From NCBI RefSeq assembly GCF_900168015.1, contig NZ_FUYR01000002.1, positions 826,932-890,931 on the forward strand: a DNA stretch of 64,000 nucleotides, read 5' to 3'. Positions 1 to 64,000 of this stretch are shown here, piece by piece. The notes under the pieces are model-generated. The model was given only the letters and a program-made list of their open reading frames with translations, was not told where the DNA came from and made no database searches. A program made the translations under genes and the position numbers. Position 1 is the first letter of the stretch. The number at the start of each line of letters is the position of its first letter. Origin of the DNA: Daejeonella lutea (GTDB lineage Bacteria > Bacteroidota > Bacteroidia > Sphingobacteriales > Sphingobacteriaceae).

Positions 1-2615
1 GCATACAACTTGCCTCTGCCGATAGGTGCTTCGAAGGCGGTCACGCCATCCTGTAAATATTCTTGTCCCCATGCCCAACCGCTGCGTAGCGATTTAGCTT
101 CAGAAAACCACATAAGAGGTTTGATCGTGCCTTTCGTTATTGCGTCAGTTTGGACGCGGAAAACCGGGCTGTTATCAAAATAAACATCAGCCTGTTCAGG
201 CATACCCCAGGCTGCTGGCTGAGAATTATCAACTTTGACTTTTAATACGCTGCCAGGCACATAATACTTTTCAGGAGCCAATCTTATATCCTTACCGTTC
301 GTGCCAATTTCAACCAAATGATTCTTAACCGGCAAGCCAAGGTGGTAGGCAATGTTAGTGCTGCTACCAATGGTGACGATTTTACCGCCATTCTCCATGA
401 ATTTCTTAATTTGTGGTATGGATTTGTCGGCAGTTATACGACCAGTTTGCTTTTTATATTCTTCAGGAATATTCTCCAAATTTGGCACAGACCCAGCCGT
501 ACTAACAAGCTGGGGGTTATAAGCCGGAATTGCTCCAGTGACGAAAATTATTACATCATATTTAGAATTTAGATCACCGGCGTCGATCTCCTGAGGATAT
601 AAGATCGAAGCTTTGAAATTATATTGCTCCATCAGAAATCTTACCCATCCGGCCGACATAGAGCCACCGTACGTATCCCATAATGCAATACGAAGGCCTG
701 AAATCTTTGTCGTATTTCGGGGTGTTGCTGAAGCACTTCTTACTTCCAGACCCGGACTCGCAATTTGACTTTTAAGGATAACTTTGCTCTTTTCAGTGGA
801 TGGTATGTAGAAATCGCCCGCTTCTGATCCGCTGTTAATTCGTGAAACAATCTGTCCTGCATTCAGCAGCTCGTTCACAGCTTTGAAAGCATTATTAGAC
901 TGGCCATTTATAAAATATCCATTGGCAGCGGCCAGGAGCTTTATTTCAAGCTTTTGTAGTTCGCCATAAGGTAAACGCTGGAACGGGCCCTGAAAATCAT
1001 CCAGGATGCGATCAAATCTAACATTCATTAAATAAGCGAGTGTCCAGCCTGCAGCATCATATGGGGCTACAGGCGGACCGCCTTCGTATTTAAAATCGTT
1101 AGGGTGATCCTGCGGTTCAAACATATCAATAACATGAGGCCTGAATGCCTGGGCAGTTTTAATCACATATGAACCTTTAGGATAATTCTTGCCTGCAACC
1201 GTAAAATTATCAGTCGCTCTGTGAACAAGCACACCTGTCCTTATCAAAGCATTCACAAACTTAATGGCTGTTGGAAAATCATCTTGATTTGCAGAGATTA
1301 TATATCCCCGGGGGTCACGGTTTTTTTTATCAAGCATGACGCTGTCGTAATATCTGGTTGGCAACTGCGTTGGGGTACGTGCCATTTTGGATTCTTTCTG
1401 GTACGCAAGATTAATCGCATCGATTTTACTTGGAGACAGAGCCCAATAATCCTTGCTGCCACGATCTATGGAATTTTTTCCCATACGATAGATATTGAAC
1501 AGCAGTTCATCCCGATATCGTTGTGCATAGTTTAATACGGCATAATTCATGGACACGGAATAATCAATTGACTGTCGGAAATGCCATTTTTGAGGCGTTA
1601 CTGGGAAAGTTGTTCCTCCGTTTGGTATCAGACGGTAGGGGACTAATGGAATTTCCGAGGGAGTTGGGCCGCCAACAGTTTCCGTGAGAAGTCCGATAAT
1701 ATTATGGAAATATGTAGTTGTCCGTAATCCGCCATTATACCAAGTTGAATAAACAGAACCATATTTTTGCGTGTAACCGGGTTTGTTTTCAGCATTGAGT
1801 CTGTTGTTCATAGCTGCACCCAGCGCATCAATGCTTGTCATGATAATAGGATCGAAAACATAGTTAAACGGATCGCGGTACGGCGCCCCAGCCACTATTG
1901 ATCCGGGAGGGCCAGCCTGATGGTGGTTGTACATGATCTGTGGCAACCATTCAATAAATAATTGATTCGCGATATTCTGGCTTTCTTTGAGGTTAAGCAT
2001 AAAGAAGTCACGGTTATTATCGTGACCAGCATATTTTTCATACAAACGAGGAAGTCCCTGCAGACTTCGTTTTGCAGGTTCCTTCTCCCTTAAATACCAA
2101 TTGCTAACAAGCTCATGTCCGTCCGGATTAGCGTGTGTCATTAAAATAATTGTATTTTCTAGAATTCGCATTGTTTCGGCATCGGTTCTGTTTGTCAATT
2201 GCCACGCAGTTTCGATGAGCTGATGAATTCCTAAGGTTTCAGTGGCATGCAATCCGCCATCGATCCAAACCACGGCCTTGCCCTCATCCGACAGCGCTTT
2301 TGCCTCCTGTTCGCTCAGTCCTTCTGCATGAGCTAGTTTTTGAGAAATCTCTTTATACCGTGCTAGTTTTTTTAAGTTTTCAGGAGAGGAAATGATCAGC
2401 ATATACTGTGATCTTCCTTCTTCGGTCTTGCCAATTTCTACCAAATCAACGCGATCACTTGCGGCGAGTTTTTTGAAATACGCCTCAGTCTGTGTGTTTG
2501 TAGTCAGCTGATAATCATCACCAATATCAAATCCGAAATGTTCTTTAGGTGAAACTTGTGAGTACACGCTGTTTATAAGGAATAAACACGCGATAAAAGA
2601 GTAAAATTTAAGCAT
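1..2615 (-). CDS. Secreted M14 family zinc carboxypeptidase-like protein (C-terminus beyond window)
   Basis: I translated the minus strand from the ATG at 2615; the frame stays open to base 1, about 871 residues, so the C-terminus is missing. Residues 1-20 form a signal peptide ending in YSQ. Peptidase M14 hallmarks follow in order: H123-x-x-E126 zinc ligands (GLHATE), the HANPDGHE segment near 161-168, NNRDFF near 200-205 (substrate-binding Asn-Arg), a second His in NHHQAGP near 231, and a Glu in LLTETVGG as the likely general base. After about residue 650 there is a segment resembling a class I glutamine-amidotransferase-like fold (LWDTYGG, then DVIIFVTG). It is probably an exported peptidase acting on peptides in the periplasm or outside. 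The family is secure; the substrate is unknown. Confidence 0.9.
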   Translation of the reverse strand, partial: MLKFYSFIACLFLINSVYSQVSPKEHFGFDIGDDYQLTTNTQTEAYFKKLAASDRVDLVEIGKTEEGRSQYMLIISSPENLKKLARYKEISQKLAHAEGLSEQEAKALSDEGKAVVWIDGGLHATETLGIHQLIETAWQLTNRTDAETMRILENTIILMTHANPDGHELVSNWYLREKEPAKRSLQGLPRLYEKYAGHDNNRDFFMLNLKESQNIANQLFIEWLPQIMYNHHQAGPPGSIVAGAPYRDPFNYVFDPIIMTSIDALGAAMNNRLNAENKPGYTQKYGSVYSTWYNGGLRTTTYFHNIIGLLTETVGGPTPSEIPLVPYRLIPNGGTTFPVTPQKWHFRQSIDYSVSMNYAVLNYAQRYRDELLFNIYRMGKNSIDRGSKDYWALSPSKIDAINLAYQKESKMARTPTQLPTRYYDSVMLDKKNRDPRGYIISANQDDFPTAIKFVNALIRTGVLVHRATDNFTVAGKNYPKGSYVIKTAQAFRPHVIDMFEPQDHPNDFKYEGGPPVAPYDAAGWTLAYLMNVRFDRILDDFQGPFQRLPYGELQKLEIKLLAAANGYFINGQSNNAFKAVNELLNAGQIVSRINSGSEAGDFYIPSTEKSKVILKSQIASPGLEVRSASATPRNTTKISGLRIALWDTYGGSMSAGWVRFLMEQYNFKASILYPQEIDAGDLNSKYDVIIFVTGAIPAYNPQLVSTAGSVPNLENIPEEYKKQTGRITADKSIPQIKKFMENGGKIVTIGSSTNIAYHLGLPVKNHLVEIGTNGKDIRLAPEKYYVPGSVLKVKVDNSQPAAWGMPEQADVYFDNSPVFRVQTDAITKGTIKPLMWFSEAKSLRSGWAWGQEYLQDGVTAFEAPIGRGKLY

Positions 2616-2652
2616 AGCTATAGGTTAGTTGGATGCAAGATAAGATAGAAAT

Positions 2653-2757
2653 GAGTGAGAACAAAGCGCACGGAGCAAAGAACGGGTAATTGCTCATTAT
2701 GAATGACTCTGGTAACTATCATTGTACGTGTCAGCCTTTGTTCCGTGTTCTTTACTC
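2653..2757. repeat. Imperfect inverted repeat with GGARCAAAG core in the divergent spacer
   Basis: The left arm (2653-2680) and right arm (2735-2757) are related as an imperfect inverted repeat: each reads as GAGTRARGAAC followed by ACGGARCAAAG. The element lies between the divergent peptidase and EcsC-like genes. Purine-rich GGAGCAAAGAAC words also appear at 47163-47174. No transposase or target duplication is visible. Confidence 0.45.
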
Positions 2758-2805
2758 GATTTTACTAACTTCATCACAAAACCACAATATATCTGTTAAT
2801 CCACC

Positions 2806-3543
2806 ATGACCCCTTACGAACAGCAAGCCTATCGCGATCTTGAAATTTGGAAGCTGAAAATCAGGAAAAAGCCATCCTTGTTTAATTATGCTGCAAAAAG
2901 TCTCCAAAACAGGATCAATAAATGGATTCCTGAGAGGGTTCATCACGCAATTACCGTAGCAATTGAAAAAATGGTGAAGGCAGTGCTTTTTGGTGCAAAA
3001 CACACAACCAAAGAGCCCCGGAAAGATAGTTCTTTACAGCTCAGGGAGGCATTGGTCAGGGAACGTATAGAATTTTACAGAAAAGCCGCTTCGGCGGAAG
3101 GCGCAGTGACGGGAGCAGGCGGAATACTTCTTGGACTCGCTGATTTCCCGCTTCTCATCGGGATTAAAGTTAAGCTCCTGTTTGATATCGCCTCGATTTA
3201 CGGTCACGATGTGAAAAATTATAAGGAGAGACTTTACATTCTCCATGTTTTTCAACTAGCGTTTTCAAGTCAGCAGGGTCGAAACGAAGTTTTTAAGCAA
3301 ATGGAAAACTGGGAGTACTATCAGCGTACCCTGCCGGACGACGTGGATGAATTTGATTGGCGAACTTTTCAGCAGGAATACAGAGATTACATCGATCTCG
3401 CAAAGATGGCTCAGTTGATTCCTGTTATCGGAGCCGCTGTTGGTGCAATTGTCAACTATAAATTGATCAATAAACTGGGCGAAACGGCGATCAACTGCTA
3501 TAGGATGAGAAAAATTAGTTCATTAAGGATAGTAAAGCACTAA
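2806..3543 (+). CDS. EcsC family protein
   Basis: A 245-residue protein with the EcsC-family layout: a basic amphipathic N-terminal half (residues 1-90), then a Gly/Ala-rich hydrophobic stretch near 95-125 (GAVTGAGGILLGLADFPLLIGIKVKLLFDIASIYG), and a second Gly/Ala-rich hydrophobic helix near 195-220 (LIPVIGAAVGAIVNYKLINKLGETA). Both segments are typical of the family. The Bacillus founder is linked to an ABC transporter, but no transporter is adjacent here. It is convergent with the DinB-like gene, 31 bp apart. Family call is good; biochemical role is unknown. Confidence 0.8.
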   Translation: MTPYEQQAYRDLEIWKLKIRKKPSLFNYAAKSLQNRINKWIPERVHHAITVAIEKMVKAVLFGAKHTTKEPRKDSSLQLREALVRERIEFYRKAASAEGAVTGAGGILLGLADFPLLIGIKVKLLFDIASIYGHDVKNYKERLYILHVFQLAFSSQQGRNEVFKQMENWEYYQRTLPDDVDEFDWRTFQQEYRDYIDLAKMAQLIPVIGAAVGAIVNYKLINKLGETAINCYRMRKISSLRIVKH

Positions 3544-3574
3544 TTCGGCAAAAATTTATCGCCTTGCCTAAGCT

Positions 3575-4120
3575 TTAAAATAATTTCTCATTGGGAGGTT
3601 TGATCCCTTTTAACCTCAGATAAATAGTTGCCTGTGCCCGGTGATGAGTTTGATGCTCAAAAGCTTTATTGAGCCAGCCATATTGGGTAGCATCATAATT
3701 TCCACGTCGGACAATATTGCTAAGTCTTGAGGCATCAAGATTTTTGATGGATTCGATGGCAAAATCGTAGGCCTGCATTACCACCTGAGTCAATGCAGAT
3801 TTTGTCTTTAATTCATCCATTTTCTCAAGAGCTTTTCCTTGAAATATTGGCGTAGCACCAGTGCCACTAACAATTAGTCCTATTGTGCCCTGGGACATAT
3901 GCAGCATTTGTTCAGAAAAACTTCTCACATCCGGCGTTGGTTTGAAGCCCATTCCTTCTTCCGGCATAGCATCCAGATATTCTTTGGTATAAACTTTTGC
4001 CCGTTCCCAGTCTGCGATCATATGTCCCTTGATCATTTCATCCGTCATACCCTGTCCAAAAAGCGAACTGCTAAATATAATTGCTCCGCAAATACATAAT
4101 ATATATCTCATGCTCTTCAT
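3575..4120 (-). CDS. Exported DinB-superfamily protein
   Basis: A 181-residue protein with an N-terminal signal peptide (MRYILCICGAIIFSSSLFGQG). The rest is an all-helical DinB-type fold. The expected metal-binding His positions are HMSQG near residue 73 and a HQTHHRAQ cluster near 156-163 close to the C-terminus. DinB-fold proteins include metal-dependent thiol transferases and many uncharacterised members; an exported version would act in the periplasm. It is one of three DinB-superfamily genes within 5 kb (with 7202-8017 and 8022-8555). The substrate is unknown. Confidence 0.8.
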   Translation of the reverse strand: MKSMRYILCICGAIIFSSSLFGQGMTDEMIKGHMIADWERAKVYTKEYLDAMPEEGMGFKPTPDVRSFSEQMLHMSQGTIGLIVSGTGATPIFQGKALEKMDELKTKSALTQVVMQAYDFAIESIKNLDASRLSNIVRRGNYDATQYGWLNKAFEHQTHHRAQATIYLRLKGIKPPNEKLF

Positions 4121-4156
4121 AATTACAGTTCGATTTCGATTAAAATCATCAGGTGT

Positions 4157-5410
4157 TTAGCTAAGGAGATTTCCGGCAAAATCAACCCTGGTTTTAAATG
4201 GAAGCAGGTATTGGTCGGCAAGAATGGCAAATTCTTTTCTCGTTATTGGCCTTTTTAAATCGAACTTACTTTCGAACTTAAAGCTCTCCTTCCACCCCTC
4301 TTCAATTTCTTTCGACAGTTCGTTACCCCGGGTAGCGGTGAACATAAAAAGACTAATAGCATCTTCAATTGTCATAACATCTTTCTTGTTATCAGCAAAC
4401 CACAACTGGCTTCTCGAGTAGAATTCTCTCATAGGAGCCCGCAATTGTTCTGATGAAAAAGTGCCGGCAGTATCGAACTTTATCACATTATGTTCACCTA
4501 CTTTTGTTATAGCAGGCTTTAATAGTCCGCTAAGTGCCATCCGCTGGAAAGCTTGAAAATTCGGATCGTCTGGCTGTATATCTGACAAAGGAATTAGGTG
4601 CGCATCAAAAGTTAGCAACTCAGTCTGGACTGCTCTCACATTAATATTCTTTGTGGTGGTCTTGAAAAATGCACAATAAGAAGCGATAGTTCCCGCCGCT
4701 TGACCAACCGACATGTTCACAGGCCTGAATCCGGCCGTGCTTTTAGGAATGATAATAAAATTTTCAACTCCGGCGGGCAGAAATGCTCCCATCGAAACAG
4801 GCAAAATTGTTTTGGAGTTGGCCGTTCCTGTATATGCTGTTGCTACGGTACTGCGATACAACTTGGTGTTAAAGGGGTCTGCAACAGGATTAAGCATGGT
4901 TTTATTTGCATCAATTCGCAGTATAGACGCTATGAAAAGATTTTCAGTTGCATCAACAACAACATCCGTCTTAATTTTCTGTCCGTTTTTTAATCTGATT
5001 TCCCAACCCTTACCGTCCTTTTCTATCTTTTCCAGCGGGCTATTCAAAATAACCGTCAAATTTTTTGTAGTGTCGCTGATGCCTTTAATCATTTTGCCAT
5101 ATTGATCTTTTTTCATGTTGAGATCAAATGCTGCAACACTATCTTTCGCCCCGGGTTTCTTTTTATTTTTTCCTTGGTAATGGTTGTGAACTTTTTCCAG
5201 GTATAATAGATCTTCACTCGTCAGTTCAGGGCTGATCGCACTTGATTGAGTTAAAAATGCAGTTTTAGCCCCCGAACGCGCGGATTGTATCGATGCTGCA
5301 AAGCCGGGTGCGGTATTGCCTATCACCAAAACTCCTGTCTTGATTGTTTGAGCAGGAAGTGTGTGGCTGAGAACAGCCAAAATCATTATTGAAAAAAAAT
5401 ATTTGAACAT
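4157..5410 (-). CDS. Exported FAD-dependent oxidoreductase-like protein with SLH-like C-terminal segments
   Basis: A 417-residue protein with a signal peptide (ends LPAQT). A Rossmann dinucleotide fold follows: VLVIGNTAPGFAASIQSARSG near 27-48, and VVVDATENLF near 150. VGQAAGTIASYCAFF near 240 matches the FAD_oxidored (PF12831-like) family. The FAD fingerprint is degenerate: the second Gly of the loop is Asn, and the acidic residue normally ending the second strand is Gln (FLTQ). The C-terminal third (DIQPDDPNFQAFQRMALSGLLKP, then RPITRKEFAILADQYL) resembles S-layer-homology motifs. It is divergent from the amidase, 51 bp apart. The enzymatic activity may be altered or lost. Confidence 0.75.
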   Translation of the reverse strand: MFKYFFSIMILAVLSHTLPAQTIKTGVLVIGNTAPGFAASIQSARSGAKTAFLTQSSAISPELTSEDLLYLEKVHNHYQGKNKKKPGAKDSVAAFDLNMKKDQYGKMIKGISDTTKNLTVILNSPLEKIEKDGKGWEIRLKNGQKIKTDVVVDATENLFIASILRIDANKTMLNPVADPFNTKLYRSTVATAYTGTANSKTILPVSMGAFLPAGVENFIIIPKSTAGFRPVNMSVGQAAGTIASYCAFFKTTTKNINVRAVQTELLTFDAHLIPLSDIQPDDPNFQAFQRMALSGLLKPAITKVGEHNVIKFDTAGTFSSEQLRAPMREFYSRSQLWFADNKKDVMTIEDAISLFMFTATRGNELSKEIEEGWKESFKFESKFDLKRPITRKEFAILADQYLLPFKTRVDFAGNLLS

Positions 5411-5461
5411 CTCGTTATTTATAGCGTGTTAATTTACTGTTTCTTTTATTAAGTTTAATAC

Positions 5462-7156
5462 ATGAACAAGAAACGCAACTATATCAAACTTAATAGGCTA
5501 AGAAATAGTATTATCGGTTTGTCATGTGTATCTAGTTTTTTCCTTGGAGGATTTATTAGTCGCCAAGTCGATGAGCAAAAAATCACCATTGCTATGGTCA
5601 AAAATGCTCAGAAAATCATTGGTCTCGAATTTACGGATGCCGAGGCAGATTCAATGCTTGAAACCCTTGAAACCCGCCGAAAGAATTACGGTGAGCTGCG
5701 AAAGCTGAAAATGCCTAATGCAGTAGCACCTGCCTTGAATTTCAATCCCCTCCCGGCAGGATATGAATTTCCGGATAAAATAAGCGGTTTCAAAACCGCT
5801 GTTCCTTCTACCTTTAAATTAGAAGGTAAAAATGACGAACTCGCTTACAAAACAATTCCGCAGCTAGCACATTTGATTCGCACGAAACAAATCTCGTCCG
5901 TTGAATTAACACAGTTCTTTATTGACCGCTTGAGAAAATACGATCCTATTCTTGAGCACACCATTACAATCACTGAAATGCGGGCCATGACCCAAGCCCG
6001 CAAAGTTGACGCAGAGATTGCTGCAGGAAAGTACCGGGGCGTTCTTCACGGTATACCCTTTGGCGCAAAAGATTTGCTCGCCACGAAGGATTATAAAACA
6101 ACGTGGGGATCAGTTCCATACAAAGATCAGACAATCGAGACGGATGCGACGGTTATTACATTTCTTGAAAAAGCAGGGGCAGTACTGATCGCAAAAATGA
6201 CATTAGGTGAATTGGCTCAGGGGGATGTTTGGTTTGGGGGAAAGACAAAAAATCCTTGGGATATAAAACGTGGTTCCAGCGGCTCTTCAGCGGGATCTGC
6301 TTCTGCTGTAGCTGCAGGATGCCTCCCTTTCGCGATAGGATCAGAGACCTATGGATCTATTGTTTCGCCTTCGGCGGAGTGTGGCACGACCGGCTTGCGT
6401 CCGACTTTCGGCAGAATAAGCAAATATGGAGCAATGGCTTTAAGCTGGAGCATGGACAAACTTGGACCAATCGCGCGCAATGTTGAAGATTGTGCCATAG
6501 TCTTTAAGACGATACATGGGCCCGATGGAAAAGATCTGAGTGTGATCCCTGCTCCATTTAATTATTCGTCGGGAGGTTCAGGGACGCTCAAGGGGGTTCG
6601 TATCGGATATATCAAATCTGAGTTTTCAAGGAAAAGTGCTAACTCACTGAACGACAGTTTGACACTGGTGAAATTAACGGAGCTGGGCGCTATACTCGTA
6701 CCATTTGAAATGCCTGCTCTTCCATATGTTGAAATGAGTATTGCCTTATCTGCCGAAGCTGGCGCTGCCTTTGATGAACTGACTCTGACAAACCGGGAAG
6801 ATATGATGGTCAATCAAAATAAAGGTGCCCGGCCGAATGCTCTACGTGCGTCGAGATTTATTCCTGCGGTTGAATATATACAAGCTAACCGGGCAAGAAC
6901 CTTACTGATCGAGCAGCTTAATCAAAAAATGAAGGATTTTGATGCCTTTATCGCCCCAGCTTTTGGATTGAATCTAAGGGTTACAAACCTCAGCGGTCAT
7001 CCTTGTGTTGTGCTTCCCAATGGCTTCAGAAACGGGCTTCCAGGAAGTATTACGTTCACGGGTCAGCTTTTTGGTGAAGGGAAGCTGTTGCAAATCGCAA
7101 GAGCATATCAGATTGCAACCGGGTTTAACGACAAACATCCCGAACTCAATTTTTAA
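5462..7156 (+). CDS. Amidase signature family hydrolase with N-terminal signal/anchor
   Basis: A 564-residue protein. Residues about 14-33 are hydrophobic after a basic N-terminus, suggesting export or membrane anchoring. The amidase-signature region holds the Ser-cisSer-Lys triad: Lys203 in GIPFGAKDLL, cis-Ser in RGSSGSSAGSASA near 273-275, and nucleophile Ser299 in GSETYGSIVSPS. The nucleophile motif is unusual: the common DTGGSIR pattern is ETYGSIV here. About 120 residues precede the amidase domain. The family hydrolyses C-N amide bonds; the substrate cannot be told from sequence. It is divergent from the FAD-like gene and just upstream of two DinB-type genes on the same strand. Confidence 0.9.
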   Translation: MNKKRNYIKLNRLRNSIIGLSCVSSFFLGGFISRQVDEQKITIAMVKNAQKIIGLEFTDAEADSMLETLETRRKNYGELRKLKMPNAVAPALNFNPLPAGYEFPDKISGFKTAVPSTFKLEGKNDELAYKTIPQLAHLIRTKQISSVELTQFFIDRLRKYDPILEHTITITEMRAMTQARKVDAEIAAGKYRGVLHGIPFGAKDLLATKDYKTTWGSVPYKDQTIETDATVITFLEKAGAVLIAKMTLGELAQGDVWFGGKTKNPWDIKRGSSGSSAGSASAVAAGCLPFAIGSETYGSIVSPSAECGTTGLRPTFGRISKYGAMALSWSMDKLGPIARNVEDCAIVFKTIHGPDGKDLSVIPAPFNYSSGGSGTLKGVRIGYIKSEFSRKSANSLNDSLTLVKLTELGAILVPFEMPALPYVEMSIALSAEAGAAFDELTLTNREDMMVNQNKGARPNALRASRFIPAVEYIQANRARTLLIEQLNQKMKDFDAFIAPAFGLNLRVTNLSGHPCVVLPNGFRNGLPGSITFTGQLFGEGKLLQIARAYQIATGFNDKHPELNF

Positions 7157-7201
7157 TTTTGATCGCGAACGTAAACTTTGATAAACTGCGTATAGCTTTC
7201 C

Positions 7202-8017
7202 ATGATAGAAGTATTGCACCTTTTCCCGAAACTTAATGGTTCTTTGATTGAACTCATGGAAGATTTGTCGCCGGCCCAATGGAACAGTCCTACTATATGT
7301 AAAAAATGGACTGTAAAAGATATTGCCGCGCACCTGTTAGACACAGCTCTTCGCCGTGTGTCATCAGGGCGTGATGATTATTTTGGGCATGCTCCGGAAA
7401 TTTTGTCCTACCAGGATCTTTTGAATTTTTTAAATACGCTTAATGCTGAATGGGTGGAAGCATATAAGAGGGTAAGTCCGCAAGTTCTTGTTAGTCAAAT
7501 GTCAGTTGCACAAGATCAGTTTTACGACTACTTAAAAACGCTTGATCTTAAAGCACCTGCACTTTTTCCTGTCTCCTGGGCAGGAGAGGATGAATCTCAA
7601 AATTGGTTTGATGTATGCCGGGAGTATACAGAACGATGGCATCATCAACAGCAAATTCGACTAGCTGTCGGAGCAAAGTCAATATTGGATCATGAATTAT
7701 ACAACCCCTTCCTTAACATTAGTATGCTCGCTCTCCCCTTTCATTATAGAACAAAAAGCGCCCCTGAGGGAACTGTTGTCACGATCAGGGTAGTGGGGGA
7801 TGCAGGTGGAATATGGTCAATCGTAAGAAATAATAATTCATGGAAATTTTTGGGCACTGATTCAGATTCTCGAAATCAGGTCTTCATTGATCAAAATATA
7901 GCCTGGATGCTACTTTCAAAAGGACTGGATATTTATGAAGCCGAGCAGTATTGGCAAATAATTGGTGATTATGAACTCGGTTTTCATGCGCTAAAAATGA
8001 CAGCATTTATGGTTTGA
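7202..8017 (+). CDS. Maleylpyruvate isomerase N-terminal/DinB-like domain protein
   Basis: A 271-residue cytoplasmic protein. The N-terminal half has the helical pattern of mycothiol-dependent maleylpyruvate isomerase N-domains: LSPAQWNSPTICKKWTVKDIAAHLLD with a conserved His near residue 45, and YTERWHHQQQIRLAVG near 144-160 supplying the other metal-ligand His residues. A C-terminal mixed alpha/beta region, residues 180-271, looks like an SCP2-like or family-specific accessory domain. It ends 4 bp before the next DinB-type gene, so the two are probably co-transcribed. Bacteroidetes are not known to make mycothiol, so a different thiol or role is likely (inference). Confidence 0.75.
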   Translation: MIEVLHLFPKLNGSLIELMEDLSPAQWNSPTICKKWTVKDIAAHLLDTALRRVSSGRDDYFGHAPEILSYQDLLNFLNTLNAEWVEAYKRVSPQVLVSQMSVAQDQFYDYLKTLDLKAPALFPVSWAGEDESQNWFDVCREYTERWHHQQQIRLAVGAKSILDHELYNPFLNISMLALPFHYRTKSAPEGTVVTIRVVGDAGGIWSIVRNNNSWKFLGTDSDSRNQVFIDQNIAWMLLSKGLDIYEAEQYWQIIGDYELGFHALKMTAFMV

Positions 8018-8021
8018 TGCT

Positions 8022-8555
8022 ATGAAGAATATTATGGAACAATTAAAATACCCCAATGGAAAATTTGTGTATACTAACGATGTCGGCGAACTTGCGAATG
8101 CTATCGAAAGAATAAGTTCTTTGCCGGGTAAACTGCGTGAGGCTGTAAAAGGCTTAACAGATGCTCAGCTCGATACTCCATACCGTGAAGGAGGGTGGAC
8201 CATTCGTCAGGTTATTCACCATATACCTGATAGCCACATCAATGCGTACGTACGTTGTAAACTTGCCCTAACTGAACAAAGTCCAACCATTAAACCTTAT
8301 GATGAAGTTAAATGGGCTGAATGTGAAGAAGCGATGCACGGAGACATAAATTTGTCACTAAATTTGCTTGATTCGCTGCATGGAAGATGGGTAAGTTTCC
8401 TCAGCTCACTAAGTGCCGAGGATCTTGAACGGACTTATTATCATCCCGTAAATAAGAAGGAATCAAAGCTAAAAGAAGTTGTGTGTATGTATGCATGGCA
8501 TGGCGACCATCACCTTGCACATATCACGAGCACAAAGGACAGAAAAAAATGGTAG
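8022..8555 (+). CDS. YfiT/BstA-type putative metal-dependent DinB hydrolase or thiol transferase
   Basis: A 177-residue protein closely matching the YfiT/BstA family in length and motifs: YREGGWTIRQVIHHIPDSHINAYVRCKLALTE near 48-84, and a C-terminal WHGDHHLAHI near 158-167, together giving the metal-binding His triad. Family members bind a divalent metal; some transfer bacillithiol. A second in-frame ATG at 8034 could also be the start. The stop codon is inside the left arm of the downstream terminator hairpin. It follows the maleylpyruvate-isomerase-like gene by 4 bp. Confidence 0.85.
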   Translation: MKNIMEQLKYPNGKFVYTNDVGELANAIERISSLPGKLREAVKGLTDAQLDTPYREGGWTIRQVIHHIPDSHINAYVRCKLALTEQSPTIKPYDEVKWAECEEAMHGDINLSLNLLDSLHGRWVSFLSSLSAEDLERTYYHPVNKKESKLKEVVCMYAWHGDHHLAHITSTKDRKKW

Positions 8556-8576
8556 GCCTGACAGCCTACCATTTTT
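8545..8576. terminator. Bidirectional intrinsic terminator
   Basis: Perfect 13-bp stem (8545-8557 with 8564-8576), loop CTGACA, A-tract on the left arm and T-tract on the right. It lies between the convergent YfiT-like gene and the beta-barrel gene, and contains the YfiT-like stop codon. Confidence 0.9.
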
Positions 8577-8578
8577 AA

Positions 8579-9433
8579 CTAGAAGACATTAAATAAGTTG
8601 TGTTCTATCCGGAATAGCCACATATTTTTTGTCATCCTGGCCATATTCCCATAGATCTCGATACGTTTTGAAACATCAATTCTTGTTCTGCTGTTCAGAA
8701 TCACTTGAAGTGCCGGAGCGGCCTCCAGGAAACTTTTTGAATCAACAAGATTGGTTTTACCCAGAAATTCCATGTAAACATTAATGTTTGGTTGCTCATA
8801 ACTGGTATAAACTTTAGGATATGTTAAATAACCAGTGGAAAACGTGTAACCAAGTGCTTCGGTTGCCTGTCCGGCTAATAGTTCATTACCGCCGCGGTTA
8901 TTGAATGCACGATTATAATTTACCGACGCAGAAAGCGCTAATTTATGGATTAACTGGGTGGCGACAAGTCCTCCCTGCACTCCGCTATTGTCGCCTTCCA
9001 GGTTGATTTCGTCGATAGCCTGAAAGGAGTACGAACTGGAATTCGGGGAAAAATCCGTCAGGGTGTAGGTTGGATTATTGATTGATGAATATCGACCGTA
9101 AGCAGCCATTCTGAAATGCCGCTGCAGGCTGTCAATGGACAGAAACCTGTACTTGCCGTAAACCCCAAAACCCTCAACCTTTTGTTTTTTTTGATGGATG
9201 TCGGAAATATACAGTATCGCATGCCCCATAAGATTTTTCGTAATGCCTACCATCACTTCGGGAACCAGTCTAAAGCCTAAATCTGATCCTGGCATCACCT
9301 CTGAAGTTAAGCGCAGGCCGATGGAATTTTTAGGCATATTACTCGCGGGTTCGGTAGACACGTAAAGCTCCTGTGCCGTCAATCCTTCACTTAGCATTGA
9401 AATAACACATAAAAACAAAAGGAACTTTTTCAC
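8579..9433 (-). CDS. Predicted outer-membrane beta-barrel protein, third gene of the metal-handling trio
   Basis: A 284-residue protein. I place the start at the GTG at 9433, one base after the upstream stop, because it gives a clean signal peptide (MKKFLLFLCVISMLSEGLTAQE); an upstream in-frame ATG would run through the neighbouring gene. The mature part alternates polar and hydrophobic residues with aromatic girdle-like positions and ends in RIEHNLFNVF, consistent with a C-terminal outer-membrane strand. The gene follows the HMA-domain protein directly, so a role in metal (probably copper) export or sensing at the envelope is inferred from context only. Confidence 0.7.
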   Translation of the reverse strand: MKKFLLFLCVISMLSEGLTAQELYVSTEPASNMPKNSIGLRLTSEVMPGSDLGFRLVPEVMVGITKNLMGHAILYISDIHQKKQKVEGFGVYGKYRFLSIDSLQRHFRMAAYGRYSSINNPTYTLTDFSPNSSSYSFQAIDEINLEGDNSGVQGGLVATQLIHKLALSASVNYNRAFNNRGGNELLAGQATEALGYTFSTGYLTYPKVYTSYEQPNINVYMEFLGKTNLVDSKSFLEAAPALQVILNSRTRIDVSKRIEIYGNMARMTKNMWLFRIEHNLFNVF

Positions 9434-9434
9434 C

Positions 9435-9956
9435 TTAAATGGTAACGTGATAAACCCTAACACCACCGACTTGCCCCGTTTTATAGCCTGGAGCTTTAAT
9501 CTCCACAGTGTTCTTTTTAAATGTGTTGTCCGGAATAAAACCTTTGTCGAGAAGAGTGATCCGGGTTGTTCCGTTGAGATTCCTGGAAGGTACATTCACA
9601 AAATGTAAAGTATTTCCGAGAAATTTGTACTGCGTATTATTGCTTACTTTAACATCATTGAAGTTAACAGTTGCAACAAGTTTACTTACCGAAAAGCCAG
9701 CTCCTTTAACTTTGCTTTTTATCTGATCAAGGTTTACATTCTTGTCTTTTTTAAAGGTGAGGATATAAACGTTTTTGTTTAGATCAGGCTTAATGTCACT
9801 AACAAAGTCGAGGGTTTTCAAGGCCTTTTCGGTTGCAAGCTGGCACATGGAGCATGTTAAACCACTTACTTGTACATCTGCCTTAATGAATTGTGCATTT
9901 GCGCTAGTTGCGAACGATAAAATCGCTGTAACAGCATATATAATATATCTTTTCAT
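9435..9956 (-). CDS. Exported heavy-metal-associated (HMA) domain protein
   Basis: A 173-residue protein with signal peptide (ends ANAQF). Residues about 24-92 form an HMA domain with the metal-binding Cys pair in SGLTCSMCQLATEKAL, the Cys-x-x-Cys motif used by copper chaperones. The C-terminal 75 residues are beta-rich with no recognisable motif. It is most likely a periplasmic copper or similar soft-metal binding protein. It is second in a likely operon after the HYC_CC_PP protein and abuts the barrel gene. Confidence 0.85.
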   Translation of the reverse strand: MKRYIIYAVTAILSFATSANAQFIKADVQVSGLTCSMCQLATEKALKTLDFVSDIKPDLNKNVYILTFKKDKNVNLDQIKSKVKGAGFSVSKLVATVNFNDVKVSNNTQYKFLGNTLHFVNVPSRNLNGTTRITLLDKGFIPDNTFKKNTVEIKAPGYKTGQVGGVRVYHVTI

Positions 9957-10022
9957 GAATTTTCTTAATTGAATTGAACGAATTATCCTGTTAATCAGGC
10001 TTGTGCTAAAAATTCAATAAGA

Positions 10023-10424
10023 TCAAATTCGGAAGTTACAATAACGAAGGTTTAGTGAAATTCCTGACGTGGGGGGTGGTCCGCGAAACACTGATCGCGA
10101 AAAATGCCTGGAAGCGGTCCGGTCAAGTGGAAACGTATCTTCGGCAGGAAGAAGGAAAAGATCAACATTGCTAGCCGCAGGAACTTTTGCTGATTGAATA
10201 GTTTGCTGCTGATCCGAGACTTTTATTTTGAGATGCTTGTCTTTACAGCATTTATCCGGCTTAGCCTCATTTTCATTAGAACAACAAGGCTTCTTAGCAC
10301 TTTGATTTATGCGGATGTTAGAAATCTTTGTACCGCAGAAATGCAGGCTCATAGCAAATCCAACAGTGGTACAAAGGTACAACAGGAGTAAGGATAAGAC
10401 TGCAATCCGTTTGAACATATGCAA
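10023..10424 (-). CDS. HYC_CC_PP family small exported Cys-rich protein
   Basis: A 133-residue protein with an N-terminal hydrophobic segment (RIAVLSLLLLYLCTTVGFAMS). The family signature appears in order: LHFCGTKI near 29-36, two Cys pairs (KPCCSN, DKCCKDK) near 46-61, and RGPPP near 113-117. The family is named for these motifs and is known mainly from Bacteroidetes; the paired Cys residues suggest metal binding. It lies 66 bp upstream of the HMA-domain gene, which supports a shared metal-handling role. The start could be either of two ATGs two codons apart. Confidence 0.8.
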   Translation of the reverse strand: MHMFKRIAVLSLLLLYLCTTVGFAMSLHFCGTKISNIRINQSAKKPCCSNENEAKPDKCCKDKHLKIKVSDQQQTIQSAKVPAASNVDLFLLPAEDTFPLDRTASRHFSRSVFRGPPPTSGISLNLRYCNFRI

Positions 10425-10464
10425 ATTTACGGAAAATATGATCTCTACTATAATTTCAAGGTCA

Positions 10465-10496
10465 CAAAAAAACCCTGTCCGGCTATCGGACAGGGT
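10465..10496 (-). terminator. Intrinsic terminator of the OmpA-family gene
   Basis: Perfect 10-bp stem (10472-10481 with 10487-10496) and 5-base loop. Read on the minus strand it is followed by six T residues (10466-10471). It lies 21 bp beyond the OmpA-family stop. Confidence 0.9.
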
Positions 10497-10517
10497 CTAC
10501 AGATATATAATTGGTTT

Positions 10518-11198
10518 TTATTGTCCGCTTGTTCTAGCTTCAGCTTTCATAGCTTCATTAGCTACTATTACTATCTCAACACGACGATTCTGTGCTTTTC
10601 CCGAATCAGTTGTGTTATCAGAAATTGGCTCAGTTTCTCCACGACCTTCAGTTGTCAATCGGGATGCAGAAATACCCTGGCTAACAGCATATGATTTTAC
10701 TGCTGCAGCACGTCTTTCAGATAATTTATAATTGTAAGCATCAGTACCAGTTGCATCAGTATGTCCTACAATCAGGATATTTGTTTGTGGATTATTTTTC
10801 AATGAAGTTGCAAGGCTTTCAATGTTTGATCTCGCAGCAGACTTAAGTGCAGCCTGATCCACGTCAAATAAAATTCCTGAATCAAATTTCACAATAATAC
10901 CTTCACCCTCACGGATTACTTCAGCGTTTGGAACGGTTTGTTTAATCTCTTCAGCCTGGCGATCCATCCTACGGCCAATTACAGCTCCGGCTGTTCCTCC
11001 GACCGCACCACCAATGATTGCGCCCACTGCAGTGTTACCTGCTTTTTTACCAATGATCGCACCAATAGTACCACCCGCCGCCGCACCGATTACAGCTCCT
11101 TTTTGAGTTTTAGTAGCTGATGCACAACTTTGTAATACCATTGCTGATGTTGCGATCCCTAATCCAAGTATTGCTATTTTAATCTTTGTAGTTTTCAT
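10518..11198 (-). CDS. OmpA family lipoprotein with glycine zipper (YiaD-like)
   Basis: A 226-residue protein. The signal sequence ends with lipobox LQSC (Cys25), so it is a lipoprotein. Residues 33-75 are a glycine-zipper segment (GAVIGAAAGGTIGAIIGKKAG and a second copy GAIIGGAVGGTAGAVIGRR), which may insert into or pack in the membrane. Residues 100-215 are an OmpA C-terminal domain with peptidoglycan-binding residues in VGHTDATGTDAYNYKLSERRA and NRRVEI. It probably anchors the outer membrane to peptidoglycan. It is followed by a strong terminator and is a single-gene unit. Confidence 0.92.
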   Translation of the reverse strand: MKTTKIKIAILGLGIATSAMVLQSCASATKTQKGAVIGAAAGGTIGAIIGKKAGNTAVGAIIGGAVGGTAGAVIGRRMDRQAEEIKQTVPNAEVIREGEGIIVKFDSGILFDVDQAALKSAARSNIESLATSLKNNPQTNILIVGHTDATGTDAYNYKLSERRAAAVKSYAVSQGISASRLTTEGRGETEPISDNTTDSGKAQNRRVEIVIVANEAMKAEARTSGQ

Positions 11199-11241
11199 GA
11201 TTTTAAATTTATTTCTGTCAGCATAAATTCAAAGTCAGTGC

Positions 11242-11249
11242 CAAAAGTA
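11242..11249 (-). promoter_or_regulatory. Candidate -7 box for the OmpA-family gene
   Basis: On the minus strand this reads TACTTTTG, a perfect match to the Bacteroidetes TAnnTTTG -7 consensus, about 44 bp upstream of the ATG. No convincing -33 element is seen. Confidence 0.45.
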
Positions 11250-11268
11250 AAACTTAACTGAAAGAGTT

Positions 11269-11276
11269 TAATTTTG
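11269..11276 (+). promoter_or_regulatory. Candidate -7 box for the epimerase-like gene
   Basis: TAATTTTG matches the TAnnTTTG consensus and ends only 12 bp before the ATG at 11289, implying a very short or nearly leaderless transcript. Confidence 0.4.
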
Positions 11277-11288
11277 GCAAAATTCAAA

Positions 11289-12116
11289 ATGGAAAATAAA
11301 GGTGATATTAGTTTGTTAGGCTGTGGTTGGCTTGGATTGCCCCTCGCAAAAAGCTTGATTTTCAGCGGTTTTACCGTGAAGGCAACAACTACGTCCGAAT
11401 CAAAGCTGGAAGTCTTCCGTGACGAAGGAATTGACCCGTATTTAGTACAGTTCTCCGTTGCTGGGCAAATACCTGATCTAGGAAAATTCTTTGATACCGA
11501 GACATTAATTATCACCATTCCACCTGGAAGAAAGGATCCAAATGGATTTGAGAATTACCAGCAAATGATTCAATTCGTTTGTAAGCAATTGCCTTCTAGT
11601 AATATATCACGCGTGATTTTGATTAGTTCCACCTCAGTATATGCGGATAATAACGATGAGGTTGATGAACGCGTGAAGGTTCAGCCAGAATCTGACTCGG
11701 GAATATTGATGGTTGATACTGAGCTGTTGTTAGCCAATCAACATGTTAATCTAATCAGCCTCAGGCTTGCTGGCCTTATCGGCCCGGATCGGATGCCTGG
11801 TCGATTTTTTGCCGGCAAAAGCAATATTCCTAATGGACTCGCACCCATTAATTTGATTCATCTTAATGATGCCGTCGGCATTATTAACACATTAATCAAA
11901 AATAAATTAGCCTCCGGTATTTACAATGCCTGCGCTCCGCTTCATCCCACAAAGGCAGAATTTTATACACTAGCTGCTGAAGTGGAAGGTTTGCCGAGGC
12001 CTGGTTTTATCTTGGAGAAAAATAAGTGGAAGATTATTACCTGCCCACGAATAGAAAAAGAGCTTGGGTATCAATTTGAAATACCTTCTTCTATGGAATG
12101 GTTGGTTTCGCTTTAG
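11289..12116 (+). CDS. NAD(P)-binding epimerase/dehydratase-like (atypical SDR) protein
   Basis: A 275-residue protein starting at the ATG at 11289; a TTG five codons earlier overlaps the promoter motif. The N-terminus is a Rossmann fold with LLGCGWLGLPLAKSL (a GxGxxG-type loop) and TTTSESK after the second strand. RVILISSTSVYADNN near 110 corresponds to the Ser/Tyr region of extended SDRs of the YeeZ type, and LINLIHLNDAVGII near 195 matches the family. The full Tyr-x-x-x-Lys pair is not obvious, as is common for this subgroup. It probably acts in the cytosol on a sugar-nucleotide or related substrate; the reaction is unknown. Confidence 0.78.
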   Translation: MENKGDISLLGCGWLGLPLAKSLIFSGFTVKATTTSESKLEVFRDEGIDPYLVQFSVAGQIPDLGKFFDTETLIITIPPGRKDPNGFENYQQMIQFVCKQLPSSNISRVILISSTSVYADNNDEVDERVKVQPESDSGILMVDTELLLANQHVNLISLRLAGLIGPDRMPGRFFAGKSNIPNGLAPINLIHLNDAVGIINTLIKNKLASGIYNACAPLHPTKAEFYTLAAEVEGLPRPGFILEKNKWKIITCPRIEKELGYQFEIPSSMEWLVSL

Positions 12117-12249
12117 TGGTTCCAGAATGCTTTTGTTACGATTCTTCTAATATTCTTTGCTTAATTTTATACTTAATAAGTAATTATAGTTTCGTCAGGT
12201 TGTCTACTTATATCGCATTTCAACCCTGGAACAATCCAATTTATAACCT

Positions 12250-13470
12250 ATGAAGAAGATTATTTTTTATATAGCACTATTTTTAATCCTGGGATCCGAA
12301 TCTCGTGCTGGTCTGGCTGATTCCACAATCATTAAAAAAGTAACTGAACTCGCCACACAGGTTCAAAAGAAATACGCTCCAGACAAAAGAACTGAATATT
12401 TTCAGATTAAGATGCAGACAAATGAGCCGCTGGCATACACGGTTGAGGTAAGCAGGCCGGAAGCAATTACTGAATTAAAAAACTTATTAAGTACGCAGGG
12501 AATCTCGGTAAAAGTAAACGGAGAAGTGCTTCCCTCGAAGGATCTGGGTGAAAAGATCTATGGGGTTGCAAACCTTTCTGTCAGCAATAACCGGTATGCA
12601 CCAAGCCACTCCGCGGAAATGGCTACTCAATCTATTCTTGGTACACCTGTTAAAATTTTGAAAAAAGAACGCGGTTACTACTTTGTCCGGACCCCGGATA
12701 ATTATCTGTCATATTCAGAAACTGCCGGGATAACTGCCATGACGAAAGCAGAATTCGAAGCATGGCAATCATCGGATAAAATTGTTTATACAGACATTTA
12801 TGGTCAGGCATTTTCTGATCCTTCAGAAACTTCATCACCAATTTCTGATTTGGTCTCCGGTAACATTCTGCAGCTACTGGGTACAGCGAATGGTTTTTAT
12901 AAAGTTGCTTTTCCGGACAAAAGAACAGCCTACATACCTATGAGCACAGCCCAATCGTTCTCACAGTGGGAAAAAAGACCGAACCCTAGTGCTGACCAAA
13001 TATTGAAATCAGCACGCACAATGCTCGGCGTTCCTTACCTATGGGGAGGTACTTCGACAAAAGGTGTGGACTGCAGTGGGTTCACCAAAACGAGTTATTT
13101 CCTCAATGGGGTCGTGCTCCCCCGGGACGCGTCGCAACAAGCACTTGTAGGTGAAAAAGTGGACATTTATGAAGCTGACACAGTGAATATTGCCAAGTGT
13201 CTCAAAAATCTTAAACCCGGAGATCTGTTGTTTTTTGCAGGCGACAAAAAAAATATGCGGATCACTCATACTGCGTTGTATATAGGAGAGGGACAATTTA
13301 TCCAGTCGGCGGGACTAGTTCGGATAAACAGTATGGTAAGTGGTTCAGCTAATTATGGAGATTTCGAGGCCAGAACTTTGGTTAGTGCCAGAAGAATGTT
13401 AAATTCAATAGGCAAACCCGAAATTACGCGAGTGGATCAACATCCCTACTATAAACATAAAACAGAATAA
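12250..13470 (+). CDS. NlpC/P60 family peptidoglycan endopeptidase with SH3-like domains
   Basis: A 406-residue exported protein (signal peptide ends SRAG). After an N-terminal region (25-105) come two bacterial SH3-like modules, about 105-165 and 178-238. The C40 peptidase domain (247-390) has the catalytic Cys275 in GVDCSGF and His340 in ITHTALYIG, plus the PYLWGG and PGDLLFF motifs. These enzymes cut the D-Glu/diamino-acid stem-peptide bond in peptidoglycan. A second, shorter NlpC/P60 protein lies at 36498-37043. It is followed after 27 bp by an RRM gene on the same strand. Confidence 0.9.
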   Translation: MKKIIFYIALFLILGSESRAGLADSTIIKKVTELATQVQKKYAPDKRTEYFQIKMQTNEPLAYTVEVSRPEAITELKNLLSTQGISVKVNGEVLPSKDLGEKIYGVANLSVSNNRYAPSHSAEMATQSILGTPVKILKKERGYYFVRTPDNYLSYSETAGITAMTKAEFEAWQSSDKIVYTDIYGQAFSDPSETSSPISDLVSGNILQLLGTANGFYKVAFPDKRTAYIPMSTAQSFSQWEKRPNPSADQILKSARTMLGVPYLWGGTSTKGVDCSGFTKTSYFLNGVVLPRDASQQALVGEKVDIYEADTVNIAKCLKNLKPGDLLFFAGDKKNMRITHTALYIGEGQFIQSAGLVRINSMVSGSANYGDFEARTLVSARRMLNSIGKPEITRVDQHPYYKHKTE

Positions 13471-13497
13471 GCTTAACACACACCCAATTATAAGCAT

Positions 13498-13758
13498 ATG
13501 AATATTTTCGTAGGAGGCCTACCTTTTAAAGTAGACGAAAAAGAGCTTAGAGAGCTTTTTGAAAAGTACGGTGAATTGACTTCAGTTAAACTCATCATCG
13601 ATAAACAAAGCGGCCGTAGCAAAGGCTTTGGTTTTGTTGAAATTGAAGATGATGCTGCCGGACAACAAGCCATAGATGAACTTGACGGTACTGAACTATA
13701 CGGTCGAACCATTGGTGTACGAATATCAGAAGATAAGAAGCCAGACCGGAGATTTTGA
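13498..13758 (+). CDS. RNA recognition motif (RRM) RNA-binding protein
   Basis: An 86-residue single-RRM protein. RNP2 is NIFVGGL (2-8) and RNP1 is KGFGFVEI (42-49), with the aromatic residues that stack on RNA. The short tail is rich in Lys, Arg and Asp. Bacteroidetes and cyanobacteria carry such stand-alone RRM proteins, often with cold or stress-linked expression. Start at ATG 13498 directly gives RNP2. It is probably a cytosolic RNA chaperone or post-transcriptional regulator (inference). Confidence 0.93.
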   Translation: MNIFVGGLPFKVDEKELRELFEKYGELTSVKLIIDKQSGRSKGFGFVEIEDDAAGQQAIDELDGTELYGRTIGVRISEDKKPDRRF

Positions 13759-13781
13759 TTTTTAATTTTTGAATTTGAGAA

Positions 13782-13800
13782 ATACGATTCACCATCGTAT
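13782..13800. promoter_or_regulatory. Operator-like inverted repeat
   Basis: ATACGAT, five-base spacer, ATCGTAT: a perfect 7-bp dyad 109 bp upstream of the LVIVD gene. No T-tract follows, so it is not a typical terminator; a protein-binding site or short hairpin is possible. Confidence 0.3.
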
Positions 13801-13909
13801 AGCTCTGCTGTGGATATAGTTTTCTATAACCTCACTTCTTTTTTATCCGATACCTGTTGCGCTTTCCCGACTTAGCCCGTATTATTTTATAGACCTAAAC
13901 TAATTGGCA

Positions 13910-15145
13910 ATGAAAATATTCGGCACCCTGCTTTCCTTTATTTTTGTGTTATGTATTTCTTCGTGTAAGGACGAAGTCGTTCGAACAAGAACTTACCATC
14001 GGTTAACACCGTTTTATTTATCGGTTTCAGACTTACGAAAGCAAGCTATAAGCATGGACAAACCCCACGAAATGTCAGTTCCGGGGAAAATCTATATTTA
14101 TGGCAACTACCTATTTATAAATGAAGTAACAAAGGGAATTCATGTTATAGATAACACCGATCCTGCATCTCCTCGCTTTCTAAACTTCATCAATATACCT
14201 GGAAATATAGACCTTGCCGTAAACACCAACATTTTGTATGCAGACAGTTATGTTGACCTGCTGGCATTTGACATTTCAAATCCGACGAAAATTAGTCTTG
14301 TCAATAGGGTGGAGAACGTTTTTGATCATCAATATATTAATAAAGAGAAGGGACTAATACAGGGATATAAAGACACAATCGTAACCGAGGTGATTACTCA
14401 TCAAATCACAGATGGTGCTAAAGGTGAACCTATGTTCTTTGATAGTTTTGGTGCTTCGGCAGCTTTTGCAAGTCAAAGCTACGGCACTGGAGGATCAATG
14501 GCCCGCTTTACTCTGATGAATAGCAGCTTGTACACGGTTACCACCAACAGTCTTAAATTATTTAACGTCTCATCCCCGAAAGCACCAGTGTATATAAATA
14601 CTATCAATCTGGGTGGTGGGATAGAAACAATTTTTCCGTACCAGAATAAATTATTTATCGGTTCGACTACCGGGATGCACATTTACAATGCGATTGAGCC
14701 CTCAAAACCCCTTAAATTAGCTACCTATCAGCATCTTACAAGTTGTGATCCTGTGATCGTGCAAGGAAAGTATGCCTATGTTACCCTCCGCTCAGGTAAT
14801 TTCTGCAGACTTGGAACGAACGTTCTGGACGTTATTGATATTGAAGATCCGACAAAGCCTGTCCTTGTTTCTTCGTTCCCCATGTTGAATCCACATGGCC
14901 TGACTATATCCGATAACAACTTATTTATATGTGAAGGTAAAAACGGACTTAAAGCCTTTAACAGCTCTGACCCAAAAACGATTGGTCAAAACCAGTTGTC
15001 GTTCATTCAAAACCTCAAAGCTACTGATGTAATTGCGGGTCCGAAGTCCTTGATTGTGACAGGTGCTGACGGTATTTACCAGTATGACTATACAAATGCT
15101 TCTAATCTCAAATTGTTAAGCCACCTTGATTTAACCGCAAATTAG
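13910..15145 (+). CDS. LVIVD repeat-containing lipoprotein
   Basis: A 411-residue protein starting at the ATG at 13910 (a TTG two codons earlier is less likely). The signal sequence ends ISSC, giving lipidation at Cys20. The body is built of repeats of roughly 40-50 residues with patterns such as ATKGIHVIDNTDPASPRFLN, LLAFDISNPTKI, SLKLFNVSSPKAPV, GMHIYNAIEPSKPL and VLDVIDIEDPTKPV, the LVIVD type, predicting a beta-propeller. It is probably surface- or periplasm-exposed on a membrane lipid anchor, with binding or structural function unknown. It is followed after 4 bp by a small barrel gene. Confidence 0.85.
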   Translation: MKIFGTLLSFIFVLCISSCKDEVVRTRTYHRLTPFYLSVSDLRKQAISMDKPHEMSVPGKIYIYGNYLFINEVTKGIHVIDNTDPASPRFLNFINIPGNIDLAVNTNILYADSYVDLLAFDISNPTKISLVNRVENVFDHQYINKEKGLIQGYKDTIVTEVITHQITDGAKGEPMFFDSFGASAAFASQSYGTGGSMARFTLMNSSLYTVTTNSLKLFNVSSPKAPVYINTINLGGGIETIFPYQNKLFIGSTTGMHIYNAIEPSKPLKLATYQHLTSCDPVIVQGKYAYVTLRSGNFCRLGTNVLDVIDIEDPTKPVLVSSFPMLNPHGLTISDNNLFICEGKNGLKAFNSSDPKTIGQNQLSFIQNLKATDVIAGPKSLIVTGADGIYQYDYTNASNLKLLSHLDLTAN

Positions 15146-15149
15146 GAAT

Positions 15150-15695
15150 ATGTTCTATAGAGCGCTTTTCATCTTTTTAGTGGTATTTATTTCAGAAGCC
15201 AGAAGTCAAAAATATCCATATACCTTGCAGGCAGATATAGGATTGCTCGCAGGCGAAAAGGTATCGCCGGTACCCGCTGTTCAGGTATTTAATGGTGTTC
15301 GGGTAGATAAATTTTTTTCCGAAGCAGGAATAACAGTTGGCGCGGATATCTACAAACAATTGACCATTCTACCGCTTCAAATAGGTGTAAAATGGATGCC
15401 GTTTCAAGATAAAAATCTTAAGCCGTTTTTGAGTTTCAGTGCCGGCTATGGAATTCCTTTGTTGAATAATAAACCGGAAGGGAAAGGCTACAAAGGAGGG
15501 GCTGTTATTAATCCATCGATCGGATTAAGGATAAAATCCAAAAGCAAAGCGCGATTAAATTTCATGGCTGGCTTTAAACATCAAAGAGCATCAATACTCA
15601 CAACGACTTTTGATGCCCTGGGCAAAATTAACTCTGTCCTTAACGAGGAATATAGGTATAGCAGAATTTCGCTGGGCTTTGGAGTGGGATTTTAA
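15150..15695 (+). CDS. Small predicted outer-membrane beta-barrel protein
   Basis: A 181-residue protein with signal peptide (ends ARSQK). The rest alternates hydrophobic and polar residues in short strands separated by turns, and ends in SRISLGFGVGF with a terminal Phe, as in 8-stranded outer-membrane barrels. It starts 4 bp after the LVIVD lipoprotein stop, so the two are probably translated from one transcript and may work together. I do not recognise a specific family. Confidence 0.65.
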   Translation: MFYRALFIFLVVFISEARSQKYPYTLQADIGLLAGEKVSPVPAVQVFNGVRVDKFFSEAGITVGADIYKQLTILPLQIGVKWMPFQDKNLKPFLSFSAGYGIPLLNNKPEGKGYKGGAVINPSIGLRIKSKSKARLNFMAGFKHQRASILTTTFDALGKINSVLNEEYRYSRISLGFGVGF

Positions 15696-15696
15696 T

Positions 15697-16299
15697 CTAG
15701 AAATAAGCCTTAACCCCGAATCCAAGCTTAAAAATATCTCTAAAAGGTAAATGATCCCGATTTTTAAACCAGCTGACCGCGTATAGTTCATTTGTATTAA
15801 ACTCGCTATAAACCGCCATTTGTTCGACTCCGGTTCTTACTAAACTCTTTGGAGTGTTTATCCTGAGTTCAGTACTTGCAGAAATATGGAACCTCACAGC
15901 AGAAGACCACCAATAGTAACCGGCTGGATATTGATCCTTATTTAACGTAGTGTGAAACTTACCTCCGGGGTGATGGGTGACAAATACCCCTGGGTTAGCT
16001 ACATATAACATTCCAAAATCGTTAAGCTTAATTTTTAAGGGTCTGTAAGCAAACTTTGCTGCAAAAATATCCTGTCTTCCACCTTTTGATTCCGGAACGT
16101 ACCCCCAGGCCAGATCGAGGCTTCCTCTTTTGTTTCCAAACAAATTGTACCCTACTCCAAAGGCATTATAACCAATGCTTCCTGCTCGCTGAATCATGGC
16201 AGTGCGTGGAATGAGGAACTTTTGTGCATTAGCATTGACTTTCGCGAAACAGAGGATCGCAAATAATAAAATATATCCCTTTCTAGAATTCGACGTCAT
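15697..16299 (-). CDS. Predicted exported outer-membrane protein, hypothetical
   Basis: A 200-residue protein with signal peptide (ends ANAQK) and a strand-rich mature region (for example GSIGYNAFGVGYNLFG, GYYWWSSAVRFHISAST) ending in GFGVKAYF, again typical of a C-terminal outer-membrane strand. Its start overlaps the end of the metallophosphoesterase gene by 17 bp in a different frame, indicating translational coupling. It converges on the barrel gene at 15150-15695 with only one base between the stops. No family is recognised. Confidence 0.65.
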   Translation of the reverse strand: MTSNSRKGYILLFAILCFAKVNANAQKFLIPRTAMIQRAGSIGYNAFGVGYNLFGNKRGSLDLAWGYVPESKGGRQDIFAAKFAYRPLKIKLNDFGMLYVANPGVFVTHHPGGKFHTTLNKDQYPAGYYWWSSAVRFHISASTELRINTPKSLVRTGVEQMAVYSEFNTNELYAVSWFKNRDHLPFRDIFKLGFGVKAYF

Positions 16300-17089
16300 A
16301 AAATTTGAAGTTATTATTTACCACTTCAACAACAAGAAAGTGTCGGTTGTATAGGGTATTAGTGGTTATTATTGGGAGGTTCGGGGAGTAGGGGAATTGG
16401 ATGGTTTCCTTGTCTATATGTGCATTTAGAACGGCGTACACTTTTCCGTTATCAGTCAAAATCTTACCGTAGTCTGTAAATAGCTTTTCATCAAAATCTC
16501 CACTGGTAGGAGGCACATGGGCTATAGCAAAATAACCTTTTATTCCTGCTTCAGGTTGAAATTGAGTTTTAAGAAAATTCAGGTCTGGAACTGTGCCATT
16601 AAATTTATACTCCCTGCTATTTGTATTATGGCATACAAATTTTACTCCTTTATATACGAAGCTGAAATCTAGTTGCTCGCTATACATCGTTTGATACACA
16701 TACACACCGTTCGCAGAATGATCATGATTCCCAATTACCGCCAGGTAGGGAGCGTTCAACTTTGAATAGTAACTCTCTATCCATTTGAATTCCTGGAGGA
16801 GGCCAAAATCAGATATATCTCCGTTGAGAATAACAAAATCAATTCCAGGTGTGGCATTTACCTTATTAACAAACGGCTTAAGATCATCATATGCGGCCTG
16901 GGAATCACCACTAAGAACAAATCGGATCGTATCATCGCCGGGTGTACTTTGTATTCTTTTAAGATTCTCCGCATTTATATTTCGTGGGGTATTCTTGTCG
17001 AATTTTTGATTAGGACTGTATTCAAGCTTTCGACAAGACGAACTGAATATTACGGCGACCGCCGAAAGCACTAGTAAATTTAATTTCAT
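16283..17089 (-). CDS. Calcineurin-like metallophosphoesterase lipoprotein
   Basis: A 268-residue protein. The signal sequence ends SSSC (Cys19 lipidation). The phosphoesterase motifs are in order: LSGDSQ near 59-64 (replacing the usual GDxH), LNGDISD near 92-98, GNHDHS near 120-125, CHNTNS near 151 and AHVPPTSG near 190. Together they form a dinuclear metal centre; the first motif carries Gln instead of His. It is likely a periplasmic or surface phosphatase or nuclease. It leads a two-gene operon with the overlapping barrel gene. Confidence 0.88.
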   Translation of the reverse strand: MKLNLLVLSAVAVIFSSSCRKLEYSPNQKFDKNTPRNINAENLKRIQSTPGDDTIRFVLSGDSQAAYDDLKPFVNKVNATPGIDFVILNGDISDFGLLQEFKWIESYYSKLNAPYLAVIGNHDHSANGVYVYQTMYSEQLDFSFVYKGVKFVCHNTNSREYKFNGTVPDLNFLKTQFQPEAGIKGYFAIAHVPPTSGDFDEKLFTDYGKILTDNGKVYAVLNAHIDKETIQFPYSPNLPIITTNTLYNRHFLVVEVVNNNFKFYDVEF

Positions 17090-17389
17090 TGTAAAAAATG
17101 TGTCGCCTAATAAACTTTCAATTTGAATAATAGTTTTACTTACTGTTCGTTATGTATTACTGTCGTCGTAACAATTTGATTATCATTTACTAATTCATTA
17201 TCAGCGACGGGCGAAATATGTAAATTTGATTAATTAGAATATTTTGTATAGAATAGTGATACATTTATTCTAGTAACCAATTAAAAAACAAACCAAAACA
17301 AACATGAAACCATCATGTGCATAGCGTTCACCAACAAGGGAATTATGCTCATGATAGCTTCATAGCCTTTAAAAACAAACTAAATACAC
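17090..17389. other. 300-bp A+T-rich leader and divergent spacer
   Basis: No gene supported. TAAATTTG at 17221-17228 matches the plus-strand -7 consensus; if used, it gives the DUF1573 gene a leader of about 155 bases. The last 80 bases contain two short ATG-to-stop runs (for example ATG at 17304 followed by a stop after six codons), too short to call. Confidence 0.3.
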
Positions 17390-17782
17390 ATGAAAAAACT
17401 AATCATTCTTTGCGGAGTTGTCTTTTTATTTGCAGCCGTTGCTGCCTTCAGGGTGGATGCTCAGGCAGAATTTAAATTTGAAAAGGAAACCTACGATTTC
17501 GGTAAAATCCCTCAGGGTAAACCAGTTAGTGTGGAGTTTAAATTCACCAATATTGGTGATGAGCCGTTAATTATCAACAACATTGAAAGTGTTTGTGGAT
17601 GTACTGTGCCTAAGTATACCAACACTCCAGTACTTAAAGGAAAAACCGGAACAATTACCGTTACGTATAACGCGGCCGCTCTTGCTCCGTTCAGCAAAGG
17701 CCTGACAATTAAGTCTAATGCTAAAACGCCAGTAAAGGTAATCTATATCAAAGGTGAAGTAGTAGAAGCTGCAGCTGAATAA
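17390..17782 (+). CDS. DUF1573 domain-containing exported protein
   Basis: A 130-residue protein with signal peptide (ends VDAQA). The mature part is a single DUF1573 (Ig-like/ASH) domain: FKFEKETYDFGKIPQGKPVSVEFKFTN, then IESVCGCTVP with the conserved Cys-x-Cys, and GKTGTITVTYN. These small beta-sandwich proteins are abundant in Bacteroidetes; some are thought to bind other envelope proteins. It is a single-gene unit closed by a strong terminator. Confidence 0.9.
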   Translation: MKKLIILCGVVFLFAAVAAFRVDAQAEFKFEKETYDFGKIPQGKPVSVEFKFTNIGDEPLIINNIESVCGCTVPKYTNTPVLKGKTGTITVTYNAAALAPFSKGLTIKSNAKTPVKVIYIKGEVVEAAAE

Positions 17783-17794
17783 AGAACTTAAACC

Positions 17795-17829
17795 TAAAAA
17801 GCATCCGTCTTTTGGCGGATGCTTTTTTT
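17795..17829. terminator. Bidirectional intrinsic terminator
   Basis: GCATCCG (17800-17806) pairs with CGGATGC (17815-17821), extended by A/T pairs; eight T residues follow on the plus strand and five A residues precede. It serves the DUF1573 gene and probably the convergent SMP-30 gene. Confidence 0.88.
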
Positions 17830-17849
17830 TGCTTAAAATTTTCGATGAT

Positions 17850-18806
17850 TTAGTTTATGCCCTTAACGTTCATTTGAAGGGTGTAAACTGATTTGCTTGA
17901 TGTTATAAATAGCAGATCTCTGTTTATTCCACCAAAACACACATTTGCAGTCCATCCAGGTAGAGGAATATTCAAGATTTTCTTTCCATCGGGATCAAAT
18001 ACCGTTACTCCCTGGCCGGTAAGGTAAAGATTGCCTTTATTATCAAGTGTCATTCCGTCCGAACCCATAGAAACAAACAAGCGCCTGTTCTTTAAATTCC
18101 CATTTTTAGAAATGTCATACTTATAGGTTTTCCTGTCATTTATATCCGACACGAACAAATTTTTGCCGTCTGCAGAGCCAATTATCCCATTTGGCCTTAC
18201 CAGATTGCTGTCTACAACCACGGCTGCTTTTTTGCCTTTCGGCAGATAATAGAGCCGCTCATCAGCCATATCTGGCTTTTTTCTTTGCCAATAAGGGCGC
18301 TGATAATAAGGGTCCGTGAAAAAGATCCCTCCCTTTTTATCTATCCAGAGATCATTGGGGCCATTGAAACGTTGACCGTTATAATTATCGAGCAGCACTG
18401 TCACCTTCTTATCCGGGCTGATCGACCAAAATTGATTGTTTTCATCCGCAGCCGTGATCAGGTTGCCTTTTTTATCGAAATACATTCCGTTAGAACGCCC
18501 TGTTTTATCAAGGAAAACAGATAATTCGCCCCTGATATCAAATTTCCAGATCTTGTCATTGGGCTGATCGGTAAAGAAAATATTTCCAAACTTGTCAACC
18601 GCTGGCCCTTCAGTAAAACTAAACTGACTCGAAATGAGCCTGGGGGTGGCCCCTTCTGCTACTAAACTTGAAGTTGTGTCAATCTTCTGAAGACCAATTC
18701 GAGGCTGCATGCCCTTCTCGTGCGGTATCACAAGAAGACTTAATGGGAAAAGAATACCAAGTAAATAACTTCTGCTTGTGACCATAGAAATCTGGATTAA
18801 AGACAT
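17850..18806 (-). CDS. SMP-30/gluconolactonase/LRE family exported hydrolase
   Basis: A 318-residue protein with an N-terminal hydrophobic export signal. The six-bladed propeller motifs of the SMP-30 family are visible: FTEGPAVDKFGNIFFTDQPND with metal-binding Glu, NGMYFDKKGNLITAADENN, RFNGPNDLWIDKKGGIFFTDPYY with metal-binding Asn, and RPNGIIGSADGKNLFVSDIND with metal-binding Asp. It likely hydrolyses a sugar lactone or related ester. The start at 18806 overlaps the SDR stop by 10 bases; an ATG at 18785 is an alternative just downstream and also yields a signal peptide. It is last in a long minus-strand run. Confidence 0.88.
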   Translation of the reverse strand: MSLIQISMVTSRSYLLGILFPLSLLVIPHEKGMQPRIGLQKIDTTSSLVAEGATPRLISSQFSFTEGPAVDKFGNIFFTDQPNDKIWKFDIRGELSVFLDKTGRSNGMYFDKKGNLITAADENNQFWSISPDKKVTVLLDNYNGQRFNGPNDLWIDKKGGIFFTDPYYQRPYWQRKKPDMADERLYYLPKGKKAAVVVDSNLVRPNGIIGSADGKNLFVSDINDRKTYKYDISKNGNLKNRRLFVSMGSDGMTLDNKGNLYLTGQGVTVFDPDGKKILNIPLPGWTANVCFGGINRDLLFITSSKSVYTLQMNVKGIN

Positions 18807-19582
18807 GGCGTTTTCCCCCCATCTACTGGAAGGTTTATGCCATTTATATATGATGCTGCCGGACTTGCTAGGAAAGCGATTGCGGCACCTATTTCGGATG
18901 CTTCTGCAATTCTCCCAGCAGGAATGTCACTAACCATTTCCTTTTCTATCTCTGCTTCCGATTTTTCTTCTTTTTCTGATTTACTGCTTCGTAATGACTC
19001 AAAGCGGCTGGTGAGTGTATATCCTGGCAAAACATTGTTTACTGTAATTCCAAAAGGTCCCAATTCCGCGGCAATGGTTTTTGCCCAACTTGCTACGGCA
19101 CCCCTGATCGTGTTAGAAACACCCAGACCTTTTAGAGGTGTTTTTACAGACGTAGAAATAACGTTTATGATTCTTCCGTAGCCGGCTTGCTTCATGCACG
19201 GCATCACAGCCTGAACTAAAATTTGGTTACAGATAAGATGGATATTAAAAGCGGATAAATATTCGTCTAATTTAGCGTCTGAAGCTGCGCCGGCTGGTGG
19301 TCCTCCGGTATTATTTACTAAAATTTCTACTCGATTAGTATTCACATAACACTCAACTACAGACTTTACAAGGTCGGGGTTCGAAAAATCCGCCACGAGG
19401 TAATCATGTCTCACATCTCCTCTTGCAGGTATATCATTAAGAACAGTCTTTAGCCTTTCTTCATTGCGCGCCAGCAGTGTTATTTGCGCCCCAAGCAAAG
19501 CCAGTTCAATCGCCGCGGCTTTACCAATTCCCTGAGTGCTTCCACATACTAATGCTCGCTTGCCTGTTAAATCTAAATTCAT
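18797..19582 (-). CDS. Short-chain dehydrogenase/reductase with substituted active site
   Basis: A 261-residue classical-size SDR. The cofactor loop is VCGSTQGIGKAAA (11-23), NNTGGPPAG near 90, and the C-terminal PVDGG is intact. The catalytic Tyr-x-x-x-Lys is replaced: at the aligned position the sequence is SNTIRGAV, so Ser stands for Tyr and Arg for Lys. A BKR-like SDR subgroup with non-canonical active site is known. It may be a reductase with altered chemistry or a non-catalytic NAD(P)-binding protein. It lies 6 bp from the ABC gene and overlaps the SMP-30 gene. Confidence 0.88.
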   Translation of the reverse strand: MNLDLTGKRALVCGSTQGIGKAAAIELALLGAQITLLARNEERLKTVLNDIPARGDVRHDYLVADFSNPDLVKSVVECYVNTNRVEILVNNTGGPPAGAASDAKLDEYLSAFNIHLICNQILVQAVMPCMKQAGYGRIINVISTSVKTPLKGLGVSNTIRGAVASWAKTIAAELGPFGITVNNVLPGYTLTSRFESLRSSKSEKEEKSEAEIEKEMVSDIPAGRIAEASEIGAAIAFLASPAASYINGINLPVDGGKTPCL

Positions 19583-19588
19583 CAGATA

Positions 19589-20290
19589 TTAAGATAATAC
19601 AGAAAAATATTCTTCCAACTCCTTTAAGGTGTTTGAGTTAGTTGCAATGTCCTTGATAATTTTCCCCTTCTCCATCAAAAGTATTCGTTCACATACATCT
19701 GTTACATGATTGAGGTCGTGGCTGGAGATGATCGTTGTAATCCTCTTCTTAGTGCCCAGTTCCTTAACCATATTTTTAAGTCTGATCTGTGTACTTGGGT
19801 CGATGTTAGCAAAAGGTTCATCGAGCATCAGCAGCTCCGGTTCCGGCATCAGACTGGCAACAACCCCAACTTTTGCCTGGTTCCCCTTTGAAAGATCACG
19901 TATGTACTTACCACGATTCAGAATTTCTCCATTAAAAAATTCTGAATAATTAGTAAGCTCCGAATCGACGTGCGCTTTACTAAGTTTAAACAGACTGCCG
20001 GTGAAATAAAAATATTCTTCTGGTGTAAGATAATCGATAAGAAAACCTTCGTCCAAATATGACGTTGTGTAATTTTTCCAGTCGTTTGATTGAGCTACAT
20101 CTTTTTCCTTAGACAAAATCACCCCTTTGTCAGGACGTATCAGATCCAGCATCATTCTAAATAACGTGGTCTTGCCTGCCCCATTGTTACCGATCAGGCC
20201 TATGGTTTCTCCGGTGCGGATATTCAGTTCCGGGATATTAACTACCCGTACGCCATTATATACTTTTTGTAAATCTTTAATTTCAATCAT
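19589..20290 (-). CDS. ABC transporter ATP-binding protein
   Basis: A 233-residue protein from the ATG at 20290, one base after the permease stop (TAACATG arrangement). Walker A is IGNNGAGKTT, the Q-loop region includes TTSYLDEGF, the signature is RDLSKGNQAKVG (a variant of LSGGQ), Walker B is LLMLDEPFAN, and the H-loop is ISSHDLNH. It pairs with the DUF5687 permease immediately upstream as an ABC-2-like exporter. Substrate unknown. Confidence 0.93.
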   Translation of the reverse strand: MIEIKDLQKVYNGVRVVNIPELNIRTGETIGLIGNNGAGKTTLFRMMLDLIRPDKGVILSKEKDVAQSNDWKNYTTSYLDEGFLIDYLTPEEYFYFTGSLFKLSKAHVDSELTNYSEFFNGEILNRGKYIRDLSKGNQAKVGVVASLMPEPELLMLDEPFANIDPSTQIRLKNMVKELGTKKRITTIISSHDLNHVTDVCERILLMEKGKIIKDIATNSNTLKELEEYFSVLS

Positions 20291-20291
20291 G

Positions 20292-21767
20292 TTATTCTTT
20301 TCTAAATCCCTCAGCAATGGTGTAACGCTTTGTATTAAATATGGCAACTAATTTATTAAGCCAAAACTCCCGGCTAAAAATAAATATCATACCGATAATA
20401 GCGATTGCTGCTAAGCCTATTTTAGGATAATCAAAATAACTAAGCGGTAAATAGATCAGGAATGGTGTAATCAATAACGGTATTGAGAGTATCCATTGGG
20501 AGGCCCCCACGCCTTCCCAATTGAAGCTGCCACCTTTACTCAAATCTATCCGTTTGTAATTCTGATTGGCAAAGTAAAGTACCAGAATCGTGTTCACACC
20601 CAGGTTCCAGACGTACATTATTAAATGGACGATAATTACTTTCCAGCCGAAATACACGTAGGGTATAGTCAGGAGAAAGCAAAAAGTTGACAGAACATCA
20701 AATATTAAAAACTTAGACTTGAAAAAATCTTCTGCTTGTATCCTGCTTGTTAGTATTCCATCGAAATGAGCACTTTGCCAGCTAAACATAAACTGCCCGT
20801 AGTTGATGATGAAGATTCCAGTCATAAACATCCCGCAAAATACGATATGTCCATACCCATCGTATTTGGGGTTGTTGTAAAATATGAGTCCATAAAGCAT
20901 AAACATCAAGCACATCACCAAAACTGAACGCGGACGTTTATTTCTCAGAATGAGCTTTAATTCATTCGCAGCAAGATCACCCACTAAACCAAATCTATTA
21001 AGATATGGTATTTCGGTACTTGACTTAGCAGAAGTTTTGGACGTTTCTAATTCCTCAAGATATAAGTTACTTTTTAAGTAATTATGATTTGTCAGAAATG
21101 CCGCCAAGCCGATACCGAGAAGCATCGGGGATAAAAGGAAATTCTTAATTACCGCGCTGAAAAGCTCTTTCGAAACATTCGAAATCGATATCACCTTAAA
21201 ATAAAACTCCAGCGCCCAGACGAGAAGGAGCAGAGCAAAGAACCCGAGCATCCAGTAAGCGTTCAGATTAACTTTACGCTTAAGCCAAAGACTAAAAAAA
21301 TGGTTATGCATCGTTAAAGCGAAAATTGCCAGGATGTACGACCAGAATGCCCCCACGCCATATTGGGGAATCAAAACTTTAACAAGGAAAGGAATGGTTA
21401 GCAGGAATGGAGTCAGATTAAAAGCGGTAGCCAGCGAGGTAAGCGACAGGTAGTTTGCAATCTGATTCTTGCTGATCGGAAGATGTAAATAAGGCCTGAT
21501 ACTTAAGGTGGGCAATTCCTGAAGTTGGAAACGCATGATCAGGTCCATCAAAAAATAATAGAGTATAAAGCTGTTGAAAGTTTGGAGTGGGTCTTGCCCG
21601 GGAAATGTTTTCATCAGGATCTTGTCCATGAAAAACGCTACAACCAAAACATTCAGCAAGAGATAGGCAACAAGGATGCCCATAACAATCCTCATAGCTA
21701 TACTTTTGCCTTTATTTTGTGATCTCCAGAAAGCTTTCCATTGCTGAGATAAGAAAATTAAAGTCAT
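20292..21767 (-). CDS. DUF5687 family ABC transporter permease
   Basis: A 491-residue integral membrane protein with about 10-12 hydrophobic segments. The N-terminal half (RFQLQELPTLSIRPYLHLPISKNQIANY) and RNKRPRSVLVMCLMFMLYGL near 280-305 match the DUF5687 family, an ABC-2-type permease group seen in Bacteroidetes. It is directly followed by its ATP-binding partner. It probably moves a lipid, peptide or antibiotic-like substrate across the inner membrane, but nothing identifies which. Confidence 0.85.
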   Translation of the reverse strand: MTLIFLSQQWKAFWRSQNKGKSIAMRIVMGILVAYLLLNVLVVAFFMDKILMKTFPGQDPLQTFNSFILYYFLMDLIMRFQLQELPTLSIRPYLHLPISKNQIANYLSLTSLATAFNLTPFLLTIPFLVKVLIPQYGVGAFWSYILAIFALTMHNHFFSLWLKRKVNLNAYWMLGFFALLLLVWALEFYFKVISISNVSKELFSAVIKNFLLSPMLLGIGLAAFLTNHNYLKSNLYLEELETSKTSAKSSTEIPYLNRFGLVGDLAANELKLILRNKRPRSVLVMCLMFMLYGLIFYNNPKYDGYGHIVFCGMFMTGIFIINYGQFMFSWQSAHFDGILTSRIQAEDFFKSKFLIFDVLSTFCFLLTIPYVYFGWKVIIVHLIMYVWNLGVNTILVLYFANQNYKRIDLSKGGSFNWEGVGASQWILSIPLLITPFLIYLPLSYFDYPKIGLAAIAIIGMIFIFSREFWLNKLVAIFNTKRYTIAEGFRKE

Positions 21768-21854
21768 AGAGGAAAAGTAGGAAAATTCTATGTCTTTACA
21801 AGGTTAAATGGGAAAATCAGACGATGTCTACTGATTAGAAGTTCGTGTCGGCGA

Positions 21855-23135
21855 TTAATACTTATATTTTCCTTTCCAGAGCGTTCTGAGTCGCTCCCTT
21901 AGTTTTTCTTCGGCGGCATTTTTTCCCGGATCATAAAGTAAAGTTCCGCTTAGTTTTTCAGGCATATATTCCTGTGCCGAGAAGTTGTTTTCATGAGCAT
22001 GTGAATATTCGTATTCTTTGCCATAGCCTATATTCTTCATCAGCTTGGTTGGGGCATTCCGGAGATGTAACGGAACGGACTGGTCGCCAGTCCGCGAAAC
22101 CAGGTCCTGAGCCTTGCCAATTGCCTCGTAGCTGGCATTGCTTTTTGGTGAAGATGCGAGGTAAGTAACCGTTTGAGATAAGATGATCCTGGATTCTGGA
22201 AAACCTATTACATTCACTGCCTGGAAGCAGCTATTTGCCAGAAGCAGTGCATTTGGATTTGCATTTCCGATATCCTCTGAAGCTAAGATGAGTAATCGCC
22301 TGGCGATGAATAGAGGGTCTTCTCCACCAGCGATCATCCTGGCAAGCCAATACACCGCTGCATTTGGATCACTTCCCCGGATCGATTTGATGAAAGCGGA
22401 TATTATATCATAATGCTGTTCCCCAGCCTTGTCATAAATGGCCATATTCTGCTGAATATGTTTGAGAACCAATTCATTGGTAATTACCACATCGGGCTCA
22501 TTCACAGCATTAATAACCAAATCCAGCACGTTTAACAATTTCCTCGCATCTCCACCTGAAAGCCGCAACAGCGCTTCATGCTCTTTAATCGTGACCTTTT
22601 TTTTATTCAAATACACGTCCTCCTTGAGTGCTTTGTTCAAAAGCTCTACAAGGTCATCTTCCGACAAGTTTTGGAGAATATAGACCTGGCTTCTGGAAAG
22701 CAAAGCTGAGATGACTTCAAAGGAGGGATTTTCGGTAGTCGCCCCAATTAGTGTGACGAGCCCCCTTTCAACTGCGCCAAGTAAAGAATCTTGTTGAGAT
22801 TTCGAAAAACGATGGATCTCATCAATAAAAAGTATCGGTAAGTTCTCGTTTTCATCTTTCAGTTTTGAGGCTTTCTCAATCACCTCGCGAATATCTTTTA
22901 CACCGGAATTGATAGCACTAAGGCTAAAAAAAGGCCGGTTCAATTGCCTTGATATGATAAATGCAAGAGTGGTTTTACCCACACCCGGCGGCCCCCATAA
23001 TATCAGTGACGGAAGGTTCCCGTTTTCAATAGCAAGTCTGAGGATCGCGTCCTTTCCGACAAGATGTTTTTGACCCACATAGTCGTCCAGATCTTCGGGA
23101 CGCATTCGTTCTGCTAAAGGAGGTATTGTTGCCAT
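21855..23135 (-). CDS. rarA: Replication-associated recombination protein A (RarA/MgsA) AAA+ ATPase
   Basis: A 426-residue protein starting at the ATG at 23135 (a TTG four codons earlier is possible). The clamp-loader-like AAA+ domain has LADERMRP-type N-terminus (PPLAERMRPEDLDDYVGQ), Walker A GPPGVGKTT, Walker B LFIDEIHRF, sensor 1 GATTENPSF, and SGGDARKLLN sensor 2. The C-terminal region has the RarA-specific DPNAAVYWLARMIAGGEDP. RarA acts at stalled replication forks. Its start lies 14 bp after the cyanophycin synthetase stop, so the two are probably co-transcribed. Confidence 0.95.
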   Translation of the reverse strand: MATIPPLAERMRPEDLDDYVGQKHLVGKDAILRLAIENGNLPSLILWGPPGVGKTTLAFIISRQLNRPFFSLSAINSGVKDIREVIEKASKLKDENENLPILFIDEIHRFSKSQQDSLLGAVERGLVTLIGATTENPSFEVISALLSRSQVYILQNLSEDDLVELLNKALKEDVYLNKKKVTIKEHEALLRLSGGDARKLLNVLDLVINAVNEPDVVITNELVLKHIQQNMAIYDKAGEQHYDIISAFIKSIRGSDPNAAVYWLARMIAGGEDPLFIARRLLILASEDIGNANPNALLLANSCFQAVNVIGFPESRIILSQTVTYLASSPKSNASYEAIGKAQDLVSRTGDQSVPLHLRNAPTKLMKNIGYGKEYEYSHAHENNFSAQEYMPEKLSGTLLYDPGKNAAEEKLRERLRTLWKGKYKY

Positions 23136-23149
23136 TTTGTTAAGCAAAT

Positions 23150-25765
23150 TTACATCCCAATTTCTTTGTCCTGGAAATTCTGTACAAGTTCGATTGCATT
23201 GGATATTGAATCAGAAATAATAGATACAAGTGAACCTGCTGGCGCATTTTTCATTGTATGTTCGAAGGCTTCATTGCCTTTGTTTAGCACGAGTATGCTA
23301 ATATCTGGTTTAACTTCCTTCAAGCCATCTGTCAGCAGTGAAATGATATTTTCCTGTGTCCTACCTCGCATGTATTTCTCCTGACAAATAACGATTTCAT
23401 CAAACATTTGAGCAGAAATCCTGCCTATTTCTTTGATATCGTCATCCCGTCTGTCACCCGTCCCTGAAATTATTCCAATGCTCCTGGTGATGTCCAGGGT
23501 CTCGACGAATTGCTTTATTCCTCTCATGCCATCGGGATTGTGGGCATGATCTATTAAAATCTTAAATTCTTTGGTTTTAAAAACATTCATCCGGCCCGGA
23601 GTGTGCGCTGCTGAGGGAATGAATGTTTCAAGCGAAAGACGAATGTCTTCAATCTTGAATCCCCAAACAAATGCAGCGAGACTGGCAGCAAGTGCATTTT
23701 GGGTCATGAAACTTACCGTACCGTTGAAGGTAATTGGGATATGAGTAACCTTTTCTATTCTTATTTTCCAGTCGCCTTTCTTGATTGTGATATAACCGTT
23801 TTCGTAAACGGCTGCGATACCACCTTTACGACAATGTTCCCGAACTTCAGGGTTTTTTTCATCAAGGGTAAAGTAGGCGAGATTACAGTGAATATCCTTT
23901 CCAATTTTAACGCAGTACTTGTTATCTGCATTTAAAATTGCCCAACCTTCATTCTTGATCGATTTAATTACGACCTCTTTTACCCTTGCAAGGTCCTCGA
24001 GTGTATGTATATCAGATATGCCCAGATGGTCTTCCTGGATATTTGTTATTACACCAATATCACAGTGGCCAAACCCCAGGCCTGAACGTAAAATTCCGCC
24101 CCGAGCGGTCTCAAGAACAGCAAACTCCACGGTAGGATCCTTCAACACAAATTCCGCGCTCAAGGGGCCCGTGGTATCGCCTTTTAGCAGCATGGAATTT
24201 TGGATATAGACCCCATCTGAAGTAGTATATCCAACCCTGTATCCGTTGTTTTTTACAATGTGAGCGATCAAGCGTGTGGTAGTGGTTTTACCGTTGGTGC
24301 CAGTTATTGATATAATCGGAATCCTGGCAGATTTGCCGGGAGGGTAAAGCATATCAATTACCGGAGCAGCAACATTTCTTGGCAAACCTTCGCTCGGAGC
24401 AAGGTGCATTCTGAAACCTGGTGCAGCATTTACCTCAAGCACAACACCCCCATTGTCAGTAAGCAACTCGGTTAGATTTTGTGCCATGATATCTATCCCG
24501 CATATATCAAGGCCGATAACCCTTGCTATACGCTCGCACATGAATACGTTCTGTGGATGGACGAGATCAGTTACGTCGATAGAAGTTCCGCCAGTGCTCA
24601 GGTTCGCGGTAGACTTTAGGTAAACGATCTCTTTTTGCGGAGGAATGCTTTCAAGTGTGTATTCTCTTTTTTCAAGAAGATCAAGTGTATCGCGGTCGAC
24701 TGTAATTTCTGTAAGAACATTTTCGTGTCCGTATCCGCGACGTGGGTCACTGTTTTCGGTGTCAATAAGCTGTTGGATGGTGTGCTTGCCATCACCAACA
24801 ACGTGAGCAGGCACGCGCTGGGCTGCAGCGACCATCCGATTATCTATAACCAAAACGCGGAAGTCGTGGCCGGTAATAAATCGTTCGACGATAACACGGT
24901 GTGAGTACTTCTGAGCATAAGCGAACGCTGCCGATGCTTCTTCACGAGTTTTTACATTGATAGTCGCACCTTTTCCATGATTTCCATTGAGGGGCTTAAA
25001 CACCAGCGGGAAACCGATCTTGTCTAGGGCTTCATCTAATTCTTCTAGTGATGAAATGGTAGAACCCTTTGCGACAGGAATTGCCTGTTCTGTTAAAATT
25101 CGTTTGGTCTCATCCTTATTCCCCGCAAGGTCAACGGCTATACTGCTGGTTTTGTCGGTCATTGTAGCACGAAACCTAACCTGGTTCTTACCGTATCCGA
25201 GTTGGACAAGTGAACTGCTGTTTAAGCGGATAAACGGAATGTTACGGGCTACCGCTTCATCAACTATAGATGCAGTACTTGGGCCGAAACGCTCCCTCTC
25301 CCGCATTTTTTTCATTGTCATGATATCATTTTCGATATCGTATTCAGAGCCATCCACTATTGCCTGGGCAATCTTTACCGACGCTTCAGCGGCATAGACA
25401 CCAACTTTTTCTTCGATATAATTAAACACTACATTGTAAGTCCCCGGAGTTTTCGTTTCACGGGTTCTTCCAAAACCAGTTTCCATGCCTGCAAGGGTCT
25501 GTAATTCAAGAGCGATATGTTCAATAACATGCCCCATCCAGGTGCCTTCGTCGATACGCTCGAAAAAACCTCCCTCATGACCAGGCGAACAACGATGGGT
25601 GTACAAGCTGGGAATTAGTTTTTCAATTCGTTCGCGGAAGCCTTCGATCTTGTTAGTTGGACGCTGTTCCATCTCTTCAAGATCGAGGCGCATTTGTATT
25701 AATTTTTTGCGGCGTGTCGACCAGATGTTTGGACCCTTTAAAACCTGTATGCCTAATATTTTCAT
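23150..25765 (-). CDS. cphA: Cyanophycin synthetase
   Basis: An 871-residue protein from the ATG at 25765 (MKILGIQVLKGPNIWS, the standard CphA N-terminus); an upstream in-frame ATG would add 53 unlike residues. Order of domains: N-terminal domain (1-160), ATP-grasp domain (about 165-480) that adds Asp to the backbone, and a Mur-ligase-like domain from about 490 with P-loop ITGTNGKTTTT, which adds Arg to the side chain. LEVNAAPGFRMHLAPSEG precedes the junction. It builds the nitrogen-storage polymer multi-L-arginyl-poly-L-aspartate. The degradation genes are divergent at 26162-27921. Confidence 0.96.
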   Translation of the reverse strand: MKILGIQVLKGPNIWSTRRKKLIQMRLDLEEMEQRPTNKIEGFRERIEKLIPSLYTHRCSPGHEGGFFERIDEGTWMGHVIEHIALELQTLAGMETGFGRTRETKTPGTYNVVFNYIEEKVGVYAAEASVKIAQAIVDGSEYDIENDIMTMKKMRERERFGPSTASIVDEAVARNIPFIRLNSSSLVQLGYGKNQVRFRATMTDKTSSIAVDLAGNKDETKRILTEQAIPVAKGSTISSLEELDEALDKIGFPLVFKPLNGNHGKGATINVKTREEASAAFAYAQKYSHRVIVERFITGHDFRVLVIDNRMVAAAQRVPAHVVGDGKHTIQQLIDTENSDPRRGYGHENVLTEITVDRDTLDLLEKREYTLESIPPQKEIVYLKSTANLSTGGTSIDVTDLVHPQNVFMCERIARVIGLDICGIDIMAQNLTELLTDNGGVVLEVNAAPGFRMHLAPSEGLPRNVAAPVIDMLYPPGKSARIPIISITGTNGKTTTTRLIAHIVKNNGYRVGYTTSDGVYIQNSMLLKGDTTGPLSAEFVLKDPTVEFAVLETARGGILRSGLGFGHCDIGVITNIQEDHLGISDIHTLEDLARVKEVVIKSIKNEGWAILNADNKYCVKIGKDIHCNLAYFTLDEKNPEVREHCRKGGIAAVYENGYITIKKGDWKIRIEKVTHIPITFNGTVSFMTQNALAASLAAFVWGFKIEDIRLSLETFIPSAAHTPGRMNVFKTKEFKILIDHAHNPDGMRGIKQFVETLDITRSIGIISGTGDRRDDDIKEIGRISAQMFDEIVICQEKYMRGRTQENIISLLTDGLKEVKPDISILVLNKGNEAFEHTMKNAPAGSLVSIISDSISNAIELVQNFQDKEIGM

Positions 25766-26161
25766 TTTTAAATCTTGTTTTTGGATGATGAATTTGCCCT
25801 GCCGGTAATCCCGCTTCTTTATGTTGTGATAGTTTATGTTGTAGGTTAAAATAAACAATTCAGACAACCATACGCTCTGAAATGGATGATTTTCGCGTAT
25901 TGACTCGTCGAAGTTTGCACGCAATTCATTTGTTGGAATGGTTGTTGGAGTTGAATAAGTATGAAAACCAGTGTCAAGATATAAAGTTTCATGAACTTAC
26001 CGAATTCTGTGAAAACTTTACAGCGAGTCGGAGAAGTGGAGATTTATCTCTTACAAACAATATCTATAAAAGGAATATGTGGAAAAGTTTAATAAGTAAT
26101 GTTTAAACTTATTATACCCTCAATATATATTTAGGTTTTCGTTGACATTTATGTAATTACT
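25766..26161. other. Divergent regulatory region between cphA and cphB
   Basis: A 396-bp spacer. Short open frames here (for example 25882-26106) overlap upstream DNA and have no recognisable features, so I do not call them genes. An inverted repeat and a possible -7 motif near 26126-26133 lie close to cphB (separate entry). Otherwise nothing is identified. Confidence 0.4.
26090..26133 (+). promoter_or_regulatory. Candidate promoter with operator-like dyad upstream of cphB
   Basis: TAATAAGT (26090-26097) and ACTTATTA (26107-26114) form a perfect 8-bp dyad with a 9-base spacer. TATATTTA at 26126-26133 is one mismatch from the TAnnTTTG -7 consensus, so the dyad would overlap the -33 region. 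Inference only. Confidence 0.3.
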
Positions 26162-27073
26162 ATGGTTCCAAAGGGCAAACTCGTTATTATTGGTGGTGCA
26201 GTAGATCTGGGAAGTTCGCTTAACTATAACGAAAACATCAGCCATCCCCACTACATCAAGTTCTTTGAACAGGGGATTTTAAGACGTGTAATTGTCGAAT
26301 CAGACAAAGCAGAAAACTCGGTGGTGGAAGTAATTACAACCGCATCGCAAATACCTGATATTGTTGGGACTGAGTATATTAAATCCTTTAAACAGCTTCA
26401 AGTAAATAATGTCAACGTCCTGGATATCAGGTCACGTACAGACGCAGCCAATAAAGAATACCTTGAAAGAATAAGCAACGCAGATGTTGTGATGTTCACT
26501 GGTGGCGATCAGCTTCGATTGAGTTCGATTTTCGGAGGAACGCCATTTTTACAGATTTTAAAAAGGCGCTATCAGGAAGACAATTTTCTCATAGCGGGCA
26601 CTTCTGCGGGCGCGGCTGCCTCCTCAACAAATATGATTTACCGGGGAAGCAGTAGCGAGGCGCTTGTAAAAGGCGAGGTTCAGATAACAGCCGGTTTAGG
26701 TTTTGTGGATTCAGTAATAGTGGATACCCATTTTGTGCAAAGAGGTCGGATAGGCAGGCTATTTTATGCCGTCGCCAGCAATCCTGGCATGTTAGGAATT
26801 GGTTTGGGTGAGGATGCCGGTTTATTAATTACTGACGGAAATTGTTTAGAAGCAATTGGCTCAGGTTTAACTATCCTTGTCGATGGCCGCCATATCAGCG
26901 AAACGAGCATTTATGATGTTGAAATAGGATCTCCCGTTTCCATTGACGGATTGCGTGTTCATGTAATGTCGCTTTTCGATAAATATGATTTGGAAAAGCA
27001 CGAATTGGAGATCAAGAAAGCTCTGAAAGTCGAAGACGGCGTGTTTTTGAAAGTTAAAGATTACGATAATTGA
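26162..27073 (+). CDS. cphB: Cyanophycinase
   Basis: A 303-residue serine peptidase (family S51). LVIIGGAVD opens the fold; the nucleophile is Ser148 in AGTSAGAAAS; MFTGGDQLRLSSIFGGTP near 111-128 and VDTHFVQRGRIGRLFYAV near 190-207 are the other CphB motifs. It cuts cyanophycin into beta-Asp-Arg dipeptides. There is no signal peptide, so it is the intracellular type, matching the adjacent synthetase. Its stop overlaps the start of the isoaspartyl peptidase (TGATG), giving translational coupling. Confidence 0.95.
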   Translation: MVPKGKLVIIGGAVDLGSSLNYNENISHPHYIKFFEQGILRRVIVESDKAENSVVEVITTASQIPDIVGTEYIKSFKQLQVNNVNVLDIRSRTDAANKEYLERISNADVVMFTGGDQLRLSSIFGGTPFLQILKRRYQEDNFLIAGTSAGAAASSTNMIYRGSSSEALVKGEVQITAGLGFVDSVIVDTHFVQRGRIGRLFYAVASNPGMLGIGLGEDAGLLITDGNCLEAIGSGLTILVDGRHISETSIYDVEIGSPVSIDGLRVHVMSLFDKYDLEKHELEIKKALKVEDGVFLKVKDYDN

Positions 27074-27921
27074 TGGAACAAAAGATTATCATACACGGCG
27101 GATTTTTTAGTGAATCTCACACAAATCAGGAGGTAAAACAAGCTAAACAGGAAGCTCTTTCTGAAATAGTGCAGAAATCCTATCAGTACCTTGAGCGTCA
27201 TACAGCATTAGAAACGTCGATATATGCCGTTTCGCTTTTGGAGGATTGTGATCTTTTTAATGCCGGCCTTGGTTCTCAGATCCAGAGTGATGGAAAGATC
27301 AGGCTTAGTGCAAGTATAATGGATGGTAAAACTGAGAAATTTTCCGGTGTCATAAATATTGAGGATGTAAAAAATGCGGTAAGGGTTGCCGAGAAGTTAA
27401 TGGTGGAAGAAGACCGTGTTTTGAGTGGAAGCGGTGCTCTAGACTATGCTAGACAAAATGGATTTGAATATTTTAATCCTGAAACTCCGCAACGACGAAT
27501 GGAATATGAAGAAAAATTAAATGCCTCTATCGGTCTTGGTACTGTAGGGTGCGTTGCTCTTGATAAGGAAGGAAATATCGCCGCAGCTACATCAACAGGA
27601 GGTAAGGGATTTGAGATCCCGGGACGGGTTAGTGATTCAGCAACAGTTGCCGGTAATTTCGCCAACGCTCATGCAGGTATTTCATGTACAGGCGTTGGTG
27701 AAGATATTGTTAGCGGGGGCCTCTCAGTAAAAATAGTTACGCGGGTAACTGATGGTATGAGTCTGGAGGCGGCGGCAAAGAAATCTTTCGAAGAACTTAA
27801 GCCCTATGAGGGATTTGCGGGCATAATCGGAATAACTTCGTCAGGAGAGATTTATCATTGTGATTCGCACCCGTATATGGTGTGGGCCTCTTATGACAAA
27901 GAAGTGTCAGTTTTTAGCTGA
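27073..27921 (+). CDS. Isoaspartyl peptidase/L-asparaginase (plant-type, Ntn hydrolase)
   Basis: A 282-residue protein starting at the ATG overlapping the cphB stop by one base. The Ntn-hydrolase nucleophile is Thr157 in LGTVGCVALD, where autocleavage would give alpha and beta chains. ATSTGGKGFEIPGRVSDSAT follows, as in the family, and SCTGVGEDI is near 204. The protein is shorter than typical (around 310-330), mainly in the alpha chain, where the early HGG segment is followed directly by charged residues. It is expected to split beta-Asp-Arg from cyanophycinase into Asp and Arg. Confidence 0.92.
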   Translation: MEQKIIIHGGFFSESHTNQEVKQAKQEALSEIVQKSYQYLERHTALETSIYAVSLLEDCDLFNAGLGSQIQSDGKIRLSASIMDGKTEKFSGVINIEDVKNAVRVAEKLMVEEDRVLSGSGALDYARQNGFEYFNPETPQRRMEYEEKLNASIGLGTVGCVALDKEGNIAAATSTGGKGFEIPGRVSDSATVAGNFANAHAGISCTGVGEDIVSGGLSVKIVTRVTDGMSLEAAAKKSFEELKPYEGFAGIIGITSSGEIYHCDSHPYMVWASYDKEVSVFS

Positions 27922-27965
27922 TTTTTCTCCTATTCATAATTTTAAAATTCTTCGTACGTTTGATA

Positions 27966-27982
27966 TTCAGTATAATACTGAA
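27966..27982. promoter_or_regulatory. 17-bp operator-like palindrome
   Basis: TTCAGTAT, one central base, ATACTGAA: perfect 8-bp arms, 46 bp upstream of the TPR gene start. The one-base centre argues against a hairpin and for a dimeric regulator site. Confidence 0.4.
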
Positions 27983-28028
27983 ATTGAGAGGATTAAATTC
28001 CCACTTACTGACCAAAAATCTTTTTTAA

Positions 28029-29120
28029 ATGAAACTAAAATTCCTGGCTTTTTTGGCTATTGTACTTTCGGCTAACAGTTTTTCTGGCAAAGCCTCAGTG
28101 AATAATGCGAGTTTGGCAGGAATTGACCATTGGAGTGTGGTTGCTCCTACCTCAGTTTATGATTCTCTTAAAATTCAAGTTAAAAAAGCAGCTGTGCCGG
28201 CTAATCCTGAAGCATTGCGGGATTATATTAACGCATTGCAGTTTAAAGAATTACTGAAATCTTCTGATAACCCTTTGCCAGCATTCCCAATTTCAGCCGG
28301 CATTTACAACGGGTCTCTTAAGCAGGATTCCTTAACAGCAGATGATCAGTTGTTAATGTTATACAGGAACCTAGGGGATCGGAAGGCAGAGGCAGAAATA
28401 TTAAGTTCTCTGGGTACTAATGCTGCAGTGGATGGGAATCTGAATAAGGCGATCATGTTTTTTAACGATGCACTAAAGATAAATACGGAACTTGTCAACA
28501 AGCCGGCGGTCGTTAAGAACTATTTCAGTCTTGCAAGAATTTATAAATATAAAGAAGATTTGAATGAGGCTTTAAAGTACAATCAACTCATAGTGGATGA
28601 AGCGCTTGCCGTTCGTAATAACCGCTATTTGGGTGAGGCCTACCTTAATCTGGCTAGCATATGGACAGCTCAAAAGAAATATAAAGAAGCTGAGGCAATC
28701 CTCATGAATAAGGCTTTGCCGCTATTCGCATACAAGCTTCACGACAAAATTGGGTCTATGCGTACTTATGACCAGCTAGCTGAAATTTTTGCTCAGCAAA
28801 AGCGGTTTTCCGAGGCGAAGTGGTTTTATATCCAGTCTAATATGGTAGCCAGGAAAATGAATAACTCATCTGGTATTGTGAATTCTTTAGTCAGTCTTGG
28901 ACATGTTAAAATGTCAATCGGCGATCATCAGCTGGCACTGACAGATTTGCGTGAAGCTGAGCAACTTTCGATATCAAACAAATATCGGTTTAAGTTGGTT
29001 GAAATAAAGAGTGACCTGTCAAAGGTTTACGCAGCAATGGGCAATAAAAGTGCTGCAAGCTCTGCATTATCGGAGTTTACAGTTTTGAAAGACGCTATTT
29101 TAAATAGTAATCCTAAATAA
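28029..29120 (+). CDS. Exported tetratricopeptide repeat protein
   Basis: A 363-residue protein with signal peptide (MKLKFLAFLAIVLSANSFSG). From about residue 110 it has TPR-like helical pairs: AEILSSLGTNAAVDGNLNKAIMFFNDALKIN, NYFSLARIYKYKEDLNEALKYN, AYLNLASIWTAQKKYKEAEAI, TYDQLAEIFAQQKRFSEAKWFY and SLVSLGHVKMSIGDHQLALTDL. No enzymatic motif or C-terminal kinase is present. It is probably a periplasmic scaffold; partner unknown. Confidence 0.85.
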   Translation: MKLKFLAFLAIVLSANSFSGKASVNNASLAGIDHWSVVAPTSVYDSLKIQVKKAAVPANPEALRDYINALQFKELLKSSDNPLPAFPISAGIYNGSLKQDSLTADDQLLMLYRNLGDRKAEAEILSSLGTNAAVDGNLNKAIMFFNDALKINTELVNKPAVVKNYFSLARIYKYKEDLNEALKYNQLIVDEALAVRNNRYLGEAYLNLASIWTAQKKYKEAEAILMNKALPLFAYKLHDKIGSMRTYDQLAEIFAQQKRFSEAKWFYIQSNMVARKMNNSSGIVNSLVSLGHVKMSIGDHQLALTDLREAEQLSISNKYRFKLVEIKSDLSKVYAAMGNKSAASSALSEFTVLKDAILNSNPK

Positions 29121-29267
29121 TTTGGGGGATTTATTTACAACCTGCTTCTCTGTTTTACCCGCAATTTGTACATTACACAAACATGTTACACGGATGCAAT
29201 ATCAAATCGATATTTACCGTGGTTATATTTAAAATTTGGTACCAAATTAGATACCTTTTATTCTGCA

Positions 29268-31418
29268 ATGGATTTTAAATCATTTAAAGAGATGTTAAAA
29301 AAAATATCACTGGCGTTTCTTCTTGTAGCTGCTTTAGCTTGTCAGGCTGATCCGCGTATAACTACCGTAGTTTCACCTAACGACTTGAAACCGGATATTC
29401 AGCAATCAGTAGAAGCAAAATCAGTTGTCGAACTGATAGAAAACTTTCATTACAAAAAAGTGCAGATCAACGATGAGATTTCCTCATTAGTTTTTGATGA
29501 TTTTCTTAAATCACTGGATCCCGGCAGGAATTACTTTCTACAGAGCGATATAGTCGATTTTGAAAAATATAGAAACACGCTTGATGATGATGTGCGTACT
29601 GGCGACCTCAGTGTGCCATTCTACATATTCAACATATATCAGAAGAGATATAATGATCGTGTTAGCTTTGCTTTGAAGCAAATTGACAAAAAGTTTGATT
29701 TTGCATCCAACGACACATATACGTATGATCGTGAAAAAATGCCTTGGCTGAAATCTCAAGCCGAGTCAGATGATCTGTGGTCAAAGAAAATCAAGTATGA
29801 ACTTTTAAATCTTAAAATTACTGGAACTGATCCGGCAAAAATTAATGAAACGATCAGGAAACGATATGAGAATCTGACATCAACGTCGTCGAAATTTAAT
29901 AATCAGGACGTATTCCAAATTTTCATGAATTCGTTAACTGGTTCGGTAGAAACCCATACAAGTTATTTCGTCCCGACAAGGGCTCAGGATTTTAATGAAG
30001 ACCTGGCCCGTACTTTTGAAGGCATTGGTGCCCGTCTTCAATTGGAAAATGAGGTGGTAAAAATTGCCGAGATTATTCCAGGCGGTCCTGCGTTTAAAGC
30101 AAAAACACTTGAGGTTGGCGACCGTATAATTGCGGTAGCTCAGGGCAATGATGGTGAGTTTGTAGATGTCATCGGGTGGAGACTTGATGTAACGGTGACG
30201 AAGATTAAAGGTCCAAAAGGTACAACCGTCCGACTGAAAATTATCCCAGCTGGGCAGGAATTGTCTTCAGCGCCGAAAATTGTTAAGCTCGTCAGGGATA
30301 AGGTAATCCTTGAGGATCAGTCAGCAAAGCGTATAATTAAAACTGTAACTTCTGGTGGTAAAACGCACAAAATCGGAATTATCCAACTGCCAGCTTTTTA
30401 CGCTGATTTCAGGGCGATGCAGGCCGGAGATAAAAATTATAAGAGTACTACACGTGACGTTCGCATCCTTTTAGATAGTCTTAAGAAAGAAAACGTCGAC
30501 GCCGTAATCCTTGACCTTCGCAGCAATGGTGGTGGTTCTCTTCCGGAAGCAATAAGCTTAACGGGATTGTTTATTCCAAAGGGGCCGGTTGTTCAGGTTC
30601 GAGATCGTAGAAATAAGATCGAAGTGGATGAAGACGAGGATTCATCTGTAGCATGGTCAGGTCCCTTGGGCGTCATGGTCGACCGCTTCAGTGCCTCAGC
30701 TTCCGAAATATTTGCTGGTGCAATCCAGGATTATGGCAGAGGGATTATCATAGGTAACCAAACCTATGGAAAAGGTACGGTGCAGCAAGGCATAAACATG
30801 GAGCGGGTTATCGGTCCGGCTGATAAATTAATGCTTAAAGCAGCACAAACTGCTAATAATAACAATGGTGGTGGTGGAGTTACGGTGAGGCCAAATAGTG
30901 GGGTAGTTCCAGAGTTTGGGCAGATCAATCTAACGATGGCGAAATTTTATCGTGTAAATGGAAGCAGTACTCAGCATAGGGGTGTAATGCCAGATATTGA
31001 GTTTCCAACAGTTTTTCCAAAAGATAAGTATGGAGAAAGCTCTGAACCAAGAGCACTACCATGGGATACCATTGCGCCAAGTAATTATGCAGCCGTAACT
31101 AATCTGAATTCAGCGAAACAAAAGCTCAAAACTTTACATGACCAGCGTATGCAGTCTTCGCTGGAATTTAAAAATCTTAAAGAGGATATCGCAGAGTATG
31201 CCAGACGCGATGCTGAGACCACAATCACCTTGAACGAAGCGCAGCTAAAGAAAGAGCGTGATGAACAGGAAGCTAAGACTTTGGCCAGGGAGAATCAACG
31301 ACGTGCTGCTAAAGGTTTAGCACCACTTAAGAAGGGTGAACCGAAACCTAAAGACGACATCGATTTCATCCGGGACGAAAGTCTCCAGATAATGGCTGAT
31401 TTCATCAGTCTGAAATAA
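29268..31418 (+). CDS. Carboxy-terminal processing protease (Prc/Tsp, S41)
   Basis: A 716-residue protein from the ATG at 29268; a further ATG at 29292 would also keep the signal peptide. The export signal ends near LACQADP, possibly a lipoprotein. Order: Tsp N-terminal domain (35-230), PDZ domain (about 230-330, with the GIGARLQLENEVVKIAEIIPGGPA start), and S41 protease core with catalytic Ser in DRFSASASEIFAGAIQDYGRG and Lys in NQTYGKGTVQQG. A DUF3340-type C-terminal region is charged and helical. It degrades or trims envelope proteins from their C-termini. Confidence 0.94.
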   Translation: MDFKSFKEMLKKISLAFLLVAALACQADPRITTVVSPNDLKPDIQQSVEAKSVVELIENFHYKKVQINDEISSLVFDDFLKSLDPGRNYFLQSDIVDFEKYRNTLDDDVRTGDLSVPFYIFNIYQKRYNDRVSFALKQIDKKFDFASNDTYTYDREKMPWLKSQAESDDLWSKKIKYELLNLKITGTDPAKINETIRKRYENLTSTSSKFNNQDVFQIFMNSLTGSVETHTSYFVPTRAQDFNEDLARTFEGIGARLQLENEVVKIAEIIPGGPAFKAKTLEVGDRIIAVAQGNDGEFVDVIGWRLDVTVTKIKGPKGTTVRLKIIPAGQELSSAPKIVKLVRDKVILEDQSAKRIIKTVTSGGKTHKIGIIQLPAFYADFRAMQAGDKNYKSTTRDVRILLDSLKKENVDAVILDLRSNGGGSLPEAISLTGLFIPKGPVVQVRDRRNKIEVDEDEDSSVAWSGPLGVMVDRFSASASEIFAGAIQDYGRGIIIGNQTYGKGTVQQGINMERVIGPADKLMLKAAQTANNNNGGGGVTVRPNSGVVPEFGQINLTMAKFYRVNGSSTQHRGVMPDIEFPTVFPKDKYGESSEPRALPWDTIAPSNYAAVTNLNSAKQKLKTLHDQRMQSSLEFKNLKEDIAEYARRDAETTITLNEAQLKKERDEQEAKTLARENQRRAAKGLAPLKKGEPKPKDDIDFIRDESLQIMADFISLK

Positions 31419-31421
31419 TCG

Positions 31422-31446
31422 AAACCCCGCACGTGCGGGGTTTTTT
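31422..31446 (+). terminator. Intrinsic terminator after the Prc-family gene
   Basis: AACCCCGC (31423-31430), ACGT loop, GCGGGGTT (31435-31442) followed by T residues. It lies 4 bp after the protease stop. Confidence 0.9.
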
Positions 31447-31485
31447 ATTAAAAACTATTTCTCCCTCTTCAGGTTTGTAATCAGC

Positions 31486-33990
31486 ATGACTCCGGGACAG
31501 CAGATAATTTCCGATTGGTTTAACTATAAGCAGTGGGAGCAGTTTCCTTTCCAAAAGGAAATGGAGCGGGCATTTCTGAAGGGTTACTCGGGATTGTTAA
31601 ATGCCCCGACGGGGAGTGGAAAAACATTTGCAATGTTTCTTCCTTTCGTAGCCGACTATATCAATAAACACCCCAAAGATTATCAAACTCGTAAAAATAA
31701 CGGCCTTCAACTTTTGTGGATCACGCCGCTAAGGGCTCTGACGAATGATATCCGTAAAGCAATGCAGTCAGTGGTTGATGATCTTGATCTGCCCTGGAAA
31801 GTTGGCAGCCGCACCGGTGATACTTCGGCAAAGGAAAAGCAGGAATTAAGACGAAAACAACCAGAGATATTACTGACAACTCCGGAAAGCCTTCATCTTA
31901 TGATCGCTCAAAAAGAATATCCTAAGTTGTTTGAAAATTTGCAGGCTATTGTTATCGACGAATGGCATGAGCTGCTCGGCAGTAAGCGGGGGGTGCAGAT
32001 TGAACTTGCTTTGTCGAGACTGAAAAACCTTAATTATCCCGAACCTTCGAAACTTAAAATATGGGGCATTTCGGCCACTATTGGTAACCTCGAACAAGCA
32101 GCCGAAGTTTTGTTGGGCACCGACTTCGACCCCTCAAAAGTCAAGCTCGTTCGAGCGAAGCAAGACAAAAAAATTGTAATCGAATCGGTAATTCCTGAGA
32201 ATATTGAAGAATTCTCCTGGGCCGGACATCTTGGAATAAAACTCTTGCCTCAGGTAATGGAGATTGTCGCTAATAGTAAAACGACACTAATCTTTACTAA
32301 TACACGTTCTCAATCTGAGATATGGTATATGGCAATTTTGGATAAATATCCGGAATACGCTGGAGTTATGGCCATGCATCATGGTTCCTTGGATAACGAA
32401 CTCCGAAACTGGGTAGAAAATGCATTGCATAATGAAATGCTTCGTCTTGTTGTTTGCACCTCCAGTCTTGATTTGGGAGTAGATTTTCGGCCAGTCGATT
32501 CTGTTGTTCAAATAGGAAGCCCAAAGGGAGTTGCGAGGTTTATGCAGCGTGCAGGTCGCAGCGGGCACCATCCGGGCGCCACATCAAAAGCGTGGTTTGT
32601 ACCAACTCATTCGATGGAACTGTTGGAAGGAGCGGCATTGAAACAGGCAATCACCGACGAAATCTTCGAAAGTCGTGATCCAATTCTGCTTGCCATGGAT
32701 GTCCTGATGCAATATCTTGTTACGCTTGCTGTTTCAGACGGTTTCCGGCCTGAGGAAATATTTCGCGAAATAAAAACCAGCTATTCATACACAGACATAG
32801 AGTACAAAGATTTTGGTCAGATGCTGGAATTCATCACAAAAGGTGGTAAAACATTATCGCAGTATGATGAATTTTTAAAAGTTGAAATTGAAAACGGTCT
32901 GTATAAGGTTAACAGCAGAAAAGTGGCTATGCATCATAGATTAAGTATGGGAACCATTGTTGGTGATGTGAGTATACGTGTCAAATTTCTAACTGGTGGT
33001 TACTTGGGATCTATCGAAGAATATTTTATATCAAAGTTAAAGATTGGTGATACATTCTGGTTTGCCGGCCGAAGTCTGGAACTGGTCAAAATTAAAGACA
33101 TGACTGCCTTCGTCAGAAAGTCCTCAAAGAAAAAAGGTGTAATCCCAAGCTGGATGGGCGGCAGGATGCCTTTATCTTCTCAATTATCGGCCAAGCTTCG
33201 GGATAAACTGGATGAAGTGGGGACCCTTATCAATGCTGGGAAAGATGGGAAAATGAAAAGCTCCAGAGGATTGGATATTGAGGTGAAGGCATTAAAACCA
33301 TTATTTGAACTTCAGGCAAAACTATCCAAAGTTCCTCTTAGCTCAGAGTTTCTAATTGAGAAGTTCAACTCCAGAGACGGGCACCATTTATTTTTTTATC
33401 CGTTTGAAGGTCGCTTGGTGCATGAAGGGATGGCTTCACTTTTTGCCTACCGAATTTCAAAGATCAAAAAGGCGAATTTCTCGATAGCGATGAATGATTA
33501 TGGGTTTGAACTTCTAACGGATGATGAAATTCGACTTGATGAAGCATTGGAGAATGGATTGTTTTCTATCGAGAATCTTCTTGAAGATATTCAAAAGAGT
33601 CTGAATTCTAACGAAATGGCACGCAGGCGCTTTCGCGATATTGCTCACATTGCCGGTCTTGTTTTTACTGGATTTCCAGGGAAATCCATGAAAAGCAAGC
33701 ATCTCCAGGCATCTACATCTCTCTTATTCGAGGTTTTTAGCGAATATGAAAGCGATAACGTATTGGTCAGACAAGCTTATCATGAAGCGATGCAATTCCA
33801 ACTCGAAGAGTTTCGGCTTCGCGCAGCATTGCAGCGACTGCAAAAATTGAAGGTCGTCATAACAGAAAGTAAACGTCCTACCCCTTTTGCATTCCCAATT
33901 CTTGTTGATAGCCTTGGTAGGGAAAAGTTAATTACTGAAACTCTGGAAGAACGTGTTGCAAAGATGACCCTTATGTACGAGAAGGACTAA
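31486..33990 (+). CDS. Ligase-associated DExH-box DNA helicase (Lhr-like)
   Basis: An 834-residue superfamily 2 helicase. Walker A is NAPTGSGKTF near 38-47, motif II is VIDEWHELLGSKRGVQ (Asp-Glu-Trp-His), motif III is SAT near 197, and motif VI is QRAGRSGHHPGATS. The DEWHELLGSKRG form is typical of the helicase that in other genomes sits beside an ATP-dependent DNA ligase and a PdeM-like nuclease. No such partners are present within this window: upstream is a protease with terminator, and downstream is a convergent SPFH gene overlapping by 4 bp. It probably acts in DNA repair. Confidence 0.92.
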   Translation: MTPGQQIISDWFNYKQWEQFPFQKEMERAFLKGYSGLLNAPTGSGKTFAMFLPFVADYINKHPKDYQTRKNNGLQLLWITPLRALTNDIRKAMQSVVDDLDLPWKVGSRTGDTSAKEKQELRRKQPEILLTTPESLHLMIAQKEYPKLFENLQAIVIDEWHELLGSKRGVQIELALSRLKNLNYPEPSKLKIWGISATIGNLEQAAEVLLGTDFDPSKVKLVRAKQDKKIVIESVIPENIEEFSWAGHLGIKLLPQVMEIVANSKTTLIFTNTRSQSEIWYMAILDKYPEYAGVMAMHHGSLDNELRNWVENALHNEMLRLVVCTSSLDLGVDFRPVDSVVQIGSPKGVARFMQRAGRSGHHPGATSKAWFVPTHSMELLEGAALKQAITDEIFESRDPILLAMDVLMQYLVTLAVSDGFRPEEIFREIKTSYSYTDIEYKDFGQMLEFITKGGKTLSQYDEFLKVEIENGLYKVNSRKVAMHHRLSMGTIVGDVSIRVKFLTGGYLGSIEEYFISKLKIGDTFWFAGRSLELVKIKDMTAFVRKSSKKKGVIPSWMGGRMPLSSQLSAKLRDKLDEVGTLINAGKDGKMKSSRGLDIEVKALKPLFELQAKLSKVPLSSEFLIEKFNSRDGHHLFFYPFEGRLVHEGMASLFAYRISKIKKANFSIAMNDYGFELLTDDEIRLDEALENGLFSIENLLEDIQKSLNSNEMARRRFRDIAHIAGLVFTGFPGKSMKSKHLQASTSLLFEVFSEYESDNVLVRQAYHEAMQFQLEEFRLRAALQRLQKLKVVITESKRPTPFAFPILVDSLGREKLITETLEERVAKMTLMYEKD

Positions 33991-34925
33991 GATTTTTTCT
34001 TCTTATCAGTAATAGTATCCATCACGTTAATGCTCATCATCTGCTCCATGGTGCGCTTCATGCCATCGGAAGAGCCATCAAGGAAGATGACGTTTCCGTT
34101 TCCGTTTTCAGCGAAATGCTTAATAGCCTCAGTCCACATAGTAAATAAGATTACAGAAGTATCCAGATCCGCAGTCTGCATTTCTTTTGCAGCATGGGTC
34201 ATACCTTTTGCAACTTCCTCTCTGAACAAGGCAATTCCCTGCCCACGTAATTGTGCAGCTTCACGCTCTGCGTTGGCGGCAATTTTTATAGCATTACCAT
34301 CCGCTTCTGCGGCTTTGGTTTTCGTGATCAACAAAGCCTGTCCCTCATTTTCTGCGGCAGCCTTTAGGTTATTAGACGCCACGACGCGACTCATTGAGGT
34401 TAGGATAACTTCATCAAACGTAATGTCATTAATTTGAAGATCCTGCAGGTGATAACCCCAACTTTCCAATACCGTATCAATTTGATCTTTTACATGATCT
34501 ACAATATCCTTTCTTAAGCTCAATACCTCAGATTGTTTTTTACTCGCAACGAATGACCGGATGGTTCCCTCAATTGTGCGGATGAGCGCCTGCATAAAAT
34601 TTTGCTCATTTATAAATTTGAAGGCTACATTCTTGATAGTCTCTTCATCAGGATTATTCACCGAATAAAGCACCATTGATTTAAAATACACATTCGCCTG
34701 GTCAATGGTAACAGCTTGAAATTCCAATTCAACAGAACGGTTCTGGATAGAAACCCGCGAATGAATTACCTCGATCAGAGGAATCTTCATATTCAGTCCC
34801 GGTTTCAATAGCCTGCGGTATTTGCCAAAAATTGTGACCACCGCAATTGTACCTTGTCGCACAGTTACGAAGGAGCTAAACAGAATGACAAGGGCAATAA
34901 AGACAAGGATATAGTTAGTATACAT
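33987..34925 (-). CDS. SPFH/band 7 domain protein (slipin/QmcA-like)
   Basis: A 312-residue protein with one N-terminal membrane helix (NYILVFIALVILFSSFVTV), then an SPFH domain (about 22-190: GTIAVVTIFGKYRRLLKPGLNMKIPLIE) and an Ala/Glu-rich coiled coil (KAAEADGNAIKIAANAEREAAQLRGQG). Such proteins oligomerise in membrane microdomains. No NfeD gene is adjacent. It has a run of KKKK near its C-terminus. Confidence 0.9.
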   Translation of the reverse strand: MYTNYILVFIALVILFSSFVTVRQGTIAVVTIFGKYRRLLKPGLNMKIPLIEVIHSRVSIQNRSVELEFQAVTIDQANVYFKSMVLYSVNNPDEETIKNVAFKFINEQNFMQALIRTIEGTIRSFVASKKQSEVLSLRKDIVDHVKDQIDTVLESWGYHLQDLQINDITFDEVILTSMSRVVASNNLKAAAENEGQALLITKTKAAEADGNAIKIAANAEREAAQLRGQGIALFREEVAKGMTHAAKEMQTADLDTSVILFTMWTEAIKHFAENGNGNVIFLDGSSDGMKRTMEQMMSINVMDTITDKKKKS

Positions 34926-35006
34926 GGTGATAAAATTTACTGAATATACGCAAGATTTAATTAAGTGGCCAGTAATTGATATTACATAGACCTATTAGAG
35001 GATCGA

Positions 35007-35055
35007 ATGTTACAGGATGCATGCAGGAACTCCCTGACTAGCCGCCCTGTAACAT
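35007..35055. repeat. Inverted repeat in the SPFH gene leader
   Basis: ATGTTACAGG (35007-35016) and CCTGTAACAT (35046-35055) are perfect 10-bp arms around a 29-base centre that contains ATGCAT. It lies between the EEP gene stop and the SPFH gene start, both minus strand. No T-tract follows; it could be a leader structure or operator pair. Confidence 0.35.
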
Positions 35056-35097
35056 GAATAGAGAAAATCCGAATTATTTGATTGGCTTAGGTCCGAT

Positions 35098-36156
35098 CTA
35101 AGTGGCCTTGTTTATCTTCTTGCTTGCCAATTGCTTTTCATCAGCAGTTGCTTCTGGCTCCTCCTGTTTAGCTTCAACCTCAGGAGTATACTGCAGTTTA
35201 ATGTACATGGGATGGTGGTCAGATCCACAATTTGGCATTCTTTTAATGTCGACAAGTGTAAAGTCGTTTGAACAAAATACATGATCCAGAGGGAATTTGA
35301 GGAAGAAATACTTTGCATGAAAGGTATTGAAAAATCCACGCCCCTTTCGCGGGTCGAGGAGTCCGCTAATCTTTGAAAATAAATCGGTAGTATAGCTCCA
35401 GGCAACATCATTCAGGTCGCCGGCGACAATCACCGGCAGTTTACTTTTTTTAGCTTCTTTTCCAACGAGCAAAATCTCTTTGTCGCGTTCCGTCGACCTT
35501 GGGTTCTCCTGTGGAACAGGAGGCGTGGGATGCAGGCCGTGGAAACTTATCATTTCACCGGATGGCAGTTCGATCTTTGTGTGCACGGAAGGAATCCCAT
35601 CCTCAACAAGATATTTAACCTTTCCGTCATGTAATTTAAGCTTTGAAAATAACATCATACCATAGGTATTTTCCAAAGGTACAAGTAACTGATGGGGATA
35701 TTTTTTTTGTAACGACTCCAGTTCCGACGCCCACCATTTATCCGTTTCAACCAACATTATAACATCTGGGTTCTTAGTCTTAATAGTATTCAAGTATTCG
35801 CTTGCTTTCCTGTTATATTGGTAAACATTTCCGATAAATAAACCAATTTGTCTGTCAACCTGGCGTTTCCCAACGTTTAGTAATTGCTTTTTGGCTAGTG
35901 GAGTAAACGGAAATACCTGAGAAAAGAGATACCCGGCGTTCAGCACAAGTAGCACACAAATAATCTGATCAGATAAGGTATCGACCCCAAAAACTAAGGG
36001 CAGCGTAACGAGGATAAGAAGATTGATAAAAAGCTTCTGAAGCCTTGGATACTCGCATACCCTAAACGCCCAGTGATCTTTTCTAACCAATGGAACGAGC
36101 GAAACAATGATGACAAGGTAGCCTACGCCGATAATCAGGCTTTTAGATATTTCCAA
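35098..36156 (-). CDS. Membrane-anchored endonuclease/exonuclease/phosphatase family protein
   Basis: A 352-residue protein. Residues 5-90 hold about three membrane helices. The EEP domain (about 105-325) has the catalytic motifs VETDKWW near 128-135 (metal Glu), HGLHPTPP near 200, GDLNDVAWS near 238 and a terminal GSDHHPMYI near 305 (Asp-His pair). This layout resembles YafD-type membrane EEP proteins. The substrate may be a nucleic acid, phospholipid or phosphoester. The C-terminal tail is Glu/Lys-rich. Confidence 0.85.
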   Translation of the reverse strand: MEISKSLIIGVGYLVIIVSLVPLVRKDHWAFRVCEYPRLQKLFINLLILVTLPLVFGVDTLSDQIICVLLVLNAGYLFSQVFPFTPLAKKQLLNVGKRQVDRQIGLFIGNVYQYNRKASEYLNTIKTKNPDVIMLVETDKWWASELESLQKKYPHQLLVPLENTYGMMLFSKLKLHDGKVKYLVEDGIPSVHTKIELPSGEMISFHGLHPTPPVPQENPRSTERDKEILLVGKEAKKSKLPVIVAGDLNDVAWSYTTDLFSKISGLLDPRKGRGFFNTFHAKYFFLKFPLDHVFCSNDFTLVDIKRMPNCGSDHHPMYIKLQYTPEVEAKQEEPEATADEKQLASKKINKAT

Positions 36157-36249
36157 AATAATTGTGTTAACAAAACATTACAATACCACTTAGGAGTAAA
36201 ATGTTTTCCGGTGGCAGGTAAATTGCTATAAAAGTCTAAAATAGAAACC

Positions 36250-36438
36250 ATGAATGTAAAAAGAACTTTCGGGACTATACTTACCATCTTAGGTATTATA
36301 GGACTAATCTATGCTGCCGTTGGGTTTGTACAGAACTCTGAGGGAGCCAAATCATTGATCGTGTTTGCTGTTCTTGGAATAATTTTCTTCTTCACAGGAA
36401 TAGGACTCGTAAAAAATACTACCGACGTAGCTAAATAA
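36250..36438 (+). CDS. Small two-helix membrane protein
   Basis: A 62-residue protein with two hydrophobic segments, about 6-26 (FGTILTILGIIGLIYAAVGFV) and 34-54 (SLIVFAVLGIIFFFTGIGLV), separated by a short polar turn. It is a stand-alone gene with a good ATG and a strong terminator directly after the stop, both supporting that it is real. Function unknown. Confidence 0.75.
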   Translation: MNVKRTFGTILTILGIIGLIYAAVGFVQNSEGAKSLIVFAVLGIIFFFTGIGLVKNTTDVAK

Positions 36439-36439
36439 A

Positions 36440-36475
36440 AAAAGCACCGTACTAAAAAAAGTACGGTGCTTTTGC
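36440..36475. terminator. Bidirectional intrinsic terminator
   Basis: AAAGCACCGTACT (36441-36453) pairs with AGTACGGTGCTTT (36460-36472), a perfect 13-bp stem with A-rich loop; A-tract on the left and T residues on the right. It separates the small membrane gene from the convergent NlpC/P60 gene. Confidence 0.92.
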
Positions 36476-36497
36476 TTTTATCATTATGTATTCCGGA

Positions 36498-37043
36498 TTA
36501 ATCTCTTAAGGAAGCAAGAAGACGTCCGCCTTTGTAATAATATCTTCTCCAGTAGCTTTCATCAAGATCACTGATCATAACTCCTTTGCTGCTTGACGCA
36601 TGTGCAAATTTGTTATTTCCCATATACACACCTACATGGGTGATAGAACGGCTTCCTATTTTGAAAAATACGAGATCTCCTTCTTTCAGCTGATCTTTAT
36701 TGATTGGGTTGACCATGCTGAAAATGTTTCTTGAATTATTTCCGATTAACGTACTGAATACTTTATTGTATAATTCGAATGCAAATCCTGAACAATCGAT
36801 TCCTTTTTTAGAAACTCCTCCCAAACGGTAAGGTGTTCCGATCCAATCGTACACAAATTGATAAAGTTTTAGATTTGATGTTGCGGAAAGTGCAACTCCC
36901 ATGATCTGAGAGAAGTATTCTGTTGCCAGGTTATCCGGGTCCTCGATCTTTTGCCCTGGTTTCTGATCTTTATTATTGGTTTGTGCCTGACCTGACACAA
37001 TAGAAAGAATAAGTAGCATAGCTACAATTACTTTTTTCCCCAT
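36498..37043 (-). CDS. NlpC/P60 family peptidoglycan endopeptidase
   Basis: A 181-residue exported C40 peptidase with a signal peptide (ends GQAQT). A linker of about 45 residues precedes the catalytic domain (65-175). Catalytic Cys is in KGIDCSGFAFELY near 86, and His is in RSITHVGVYMGNNKFAHAS near 136. GTPYRLGG and EGDLVFFK match the family. It lacks the SH3 modules of the longer paralogue at 12250-13470. Confidence 0.92.
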   Translation of the reverse strand: MGKKVIVAMLLILSIVSGQAQTNNKDQKPGQKIEDPDNLATEYFSQIMGVALSATSNLKLYQFVYDWIGTPYRLGGVSKKGIDCSGFAFELYNKVFSTLIGNNSRNIFSMVNPINKDQLKEGDLVFFKIGSRSITHVGVYMGNNKFAHASSSKGVMISDLDESYWRRYYYKGGRLLASLRD

Positions 37044-37243
37044 TTTATCCCTCTTCGTTATAGTTAAACAATAAGACTACTAACGCCTCTTTTACTCCTA
37101 AATTCTCAGAATGTTACAATAGTAGGACAATTAGTTTTAAAATGCAACCAGAAAATTAGATTTTAACACTTTTTTACACTTGAAAAGTACGGAATACAGA
37201 GTAACAAACCCATAATGCTATTCTTTTTTTAGGAAGATATGGT

Positions 37244-37251
37244 TAGATTTG
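37244..37251 (+). promoter_or_regulatory. Candidate -7 box upstream of the PDH operon
   Basis: TAGATTTG is a perfect TAnnTTTG match, about 41 bp before the E1-alpha ATG. A T-rich tract lies at the -33 distance (37221-37230). Confidence 0.45.
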
Positions 37252-37292
37252 TCGTCCCTTGTCAGGGATAAACAAAACAGACATCATCAGGA

Positions 37293-38288
37293 ATGAGTGC
37301 AATAGAAATAACCAAAGACACCTACCTTCAATGGTACGAATCAATGCTATTGATGCGGAAATTCGAAGAAAAAGCCGGACAACTTTACGGACAACAAAAA
37401 ATTAGAGGCTTTTGCCACTTGTATATAGGCCAGGAAGCCGTCATGGCTGGGGCAATGTCTGTATTACGTCCTGACGATTCTATGATCACGGCTTATCGTG
37501 ACCATGCACACGCTCTCGCTAAAGGTATGGGAGCGAATGAAGTGATGGCTGAGTTATACGGTAAAGCTACCGGTTGTTCAAAAGGAAAAGGTGGATCGAT
37601 GCACATGTTCAGCAAGGAAAAGAAATTTTTCGGTGGACATGGAATTGTCGGTGGTCAGATTCCTTTAGGAGCTGGTATTGCGTTTGCTGAAAAATATAAT
37701 GGTACAGACGCAGTTTGTGTTACTTATATGGGTGATGGAGCGGTTCGCCAGGGAGCGCTGAACGAGACATTCAATATGGCTATGTTATGGAAGCTGCCGG
37801 TAGTTTTTGTTTGTGAAAATAATGGGTATGCTATGGGAACGTCGGTTGCCCGTACAACCAATATGATTGATATTTATAAAATTGGGTTAGGCTTCGATAT
37901 GCCATGTGCACCTGTAGATGGTATGGATCCTGTAGCAGTTCATAATGCAATGGACGAAGCTGTTCAGCGTGCACGTCGCGGTGACGGACCAACTTTCCTG
38001 GAAATCAGAACTTATCGCTACAAGGGCCATTCAATGTCTGATCCTGCAAAGTACAGAACCAAAGAGGAATTAGAAGGTTACAAAGCAAAAGACCCGATTG
38101 AAGTAGTAAAACTTGCAATTGAAGAAAAGAAATATGCTGATGAGGCATGGTTTGAAGAAATAAATGAAAAAATTAAGGCTATAGTTGACGAGTCAGTGAA
38201 ATTTTCTGAAGAGTCTCCTTGGCCTGAGCCGGCCGAACTTTATAAGGATGTTTACGTGCAGACGGATTATCCATATATCCGCGACTAA
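37293..38288 (+). CDS. pdhA: Pyruvate dehydrogenase E1 component subunit alpha
   Basis: A 331-residue E1-alpha of the heterotetrameric type. The thiamine-diphosphate motif is MGDGAVRQGALNETFNMAMLWKLPVVFVCENN. The phosphorylation-loop-like region RYKGHSMSDPAKYRT and KGKGGSMHMF are present. It decarboxylates pyruvate and reductively acetylates the E2 lipoyl group, together with E1-beta. No E1-beta gene is present beside it. It is followed after 36 bp by the E2 gene. Confidence 0.96.
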   Translation: MSAIEITKDTYLQWYESMLLMRKFEEKAGQLYGQQKIRGFCHLYIGQEAVMAGAMSVLRPDDSMITAYRDHAHALAKGMGANEVMAELYGKATGCSKGKGGSMHMFSKEKKFFGGHGIVGGQIPLGAGIAFAEKYNGTDAVCVTYMGDGAVRQGALNETFNMAMLWKLPVVFVCENNGYAMGTSVARTTNMIDIYKIGLGFDMPCAPVDGMDPVAVHNAMDEAVQRARRGDGPTFLEIRTYRYKGHSMSDPAKYRTKEELEGYKAKDPIEVVKLAIEEKKYADEAWFEEINEKIKAIVDESVKFSEESPWPEPAELYKDVYVQTDYPYIRD

Positions 38289-38324
38289 TTATTAATGATA
38301 TTCAAATACTAATCTGGAATAAAG

Positions 38325-40064
38325 ATGGCTGAAGTAGTTAAAATGCCCAAAATGAGCGATACGATGACGGAAGGTGTTATCGCGAAATGGCATAAAAAAG
38401 TTGGTGATAAAGTGAAATCCGGTGATCTGATGGCTGAGATCGAAACCGATAAAGCTACCATGGACTTTGAATCTTACCAGGAAGGTACTTTATTATATAT
38501 TGGAGCGGAAGAAGGCTCAGCCGCACCTGTCGACTCCGTTATTGCTGTTATTGGTGCTGAGGGAGAAGACTATAAATCTGCTCTTGATGGCGCAGCTGAT
38601 GCGCCGGCTGCAAAGTCTGAAGAGCCTGCCAAACAATCTGAAAAACCAGAAGAAGCTGAAAAAGCATTAGGTGCTTCGGCCGAAAAAGCCGAAACTCCGG
38701 CAAAAGCTGAAGAAGCTTCAGCCGACGGGGGCGATCCAGATGCTGCCGCTGCTGCGGTAGGTGCAACAGTGATCCGAATGCCCCTTTTGAGTGATACAAT
38801 GACTGAAGGTGTTATTGCTGAATGGCATAAAAAAGTTGGTGATAAAGTTAAAAGTGATGATGCACTTGCAGATGTAGAAACTGACAAGGCAACGATGGAA
38901 GTTATCGGCTATGCAGAAGGTACGTTGTTGTACATTGGCGTAGAAAAAGGGCAGGCAGCAAAAGTAAATGGTATAATCGCAATCGTTGGTAAAGAAGGCA
39001 CCGACGTTACACCTTTCCTGAAAGGTGGAACTGGTCCTAAAGCAGCCACGAAACCGGCCGAGACTTCGGCTGAGCCAAAAGCCGCTGAAGTAACTGCAGC
39101 TGCTCCCGCAAAGGGGGAGGAAAAGCAGGAGGTTCATAGTGATTCATCCTCGCGGGTGAAAGCTTCGCCGCTTGCGCGTAAAATCGCAAAAGACAAGGGA
39201 ATCGATATAGAACAGGTTAAGGGAAGTGCAGAAGGCGGAAGAATAGTTAAGAAAGATATTGAAGGGTTCACTCCATCAACCAAACAGGTTGCTGAAGCTG
39301 CACCGGTTGCTGTTGCTCCATCGGGAGACAAGCCTGCTTCTACAGGTGCGACTGCGGTTACCATTCCTCAGTTTATCGGTGAGGAAAAATATAGCGAGAA
39401 GCCAGTTTCTCAGATGCGTAAGGTTATTGCAAAACGCCTTTCAGAAAGCTTGTTTACTGCTCCGCATTTCTATCTTACCATGGCTATTGACATGGACAGT
39501 GCAATCCAAGCGAGAAACAAAATCAACGAATTTGCTTCAGTTAAAATATCTTTTAATGATATCGTATTAAAAGCTGTAGCTATTGCCCTGAAACAACATC
39601 CGAATGTGAATTCTTCATGGCTGGGTGATAAGATCCGCTACAATGAGCATGTTAATATTGGTGTGGCAGTTGCGGTTGAAGACGGGCTTTTGGTACCGGT
39701 TGTTCGCTTTGCTGACGGGAAATCTTTATCACATATTTCTGCGGAAGTGAAGGACTTTGCTCAGCGTGCTAAAGCTAAAAAGCTGCAGCCATCTGATTGG
39801 GAAGGATCAACTTTCACTATTTCGAACTTAGGAATGTTTGGAATTGATGAGTTTACAGCAATCATTAATCCGCCTGATGCATGCATATTAGCAGTAGGTG
39901 GTATCTCTCAGGTTCCTGTCGTTAAAAACGGACAGGTTGTTCCAGGCAATGTCATGAAAGTAACCTTAAGCTGTGATCACCGTGTGGTTGACGGAGCGAC
40001 AGGCTCTGCATTCTTACAAACGTTAAAATCGTTGCTGGAAGAACCAGTGAGACTTTTAGTGTAA
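38325..40064 (+). CDS. Pyruvate dehydrogenase E2, dihydrolipoamide acetyltransferase
   Basis: A 579-residue E2. Two lipoyl domains occupy about 1-80 (lipoyl Lys43 in ETDKATM) and 145-220 (Lys188 in ETDKATM), with near-duplicate sequences. They are joined by Ala/Pro/Glu-rich flexible linkers (about 90-143 and 235-275). The E1/E3-binding domain is near 276-315 (ASPLARKIAKDKGI). The catalytic domain (about 350-579) ends with DHRVVDGATG, carrying the catalytic His and Asp. It transfers acetyl groups to CoA in the PDH complex. A bidirectional terminator follows. Confidence 0.96.
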   Translation: MAEVVKMPKMSDTMTEGVIAKWHKKVGDKVKSGDLMAEIETDKATMDFESYQEGTLLYIGAEEGSAAPVDSVIAVIGAEGEDYKSALDGAADAPAAKSEEPAKQSEKPEEAEKALGASAEKAETPAKAEEASADGGDPDAAAAAVGATVIRMPLLSDTMTEGVIAEWHKKVGDKVKSDDALADVETDKATMEVIGYAEGTLLYIGVEKGQAAKVNGIIAIVGKEGTDVTPFLKGGTGPKAATKPAETSAEPKAAEVTAAAPAKGEEKQEVHSDSSSRVKASPLARKIAKDKGIDIEQVKGSAEGGRIVKKDIEGFTPSTKQVAEAAPVAVAPSGDKPASTGATAVTIPQFIGEEKYSEKPVSQMRKVIAKRLSESLFTAPHFYLTMAIDMDSAIQARNKINEFASVKISFNDIVLKAVAIALKQHPNVNSSWLGDKIRYNEHVNIGVAVAVEDGLLVPVVRFADGKSLSHISAEVKDFAQRAKAKKLQPSDWEGSTFTISNLGMFGIDEFTAIINPPDACILAVGGISQVPVVKNGQVVPGNVMKVTLSCDHRVVDGATGSAFLQTLKSLLEEPVRLLV

Positions 40065-40067
40065 TAG

Positions 40068-40217
40068 GATTCAGGTATGAGGTATCAGGTTTGAGCTTCG
40101 AGCCTTCGAAATAAGAAAATATGCTTGAATAAAAAACTCCTTCTACTGAAGGAGTTTTTTATTACCCAAGATTTTATGCGACATGAAGCCTGGTACCTGA
40201 CAGCTGAAACCTATCCT
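40068..40217. repeat. Imperfect inverted repeat flanking a terminator
   Basis: An arm just after the E2 stop (about 40066-40100, containing AGGATTCAGGTATGAGG and TATCAGGTTTGAGCTTC) is related to the complement of an arm at about 40183-40216 (AGGATAGGTTTCAGC and TGTCAGGTACCAGGCTTC). The pair brackets the terminator hairpin, so the whole spacer can fold as one long imperfect hairpin. Confidence 0.5.
40131..40160. terminator. Bidirectional intrinsic terminator
   Basis: AAAAAACTCCTTC (40131-40143), loop TACT, GAAGGAGTTTTTT (40148-40160): perfect 13-bp stem between the convergent E2 and DUF4197 genes. Confidence 0.93.
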
Positions 40218-40220
40218 ACT

Positions 40221-40964
40221 CTATTTCTTCCCATCAGCATACCCAAACACCTTCTGCAGCAACGCTGTGTTTCTGTACCCTGAATTCGATCGAATCTTTA
40301 ATTCTTCCTGTGCCACTTCATAGAACAAACCGTCCATTGCTTTCTGAGTAGCGTAAGCAGTAAGGTCAGTTTGGACCTTTGTTACCAATGGAATTTTATT
40401 GTATCTGGTACTCAAATCAGTCCAGTAACGGGTAGCATCAGTTTTGCCTAGAGCATCATTTATGATAGGTTGAAATTTTGCATTTAAGGCGTCGCTCGTT
40501 ACGCGCTGAAAGTATGTCGTAGCAGTATTTTTTTCCTTGCTTAACAAAATATTAGTCGCATCCTGCAAAGTCATTTGCTTTAATGCGGAAATGAAAATAG
40601 GTTTGGCCTCCTGAACAGCAAGTTCAGCAGCGCGGTTAATACTCACAATAAAATCATCACATGGCTTATTAAGGCCAAGTCCGCGGAGTGTTTTCTCAAC
40701 TTTCTGAGCTTCTGGCGGGAAAAGTAACTTAACCGCAGCATTACCCAGAAATCCATTCTGCACGGAAAGCCTTGCGGTACCGGCAGTTACACCAATTTCT
40801 AAGGCTTCTTTCAAAGCTGATCCTATTTCAAGCTGGCTTGGAGCACCACCCTGACCAAGAGATTGCGCCGCTTGTTTGAGGGCGCCCGGTATTTTGATCT
40901 GGGCGTTTGAACTGTTGGCGATTAAGATTGCTGCGAGGAAAAGATATGTTATTCTGAGTGTCAT
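40221..40964 (-). CDS. DUF4197 domain-containing exported protein
   Basis: A 247-residue protein with signal peptide (ends SSNAQ). The mature protein is one DUF4197 domain of helices: EIGSALKEALEIGVTAGTARLS, NAAVKLLFPPEAQKVEKTLRGLG, INRAAELAVQEAKPIFISALKQM, TTYFQRVTSDALNAKFQPII and KAMDGLFYEVAQEELKIRSN. A paralogue lies upstream at 41203-41934. The first is not predicted to be lipidated; the second is. The function of DUF4197 is not established. Confidence 0.88.
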   Translation of the reverse strand: MTLRITYLFLAAILIANSSNAQIKIPGALKQAAQSLGQGGAPSQLEIGSALKEALEIGVTAGTARLSVQNGFLGNAAVKLLFPPEAQKVEKTLRGLGLNKPCDDFIVSINRAAELAVQEAKPIFISALKQMTLQDATNILLSKEKNTATTYFQRVTSDALNAKFQPIINDALGKTDATRYWTDLSTRYNKIPLVTKVQTDLTAYATQKAMDGLFYEVAQEELKIRSNSGYRNTALLQKVFGYADGKK

Positions 40965-41116
40965 ATGCTGAGTTTCACGGATTAACGTCTTATACTTAAT
41001 CGAAGTATAAGTTTAGCATATATACGAAATAATATGATAACTGATTAAGGAGGGGATAGTCGTGTAATTCCAGAAAAGGCTTAAAATCTTTTGATAATAC
41101 TTAGGGCCAAATAGCG

Positions 41117-41176
41117 ACCAAGTAATGAGATCCTTCGTTCAAACTACTACCTGAACGAAGGATCTCATTACTTGGT
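41117..41176. repeat. 25-bp perfect inverted repeat with 10-base loop
   Basis: Positions 41117-41141 are the exact reverse complement of 41152-41176; the loop is AACTACTACC. No T-tract follows on either strand, so this is not a standard terminator. It lies between two tandem DUF4197 genes. The inner words (GAGATCCTTCG) resemble mobile intergenic repeats of Bacteroidetes; copy number elsewhere is unknown. Confidence 0.9.
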
Positions 41177-41202
41177 AGTATGATGAACTCTATAGGTCTT
41201 TA

Positions 41203-41934
41203 TTATACCCTGTTCCTGTCCGCGTACGCAAATACCTTTTGTAAGAGTGGTGTGCTTCTGGCGGAAATCCTGGTTCTAATTTTAAGCTCCTCCTGGGCTA
41301 TTTCAAAGAAAATACCATCAATGGCTTTAGCTGTTACGAAAGAGCTAAGATCAGGATTGACCTTTCCAACAAGAGGTATTTTATTGTAAGCGTTAATTGC
41401 ATCAGCCCAGTAGCGGGTTGCTCCAACTTTCTGAAGGCTGCTTTCTATTATCGGCCTGAAACGGTCTGCCAGCTGCTGACTGGTAACTCTTTTGAAATAT
41501 AATGTAGCAGCATCCTGCTGACCACTGAGAAGTATATTCGACGCATCCGAAAAGGTCATTCCTTTTACTGCTGAGATGAAGATAGGTTTAGCTTCTATAG
41601 CAGCTGCTTCGGCAGCACGATTAATACTTAGAATAACATTGTCAGCAAGTTTGTTCAAGCCTACACTTCTCAGCGTCCGTTCAACTTTCTGAGCTTCTTC
41701 AGGGAAAAGTATTTTGATGGCAGCATTGGCAAAGAATCCATCAGTTGCAGATAATCTATCGGCGCTGGAGGATGTTCCAAATTCAAGTGCCTGCTTTAGA
41801 CCCATAGAAATTTCAGATGTTGTTGGATTTCCAAGGCCAGTCTGGCCTAAAACCTGCGCTGCCTGGTTCAACGTGTCGCAGCTTGCAAAAAACAGAAGAA
41901 CAAATGCCGACAGGGTAATTTTAAGGGTTTTCAT
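41203..41934 (-). CDS. DUF4197 domain-containing lipoprotein
   Basis: A 243-residue protein from the ATG at 41934 (an upstream ATG would add 11 residues before the signal). Lipobox FASC gives lipidation at Cys18. The DUF4197 domain is clearly related to the protein at 40221-40964: EISMGLKQALEFG, NAAIKILFPEEAQKVERTLRSVGLNK, INRAAEAAAIEAKPIFISAVKGM and KAIDGIFFEIAQEELKIRT are shared positions. It follows the VWA gene by 32 bp on the same strand, so it may be in that operon. Confidence 0.88.
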   Translation of the reverse strand: MKTLKITLSAFVLLFFASCDTLNQAAQVLGQTGLGNPTTSEISMGLKQALEFGTSSSADRLSATDGFFANAAIKILFPEEAQKVERTLRSVGLNKLADNVILSINRAAEAAAIEAKPIFISAVKGMTFSDASNILLSGQQDAATLYFKRVTSQQLADRFRPIIESSLQKVGATRYWADAINAYNKIPLVGKVNPDLSSFVTAKAIDGIFFEIAQEELKIRTRISARSTPLLQKVFAYADRNRV

Positions 41935-41966
41935 ACTACAGAGTTTAAAATGGAAACCACTGGCCA

Positions 41967-43643
41967 TTACCTTGAGGAATCCATAATCAGTTTGTCTTTA
42001 ATAGATAGCAAATCCTTTGCCATTAATCCGCTGGATCTCACTAAAGTGAGAAATTCAGCACGATACCCCTCTTTATCTTTTCCCAAGCCTGATTCCGCCC
42101 AGTTCAGCACCGATTTGTAATTTGTATTTTGTTTGAATTCTGAATTTCGCAATAACATTCCATACCCGGCTACTGCCGCACTGAATCGAAAATCAGGACT
42201 CGTATTTTCCCAGGCAATTGATTTTGTCGGAATTGATTTGCTAATCAGGAGACTTTGGTCTTTGTCCGGGGCTTTATAACGGAGTTTGATGGTCAACAAC
42301 TCGGCAGCCTGCCCTGTCGGCTTCGGCTCTGGCATCTTCTGATATTTGAGGTCATCAACACTTTCGATAAAGCTGCTTTTAACCCCAATAGGTATGATTT
42401 CATATAGTGCAGTTACGGTGTGACCCGAACCCATGTCCCCGGCATCCTTTTGATCATTATTGAAATCTTCTTTATTCAGCATTCTGTTTTCATATCCTAT
42501 AAGCCGGTAAGCGCTAACCTTAGCCGGATTAAATTCTACTTGCAATTTGACATCTTTGGCGACGGTAAAAAGGGTTCCACCAAATTCTGTAATAAGGGTT
42601 TTTCTAGCCTCACTAATATTATCGATGTAAGCAAAATTTCCATTTCCTTTGTCGGCGAGTGTTTCCATTTTGCTGTCCTTGTAGTTTCCCATGCCATAGC
42701 CAAGGACAGTAAGGTAAACCCCTGATTTCTTTTCATTCTCAATAAGGCGCTGCATTTCGGCATCACTTGAAGCACCAACATTGAAATCGCCATCTGTTGC
42801 AAGAATTACGCGGTTATTTCCATCTTTAATGAAATTTTCCCGTGCAAGTTTGTAAGCCAACGCGATGCCCGCTCCCCCCGCTGTAGATCCGCCTGCTTCC
42901 AGCCTATTTAACGCATCTTTGATAGTTTGTTTGCTTTCACCTGATGTTGGCTTTAGAATCTCTCCAGCTGCACCCGCATATACCACAATGGAAACTCTAT
43001 CCTTATCTCTTAACTGATCAACAAGCAGGCGGATAGAAGATTTAACTAGGGGAAGTTTATTGGCACTATTCATTGATCCCGACACATCGATCAGAAAAAC
43101 AAAGTTTGATGCAGGAAGCTTGTCATATGTTATCGTTTTGGCCTGCAGACCGATTTTTACCAGCTGATGTTTTTGGTTCCAAGGTGCGGTAGAAACCTCT
43201 GTCATTATCGCCACAGGAGCATTATTTTGCGGCTGCGGATATTCGTAATCAAAATAATTGATCATTTCTTCAATTCGAACTGCATCGACAGGTGGCAATT
43301 GCCCCCCGTTAATGAACCGGCGAATATTACTGTAAGAGGCTGCATCAACATCTATCCCAAAGGTCGATAAAGGATTTTGCCGTGCTTCGTGGAAGCGATT
43401 TTCAGTAATAGCATTATAAGATTCGGTGTTAAAATCTGCAGGGCTATAGTGCCTGGTCTTGGACGAAAGCTGCCGGGCTTCCGCTGCAGCGATACGCCCG
43501 GCAATATTGGTCTGATCAGGTGCGTCTGCGATTACTTCACTCACTTGTTCTTTATTTTCATCTTCACTCTTTTGAATGTTTTTATTACATGAAAGTGTTA
43601 GAGTGGTAAGCGCACATAGCATTAAAATATATCTGTTGTTCAT
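41967..43643 (-). CDS. YfbK-type von Willebrand factor A domain lipoprotein
   Basis: A 558-residue lipoprotein (lipobox LTLSC, Cys19). After a linker, residues 75-165 are the YfbK N-terminal region (NPLSTFGIDVDAASYSNIRRFINGGQLPP). The VWA domain (180-350) keeps the metal-ion-dependent adhesion site: Asp186-x-Ser188-x-Ser190 (LIDVSGSM), plus ATDGDFNVG. The remainder (about 350-555) is a DUF3520-like region. YfbK homologues are anchored envelope proteins of unclear function. It is divergent from the sigma-factor gene with only 22 bp between ATGs. Confidence 0.92.
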   Translation of the reverse strand: MNNRYILMLCALTTLTLSCNKNIQKSEDENKEQVSEVIADAPDQTNIAGRIAAAEARQLSSKTRHYSPADFNTESYNAITENRFHEARQNPLSTFGIDVDAASYSNIRRFINGGQLPPVDAVRIEEMINYFDYEYPQPQNNAPVAIMTEVSTAPWNQKHQLVKIGLQAKTITYDKLPASNFVFLIDVSGSMNSANKLPLVKSSIRLLVDQLRDKDRVSIVVYAGAAGEILKPTSGESKQTIKDALNRLEAGGSTAGGAGIALAYKLARENFIKDGNNRVILATDGDFNVGASSDAEMQRLIENEKKSGVYLTVLGYGMGNYKDSKMETLADKGNGNFAYIDNISEARKTLITEFGGTLFTVAKDVKLQVEFNPAKVSAYRLIGYENRMLNKEDFNNDQKDAGDMGSGHTVTALYEIIPIGVKSSFIESVDDLKYQKMPEPKPTGQAAELLTIKLRYKAPDKDQSLLISKSIPTKSIAWENTSPDFRFSAAVAGYGMLLRNSEFKQNTNYKSVLNWAESGLGKDKEGYRAEFLTLVRSSGLMAKDLLSIKDKLIMDSSR

Positions 43644-43665
43644 TACGTTCGGTTTTATTTAGGGG

Positions 43666-44319
43666 ATGGTCAATGAGGATATTTTCCATAAATCCACAGA
43701 ATATTTTTTATACTTGATAGAATTATTGGCGCGAGATATATTGAAATTCCTTAGAAATACTTCTGGAAACAGCGAATTTGACGAGCAGGGAATGTTACAG
43801 GAATATAGGAATTCCGGAAACCTCGAGGTGCTCGGCAAACTTTATGAGAAGTATATGCCACTGGTTTACGGACTTTGCTTAAAATATTTTAAGGACGAAG
43901 AGAAGAGCAAAGATGCGGTGATGCAAATCTTCGAAGAACTGGTAAAGAAGTTAAAGGTCCATGACGTAAGCAATTTCAAAAGCTGGCTATATACTTTATC
44001 ACGAAACCATTGCCTGATGAGTATCAGGTCTTCTTCAAAGCACGAATTTGTGCCGATTGAGGAAAATGTTATGGAAAATGAAGCCTTTGTGCATCTAGAT
44101 ATAGATGAGACCCGTGAAAGCAAACTTCACGTGATGGAGAAATGCATTGAGAAACTTCCTGCTGAGCAAAAAGATACAATCAGCCTTTTTTACCTTGAGC
44201 AGAAATGTTATAAGGAAGTTTCCGATATTACAGGATATGATCTTAACAAAGTAAAGAGCTATATCCAGAATGGGAAACGGAATCTCAAAATTTGTATAGA
44301 AAAAAATAGTGAAAACTAA
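43666..44319 (+). CDS. ECF-like RNA polymerase sigma factor
   Basis: A 217-residue sigma-70 family protein: region 2 near 45-100 (NLEVLGKLYEKYMPLVYGLCLKYFKDEEKSKDAVMQIFEELV) and region 4 near 160-212 (LPAEQKDTISLFYLEQKCYKEVSDITGYDLNKVKSYIQNGKRNL). The first 25 residues do not look like sigma-factor sequence; a TTG at 43741 gives an N-terminus MKFLRNTSG typical of relatives and leaves 97 bp for divergent promoters, so the true start may be there. The stop overlaps the next gene by 11 bases. Confidence 0.9.
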   Translation: MVNEDIFHKSTEYFLYLIELLARDILKFLRNTSGNSEFDEQGMLQEYRNSGNLEVLGKLYEKYMPLVYGLCLKYFKDEEKSKDAVMQIFEELVKKLKVHDVSNFKSWLYTLSRNHCLMSIRSSSKHEFVPIEENVMENEAFVHLDIDETRESKLHVMEKCIEKLPAEQKDTISLFYLEQKCYKEVSDITGYDLNKVKSYIQNGKRNLKICIEKNSEN

Positions 44320-45238
44320 TTATCCCGATAGTCTGACCATTCAGCAATACCTTGAAGGTAAACTGGATCCTGAGGTGGCACATCAGCTTGAAAAACAGGC
44401 CCTTGATGATCCGTTTCTTTGGGATGCACTGGAAGGCTATTCAGTGTACAGAGATCCTGCGGCTGATCTGAGCATTTTGCAAAGACAACTGCATGAGCGG
44501 ATTGTTCATTTGCAGGAGAATAAAAAAGTATTTGACCTGAGCTGGCAGCGTCTTAGTATAGCGGCTGCAGCAGCGGTAATGTTCGTCTCTGCAGGAATTT
44601 TATTTTGGATGAATAGCCATAAAGCACCTGAACAGCTGGCTTCGGAAGCTCATAAACCGGTTGAAGTAAACGTTATTGACCGCGATTCTGTGGAAGCTGT
44701 TATTCAATCAAAAGATCAGGCAGTAGTTGCCTCCCTGGAAAAGAAAGAAATTAAATCTGAGCGCCCTGTAATTTCGGCATCGAAGCCGGGGAGCGCTATC
44801 GATAAAAAGGCTGTAATCTCGCCTGAGGTTGAGGGTGCAATTGCATCGAAATCGGCTGCAGCGAGTGTAACTGAATCACAGACCCGCAGTGTTGCTGCAA
44901 CCCGACAGGCAAAAATGTCGAGAGTGGAAGAGAATGCCGCGATGAATCAGGCGACAGCTCCTGTGAATAATGCTCCTAAATCTGGATGGGCTGCTTACAA
45001 CCATTACCTTACGGTTACGGCCAGCAATTTCAATACAGAGCCGCAGGTCTCAGGAGTAGTAATCATTTCCTTCCAGGTCGGTATAGACGGTAAACTGAAT
45101 TCCTTAAAAGTTGTGAAATCGCTAAATGAAGCCTACGACAAGGAGGCCTTACGTATCGTACGCAATGGTTCTGAATGGACTCCATCCCCTGAAGGTAAGC
45201 CGTATGACGCTCGTGTAGAAGTTAATTTTCCGCGTTAG
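44309..45238 (+). CDS. Membrane regulator with anti-sigma-like N-terminus and TonB C-terminal domain
   Basis: A 309-residue protein with a GTG start overlapping the sigma gene by 11 bases. The cytoplasmic N-terminus (1-75: TIQQYLEGKLDPEVAHQLEKQALDDPFLWDALEGY) resembles Bacteroidetes anti-sigma sensors. There is one membrane helix (about 83-104), then an Ala/Ser/Lys-rich periplasmic linker and a C-terminal TonB-C-like domain (about 235-309: GVVIISFQVGIDGKLNSLKVVKSLNEAYDKEALRIV). It is likely the partner of the sigma factor; the TonB-C module suggests it contacts an outer-membrane component. No zinc-binding Cys motif is seen. Confidence 0.82.
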   Translation: MKTNYPDSLTIQQYLEGKLDPEVAHQLEKQALDDPFLWDALEGYSVYRDPAADLSILQRQLHERIVHLQENKKVFDLSWQRLSIAAAAAVMFVSAGILFWMNSHKAPEQLASEAHKPVEVNVIDRDSVEAVIQSKDQAVVASLEKKEIKSERPVISASKPGSAIDKKAVISPEVEGAIASKSAAASVTESQTRSVAATRQAKMSRVEENAAMNQATAPVNNAPKSGWAAYNHYLTVTASNFNTEPQVSGVVIISFQVGIDGKLNSLKVVKSLNEAYDKEALRIVRNGSEWTPSPEGKPYDARVEVNFPR

Positions 45239-45301
45239 TCGTCCTCATAGGACACTGCATTCCTTTTCTTTTCGTTAAATTTGATATTTAAGCTCAACCC
45301 C

Positions 45302-47158
45302 ATGAACAAATTATTGATTCTTGCAGCCATGTTATTTGCTTTTGCATGTAAGCCTAAAAACAGTGAAAATTCAAATGAAACGGCAACAAAACATGAAGAT
45401 GTGCATTCTTATGCAAACCCGTCAAGAGCGGTTGTAAAACACCTTGATCTTGACATTAAGGTTGATTTCGATAGCAAATTGATTTCAGGAAAAGCCTCCT
45501 GGACGATAGAGAATCCATCTAAAGGAGACGAGATCATTTTTGATTCAAGAAACCTCAAGATCAGTAAAATTACTTTAGGGGATGACGAGAAAGAGACAAC
45601 ATTCAGCCTTGGTGATGACACTAAGTTTCTGGGGCAGGCTCTTAAGGTTAAAATTGAAGATGCAACAACCAAAGTTAATATTTATTATACCAATTCGGCG
45701 GATGCTGCGGCAGTTCAGTGGTTAAATCCACAACAAACCGCGGGCAAGAAATATCCATTTATGTTCACCCAATCTCAGGCTATTCTTGCGCGCACCTGGA
45801 TTCCCTGCCAGGATAGCCCGGGAATACGATTTACTTATAACGCTAAGGTTACTGTACCCAGGGAATTACTGGCTTTGATGAGTGCAGAAAATCCACAGGA
45901 AAAGAATGCTGACGGAGTATATACTTTCAAACAGCCGAATCCAATTCCTTCTTACCTTATGGCTCTAGCCGTAGGGGATATGGCGTTTAAATCCGTGGAT
46001 AACCGCACGGGCGTTTATGCCGAGCCCCTTACTCTCGAAAAAGCCGCGTATGAACTCGCAGATATGGGTAAAATGACAACAGCAGCTGAAAAAATTTACG
46101 GTCCTTATAAATGGGGACGATATGACGTACTGGTCCTCCCGCCAAGTTTCCCATTCGGCGGCATGGAAAATCCAATGCTGACTTTTGCAACCCCAACAAT
46201 CATTGCTGGAGACCGTTCACTTGTCAGCTTGATAGCACACGAGCTTGCACATAGCTGGAGCGGTAACCTGGTGACCAACGCCAACTGGAACGACTTCTGG
46301 CTCAACGAAGGTTTTACCACATATTTTGAACGACGTATTGTCGAGGATGTATATGGTAAAGATGAAGCAAAAATGCAGGAATTATTAGGTTATCAAGGAT
46401 TGCAGGAACTCGCCACAGAGATGGGAGCAACAAATGCAGATACTAAACTGAAGGGTGATTATGAAGGCCGTGATCCAGATGAGGGCGTGAGCGATATTGC
46501 TTACGAAAAAGGCTATTCCTTTATAAGAACTATTGAAGAAGCAGTTGGCCGTGAAAGGTTTGACAAATTCCTTCGGGGATATTTTGATTCACATGCCTTT
46601 CGGTCAGTAACTACTGAAGAATTCCTGGCTTATTTAGACGAGAATCTGATTAAGGGAGATAAGGTATTAAAAGATAAAATTAATGTTGATGCGTGGGTTT
46701 ATCAGCCCGGCCTGCCGAATAATAGTCCAGCAGTAGGATCGGACAAGTTTAAATCATTAGATAGTCTTATAAGCCAATGGCAAAAGTCGGGTAATATCGC
46801 GGCACTGAATAAAAAAATGTCGACAAATGAAGCCTTGTATCTGATTAGCCACCTGCCGGCTAATATTACTCTCAATCAGATGGCTGATCTGGATAAGATG
46901 TTCAGGTTCACGGCGTCTGGAAACTCTGAGATCCAGGCGGCGTGGTATACGTTAGCTGTAAGGATGAAATATCAACCAGCCTACACAAATATTGAAAATT
47001 TCCTGACGGAAGTTGGAAGGCGCAAATTTTTAATGCCTCTCTACAAAGAGATGGTTAAAACTGCTGAAGGAAAGGAATGGGCAAAGAAAATCTATGCGAA
47101 AGCTCGGCCGAATTATCATTCAGTGGCTTACAATTCGATTGATGAATTATTGAAATAG
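45302..47158 (+). CDS. M1 family aminopeptidase (LTA4H-like), lipoprotein
   Basis: A 618-residue protein from the ATG at 45302 (an ATG seven codons upstream lacks a signal). Lipobox AFAC marks lipidation near Cys16. The zinc site is HELAHSWSGN with the downstream ligand Glu in NEGFTTYFERRI; the substrate motif GGMENPMLTF is near 285. A C-terminal helical region (about 480-618) matches leukotriene-A4-hydrolase-like members. It would remove N-terminal residues from peptides in the periplasm. Confidence 0.93.
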   Translation: MNKLLILAAMLFAFACKPKNSENSNETATKHEDVHSYANPSRAVVKHLDLDIKVDFDSKLISGKASWTIENPSKGDEIIFDSRNLKISKITLGDDEKETTFSLGDDTKFLGQALKVKIEDATTKVNIYYTNSADAAAVQWLNPQQTAGKKYPFMFTQSQAILARTWIPCQDSPGIRFTYNAKVTVPRELLALMSAENPQEKNADGVYTFKQPNPIPSYLMALAVGDMAFKSVDNRTGVYAEPLTLEKAAYELADMGKMTTAAEKIYGPYKWGRYDVLVLPPSFPFGGMENPMLTFATPTIIAGDRSLVSLIAHELAHSWSGNLVTNANWNDFWLNEGFTTYFERRIVEDVYGKDEAKMQELLGYQGLQELATEMGATNADTKLKGDYEGRDPDEGVSDIAYEKGYSFIRTIEEAVGRERFDKFLRGYFDSHAFRSVTTEEFLAYLDENLIKGDKVLKDKINVDAWVYQPGLPNNSPAVGSDKFKSLDSLISQWQKSGNIAALNKKMSTNEALYLISHLPANITLNQMADLDKMFRFTASGNSEIQAAWYTLAVRMKYQPAYTNIENFLTEVGRRKFLMPLYKEMVKTAEGKEWAKKIYAKARPNYHSVAYNSIDELLK

Positions 47159-47325
47159 AATAAGGAGCAAAGAACAACGATCAGGGATGCGGGTCTGCGA
47201 ACCTGAAAGTTCAACTGCTTATATAGTGCTCAGATCCTCGTTTCTGATCCGGGATTTCCTCTAAATACCGCCGGTGTTTTGTTATCTGATAGCGATAGCT
47301 ATTGGACAATTTGAATGCTCCAATC
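47159..47325. repeat. Convergent spacer with degenerate intergenic repeats
   Basis: A 167-bp spacer between the convergent aminopeptidase and Pit genes. It starts with AAGGAGCAAAGAAC, the same word type as at 2669-2684. A segment at 47180-47201 (GATCAGGGATGCGGGTCTG) is related as an imperfect inverted repeat to 47231-47252. No gene supported. Confidence 0.35.
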
Positions 47326-48381
47326 TTAGAGAAAGAAACTCAATATGGTGTAAATGAGTGCGGCAAGTGCGGCCGATACTGGTATAGTAAGCACCCATGC
47401 CCACATCAGACTGATGGTAACACCCCATCGTACCGCTGAGACACGTTTACTTAACCCTACGCCGATAATTGCACCGGTAATTGTATGTGTTGTGGAAACC
47501 GGAATTTTAAAGTATTCTGTAAAAAATAAAGTCACAGCACCGGCAGTTTCTGCTGCTACACCTTCGAGAGGAGTAACTTTGGTAATTTTAGTTCCCATCG
47601 TCTTAACGATCTTCCAGCCACCACTCATTGTACCAGCTGCAATTGCCGTGTAGCAGGCAATTGGAATCCACTCTGGAATGTGATTAATTTTTACTTTACC
47701 GTCAATTACCGTGTATCCCACGTGCAGCCAGTGCGACATTGTGTCGACACTAAGATTTTCATCTTTTAAGTAAACTATTACTGCAGCAGCAATAATACCC
47801 ATAACCTTTTGTGCATCGTTAGCACCGTGGCCAAGGCTGAAGAGTGCAGATGATGCAAGCTGTAGTTTTTTAAACCACCATTCTGCTCTTGATGGATTGG
47901 CATATCGGCAGATATTTATGATTATTACTGTAATAGTGTAAGCCATGATCATACCGATGATCGGTGCAAGGACGATGAATGCTGCAATTTTCCCGATAAC
48001 GCCTAAATTAATAACATCAAGACCCCCATGCGCAACTGCAGCTCCGGCAAAACCTCCGATTAGCGTGTGGGATGAGCTGGAGGGAATACCAAACCACCAG
48101 GTAAAAAGATTCCAGCAGATAGCAGCAACAACTCCTGCCAGGATTACAACAAGGTTGATATTCATTGTATCAGCCGTCTTAGCGACTGTATCCGCAATGT
48201 TGAGATTGAACAGGAAGTAGGCAAGAAAATTAAAGAATGCTGCCCAAACGACAGCCTGGAATGGTGTAAGTACTTTGGTTGAAACTACAGTTGCAATAGA
48301 ATTTGCAGCGTCATGAAAACCGTTGATGTAATCAAACAGTAATGCTAGAATTATGACGATTATTAGTAATGTAAAACCCAT
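47326..48381 (-). CDS. Inorganic phosphate transporter, Pit family
   Basis: A 351-residue membrane protein with about 8-10 helices. Both halves of the Pit duplication are visible: NGFHDAANSIATVVSTKVLTP near 20-40 and GHGANDAQKVMGII near 195 in the first and central parts, with IPSSSSHTLIGG near 105 and IPVSTTHTITGAIIGVG near 300 as the paired signature. It imports phosphate with a cation. Downstream of a DUF47 gene by 27 bp and near a PhoR-like kinase. Confidence 0.95.
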   Translation of the reverse strand: MGFTLLIIVIILALLFDYINGFHDAANSIATVVSTKVLTPFQAVVWAAFFNFLAYFLFNLNIADTVAKTADTMNINLVVILAGVVAAICWNLFTWWFGIPSSSSHTLIGGFAGAAVAHGGLDVINLGVIGKIAAFIVLAPIIGMIMAYTITVIIINICRYANPSRAEWWFKKLQLASSALFSLGHGANDAQKVMGIIAAAVIVYLKDENLSVDTMSHWLHVGYTVIDGKVKINHIPEWIPIACYTAIAAGTMSGGWKIVKTMGTKITKVTPLEGVAAETAGAVTLFFTEYFKIPVSTTHTITGAIIGVGLSKRVSAVRWGVTISLMWAWVLTIPVSAALAALIYTILSFFL

Positions 48382-48408
48382 GGACTTCGCTGAGGTATCG
48401 TATAATTT

Positions 48409-49056
48409 TTAAGCGTTTTTTACAAGAATTGATTCCAGCACATTCGCCGCATCCTCGCACATATCAGTTGCATCCTCAAGGGCTGATAAGATCTCTTTAT
48501 ACTTGATAAGCTTTACAGCATCTTTTTCATACATAAATAGCTCGCTAACAGCTTTGTCGAAAACATAATCAGCCTGGTTTTCTATGCTATTAATACGAAC
48601 ACACGAGTCAGCGATGATCCTGACATTTTTTAGGTCACGCAGTTCGTGGATCGCTTTATTGAGATCCTGACAAGCTTGAAGGATCAAGCTGGCCAATTCT
48701 TTAATTGGTGGGGTAATTTCGGTAACCTGATATAAGTCGATGCGGCTTGCAGATCCATGAATATAGTCTGCTATATCATCTAATGCACTTGCCAACCTGT
48801 GGATATCTTCCCGGTCAAACGGAGTGATAAAGTTTTTACTTAATTCCAGATGAATCTGGTGAGTAATCTCATCGCCGGTATGCTCGAGATCCTCAATATC
48901 TTTAAAAAGCTCCTTACGACGAGTAAGGTCTTCGGTATTGAGTGCTTCCACAAGCTTTTCACCCAGACTGATCAGGTTTGCGCTATCTTTTTCAAAAAGT
49001 GGGAAGAATTTTTTGTCTTTTGGAATGAAGTACTGAAAGATACTGTTCAATGACAT
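48409..49056 (-). CDS. DUF47 family PhoU-like regulator of phosphate transport
   Basis: A 215-residue all-helical protein. KKFFPLFEKDSANLISLGEKLVEAL at the N-terminus, LEHTGDEITHQIHLELSKNFITPFDREDIHRLASALDDIADYIHG (45-95) and EDATDMCEDAANVLESILVKNA at the C-terminus are DUF47/PhoU signatures. It pairs with the Pit transporter in the same operon and is likely to adjust its activity. Confidence 0.94.
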   Translation of the reverse strand: MSLNSIFQYFIPKDKKFFPLFEKDSANLISLGEKLVEALNTEDLTRRKELFKDIEDLEHTGDEITHQIHLELSKNFITPFDREDIHRLASALDDIADYIHGSASRIDLYQVTEITPPIKELASLILQACQDLNKAIHELRDLKNVRIIADSCVRINSIENQADYVFDKAVSELFMYEKDAVKLIKYKEILSALEDATDMCEDAANVLESILVKNA

Positions 49057-49131
49057 CTCGTGAGGTTTTAAAGAATAAGCAAAAGTACCACACCAATGTT
49101 AAGTTAATGTTAACATTTAAAGCTTTAACTG

Positions 49132-50157
49132 TTACTTGCTTCGTTCTAACGTAAACCCGAAAGTAGAGCCAATGTTTTCAGTACTCCTGACCGTTATTGT
49201 TTGCTGGTGTGCTTCGATGATATGTTTAACGATGGCAAGTCCTAAGCCCGAGCCGCCGATCTGCCTTGAACGGCTTTTATCTGTGCGGTAAAATCTCTCG
49301 AAAAGCCTTGTAAGATACTTTTCTTCTATTCCTATTCCATCATCAGTAATTTCTACCAGAATCTGGTCGTGGAGTTCGAATGTTTTGATCGACGTCGTGC
49401 CGGGACTGTTTCCATACTTGAAAGAATTGTCAATAAGATTTACCAGAACTTGCCTGATTTTTTCCCTATCAGCATTTACCCAGGAGACGTAATTGTATTT
49501 CTCCTTGAATTCCATGGTGATGTTGTATTTCTTTGCCTTAAGCTCCAGGGATTCCATCACTTCCATGATAAGCTCGGCCAGGTCGAATTTGCTGTATTGG
49601 ACAGGTATTTCGCCACTTTCGAGTTTTGAGATAGAATCCAGATCCTTTATAAAGAATGCCAGGCGGTCGACATTTTTGGATGCTTTATCCAGGAACTGCC
49701 TTGCAAGTTCTGGATCATTTTCTTCGTCTTCCTGAATGGCCTCAATATAACCCTGAATAGCAAAGAGAGGTGTTTTAAGTTCGTGCGAAATATTTGACAG
49801 AAATTCCCGCCTGAACTTTTCTTGTTCTTTGAGCTGGTCAATTTCAATTTTTTTGTCTTTGGCCCATTCTTTCACTTCATGTTCTACGTCGTGAATCGGA
49901 TCAGTGCTCACATATTCGCCCAAGGCATCTTTAAGGTCTTTGCCGAGCTTAAGATTATGAATTAGCTTGTAAATTAGCTTAATCTTACTGTAAACGAAAC
50001 GTTCAATGAGGTAGTAAAATACAGCATATGTTATGATGAGCGATACCGAAAAGGTTATTATAAAATCGACCCATTTCTGCTGGAAATAGAAGTTGATGAT
50101 CGACAGGGATAATGCAACGGCTAAAGCGTTAATAAAAACGAGTACCCATAGTTTCAT
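49132..50157 (-). CDS. PhoR-like sensor histidine kinase
   Basis: A 341-residue kinase. Two N-terminal membrane helices (about 3-22 and 32-52) are joined by a very short external loop, so sensing may occur in the membrane or with a partner. Phosphoacceptor His125 is in SNISHELKTP; ATPase motifs NLIDNSFKYG, DDGIGI and GGSGLGLAIV are intact. No response regulator is adjacent. Its place 75 bp upstream of the DUF47-Pit pair on the same strand suggests a role in phosphate sensing (inference). Confidence 0.9.
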   Translation of the reverse strand: MKLWVLVFINALAVALSLSIINFYFQQKWVDFIITFSVSLIITYAVFYYLIERFVYSKIKLIYKLIHNLKLGKDLKDALGEYVSTDPIHDVEHEVKEWAKDKKIEIDQLKEQEKFRREFLSNISHELKTPLFAIQGYIEAIQEDEENDPELARQFLDKASKNVDRLAFFIKDLDSISKLESGEIPVQYSKFDLAELIMEVMESLELKAKKYNITMEFKEKYNYVSWVNADREKIRQVLVNLIDNSFKYGNSPGTTSIKTFELHDQILVEITDDGIGIEEKYLTRLFERFYRTDKSRSRQIGGSGLGLAIVKHIIEAHQQTITVRSTENIGSTFGFTLERSK

Positions 50158-50173
50158 AAGGCTAATTTACTAC

Positions 50174-51289
50174 TTAAAACACTTTGCCATGTGTCTTTTT
50201 CACAATCATTTGATTAAGTGCAGGTAAATTCTTCATTGCAGCTATCGTCATTTCAGCGAGAAATGGGGATCCAAACAAGCGCTGTATATAACGGCCAGAC
50301 TTCAGCCTCATAGAAAATTCTCGGTTCCATCGGCACTTGTATGTTTGCTCCAGGCCTAACCTGTTCAAGGGAACATTTGACGAAAACTGAATTATGGATT
50401 CCGCTAGAATCTTTGCTGAATGAAACGCCATTGCCATTCCGTTTCCACATAGTGGCGTAATCATTCCGGCCGAATCTCCACAAAATAAAAGGTGATTTTC
50501 AACGAGCGTTTTTGGTTCAAATGATATTTCATTGATCACTTCTGGTTTGTCATACAGGAAATCTGAGTTCTCAAGCAAATGTTTCAGGAAAGGATTTTTA
50601 TAGAGTACATGTTTTTCCATATCAGGTATTGAGTGAAACCGTTTCAGGTTAACTGTTTCTGAGAGGTAACATAGATTGAATTTTTGATCCTCGATTTTGC
50701 AAACGCCTGAATACCCACCGTTAAAATTATCTAGCCTAATCAGATTATCGGGCAGATCTGTTTTGATGTGGTACTTTACTCCCAGGTAAGGACTTCGGTA
50801 ATAAAAGAAATTCCGTTTTAATTTTTGATCAAGGTTTGACCGTTTTCCATATGCTGCAATTGCTATTGGGGCAATAGAAATCCGGTTTTCTGCACTCACC
50901 TCGAAAAGGTCATCTTTGAGCTGTACGCCAAGGACTTTTTCGAAACAAAAGGATACACCAAGATTTTTTGCTTCTTGAAATAAATGCTGATCAAGTTTGT
51001 AGCGACTTAAGCCAAAACCACCCAAATCAAGCTGCGATGAAACCCGTCTACCACGAACAGTAGTTAGTTCAAGTTGGGAGATGCGCGAGGGTTGAAGATC
51101 TGAAATGTTTATTTCAAGAGATTGGAGAAAAGGCCAGGCTTCATTAGAAATATATTCACCGCAGACACGATGAAATGGATATTTCTTTTTCTCGAACACG
51201 GTAACTTCAAATCCAGCTTTTTGTAAAAGTATGGAGCAAGTGAGTCCACTGAGTCCTCCACCAATGATTATAACCTTTTTATCGGTCAT
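50174..51289 (-). CDS. FAD-dependent oxidoreductase (geranylgeranyl-reductase/aromatic-hydroxylase-like)
   Basis: A 371-residue flavoprotein. The FAD-binding motifs are IIIGGGLSGLTCSILLQKAGFEVTVFEKKKYPFHRVCGEYIS (6-47) and GDSAGMITPLCGNGMAMAFHSA near 275-296. The VCGEYIS segment is typical of the geranylgeranyl-reductase/halogenase-like group. It is the third gene of a minus-strand operon after a type III PKS and a methyltransferase, with one base between it and the methyltransferase stop. It may hydroxylate or reduce the PKS product. Confidence 0.9.
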   Translation of the reverse strand: MTDKKVIIIGGGLSGLTCSILLQKAGFEVTVFEKKKYPFHRVCGEYISNEAWPFLQSLEINISDLQPSRISQLELTTVRGRRVSSQLDLGGFGLSRYKLDQHLFQEAKNLGVSFCFEKVLGVQLKDDLFEVSAENRISIAPIAIAAYGKRSNLDQKLKRNFFYYRSPYLGVKYHIKTDLPDNLIRLDNFNGGYSGVCKIEDQKFNLCYLSETVNLKRFHSIPDMEKHVLYKNPFLKHLLENSDFLYDKPEVINEISFEPKTLVENHLLFCGDSAGMITPLCGNGMAMAFHSAKILAESIIQFSSNVPLNRLGLEQTYKCRWNREFSMRLKSGRYIQRLFGSPFLAEMTIAAMKNLPALNQMIVKKTHGKVF

Positions 51290-51290
51290 T

Positions 51291-51998
51291 TCACAATGTT
51301 TTTAAAGAGTTGATTATCAGCTGCCACCTGAATGCCCACATCCATTTAAGTTTATAATTTTTGATCCCCGCTTCCTGGAGCATTTTCACAATGTCAGCTT
51401 TTTTAAAGCTTCTCATAACAGATATTTTGGAATCGTGTTTAACCATCTCTGACCTGGAAAATAAAGATGTAAGAACCCCAATTGAATGGAAAGCAAACCA
51501 ATGCCGGTGAAGATCATTTACAATCACTGCAATTCGTGCGCAATCACTCATTTTCTGAATCAGCTTTATCCATTGCGCGTCTTTAAAATGATGAGTAAAT
51601 AGGCTGGATAAAACTATGTCAAATTGATTTGTATGTAAGTCATTGCTGGTTACATCTGCCAGTATGTAGGAAATTTCAGGGAAATCGAAGGACTTAATCC
51701 GTGCATATTCTATAGCCGCTGGGGTTGCGTCAATTCCTATTAATTTAATTTTAAGGCCCTTTTTTCTGGCCCAAATCGCAATTTGCCGTAGTGAGTCGCC
51801 GCCGCCGCAACCCCAGTCGCTGATTGACATTCCATCTTTAATTTTTATTTGTCTGAAAGCATTAAAAAAGACCTTGTAGCCCCCAAGGAGTTTATTAACG
51901 ACTTCCAGCTCGTCCATAATTGGATCAATAACTTCAGGACCGAGCGCGAAATCGTCCATCATTTCATCTTCGGTACTGCGGCGGCTAAAGTCTGGCAT
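51291..51998 (-). CDS. Class I SAM-dependent methyltransferase
   Basis: A 235-residue methyltransferase. Motif I is SISDWGCGGGDSLRQIA (58-74), the acidic residue after strand 2 is in LIGIDATPAAIEYAR, and motif IV is FDIVLSSLFTHHF near 130. The C-terminal region (RWQLIINSLKTL) is basic/hydrophobic. It begins inside the last 14 bases of the PKS gene, a strong sign of translational coupling. It probably methylates an oxygen or carbon of the PKS product. Confidence 0.88.
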   Translation of the reverse strand: MPDFSRRSTEDEMMDDFALGPEVIDPIMDELEVVNKLLGGYKVFFNAFRQIKIKDGMSISDWGCGGGDSLRQIAIWARKKGLKIKLIGIDATPAAIEYARIKSFDFPEISYILADVTSNDLHTNQFDIVLSSLFTHHFKDAQWIKLIQKMSDCARIAVIVNDLHRHWFAFHSIGVLTSLFSRSEMVKHDSKISVMRSFKKADIVKMLQEAGIKNYKLKWMWAFRWQLIINSLKTL

Positions 51999-53109
51999 CT
52001 GAATCTCTCTTTAAGATCATGGATTCAACAGTCAGCCCCGGTCCAAAGGCACATCCAAGAATGGTTTTTTCCTCGCTTGTTTTCTCCGTCAGAATTTTCT
52101 CGAGTACAAAGAGGATGCTGGCTGATGACATATTTCCAAAATCCCGTAGAACCTGATAGCTATAATCATTCTTTTCTTTGGAAAATCCTAAAGCTGTTTC
52201 AGCTGCCTCGAGAATCTTCCTTCCTCCCGGATGAATGGCGTAAGTATTTACATCATCTACGTTCATGCCAGCTTTTTCAAGGGTTTTTGATACTATCGCT
52301 GGGATATGTTTCAGGATGAGTTTGGAAACTTTCGACGTTAATTTCATTTCGAACCCATTATCGCCAATATTCCAGCCCATTTCGTTTTTTGCTGCCGGGA
52401 TAAATTCAGAATAGAAAGTGTCGAGTGAGAGAATATTTCCTGTACCATAACGCTGACATGAACTTTCAACCAAAGCGGCCGCTGCACCATCGGAGAATAG
52501 GGAATTTGCCACCCAATTATCCAGGGTGTTTTCTTTTTGGAAATGTAGAGTGCATAGTTCAATACAAACAATCAGGACTTTTGCATTTTCCTGAGCCCGG
52601 CATATGTAATCTGCGGTTTTAAGAGCATTCAGAGCTCCGTAACATCCCATAAAATTAATGCAAGTTCGCTCAACACTGTGATTTAATCCCAATAGTTCAA
52701 CTAGATTAATGTCAATTCCCGGGGCATACATTCCAGTGCAACTTACCGTTATCAGGTGGGTGATTTTTGAGTAAATATTATTGTCAAAACCCTCTAAGCA
52801 TTTTTTTGCTGCTGCTGCTGCTATTCCTGCTGCCTTCTCCTGGTATTGATCCATTCTGCTAGCCGTACCGGGGAATGGTTTATCATCCTGAAAGCTTTGA
52901 AACAGTTTGCGCTCTCGGTTAACTTTCTTTCCAAAATCAGGAAGGACGGAGAAGCGATGTTCGATTCCGGAATTATCATAGATCAGCTTAAGTCGCGAGG
53001 CGTTATTTTGATCGAGATCAAATGCTTCGACCATAAACTGGTATATATCTTTCTGGGAAGTACGGTATTCCGGATTAGCGGTACCAATTGCGCTTATACA
53101 ACTGCTCAT
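51985..53109 (-). CDS. Type III polyketide synthase
   Basis: A 374-residue chalcone-synthase-like enzyme. The catalytic triad is Cys156 (INFMGCYGALNAL), His293 (YAIHPGGRKILEA) and Asn326 (RDFGNMSSASILF). SCTGMYAPGIDINLVELLGL near 123-142 and SDGAAAALVES near 206-216 are family hallmarks; AFGPGLTVES near the C-terminus is the product-release motif. It extends acyl-CoA with malonyl-CoA to make pyrones, resorcinols or similar. First gene of a three-gene operon; divergent from the UbiA gene. Confidence 0.96.
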   Translation of the reverse strand: MSSCISAIGTANPEYRTSQKDIYQFMVEAFDLDQNNASRLKLIYDNSGIEHRFSVLPDFGKKVNRERKLFQSFQDDKPFPGTASRMDQYQEKAAGIAAAAAKKCLEGFDNNIYSKITHLITVSCTGMYAPGIDINLVELLGLNHSVERTCINFMGCYGALNALKTADYICRAQENAKVLIVCIELCTLHFQKENTLDNWVANSLFSDGAAAALVESSCQRYGTGNILSLDTFYSEFIPAAKNEMGWNIGDNGFEMKLTSKVSKLILKHIPAIVSKTLEKAGMNVDDVNTYAIHPGGRKILEAAETALGFSKEKNDYSYQVLRDFGNMSSASILFVLEKILTEKTSEEKTILGCAFGPGLTVESMILKRDSDARL

Positions 53110-53216
53110 TTATCGTAAAATACTAAATTATCGCACCATTGGTTTTCTTCTTAACATCATTTCTGGCCTCATGTTTTTAAATCAATGTTTCTCGGCATAT
53201 ATAGTAATTTAGTGAA

Positions 53217-54101
53217 ATGGATTCTCAATGGAAACTTTTGCCCAGCCGATCTGCAATCCTGCACATGAGGTTTGGATTCTCTTTTTTTCTGTTGCCGGTT
53301 TTTCTTTTCGCGATGAGCCAGGCTCCTCAAGTCCTTTTTCTAAATGCATTTCTGACTTTTGTTGTTTGGCACCTGTTTGTCTATCCCGCAAGCAACGGCT
53401 ATAACAGTTATTTTGATAAAGATGAGGGAAGCATCGCGCTAATAGAAAAACCACCCAAGGTTGATAAAAGCCTTTATCATTTTTCCTTGATTCTTGATCT
53501 GGCGGGACTTATGCTTGCTGCATTCGTAAATTGGGGCTTATTAATAGCTGTGGTGATTTATGGAGTTTTTTCAAAGCTTTATAGTCATCCATCGGTAAGG
53601 TTAAAAAAGTTTCCGGTCGTGAGTTTTTTAATTGTGTTTATTTTCCAGGGAGCCTGTGTCTATTGGAGCAGTTATGCCGCTATTTCTGGCCTGGAATTGT
53701 CTTCAGGCTGGAACTTAAACTTTTTTGTAGCAGGGTTGATATGTTCCTTTTTGATAGGAGCGACATATCCCCTTACTCAGGTTTACCAGCATGAAGAAGA
53801 TCGGAAGCGAGGAGATAATACTTTAAGCATTCTGCTTGGAATAAATGGATCATTTTATTTCTCAGCCTTTCTCTTTTTAATTTCTATCGTTCTGCTCTGG
53901 TTTTATTGGTATCGCCTGGAACAGATGAATAACTTCTGGTTATTTTTAGTATTTGTAATTCCTGTGATCGTATTTTTCTGCAACTGGCTAATGAAAGTAC
54001 ACAGGGATCCTGATGAGGCGAATTTCAGAAACATGAGTCGCATGACTCTGTTTAGCGGCGGGATGATGGCGATTTATTTTGGGCTGTTAAACTTTATTTA
54101 A
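53217..54101 (+). CDS. UbiA-like prenyltransferase family membrane protein
   Basis: A 294-residue protein with about 8-9 membrane helices. The first Asp-rich motif is NGYNSYFDKDEGS near 62-74 (prenyl diphosphate binding); the second is YQHEEDRKRGDNTLS near 186-200. Both match the UbiA superfamily. It would attach an isoprenoid to an aromatic or polyketide acceptor in the membrane. It is divergent from the type III PKS operon, 107 bp apart, and convergent with the HD gene (4-bp overlap). Confidence 0.85.
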   Translation: MDSQWKLLPSRSAILHMRFGFSFFLLPVFLFAMSQAPQVLFLNAFLTFVVWHLFVYPASNGYNSYFDKDEGSIALIEKPPKVDKSLYHFSLILDLAGLMLAAFVNWGLLIAVVIYGVFSKLYSHPSVRLKKFPVVSFLIVFIFQGACVYWSSYAAISGLELSSGWNLNFFVAGLICSFLIGATYPLTQVYQHEEDRKRGDNTLSILLGINGSFYFSAFLFLISIVLLWFYWYRLEQMNNFWLFLVFVIPVIVFFCNWLMKVHRDPDEANFRNMSRMTLFSGGMMAIYFGLLNFI

Positions 54102-54787
54102 CGCTCTCCATTCCATTCTTTTTCAAACTGTTCGAGATAGTCCAACATGAAAGTATGCCGTCCAAGGGCAATCTTCCTGCCCGTGGCAGTATTCATTTTA
54201 TCTTTTAAAAGCAGTAATTTCTCGTAAAAATGATTGATTGAAGGTGAGGTTGAGTCTTTATATTCTTCTTTACTCATGTTTAATTGTGGCAGAATTTCGG
54301 GATTATAAAGTTCGCGATTTTTAAAACCGCCATAACTGAATGTTCTTGCGACACCTATAGCTCCAATGGCGTCTAAGCGATCTGCGTCCTGAACTATTTC
54401 GAGCTCATTAGAATGAAATGTGATGGTCCCTAGTCCAGAGCGGAAGGACATGTTCCGAATGATCTGTTGAACATGCTGAACAGTATCTTCATCAACATGT
54501 ATTGATCTTAGAAAATCGCCAGCTTTTTGAGGGCCGATTTCCTCATTTCCATCATTAAATTTACTGTCGGCGATATCATGCAGCAGGGCAGCCAGCTCCA
54601 CAACTAGCTGATCTGCCTGTTCTGTTTCGAGGATGAGTTTGGCATTATTAAGTACCCTGCGAATATGCCACCAATCATGGCCGGCTTCAGCACCAGCCAG
54701 AGTATCTTTGACAAATTGCTCTGTTAGAGCGATAATATTTTTATTCTTCTTGTTTGGGTTCACGCTTGCTGCCTTCGTATAGTTCAT
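54098..54787 (-). CDS. HD-domain phosphohydrolase (YedJ-like)
   Basis: A 229-residue protein with the HD metal site: GHDWWHIRRV near 35-44 (first His), LLHDIADSKF near 72-81 (His-Asp pair) and DADRLDAIGAIGVARTF near 134-150 (last Asp). The layout fits YedJ-type HD proteins. The start is uncertain: ATG 54787 overlaps the upstream gene by 47 bases, and a GTG at 54763 with a GAAGG sequence upstream is an alternative. Substrate unknown, probably a nucleotide or phosphomonoester. Confidence 0.85.
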   Translation of the reverse strand: MNYTKAASVNPNKKNKNIIALTEQFVKDTLAGAEAGHDWWHIRRVLNNAKLILETEQADQLVVELAALLHDIADSKFNDGNEEIGPQKAGDFLRSIHVDEDTVQHVQQIIRNMSFRSGLGTITFHSNELEIVQDADRLDAIGAIGVARTFSYGGFKNRELYNPEILPQLNMSKEEYKDSTSPSINHFYEKLLLLKDKMNTATGRKIALGRHTFMLDYLEQFEKEWNGER

Positions 54788-55916
54788 ACTCCAAAAGCCT
54801 GCAGTCAAGCTTTCCATTATAGAACTCAATTCTTCGCGATGCGCGAAGACCTATCTTTTTAGCAAGATCGGGATTACCGGTAAAAATGTAACCCTTGTAC
54901 CCCTTACATTTCTGCTTCATGAAGTCACCGATTCGTTTATATGTTGCTTCAAGTTTGGAGTGCACACCAAGGCGTTCACCATATTCAGGGTTGAAGATTA
55001 CCACCCCAGGTCCTGCCGGAACTTCAGTATCGGCAAAGTCGCATACAGCAAAATCAATAAGGTGGTCTACACCGGCAGTTTTGGCATTGCGCTGTGAAAC
55101 GTCAATAGCATCGGCGGAAAGATCCGTAGCAATAATCCGTGCCGGCATTTCCTTTTTTGACTGATCTTTTAGCTTTCGCCTCTCCTGAAAAAATACTTCT
55201 TCCTCGTAGCCCATGATGTGCATAAACCCATAATTCATGCGAAACAAGCCAGGTGTTTTATCAGTTGCGAGCAAAGCAGCCTCAATTGCTAGTGTACCAG
55301 AACCACACATCGGTACGATAAACGGTGTTTTTTTATCCCATTCAGTTGCCATAATCACACCTGCAGCAAGAGCTTCGAGCATTGGAGCCTTGCCAGGGAT
55401 TTTCCTATACCCGTGTTTAGCTAAAGTTTCACCAGATGTATCAATGAAGATTTCCGCGTCATTTTCTTTCCAATAAAGGTGAATCATGGTTTTGTCGCCA
55501 GCCGGGCCGGTGTTGGGACGGATACCCTTTTTATCCTTGATACGATCAACGATTGCATCTTTTACTTTTAGGTTTGCGAACAGTGGAGTTGTTATCGTTT
55601 CGTTATCAACCGTTGAGCTAACGGAAAAGTAACCGGTAAAATCAATCAATTCTTCCCACTCGATTTCCATCAGTTCCTTATAAAGACGAGCTGGGTTTTC
55701 GGCGGTAAAAGTTTTAATTGAGTAGAGTACCTGACTCGCACATCTCAGGTGAAGATTTAGCGGTATACAGTCGTTAATTGACCCTTCCAGCTCAACTCCT
55801 GTGCTGAACGCCCGCACTATTTTATAGCCTAGTGCTTCTACTTCACGCTGCAAATAAGGCGATAAACGGTTATTGCAGGTGATGATGATTTTGCTCTTAT
55901 TGTGGAAAACTTGCAT
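54741..55916 (-). CDS. THUMP domain class I RNA methyltransferase (RlmL-N/YpsC-like)
   Basis: A 391-residue protein. Residues 1-155 include a THUMP domain for RNA binding; GYRKIPGKAPMLEALAAGVI leads into the Rossmann methyltransferase with PMCGSGTLAIEAALLA near 205 (motif I) and ATDLSADAIDVSQRNA near 262. The catalytic motif IV is NPEYGERLG rather than the usual NPPYG, a substitution at the second Pro. Expected to methylate guanine N2 in 23S rRNA or a related RNA. Confidence 0.9.
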   Translation of the reverse strand: MQVFHNKSKIIITCNNRLSPYLQREVEALGYKIVRAFSTGVELEGSINDCIPLNLHLRCASQVLYSIKTFTAENPARLYKELMEIEWEELIDFTGYFSVSSTVDNETITTPLFANLKVKDAIVDRIKDKKGIRPNTGPAGDKTMIHLYWKENDAEIFIDTSGETLAKHGYRKIPGKAPMLEALAAGVIMATEWDKKTPFIVPMCGSGTLAIEAALLATDKTPGLFRMNYGFMHIMGYEEEVFFQERRKLKDQSKKEMPARIIATDLSADAIDVSQRNAKTAGVDHLIDFAVCDFADTEVPAGPGVVIFNPEYGERLGVHSKLEATYKRIGDFMKQKCKGYKGYIFTGNPDLAKKIGLRASRRIEFYNGKLDCRLLEYELYEGSKREPKQEE

Positions 55917-56057
55917 AATAATTTACAAAGTTAACAATTAAAACAAGCCTGAATTTTATACTTTTACAAATCATGCAGTGGAAATTTTGTCCCACCCCAA
56001 TGGACGATAATACTGCATTATTTTACGATAGAGAAGATCATTAAATACAAAATAACC

Positions 56058-56423
56058 ATGGACATTAAAGGAAAAGTACATGAAATCTCACAGGTAATTA
56101 CCGTGAGTGATAAGTTCAAGAAGCGTGAACTAATATTGGAATATGCTGAAAACCCAACTTACCCGGAGTATGTAAAGTTTGAAGCTGTGCAGGATAAAGT
56201 TAATTTATTTGACAATGTTAAAGTGGGTGATCAGGTAGAGTTGTTCTTCAATCTTCGGGGCCGACCTTGGACCGATAAAACTGGTAAAACATCGTATTTT
56301 AACACGCTGTCTGTATGGCGCTTGAATCCGCTTGGCGCAGAGACATCCTCATCATCCGCTCCGGAATATGCTCCACCTGTAGACATTACATCGGCTCCCG
56401 ACGATGACGATTTACCGTTCTAA
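56058..56423 (+). CDS. DUF3127 domain-containing protein with SSB-like acidic tail
   Basis: A 121-residue protein: residues 1-95 are the DUF3127 fold (MDIKGKVHEISQVITVSDKFKKRELILEYAENP, WTDKTGKTSYFNTLSVWRL), OB-fold-like in strand pattern. The C-terminus DDDDLPF closely resembles the acidic tip of single-stranded DNA-binding proteins, which recruits repair and replication partners. A role with nucleic acids is therefore plausible but unproven. Single-gene unit with bidirectional terminator. Confidence 0.85.
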   Translation: MDIKGKVHEISQVITVSDKFKKRELILEYAENPTYPEYVKFEAVQDKVNLFDNVKVGDQVELFFNLRGRPWTDKTGKTSYFNTLSVWRLNPLGAETSSSSAPEYAPPVDITSAPDDDDLPF

Positions 56424-56472
56424 GAACCAATTTCATTTTTAAGGACCCTACTTTCGGTCATTATAAGAATTC

Positions 56473-56507
56473 AAAAGCCCCTATCCGGAAACCGGAAGGG
56501 GCTTTTT
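56473..56507. terminator. Bidirectional intrinsic terminator
   Basis: AAAAGCCCCT (56473-56482) pairs with AGGGGCTTTT (56497-56506); an inner TCCGG/CCGGA stem follows a single bulged A. It separates the convergent DUF3127 and T9SS cargo genes. Confidence 0.9.
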
Positions 56508-56526
56508 ACTACTCACATAAACAAAA

Positions 56527-57588
56527 CTATTCTTTAACAAGCTTTTTTACAAACCAACTCCCATTCTGGGATATGTTTACATAATAAACCCCATTCTTTG
56601 GAAGAGTTAGCTGTTTTACATAATTGCCGTTGAGGTTTACGACCTCATCAGCAAAAATTGATTTCATGTCACTGTTCAATACGCTGATTTTGGTATTTCC
56701 TTTACTTGCTATATTGAATGAAAGGGTCATTTTGCCACTGGAAAAATTTGGGAATAAGGTCAGGTCGCTAACGTCCAGAATTTTAGGTATAGATTCAGTG
56801 CCTGTTATTTTTTTCAACTGGTCTTTATTTGCATCGCTGATGCGGATATTCATGCGGCTTGAGATGCCATCCTTGTCAGTGTGACTGTAATTAAAGGACG
56901 ACGAATTATTTCTGGTCCCAAACGTACTAAAATCTCCATGTTCAAAAATCATAGGTGTGCGGTTTCCTTCTAAAACCCTACCCGGTCTTCCTGGAACCAT
57001 ATTGCGATTCATTGCAATAACTCGTTTTCTGATGTTGCTATCCAGGCCGTCGACATTGAAATTGAACCGTTTCAATAGACTATCGGTATTCAGGTTAAAC
57101 CTAGTGGTACTATCACCTCCAAAGGTGAAAACTTGAAAATCTCGGTTGATTAATACACTGTCATCACCATTTTTTAAAATCCTGATTTCGCCGGGAGCTT
57201 TTCCATCGAACTTGAAGCTCCTGACATTTGCTCCAATAGAAGCGATGTCATCATTCCAATAAAGTACATGCGGTTCTTTCCCATCCCTCGTAACGATTAT
57301 ATCCTTACTGTTGTCACCACCCCGCCCAACTACAACCCGCCGTTCTTCGGAGCGTTTTCCAGGACCTGTTCCAAAATTTTTTTCCATCTCCTTAAATTCT
57401 TCCCGAAGTTTAGCTTTTTCGGACTTGTCAAGCTCACTAAATTTTTTGCCATTAACCGTGGTGTCGCCATTATTTATAATAATGCTGCGTGTTAGCCCCT
57501 TGGAATCCTGAGCGTATGAAGCATAATCTGGTGCAACGGCTGCTACAGCAAACAGGCATAAAAGGCTTTTAAGTAGACTCTTTTTCAT
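56527..57588 (-). CDS. T9SS type A sorting domain-containing exported protein
   Basis: A 353-residue protein with signal peptide (ends SYAQD). The C-terminal ~80 residues form a T9SS sorting domain (LFPNFSSGKMTLSFNIASKGNTKISVLNS, then GVYYVNISQNGSWFVKKLVKE). The central region has charged helices and repeats of Gly/Asp/Asn-rich strands with no family match. It would be exported across the outer membrane and probably anchored. It is divergent from the histidine kinase gene at 57707, 118 bp apart. Confidence 0.82.
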   Translation of the reverse strand: MKKSLLKSLLCLFAVAAVAPDYASYAQDSKGLTRSIIINNGDTTVNGKKFSELDKSEKAKLREEFKEMEKNFGTGPGKRSEERRVVVGRGGDNSKDIIVTRDGKEPHVLYWNDDIASIGANVRSFKFDGKAPGEIRILKNGDDSVLINRDFQVFTFGGDSTTRFNLNTDSLLKRFNFNVDGLDSNIRKRVIAMNRNMVPGRPGRVLEGNRTPMIFEHGDFSTFGTRNNSSSFNYSHTDKDGISSRMNIRISDANKDQLKKITGTESIPKILDVSDLTLFPNFSSGKMTLSFNIASKGNTKISVLNSDMKSIFADEVVNLNGNYVKQLTLPKNGVYYVNISQNGSWFVKKLVKE

Positions 57589-57706
57589 TTAATTACATTT
57601 AAGCTGAACAAAAATATAGCACCGCATATCCATATAATGTTAATGCTTTGTTAAAAAGTGTTAAAACTCAGTTGGCTTAGAGCCGGTTACGTATTTTTGT
57701 GATTAC

Positions 57707-59551
57707 ATGAAGAAAAAGAGTATCAGTTTAATAATAGGTTTGATGGCCATTGCACTTACCGGGGTAATGGCAATGCAGCTGTATTTCTTCAGGGAGTCAT
57801 ACCAATTGCAAGAAAAGCTTTTCGATCAGTCGGTGCACGAGGCACTTACCCGTGTAGTTGAAAGAATCGAGAAACGGGACGCGAATAATTTCCTGGAAAA
57901 GAAAGCAGAAAATATTGGCCTGCCAGCAACTGAAACGGTCACTCAAAAACCACTCATTGTAAAACGATCAGTAAGCAATTCCCGCAACAGGACATCGGGA
58001 AGGCTATCTGCTATGAATCACATGCTGAACGAGAAGAGAAAAGAGGACAGCATATTTCGAATACGTGATAGTTTATTCAAGGCCAGAAATCCAAATGTTC
58101 TGGTATTCGATGATGCCTTATCCCCGGAGGAGCTGAAGGATCAGCAATTCGATTTGCGTGTTGATATTACCGAATATATAGACGCATTCGGGCAGTTGCG
58201 AACTCTGCGTGAGATAACAAATAACAAAGTACCAGCATTGGCAATGGCTGCTGGAGGCCAGATCGCTGCCGCCACTGCATCCCTCAGAGACTCTGTGCGT
58301 CAGTACATTGTTTTTGACCCGGTTTATGGGACTTCGTTGCGTACTATTCCTAAACCAAAATTAAGGCATAACCCACCCCCAGAGCCGCCAGAGCCAAAAA
58401 GGAAAAACAAAGTCGAGAAGGTACAGGAGCTTTTCGCATCAGAGACAAAAAAAGGTGACGTATTTAAAAACCTTGCCGAAGAGTATGGTAAGGTGAGGCT
58501 TAGCTTAAATGAGAGAATACATCCTCAAACTCTTGACTCCATGCTTAGACTGGAACTCATCAATAGGTCGATTAATAGTAATTATGAATATAAAGTCACC
58601 TCAGCAGAAAGGGATTCTCTGATTTTTAGAAGAGCATCGAATCAAACCAAATTTCTGCCGAATAATAGCTATGAGATTCCGCTTTTCCCAAAAGATATCA
58701 TCATGGATTCGGGAATGCTCACAATTACCTTCCCCGATAAGAATACAATAATTCTTGCGAATCTAACGGCGATGATGAGCTTGTCAGGAGGTTTATTACT
58801 GATCCTTATATTCTGTTTTGGATATACCATTCACACTATCCTGATGCAGAAGAAGCTATCGGAAATGAAAACAGATTTCATCAATAATATGACTCATGAA
58901 TTTAAGACCCCGGTTGCAACGATCATGATTGCAAGCGAGGCTCTTCGTGATCCTGACCTCACTACTGATAAGAAACGCATTGACCGGCTGGCTAATATTA
59001 TTTATGATGAGAATGTTCGGCTTGGAAGCCACATTGAACGGGTGCTAAACATTGCTAAAATTGATAAGGGTGATTTGAAGCTTGAGCACAAAGATGTGGA
59101 GATGAATGATTTGCTTTCGGCAATCGTAGATAGTATGGCACTACAACTTCAAAAAAGAAATGCTACCATCGACTTGCAACTGGATGCAGGGCAGTCTACT
59201 ATTATGGGCGATGAACTTCACCTGTCAAATATAATTTTCAATCTGCTGGACAACGCTAATAAGTATAGTCCGAAAGATCCGGAAATCAAGATCAGTACGT
59301 TAAATTCGGGACGAAACCTGATTATAAGAGTTGCAGATAAAGGTATCGGGATGAATCGCGATCAGCTGGGTAAAATATTTGATCAGTTTTACCGCATTCC
59401 TACTGGGAATGTTCATGACGTAAAAGGCTTTGGTCTTGGCTTAAGCTACGTCGCTAATATTGTAAAAAAATTACACGGGACGATAAAAGTTCGAAGCGAA
59501 AAAGACAAAGGCTCGGAGTTTGAGATTAGCTTGCCGCTTAAGAATAGTTAA
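57707..59551 (+). CDS. Sensor histidine kinase with large periplasmic domain
   Basis: A 614-residue kinase. Membrane helices lie at about 7-27 and 348-375, leaving roughly 320 periplasmic residues, including a Pro/Glu-rich stretch (NPPPEPPEPKRKNK near 225-238). Phosphoacceptor His397 is in NNMTHEFKTPVAT; ATPase motifs are NIIFNLLDNANKYSP, ADKGIGM and GFGLGLSYV. It pairs with the response regulator at 59635. The input signal is unknown; relatives in Bacteroidetes link to stress or envelope control. Confidence 0.93.
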   Translation: MKKKSISLIIGLMAIALTGVMAMQLYFFRESYQLQEKLFDQSVHEALTRVVERIEKRDANNFLEKKAENIGLPATETVTQKPLIVKRSVSNSRNRTSGRLSAMNHMLNEKRKEDSIFRIRDSLFKARNPNVLVFDDALSPEELKDQQFDLRVDITEYIDAFGQLRTLREITNNKVPALAMAAGGQIAAATASLRDSVRQYIVFDPVYGTSLRTIPKPKLRHNPPPEPPEPKRKNKVEKVQELFASETKKGDVFKNLAEEYGKVRLSLNERIHPQTLDSMLRLELINRSINSNYEYKVTSAERDSLIFRRASNQTKFLPNNSYEIPLFPKDIIMDSGMLTITFPDKNTIILANLTAMMSLSGGLLLILIFCFGYTIHTILMQKKLSEMKTDFINNMTHEFKTPVATIMIASEALRDPDLTTDKKRIDRLANIIYDENVRLGSHIERVLNIAKIDKGDLKLEHKDVEMNDLLSAIVDSMALQLQKRNATIDLQLDAGQSTIMGDELHLSNIIFNLLDNANKYSPKDPEIKISTLNSGRNLIIRVADKGIGMNRDQLGKIFDQFYRIPTGNVHDVKGFGLGLSYVANIVKKLHGTIKVRSEKDKGSEFEISLPLKNS

Positions 59552-59634
59552 TGCAGTATCGCCGGTTATTAAAAATATAAATCACAAGCAATCCTTAAGA
59601 GAGTCCGCCCAGTGCGGTATAAATGATACTTTAA

Positions 59635-60330
59635 ATGAAAAAAATTCTACTTGCCGAGGACGATCCGAATTTGGGAATGCTGTTACAGGATTACCTTCAG
59701 TTAAAGGGTAAATTTGAAGTAGTTCTGGCTCAGGATGGAGACGAGGCTTTACGTGCTTTTACAAAAGAACATTTTGACGTCTGTATTTTCGATGTCATGA
59801 TGCCAAAAAAAGACGGATTTACGCTGGGCAAGGAAATTAGAAAAATCAATCCTAATGTGCCAATAATTTTCGCCACGGCGAAGACCATGATCGAAGATAA
59901 GTCGGAAGCTTACAACCTGGGTGGTGATGATTATATAACCAAGCCATTTAGAATCGAGGAGCTATTGTTGCGCATAAATGCACTTCTTAAACGGATGTCA
60001 GGTTCTGACAAGAATGACGTGTCTGACCAGCCGACAAAATTTGACATTGGTAAATATAAATTTGACTATACCGCCCAAATGATCAATAATGGCACCGATC
60101 AACAAAAAGTGTCAACAAAAGAAGCAGAACTTCTGCGCCTGCTTTGCCTGAAAAAGAACGAGGTTTTAACAAGAGAAGAAGCTTTGATCAGCATCTGGCA
60201 TGATGATAATTACTTCAATGGTAGGAGCATGGATGTATTCCTGAGTAAACTTCGGAAGTATTTAAAAGAAGATCCTAAGGTGGAGATCATCAATGTGCAC
60301 GGGAAAGGGTATAAGCTGCTCGTCAATTGA
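59635..60330 (+). CDS. OmpR-family response regulator
   Basis: A 231-residue regulator. The receiver domain has Asp9/Asp10, phosphoacceptor Asp53 (CIFDVMMPKKDG) and Lys103 (DDYITKPF). The C-terminal winged helix (about 135-231) ends with MDVFLSKLRKYLKEDPKVEIINVHGKGYKLL, the OmpR DNA-binding signature. It lies 83 bp after the kinase and is its likely partner. Confidence 0.95.
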   Translation: MKKILLAEDDPNLGMLLQDYLQLKGKFEVVLAQDGDEALRAFTKEHFDVCIFDVMMPKKDGFTLGKEIRKINPNVPIIFATAKTMIEDKSEAYNLGGDDYITKPFRIEELLLRINALLKRMSGSDKNDVSDQPTKFDIGKYKFDYTAQMINNGTDQQKVSTKEAELLRLLCLKKNEVLTREEALISIWHDDNYFNGRSMDVFLSKLRKYLKEDPKVEIINVHGKGYKLLVN

Positions 60331-60332
60331 AA

Positions 60333-60466
60333 GTTATACGGTGTATGTTTTACGTTATATGTCTGAGCGGCAATCTCAGCGTAAAAGGCCTTGGCTTACA
60401 ATGAAAACCTTTCCGTTTGGTACGCTAGAAAGAAAACTTACAGCGTATAAAGTAAAACTTATAACC
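60333..60466. repeat. Imperfect inverted repeat in convergent spacer
   Basis: Left arm 60333-60361 (GTTATACGGTGTATG, then TTTTACGTTATATG) and right arm 60437-60466 are imperfectly complementary, both built of TTATACG/TTTTACG-like words. CTGAG/CTCAG (60363-60379) forms a small stem near the left arm. No gene supported; the element lies between the response regulator and the convergent aldehyde dehydrogenase. Confidence 0.4.
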
Positions 60467-62008
60467 CTACAGATCAAATTTAATCCCTTGCGCCAGGGGC
60501 AATTTATCCGAATAATTGATCGTATTTGTCTGTCTGCGCATGTAAGCTCTCCATGCATCAGAACCTGATTCTCTTCCACCTCCAGTTTCTTTCTCCCCTC
60601 CAAATGCACCACCAATTTCTGCTCCCGAAGTTCCAATATTGACATTGGCGATTCCGCAGTCGGACCCACCATACGACAAGAATTGCTCAGCCTCACGAAG
60701 ATTTATAGTCATTATTGCCGATGACAGCCCCTGCGGCACACCGTTCTGCATGGCAATTGCTTCATCCAGAGTGTTATATTTCATCAGGTACAAGATTGGT
60801 GCAAATGTTTCATGTTGAACAATTTCAAATTCATTCTTTGCTTCCGCAATGCAGGGTCGGACATAGCAACCGGACTCATAGCCCGCACCTTCCATCACTC
60901 CACCTTCAACTACAAATTTGCCACCTTCTTTTTTACATTTTTCAATCGACTCCAGATATCCGTTAACAGCATCTTTGTCAATTAGGGGCCCTACATGATT
61001 ATTTTCATCCAGGGGATTCCCAATCTTTAGTTGTTTGTAGGCCTTAACTAACTTGTCGCGGAAATTATCATAAACACTTTCGTGGATTATTAGCCGGCGT
61101 GTTGAAGTACATCGTTGCCCTGCCGTGCCCACCGCACCAAAAACTGCTCCAACAAGTGACATCTCCAGATCTGCGTCTTTGGATATTATTATAGCGTTAT
61201 TCCCGCCCAGCTCTAATAAACTACGACCGAGTCTTGCTCCAAGTGCAGCGCCAACGGCTTTACCCATACGAGTTGAGCCCGTAGCAGAGACTAAAGGAAT
61301 TCGTTTATCATTACTCATACTTTCACCAATGCTCCGGTCGCCTACTACGAGGCAGGAAACGCCTTCAGGAACGTCGTTTTTTTCAAATACTTTTTGAATG
61401 ATATGCTGACACGCGATAGCAGTCAAAGGCGTCTTTTCTGACGGCTTCCAAACACAAACGTTACCGCAAACCATCGCAAGTGATGCGTTCCATGCCCATA
61501 CTGCCACCGGAAAATTAAAGGCTGAGATAATCCCAACTACACCCAGCGGATGCCATTGTTCATACATCCTATGAGCCGGTCGTTCGGAGTGCATGGTAAG
61601 GCCATAAAGCTGGCGTGATAAACCAACAGCAAAATCACAGATGTCGATCATTTCCTGAACTTCTCCGTAACCCTCCTGCAGGCTCTTTCCCATTTCGTAA
61701 CTCACGAGCTGGCCTAATTCCTCCTTCTTCCCGCGAAGGGCATCGCCAAATTGGCGAATCACCTCACCACGCTTAGGCGACGGCCAGGTCCGCCAAGTCT
61801 TAAATGCCTCTTCAGCTTTTTGTATGGTTGCATTGTAAACATCAGCGTCAGCAAATTTCACAGATGCAATCTCTTTTCCATCCACAGGAGAGTAAATCAC
61901 TTTAGCTTCAGCCTTAGGACTGCTGCTCCAGGCCTTTCCCGTACTGCTTGAGTGATTAATTTGCTCTATTCCAAGGTTCTGCAGCAGCTTTTTGATGTCT
62001 ATTTGCAT
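60467..62008 (-). CDS. ALDH7-like aldehyde dehydrogenase (aminoadipate-semialdehyde type)
   Basis: A 513-residue NAD-dependent dehydrogenase from the ATG at 62008 (an ATG seven codons upstream is less likely). The catalytic Cys is in GTAGQRCTSTRR near 303, the general-base Glu in LLELGGNNA near 270, and the Lys/Glu pair in WKPSEKTPL. The GGAFGGEKETGGGRESGSDAW tail matches the ALDH7/aminoadipate-semialdehyde group of lysine degradation. The exact substrate is inferred. It has no other lysine-pathway gene beside it. Confidence 0.93.
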   Translation of the reverse strand: MQIDIKKLLQNLGIEQINHSSSTGKAWSSSPKAEAKVIYSPVDGKEIASVKFADADVYNATIQKAEEAFKTWRTWPSPKRGEVIRQFGDALRGKKEELGQLVSYEMGKSLQEGYGEVQEMIDICDFAVGLSRQLYGLTMHSERPAHRMYEQWHPLGVVGIISAFNFPVAVWAWNASLAMVCGNVCVWKPSEKTPLTAIACQHIIQKVFEKNDVPEGVSCLVVGDRSIGESMSNDKRIPLVSATGSTRMGKAVGAALGARLGRSLLELGGNNAIIISKDADLEMSLVGAVFGAVGTAGQRCTSTRRLIIHESVYDNFRDKLVKAYKQLKIGNPLDENNHVGPLIDKDAVNGYLESIEKCKKEGGKFVVEGGVMEGAGYESGCYVRPCIAEAKNEFEIVQHETFAPILYLMKYNTLDEAIAMQNGVPQGLSSAIMTINLREAEQFLSYGGSDCGIANVNIGTSGAEIGGAFGGEKETGGGRESGSDAWRAYMRRQTNTINYSDKLPLAQGIKFDL

Positions 62009-62175
62009 AAAATTTCGTATTTTTGTCAAAGTTAAGCATTTCTATCTAGGCAGATAAACCGGTGATGGTTTTCACTGCCCTTTCCAGGCTTAGTATTTTA
62101 TTTTCAGACGATTAAAGCTGCGGGTGTCAGGATGTGGAAAAATAATAACCAGAAGAATTAGTGATTAGCTTTAAA

Positions 62176-62204
62176 TTGATTGAATAAATCCGGGGCTATT
62201 TTTA
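62176..62204 (+). promoter_or_regulatory. Candidate promoter of the TPR gene
   Basis: TTG at 62176-62178 and TATTTTTA at 62197-62204, one mismatch from TAnnTTTG, with an 18-base spacer. The gene starts 42 bp downstream. Confidence 0.35.
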
Positions 62205-62245
62205 GCAGAATATCCGGTGAACGTTCTTAATCGTACTATTTTAGG

Positions 62246-63649
62246 ATGGAAGAAGATTTTGAGTTTGATTTTTCCGAAGATCCCAGATTTTCGGTAGAAA
62301 GATATGAAGAGATGATCCGTAACCAGGATCAGTATTTTTTCGATGCTCAGGCATTTGAAAATATAATTGAATACTATATTGAGAAAAACGATCCCATAAA
62401 AGCATTACAGGTTACCGAGTATGCGATTAGCCAACACCCTTTCGCGGCAATTTTCTCGATTAAACAGGCCCAGTTGTATGTAGCTACAAACCAATTTGAT
62501 CTTGCGTTTGAATCGCTGAGCAAAGCCGAAACACTTGAGCCTTCCGAAGCAGATATATATACTATCCGGGGTAATATTTTTGAAGGGCTGGAGCGCCACG
62601 AAGAAGCCCTCGAAAACTATGAGAAAGCTCTAGGTCTGGCAGAAACAACGGACGAAATTCTACTTCATATTGCTTACGTCTACCAGAGCATGGGCGATTA
62701 CGAGAGCTCTGTGAATTACCTCAAGCAATGTTTACAGCAAAACATGGAAAATCAGGATGCACTTTATGAACTTGCATTTTGTTACGATGTGCTTGATAAA
62801 CAAGAAGAGAGCATCAAGTTTTATGAGCAGTACATCGACAACGAGCCATATTCGTATGCTGCCTGGTATAATTTAGGCAACGCATTCAACAAGATGGATC
62901 TGTACGAAAAGTCTATTGATGCCTACGATTACGCTATCCTTATTAAGGACAATTTCGCGTCCGCGTATTTTAATAAGGGAAATGCATTGGTTCATTTGGA
63001 TCGCTATAACGAAGCAATCGAGGTATACAAGCAGACTTTCGAATATGAGCCACCAAGCGGCGACACCTACTGCGCAATCGGCGAATGTTACGAAAAGCTT
63101 GAACGTATGGACGAAGCACGATCTTATTACAAAAAGGCGGTAAAGCTTGATCCCGCCCAGTCAGATGCCTGGTTCGGTATTGGAGTAACGCTCGATTTTG
63201 AAGAGAGATACTTCGAATCACTTTATTTTTATAAGAAGGCACTGGATCTGGACGACAAAAATGCTGATTACTGGTTTGCGATTGCAGATGCGCAATATAA
63301 GCTTAAACAACTTGATGAGTCAGAAAAGGCCTATGAGAAGGTCCTGGAATTAAATCCGGTTGATATTGAAGCATGGTTGGATTATTCATCGATTCTTTTT
63401 GAGCAGGATAAACTTACGTCAGCAATAGAGATTATATCTGAAGGAATAAAAAATAATCCTGACGCTGCAGAACTGTACTACAGGATGGTGGCTTACCTTT
63501 TTGCGGCCAGCGAATACAGTGAAGCGCTGATTTACCTCGAGACGGCTTTGAACACTGATCCTGAGAAACACCATATTCTGTTCGAATATCTTCCTCAGCT
63601 TCACGAGAACAAGGTTATCGTGGACATAATAAATCGTTACACCCGTTAA
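62246..63649 (+). CDS. Tetratricopeptide repeat protein
   Basis: A 467-residue soluble protein with an acidic N-terminus and no signal peptide. From about residue 35 it has a near-continuous run of 34-residue TPR units, for example AEPSEADIYTIRGNIFEGLERHEEALENYEKALG, DEILLHIAYVYQSMGDYESSVNYLKQCL, AAWYNLGNAFNKMDLYEKSIDAYDYAI, ASAYFNKGNALVHLDRYNEAIEVYKQTF and DAWFGIGVTLDFEERYFESLYFYKKAL. About 11-12 units are present. It is probably a cytosolic scaffold for a protein complex, partner unknown. The downstream gene starts 129 bp later. Confidence 0.93.
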   Translation: MEEDFEFDFSEDPRFSVERYEEMIRNQDQYFFDAQAFENIIEYYIEKNDPIKALQVTEYAISQHPFAAIFSIKQAQLYVATNQFDLAFESLSKAETLEPSEADIYTIRGNIFEGLERHEEALENYEKALGLAETTDEILLHIAYVYQSMGDYESSVNYLKQCLQQNMENQDALYELAFCYDVLDKQEESIKFYEQYIDNEPYSYAAWYNLGNAFNKMDLYEKSIDAYDYAILIKDNFASAYFNKGNALVHLDRYNEAIEVYKQTFEYEPPSGDTYCAIGECYEKLERMDEARSYYKKAVKLDPAQSDAWFGIGVTLDFEERYFESLYFYKKALDLDDKNADYWFAIADAQYKLKQLDESEKAYEKVLELNPVDIEAWLDYSSILFEQDKLTSAIEIISEGIKNNPDAAELYYRMVAYLFAASEYSEALIYLETALNTDPEKHHILFEYLPQLHENKVIVDIINRYTR

Positions 63650-63778
63650 AAAGCAATAAAAATATTCAGGCTTTAGGTTTTGATTTTTTTTTGGAGATTT
63701 GCAGTTAATTAAATGAGCAGTGATTCTTTAGAATTTAATTACAATGCAGGTCTCATTTAGCAATCCAAACCAAGATAA

Positions 63779-64000
63779 ATGAATTACATATTAAAGAATA
63801 TTCCTGAACGTACGCAAAAGCCCCGTGTAAACGGTCTTACGATGGTAATGGATAAAGGTTTAAGTGTGCGTGAAGTTGAAGATTTTCTTGAAGTTGCTGG
63901 TCCGCATGCCGATATAATTAAACTGGGATGGTCTACATCATACGTAACACCTAACCTTGAACGCAAATTAAAGGTATATAAAGATGCAGGTATCCCTGTT
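63779..64000 (+). CDS. Phosphosulfolactate synthase (ComA family), 5' part only
   Basis: I translated the plus strand from the ATG at 63779 to the window end, 74 residues without stop: MNYILKNIPERTQKPR, GLTMVMDKGLS, DIIKLGWSTSYV and AGIPV are typical of the ComA TIM-barrel family, which makes phosphosulfolactate from phosphoenolpyruvate and sulfite. The rest lies beyond the window. In Bacteroidetes this enzyme may feed sulfonate metabolism; that is inference. No partner genes for coenzyme M are visible here. Confidence 0.85.
   Translation, partial: MNYILKNIPERTQKPRVNGLTMVMDKGLSVREVEDFLEVAGPHADIIKLGWSTSYVTPNLERKLKVYKDAGIPV

Follow-up and report, generated by a model that had tools for sequence, protein, structure and literature searches.

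A type III polyketide synthase operon and a divergent UbiA-superfamily gene in Daejeonella lutea as a probable four-enzyme pathway for a prenylated membrane lipid

The agq cluster of Actinoplanes missouriensis, reportedly described by Awakawa in 2011, is said to combine a type III polyketide synthase (PKS), a methyltransferase (MT), a flavin monooxygenase, and a UbiA-like prenyltransferase, and its products are reportedly alkyl-O-dihydrogeranyl-methoxyhydroquinones, in which the chain is reduced (dihydrogeranyl). The srsABC genes of Streptomyces griseus, which we take to make methylated phenolic lipids, presumably have the order PKS-MT-flavoprotein, and we know of no UbiA partner for them. The alkylresorcinols of AgqA become prenylated and hydroxylated, and the tested planctomycete members of the PKS-MT-FAD trio make C15/C17 alkylresorcinols, with co-expression of one MT/FAD gene pair leading to a single methylation (PMC10896814). 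In the hidABC (hierridin) and planctomycete operons, the same three enzyme classes are adjacent in the order MT-FAD-PKS, and no UbiA is reported for these operons, with one exception: a hid-like cluster of the cyanobacterium Raphidiopsis includes a prenyltransferase (PMC8086630). A literature search for type III PKS together with UbiA or a prenyltransferase in Bacteroidetes returned nothing on point.

We analyzed a window of 64,000 nucleotides on contig NZ_FUYR01000002.1 of Daejeonella lutea (family Sphingobacteriaceae; genome of 4.03 Mb), in which the following features were identified, with positions counted from the start of the window.

49132-50157, minus strand: histidine kinase, PhoR-like, beginning 16 bp beyond the FAD gene
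50174-51289, minus strand: FAD-dependent oxidoreductase of a PKS-associated family (371 aa; Pfam FAD [DAO])
51291-51998, minus strand: class I SAM-dependent methyltransferase (235 aa; Pfam Methyltransf_25)
51985-53109, minus strand: type III PKS, first gene of the minus-strand operon (374 aa; Pfam)
53110-53216, no strand: divergent intergenic region of 107 bp, presumed to hold promoters for both directions
53217-54101, plus strand: prenyltransferase of the UbiA superfamily, transcribed away from the PKS operon (294 aa; Pfam UbiA)

The open reading frames reproduced the positions and spacings of the preliminary description exactly: the PKS and MT genes overlap by 14 bp (51985-51998), a single base (51290) separates the MT and FAD genes, and the divergent starts of PKS and UbiA lie 107 bp apart (53110-53216). 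The spacing of the three minus-strand genes would fit a translationally coupled operon. A promoter scan of the 107-bp region gave no excess over shuffled sequences. Past the FAD gene, the minus strand continues with the histidine kinase, a DUF47 gene, and a phosphate permease (PiT), and the transcript may extend in that direction because the kinase starts so close to the FAD gene, with DUF47 and the permease on the same strand. The kinase is not pathway specific, though possibly co-transcribed, since it was identified in 121 of 121 Sphingobacteriaceae genomes; these include relatives without the PKS, and a phosphate-starvation link specific to the pathway was rejected. A recent foreign origin of the locus was also rejected, with a G+C content of 38-42% that matches the surroundings. 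Identity to a Daejeonella locus (L071) was 86% for HK, 86% for RlmL, and 65% for the PKS, on par with genomes of the same genus.

By its domains and catalytic residues, the first gene of the operon is a type III PKS. Both Chal_sti_synt_N (8.5e-28) and Chal_sti_synt_C (1.4e-26) matched over their cut-offs, and the Cys-His-Asn triad, earlier described as intact, was identified as C156, H293, and N326, invariant in 26 of 26 aligned relatives. The gatekeeper phenylalanines are similarly conserved, F205 in 26/26 and F253 in 24/26 rows of the alignment. The nearest PDB structure by sequence, and the closest solved one, is Mycobacterium Pks18 (1ted; 4.5e-51), whose Cys205 is retained here as C186; the role of this cysteine and the tunnel gate position (Pks18 Asn208, CHS Thr197) were taken from PMC6274091. 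At the gate position, the PKS has His189, invariant across the clade, and because this residue is neither Asn nor Thr, the length of the proposed starter is uncertain. Iterative malonyl extension of an acyl-CoA or ACP-bound starter is predicted, and an alkylresorcinol is not assured as the product because Pks18 makes long-chain alkylpyrones.

Type III PKS matches (E<=1e-30) were identified in 174 of 395 Bacteroidota genomes, and in the tree the matches of the phylum fall in several clades. The clade of the Daejeonella PKS has 43 tips (support 0.98) and comprises Bacteroidota and one nested gammaproteobacterial branch (support 1.0) with Legionella gratiana, L. maioricensis, a plasmid of Psychrobacter urativorans, and two further gammaproteobacteria. 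Within the family sample, this main clade was identified in 45 of 121 Sphingobacteriaceae genomes, and is thus more common than the earlier remark allows, which held such a product to be unexpected from the usual chemistry of the organism. UbiA was present in 43 of these 45 genomes and in 0 of the other 76 (Fisher 8e-31, to be read only as a guide, since the genomes share ancestry and p-values overstate independence), the two exceptions without a UbiA match being G474 and G495. FAD and MT genes were identified in the same 45 genomes and in 7 more, all of a single genus, whose related PKS-MT-FAD cluster lacks UbiA, the MT thus occurring in 52/121 genomes and only in those with the PKS-MT-FAD set; 10 further family genomes with a distant PKS only had no UbiA, FAD, or MT. 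Across the 395 Bacteroidota genomes, the 26 with a PKS match at E<=1.5e-83 are the same 26 that have a UbiA match at E<=6.3e-84, and a weaker UbiA group of 34 genomes, all from one family, is confined to PKS-positive genomes.

The order, orientation, and linkage of the four gene types vary widely among relatives. UbiA lies on a different contig from the PKS in G411 and G441, the FAD gene is away from the PKS in G427 and G440, and in a Mucilaginibacter locus a YceI-like gene stands between UbiA and PKS; YceI proteins are polyisoprenoid binders. All 39 of the named Bacteroidota tested that lack UbiA beside the PKS encode it elsewhere in the genome. UbiA was absent from the gammaproteobacterial recipients of the PKS (0 of 4), and a tblastn search with UbiA against 72,556 plasmids, Streptomyces plasmids included, gave no match. 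Judged by this distribution, UbiA is part of the PKS pathway, because it is confined to the PKS clade, kept when unlinked, and absent from the gammaproteobacterial recipients. A functional link among the four genes is the simplest account of their patchy presence across several families. The preliminary description had proposed one four-gene pathway including UbiA and had pointed to relatives as the place to check it; the co-occurrence found there is strong even for unlinked genes, and the proposal withstood the comparison. That ordinary genes merely came to be inserted beside a phosphate-uptake operon is scarcely credible, since the set recurs across Bacteroidota and its members co-occur without linkage; coincidence can account only for the kinase, found in every family genome, and for DUF47 and PiT, which are unrelated to the pathway.

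The same distribution bears on whether the trio might by itself complete a phenolic lipid that bears no prenyl group, as in hierridin, with UbiA as a neighbor that has another job. Trios without UbiA in Legionella, and neighboring trios on the Psychrobacter plasmid, in Deinococcus, and in a planctomycete, would fit this account, but we regard it as improbable, given that in Bacteroidota UbiA accompanies this PKS clade alone and is retained at a distance from it.

The UbiA protein matched Pfam PF01040 (1.0e-24; 87.6 bits against a cut-off of 34.2). A single-sequence search of the PDB with it gave no match, and a fold model was therefore made (pLDDT 93.3), whose best match was the Archaeoglobus UbiA homologue (4tq4; Z 23.0, rmsd 3.3, 270 aligned), with prenyl diphosphate synthases at Z 14.7; the modeled fold is clearly that of the UbiA superfamily. 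In the alignment, the first motif, N60xxNSYxD67xD69 (NxxNSYxDxD), is conserved, and the second reads Q191HxED195, so that prenyl transfer is less than certain, with an invariant Gln replacing the first Asp of the usual DxxxD. Four other UbiA-like genes were identified in the same genome (heme O synthase, MqnP/UbiA-like, EboC, and one unclassified). A role in menaquinone or heme synthesis was rejected as unlikely because the genome carries the heme O synthase and MqnP/UbiA-like genes and because the UbiA studied here is missing from most of the Sphingobacteriaceae.

The MT matched Methyltransf_25 (1.9e-12), and its closest curated model, NF004851, scored 152 bits, under the cut-off of 243. The flavoprotein matched Pfam FAD (DAO) at 1.2e-8, and its top curated model, GG-red-SF (TIGR02032), reached 82.3 bits, below the cut-off of 158.8. 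The structure model of the flavoprotein (pLDDT 88.9) was closest to FAD halogenases (Z 36.7, rmsd 2.8, 358 aligned; PltA best), followed by 3-hydroxybenzoate 6-hydroxylase (Z 34.4) and, ranked lower, a geranylgeranyl-reductase-like protein (Z 31.4), in structural tables that are incomplete for flavoprotein families, so that absence from them was not counted as evidence. A halogenase was rejected despite the PltA match, as the sequence has no WxWxIP motif. The overall FAD fold, as modeled, agrees with group A aromatic hydroxylases, but the DG motif is altered, with AxGKRSNLD where UbiH and PHBH have DGxxSxxR. The preliminary comparison of this protein with flavoprotein hydroxylases is therefore corrected: by sequence it is not a typical UbiH-like hydroxylase, in view of its best curated model, its nearest folds, and the altered motif, and we assign it to a PKS-associated family with a predicted GGR/halogenase-like flavin monooxygenase fold.

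The flavoprotein could instead reduce the prenyl chain once this is attached, in the manner of a geranylgeranyl reductase, and not act on the ring. This agrees with the top curated model, even below its cut-off, with the motifs VCGEYIS and GDxAGxxxPxxGxG read from the alignment, and with the reduced chain that the agq product is said to carry. We nevertheless consider a prenyl-chain reductase unlikely: the same flavoprotein (41-45% identical) is found in the 7 PKS-MT-FAD genomes without UbiA, its homologues adjoin type III PKS genes in alphaproteobacteria, and halogenases and the aromatic hydroxylase rank above the geranylgeranyl-reductase-like protein in the fold comparison. From the UbiA-less clusters and the alphaproteobacterial homologues, its substrate is probably the polyketide.

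We consider it likely that the four enzymes form a pathway for a prenylated, methylated membrane lipid of the alkylresorcinol or hydroquinone type. Starting from a fatty-acyl unit, the PKS would add malonyl units and close the chain to an alkylresorcinol (or alkylpyrone), the FAD enzyme would oxidize or hydroxylate the ring, the MT would methylate an oxygen or a ring carbon, and the membrane-bound UbiA would add a prenyl or polyprenyl chain, giving a prenylated, methylated alkyl-hydroquinone or quinone-like membrane lipid. The assignment to one pathway is well supported; the substrates, the step order, the kind of ring, and the length of the prenyl chain are inferred, as is a function as redox carrier, protective lipid, or envelope component. 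The membrane phenolic lipid or prenylated polyketide suggested in the preliminary description thus stands as the most likely class. To our knowledge, no product has been described from any member of the Bacteroidota. More tentatively, and with considerable doubt, the polyketide alkyl chain and the (poly)prenyl chain could sit on one methylated hydroquinone ring, as a previously undescribed lipid class widespread in Bacteroidota and a second lipoquinone beside menaquinone, made with a UbiA subfamily that has an altered (Gln) second motif.

The tight linkage of the four genes shows which ones to express together, with a prenylated phenolic lipid as the target, and the gammaproteobacterial recipients without UbiA offer a natural control. 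If the lipid is redox active, current surveys of lipids and quinones overlook a membrane component in a large group of bacteria from soil and water.

Compared with known systems, the gene order PKS-MT-flavoprotein is presumably the same as that of srsABC, as the preliminary description had noted for actinomycete operons, but the flavoprotein here is not UbiH-like, and the order is not diagnostic because it varies among relatives and other phyla have MT-FAD-PKS or PKS-MT-FAD. In sequence, the trio resembles the hierridin type through the planctomycete, Deinococcus, and Psychrobacter trios, which were compared in place of hidABC itself: their PKS are 37-46% and their MT 25-26% identical to the genes here, FAD identity is 20-24% for Psychrobacter and Paludisphaera (the latter with a PKS at 37% and a flavoprotein at only 24%), and the FAD of the Deinococcus trio gave no BLAST match to the one here. 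Daejeonella and its relatives differ from these systems in that the partnership is constant throughout the phylum and the UbiA subfamily is a separate one, in a phylum for which no characterized type III PKS product was found in the literature searched. The agq cluster reportedly has the same four enzyme classes, a likeness at the level of enzyme class; it is an actinomycete cluster, whereas the Bacteroidota set is kept phylum-wide, with its genes often dispersed.

The type III PKS proteins encoded at the following gammaproteobacterial loci were nested within the Bacteroidota PKS clade, which suggests transfer of the PKS between Bacteroidota and Gammaproteobacteria.

L098, L142, L114, L134, and L182: gammaproteobacterial PKS loci, one each from Legionella gratiana, L. 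maioricensis, a plasmid of Psychrobacter urativorans, and two other Gammaproteobacteria

The UbiA prenyltransferase gene was absent from all 4 gammaproteobacterial genomes searched. In the genome holding the window, contig C7 carries at 191891-192343 a gene for an EboC-like UbiA relative (NF035940, 386 bits), which serves as an ebo operon marker.

Downstream of the FAD gene in the window lie the following genes, of which the histidine kinase was universal in Sphingobacteriaceae (121 of 121 genomes).

47326-50157, minus strand, as the FAD gene: histidine kinase, DUF47, and PiT phosphate permease

At one Mucilaginibacter locus, a YceI-like gene of the polyisoprenoid-binding type (L072:5364-5903) sits between UbiA and PKS, and related loci carry a similar-sized ORF at the same position. 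At the loci covered from Rufibacter and Hymenobacter, a gene of about 260 aa adjoins the unlinked UbiA (L177:4542-5324, L178:6195-6983); it had no match in Pfam and is possibly a fifth pathway member there.

A further type III PKS cluster, with gene order FAD-MT-PKS, was identified in other Bacteroidota genera (L057:4116-10476, L059, and L063:3504-8906), its PKS standing at 28% against the window PKS. After these genes come FabZ-, FabF-, carrier-protein-, and phosphopantetheinyl-transferase-like genes, as classed from sequence, along with an SDR in L057 (Pfam scan). The cluster appears to be a small, self-contained fatty-acid synthase supplying a type III PKS.
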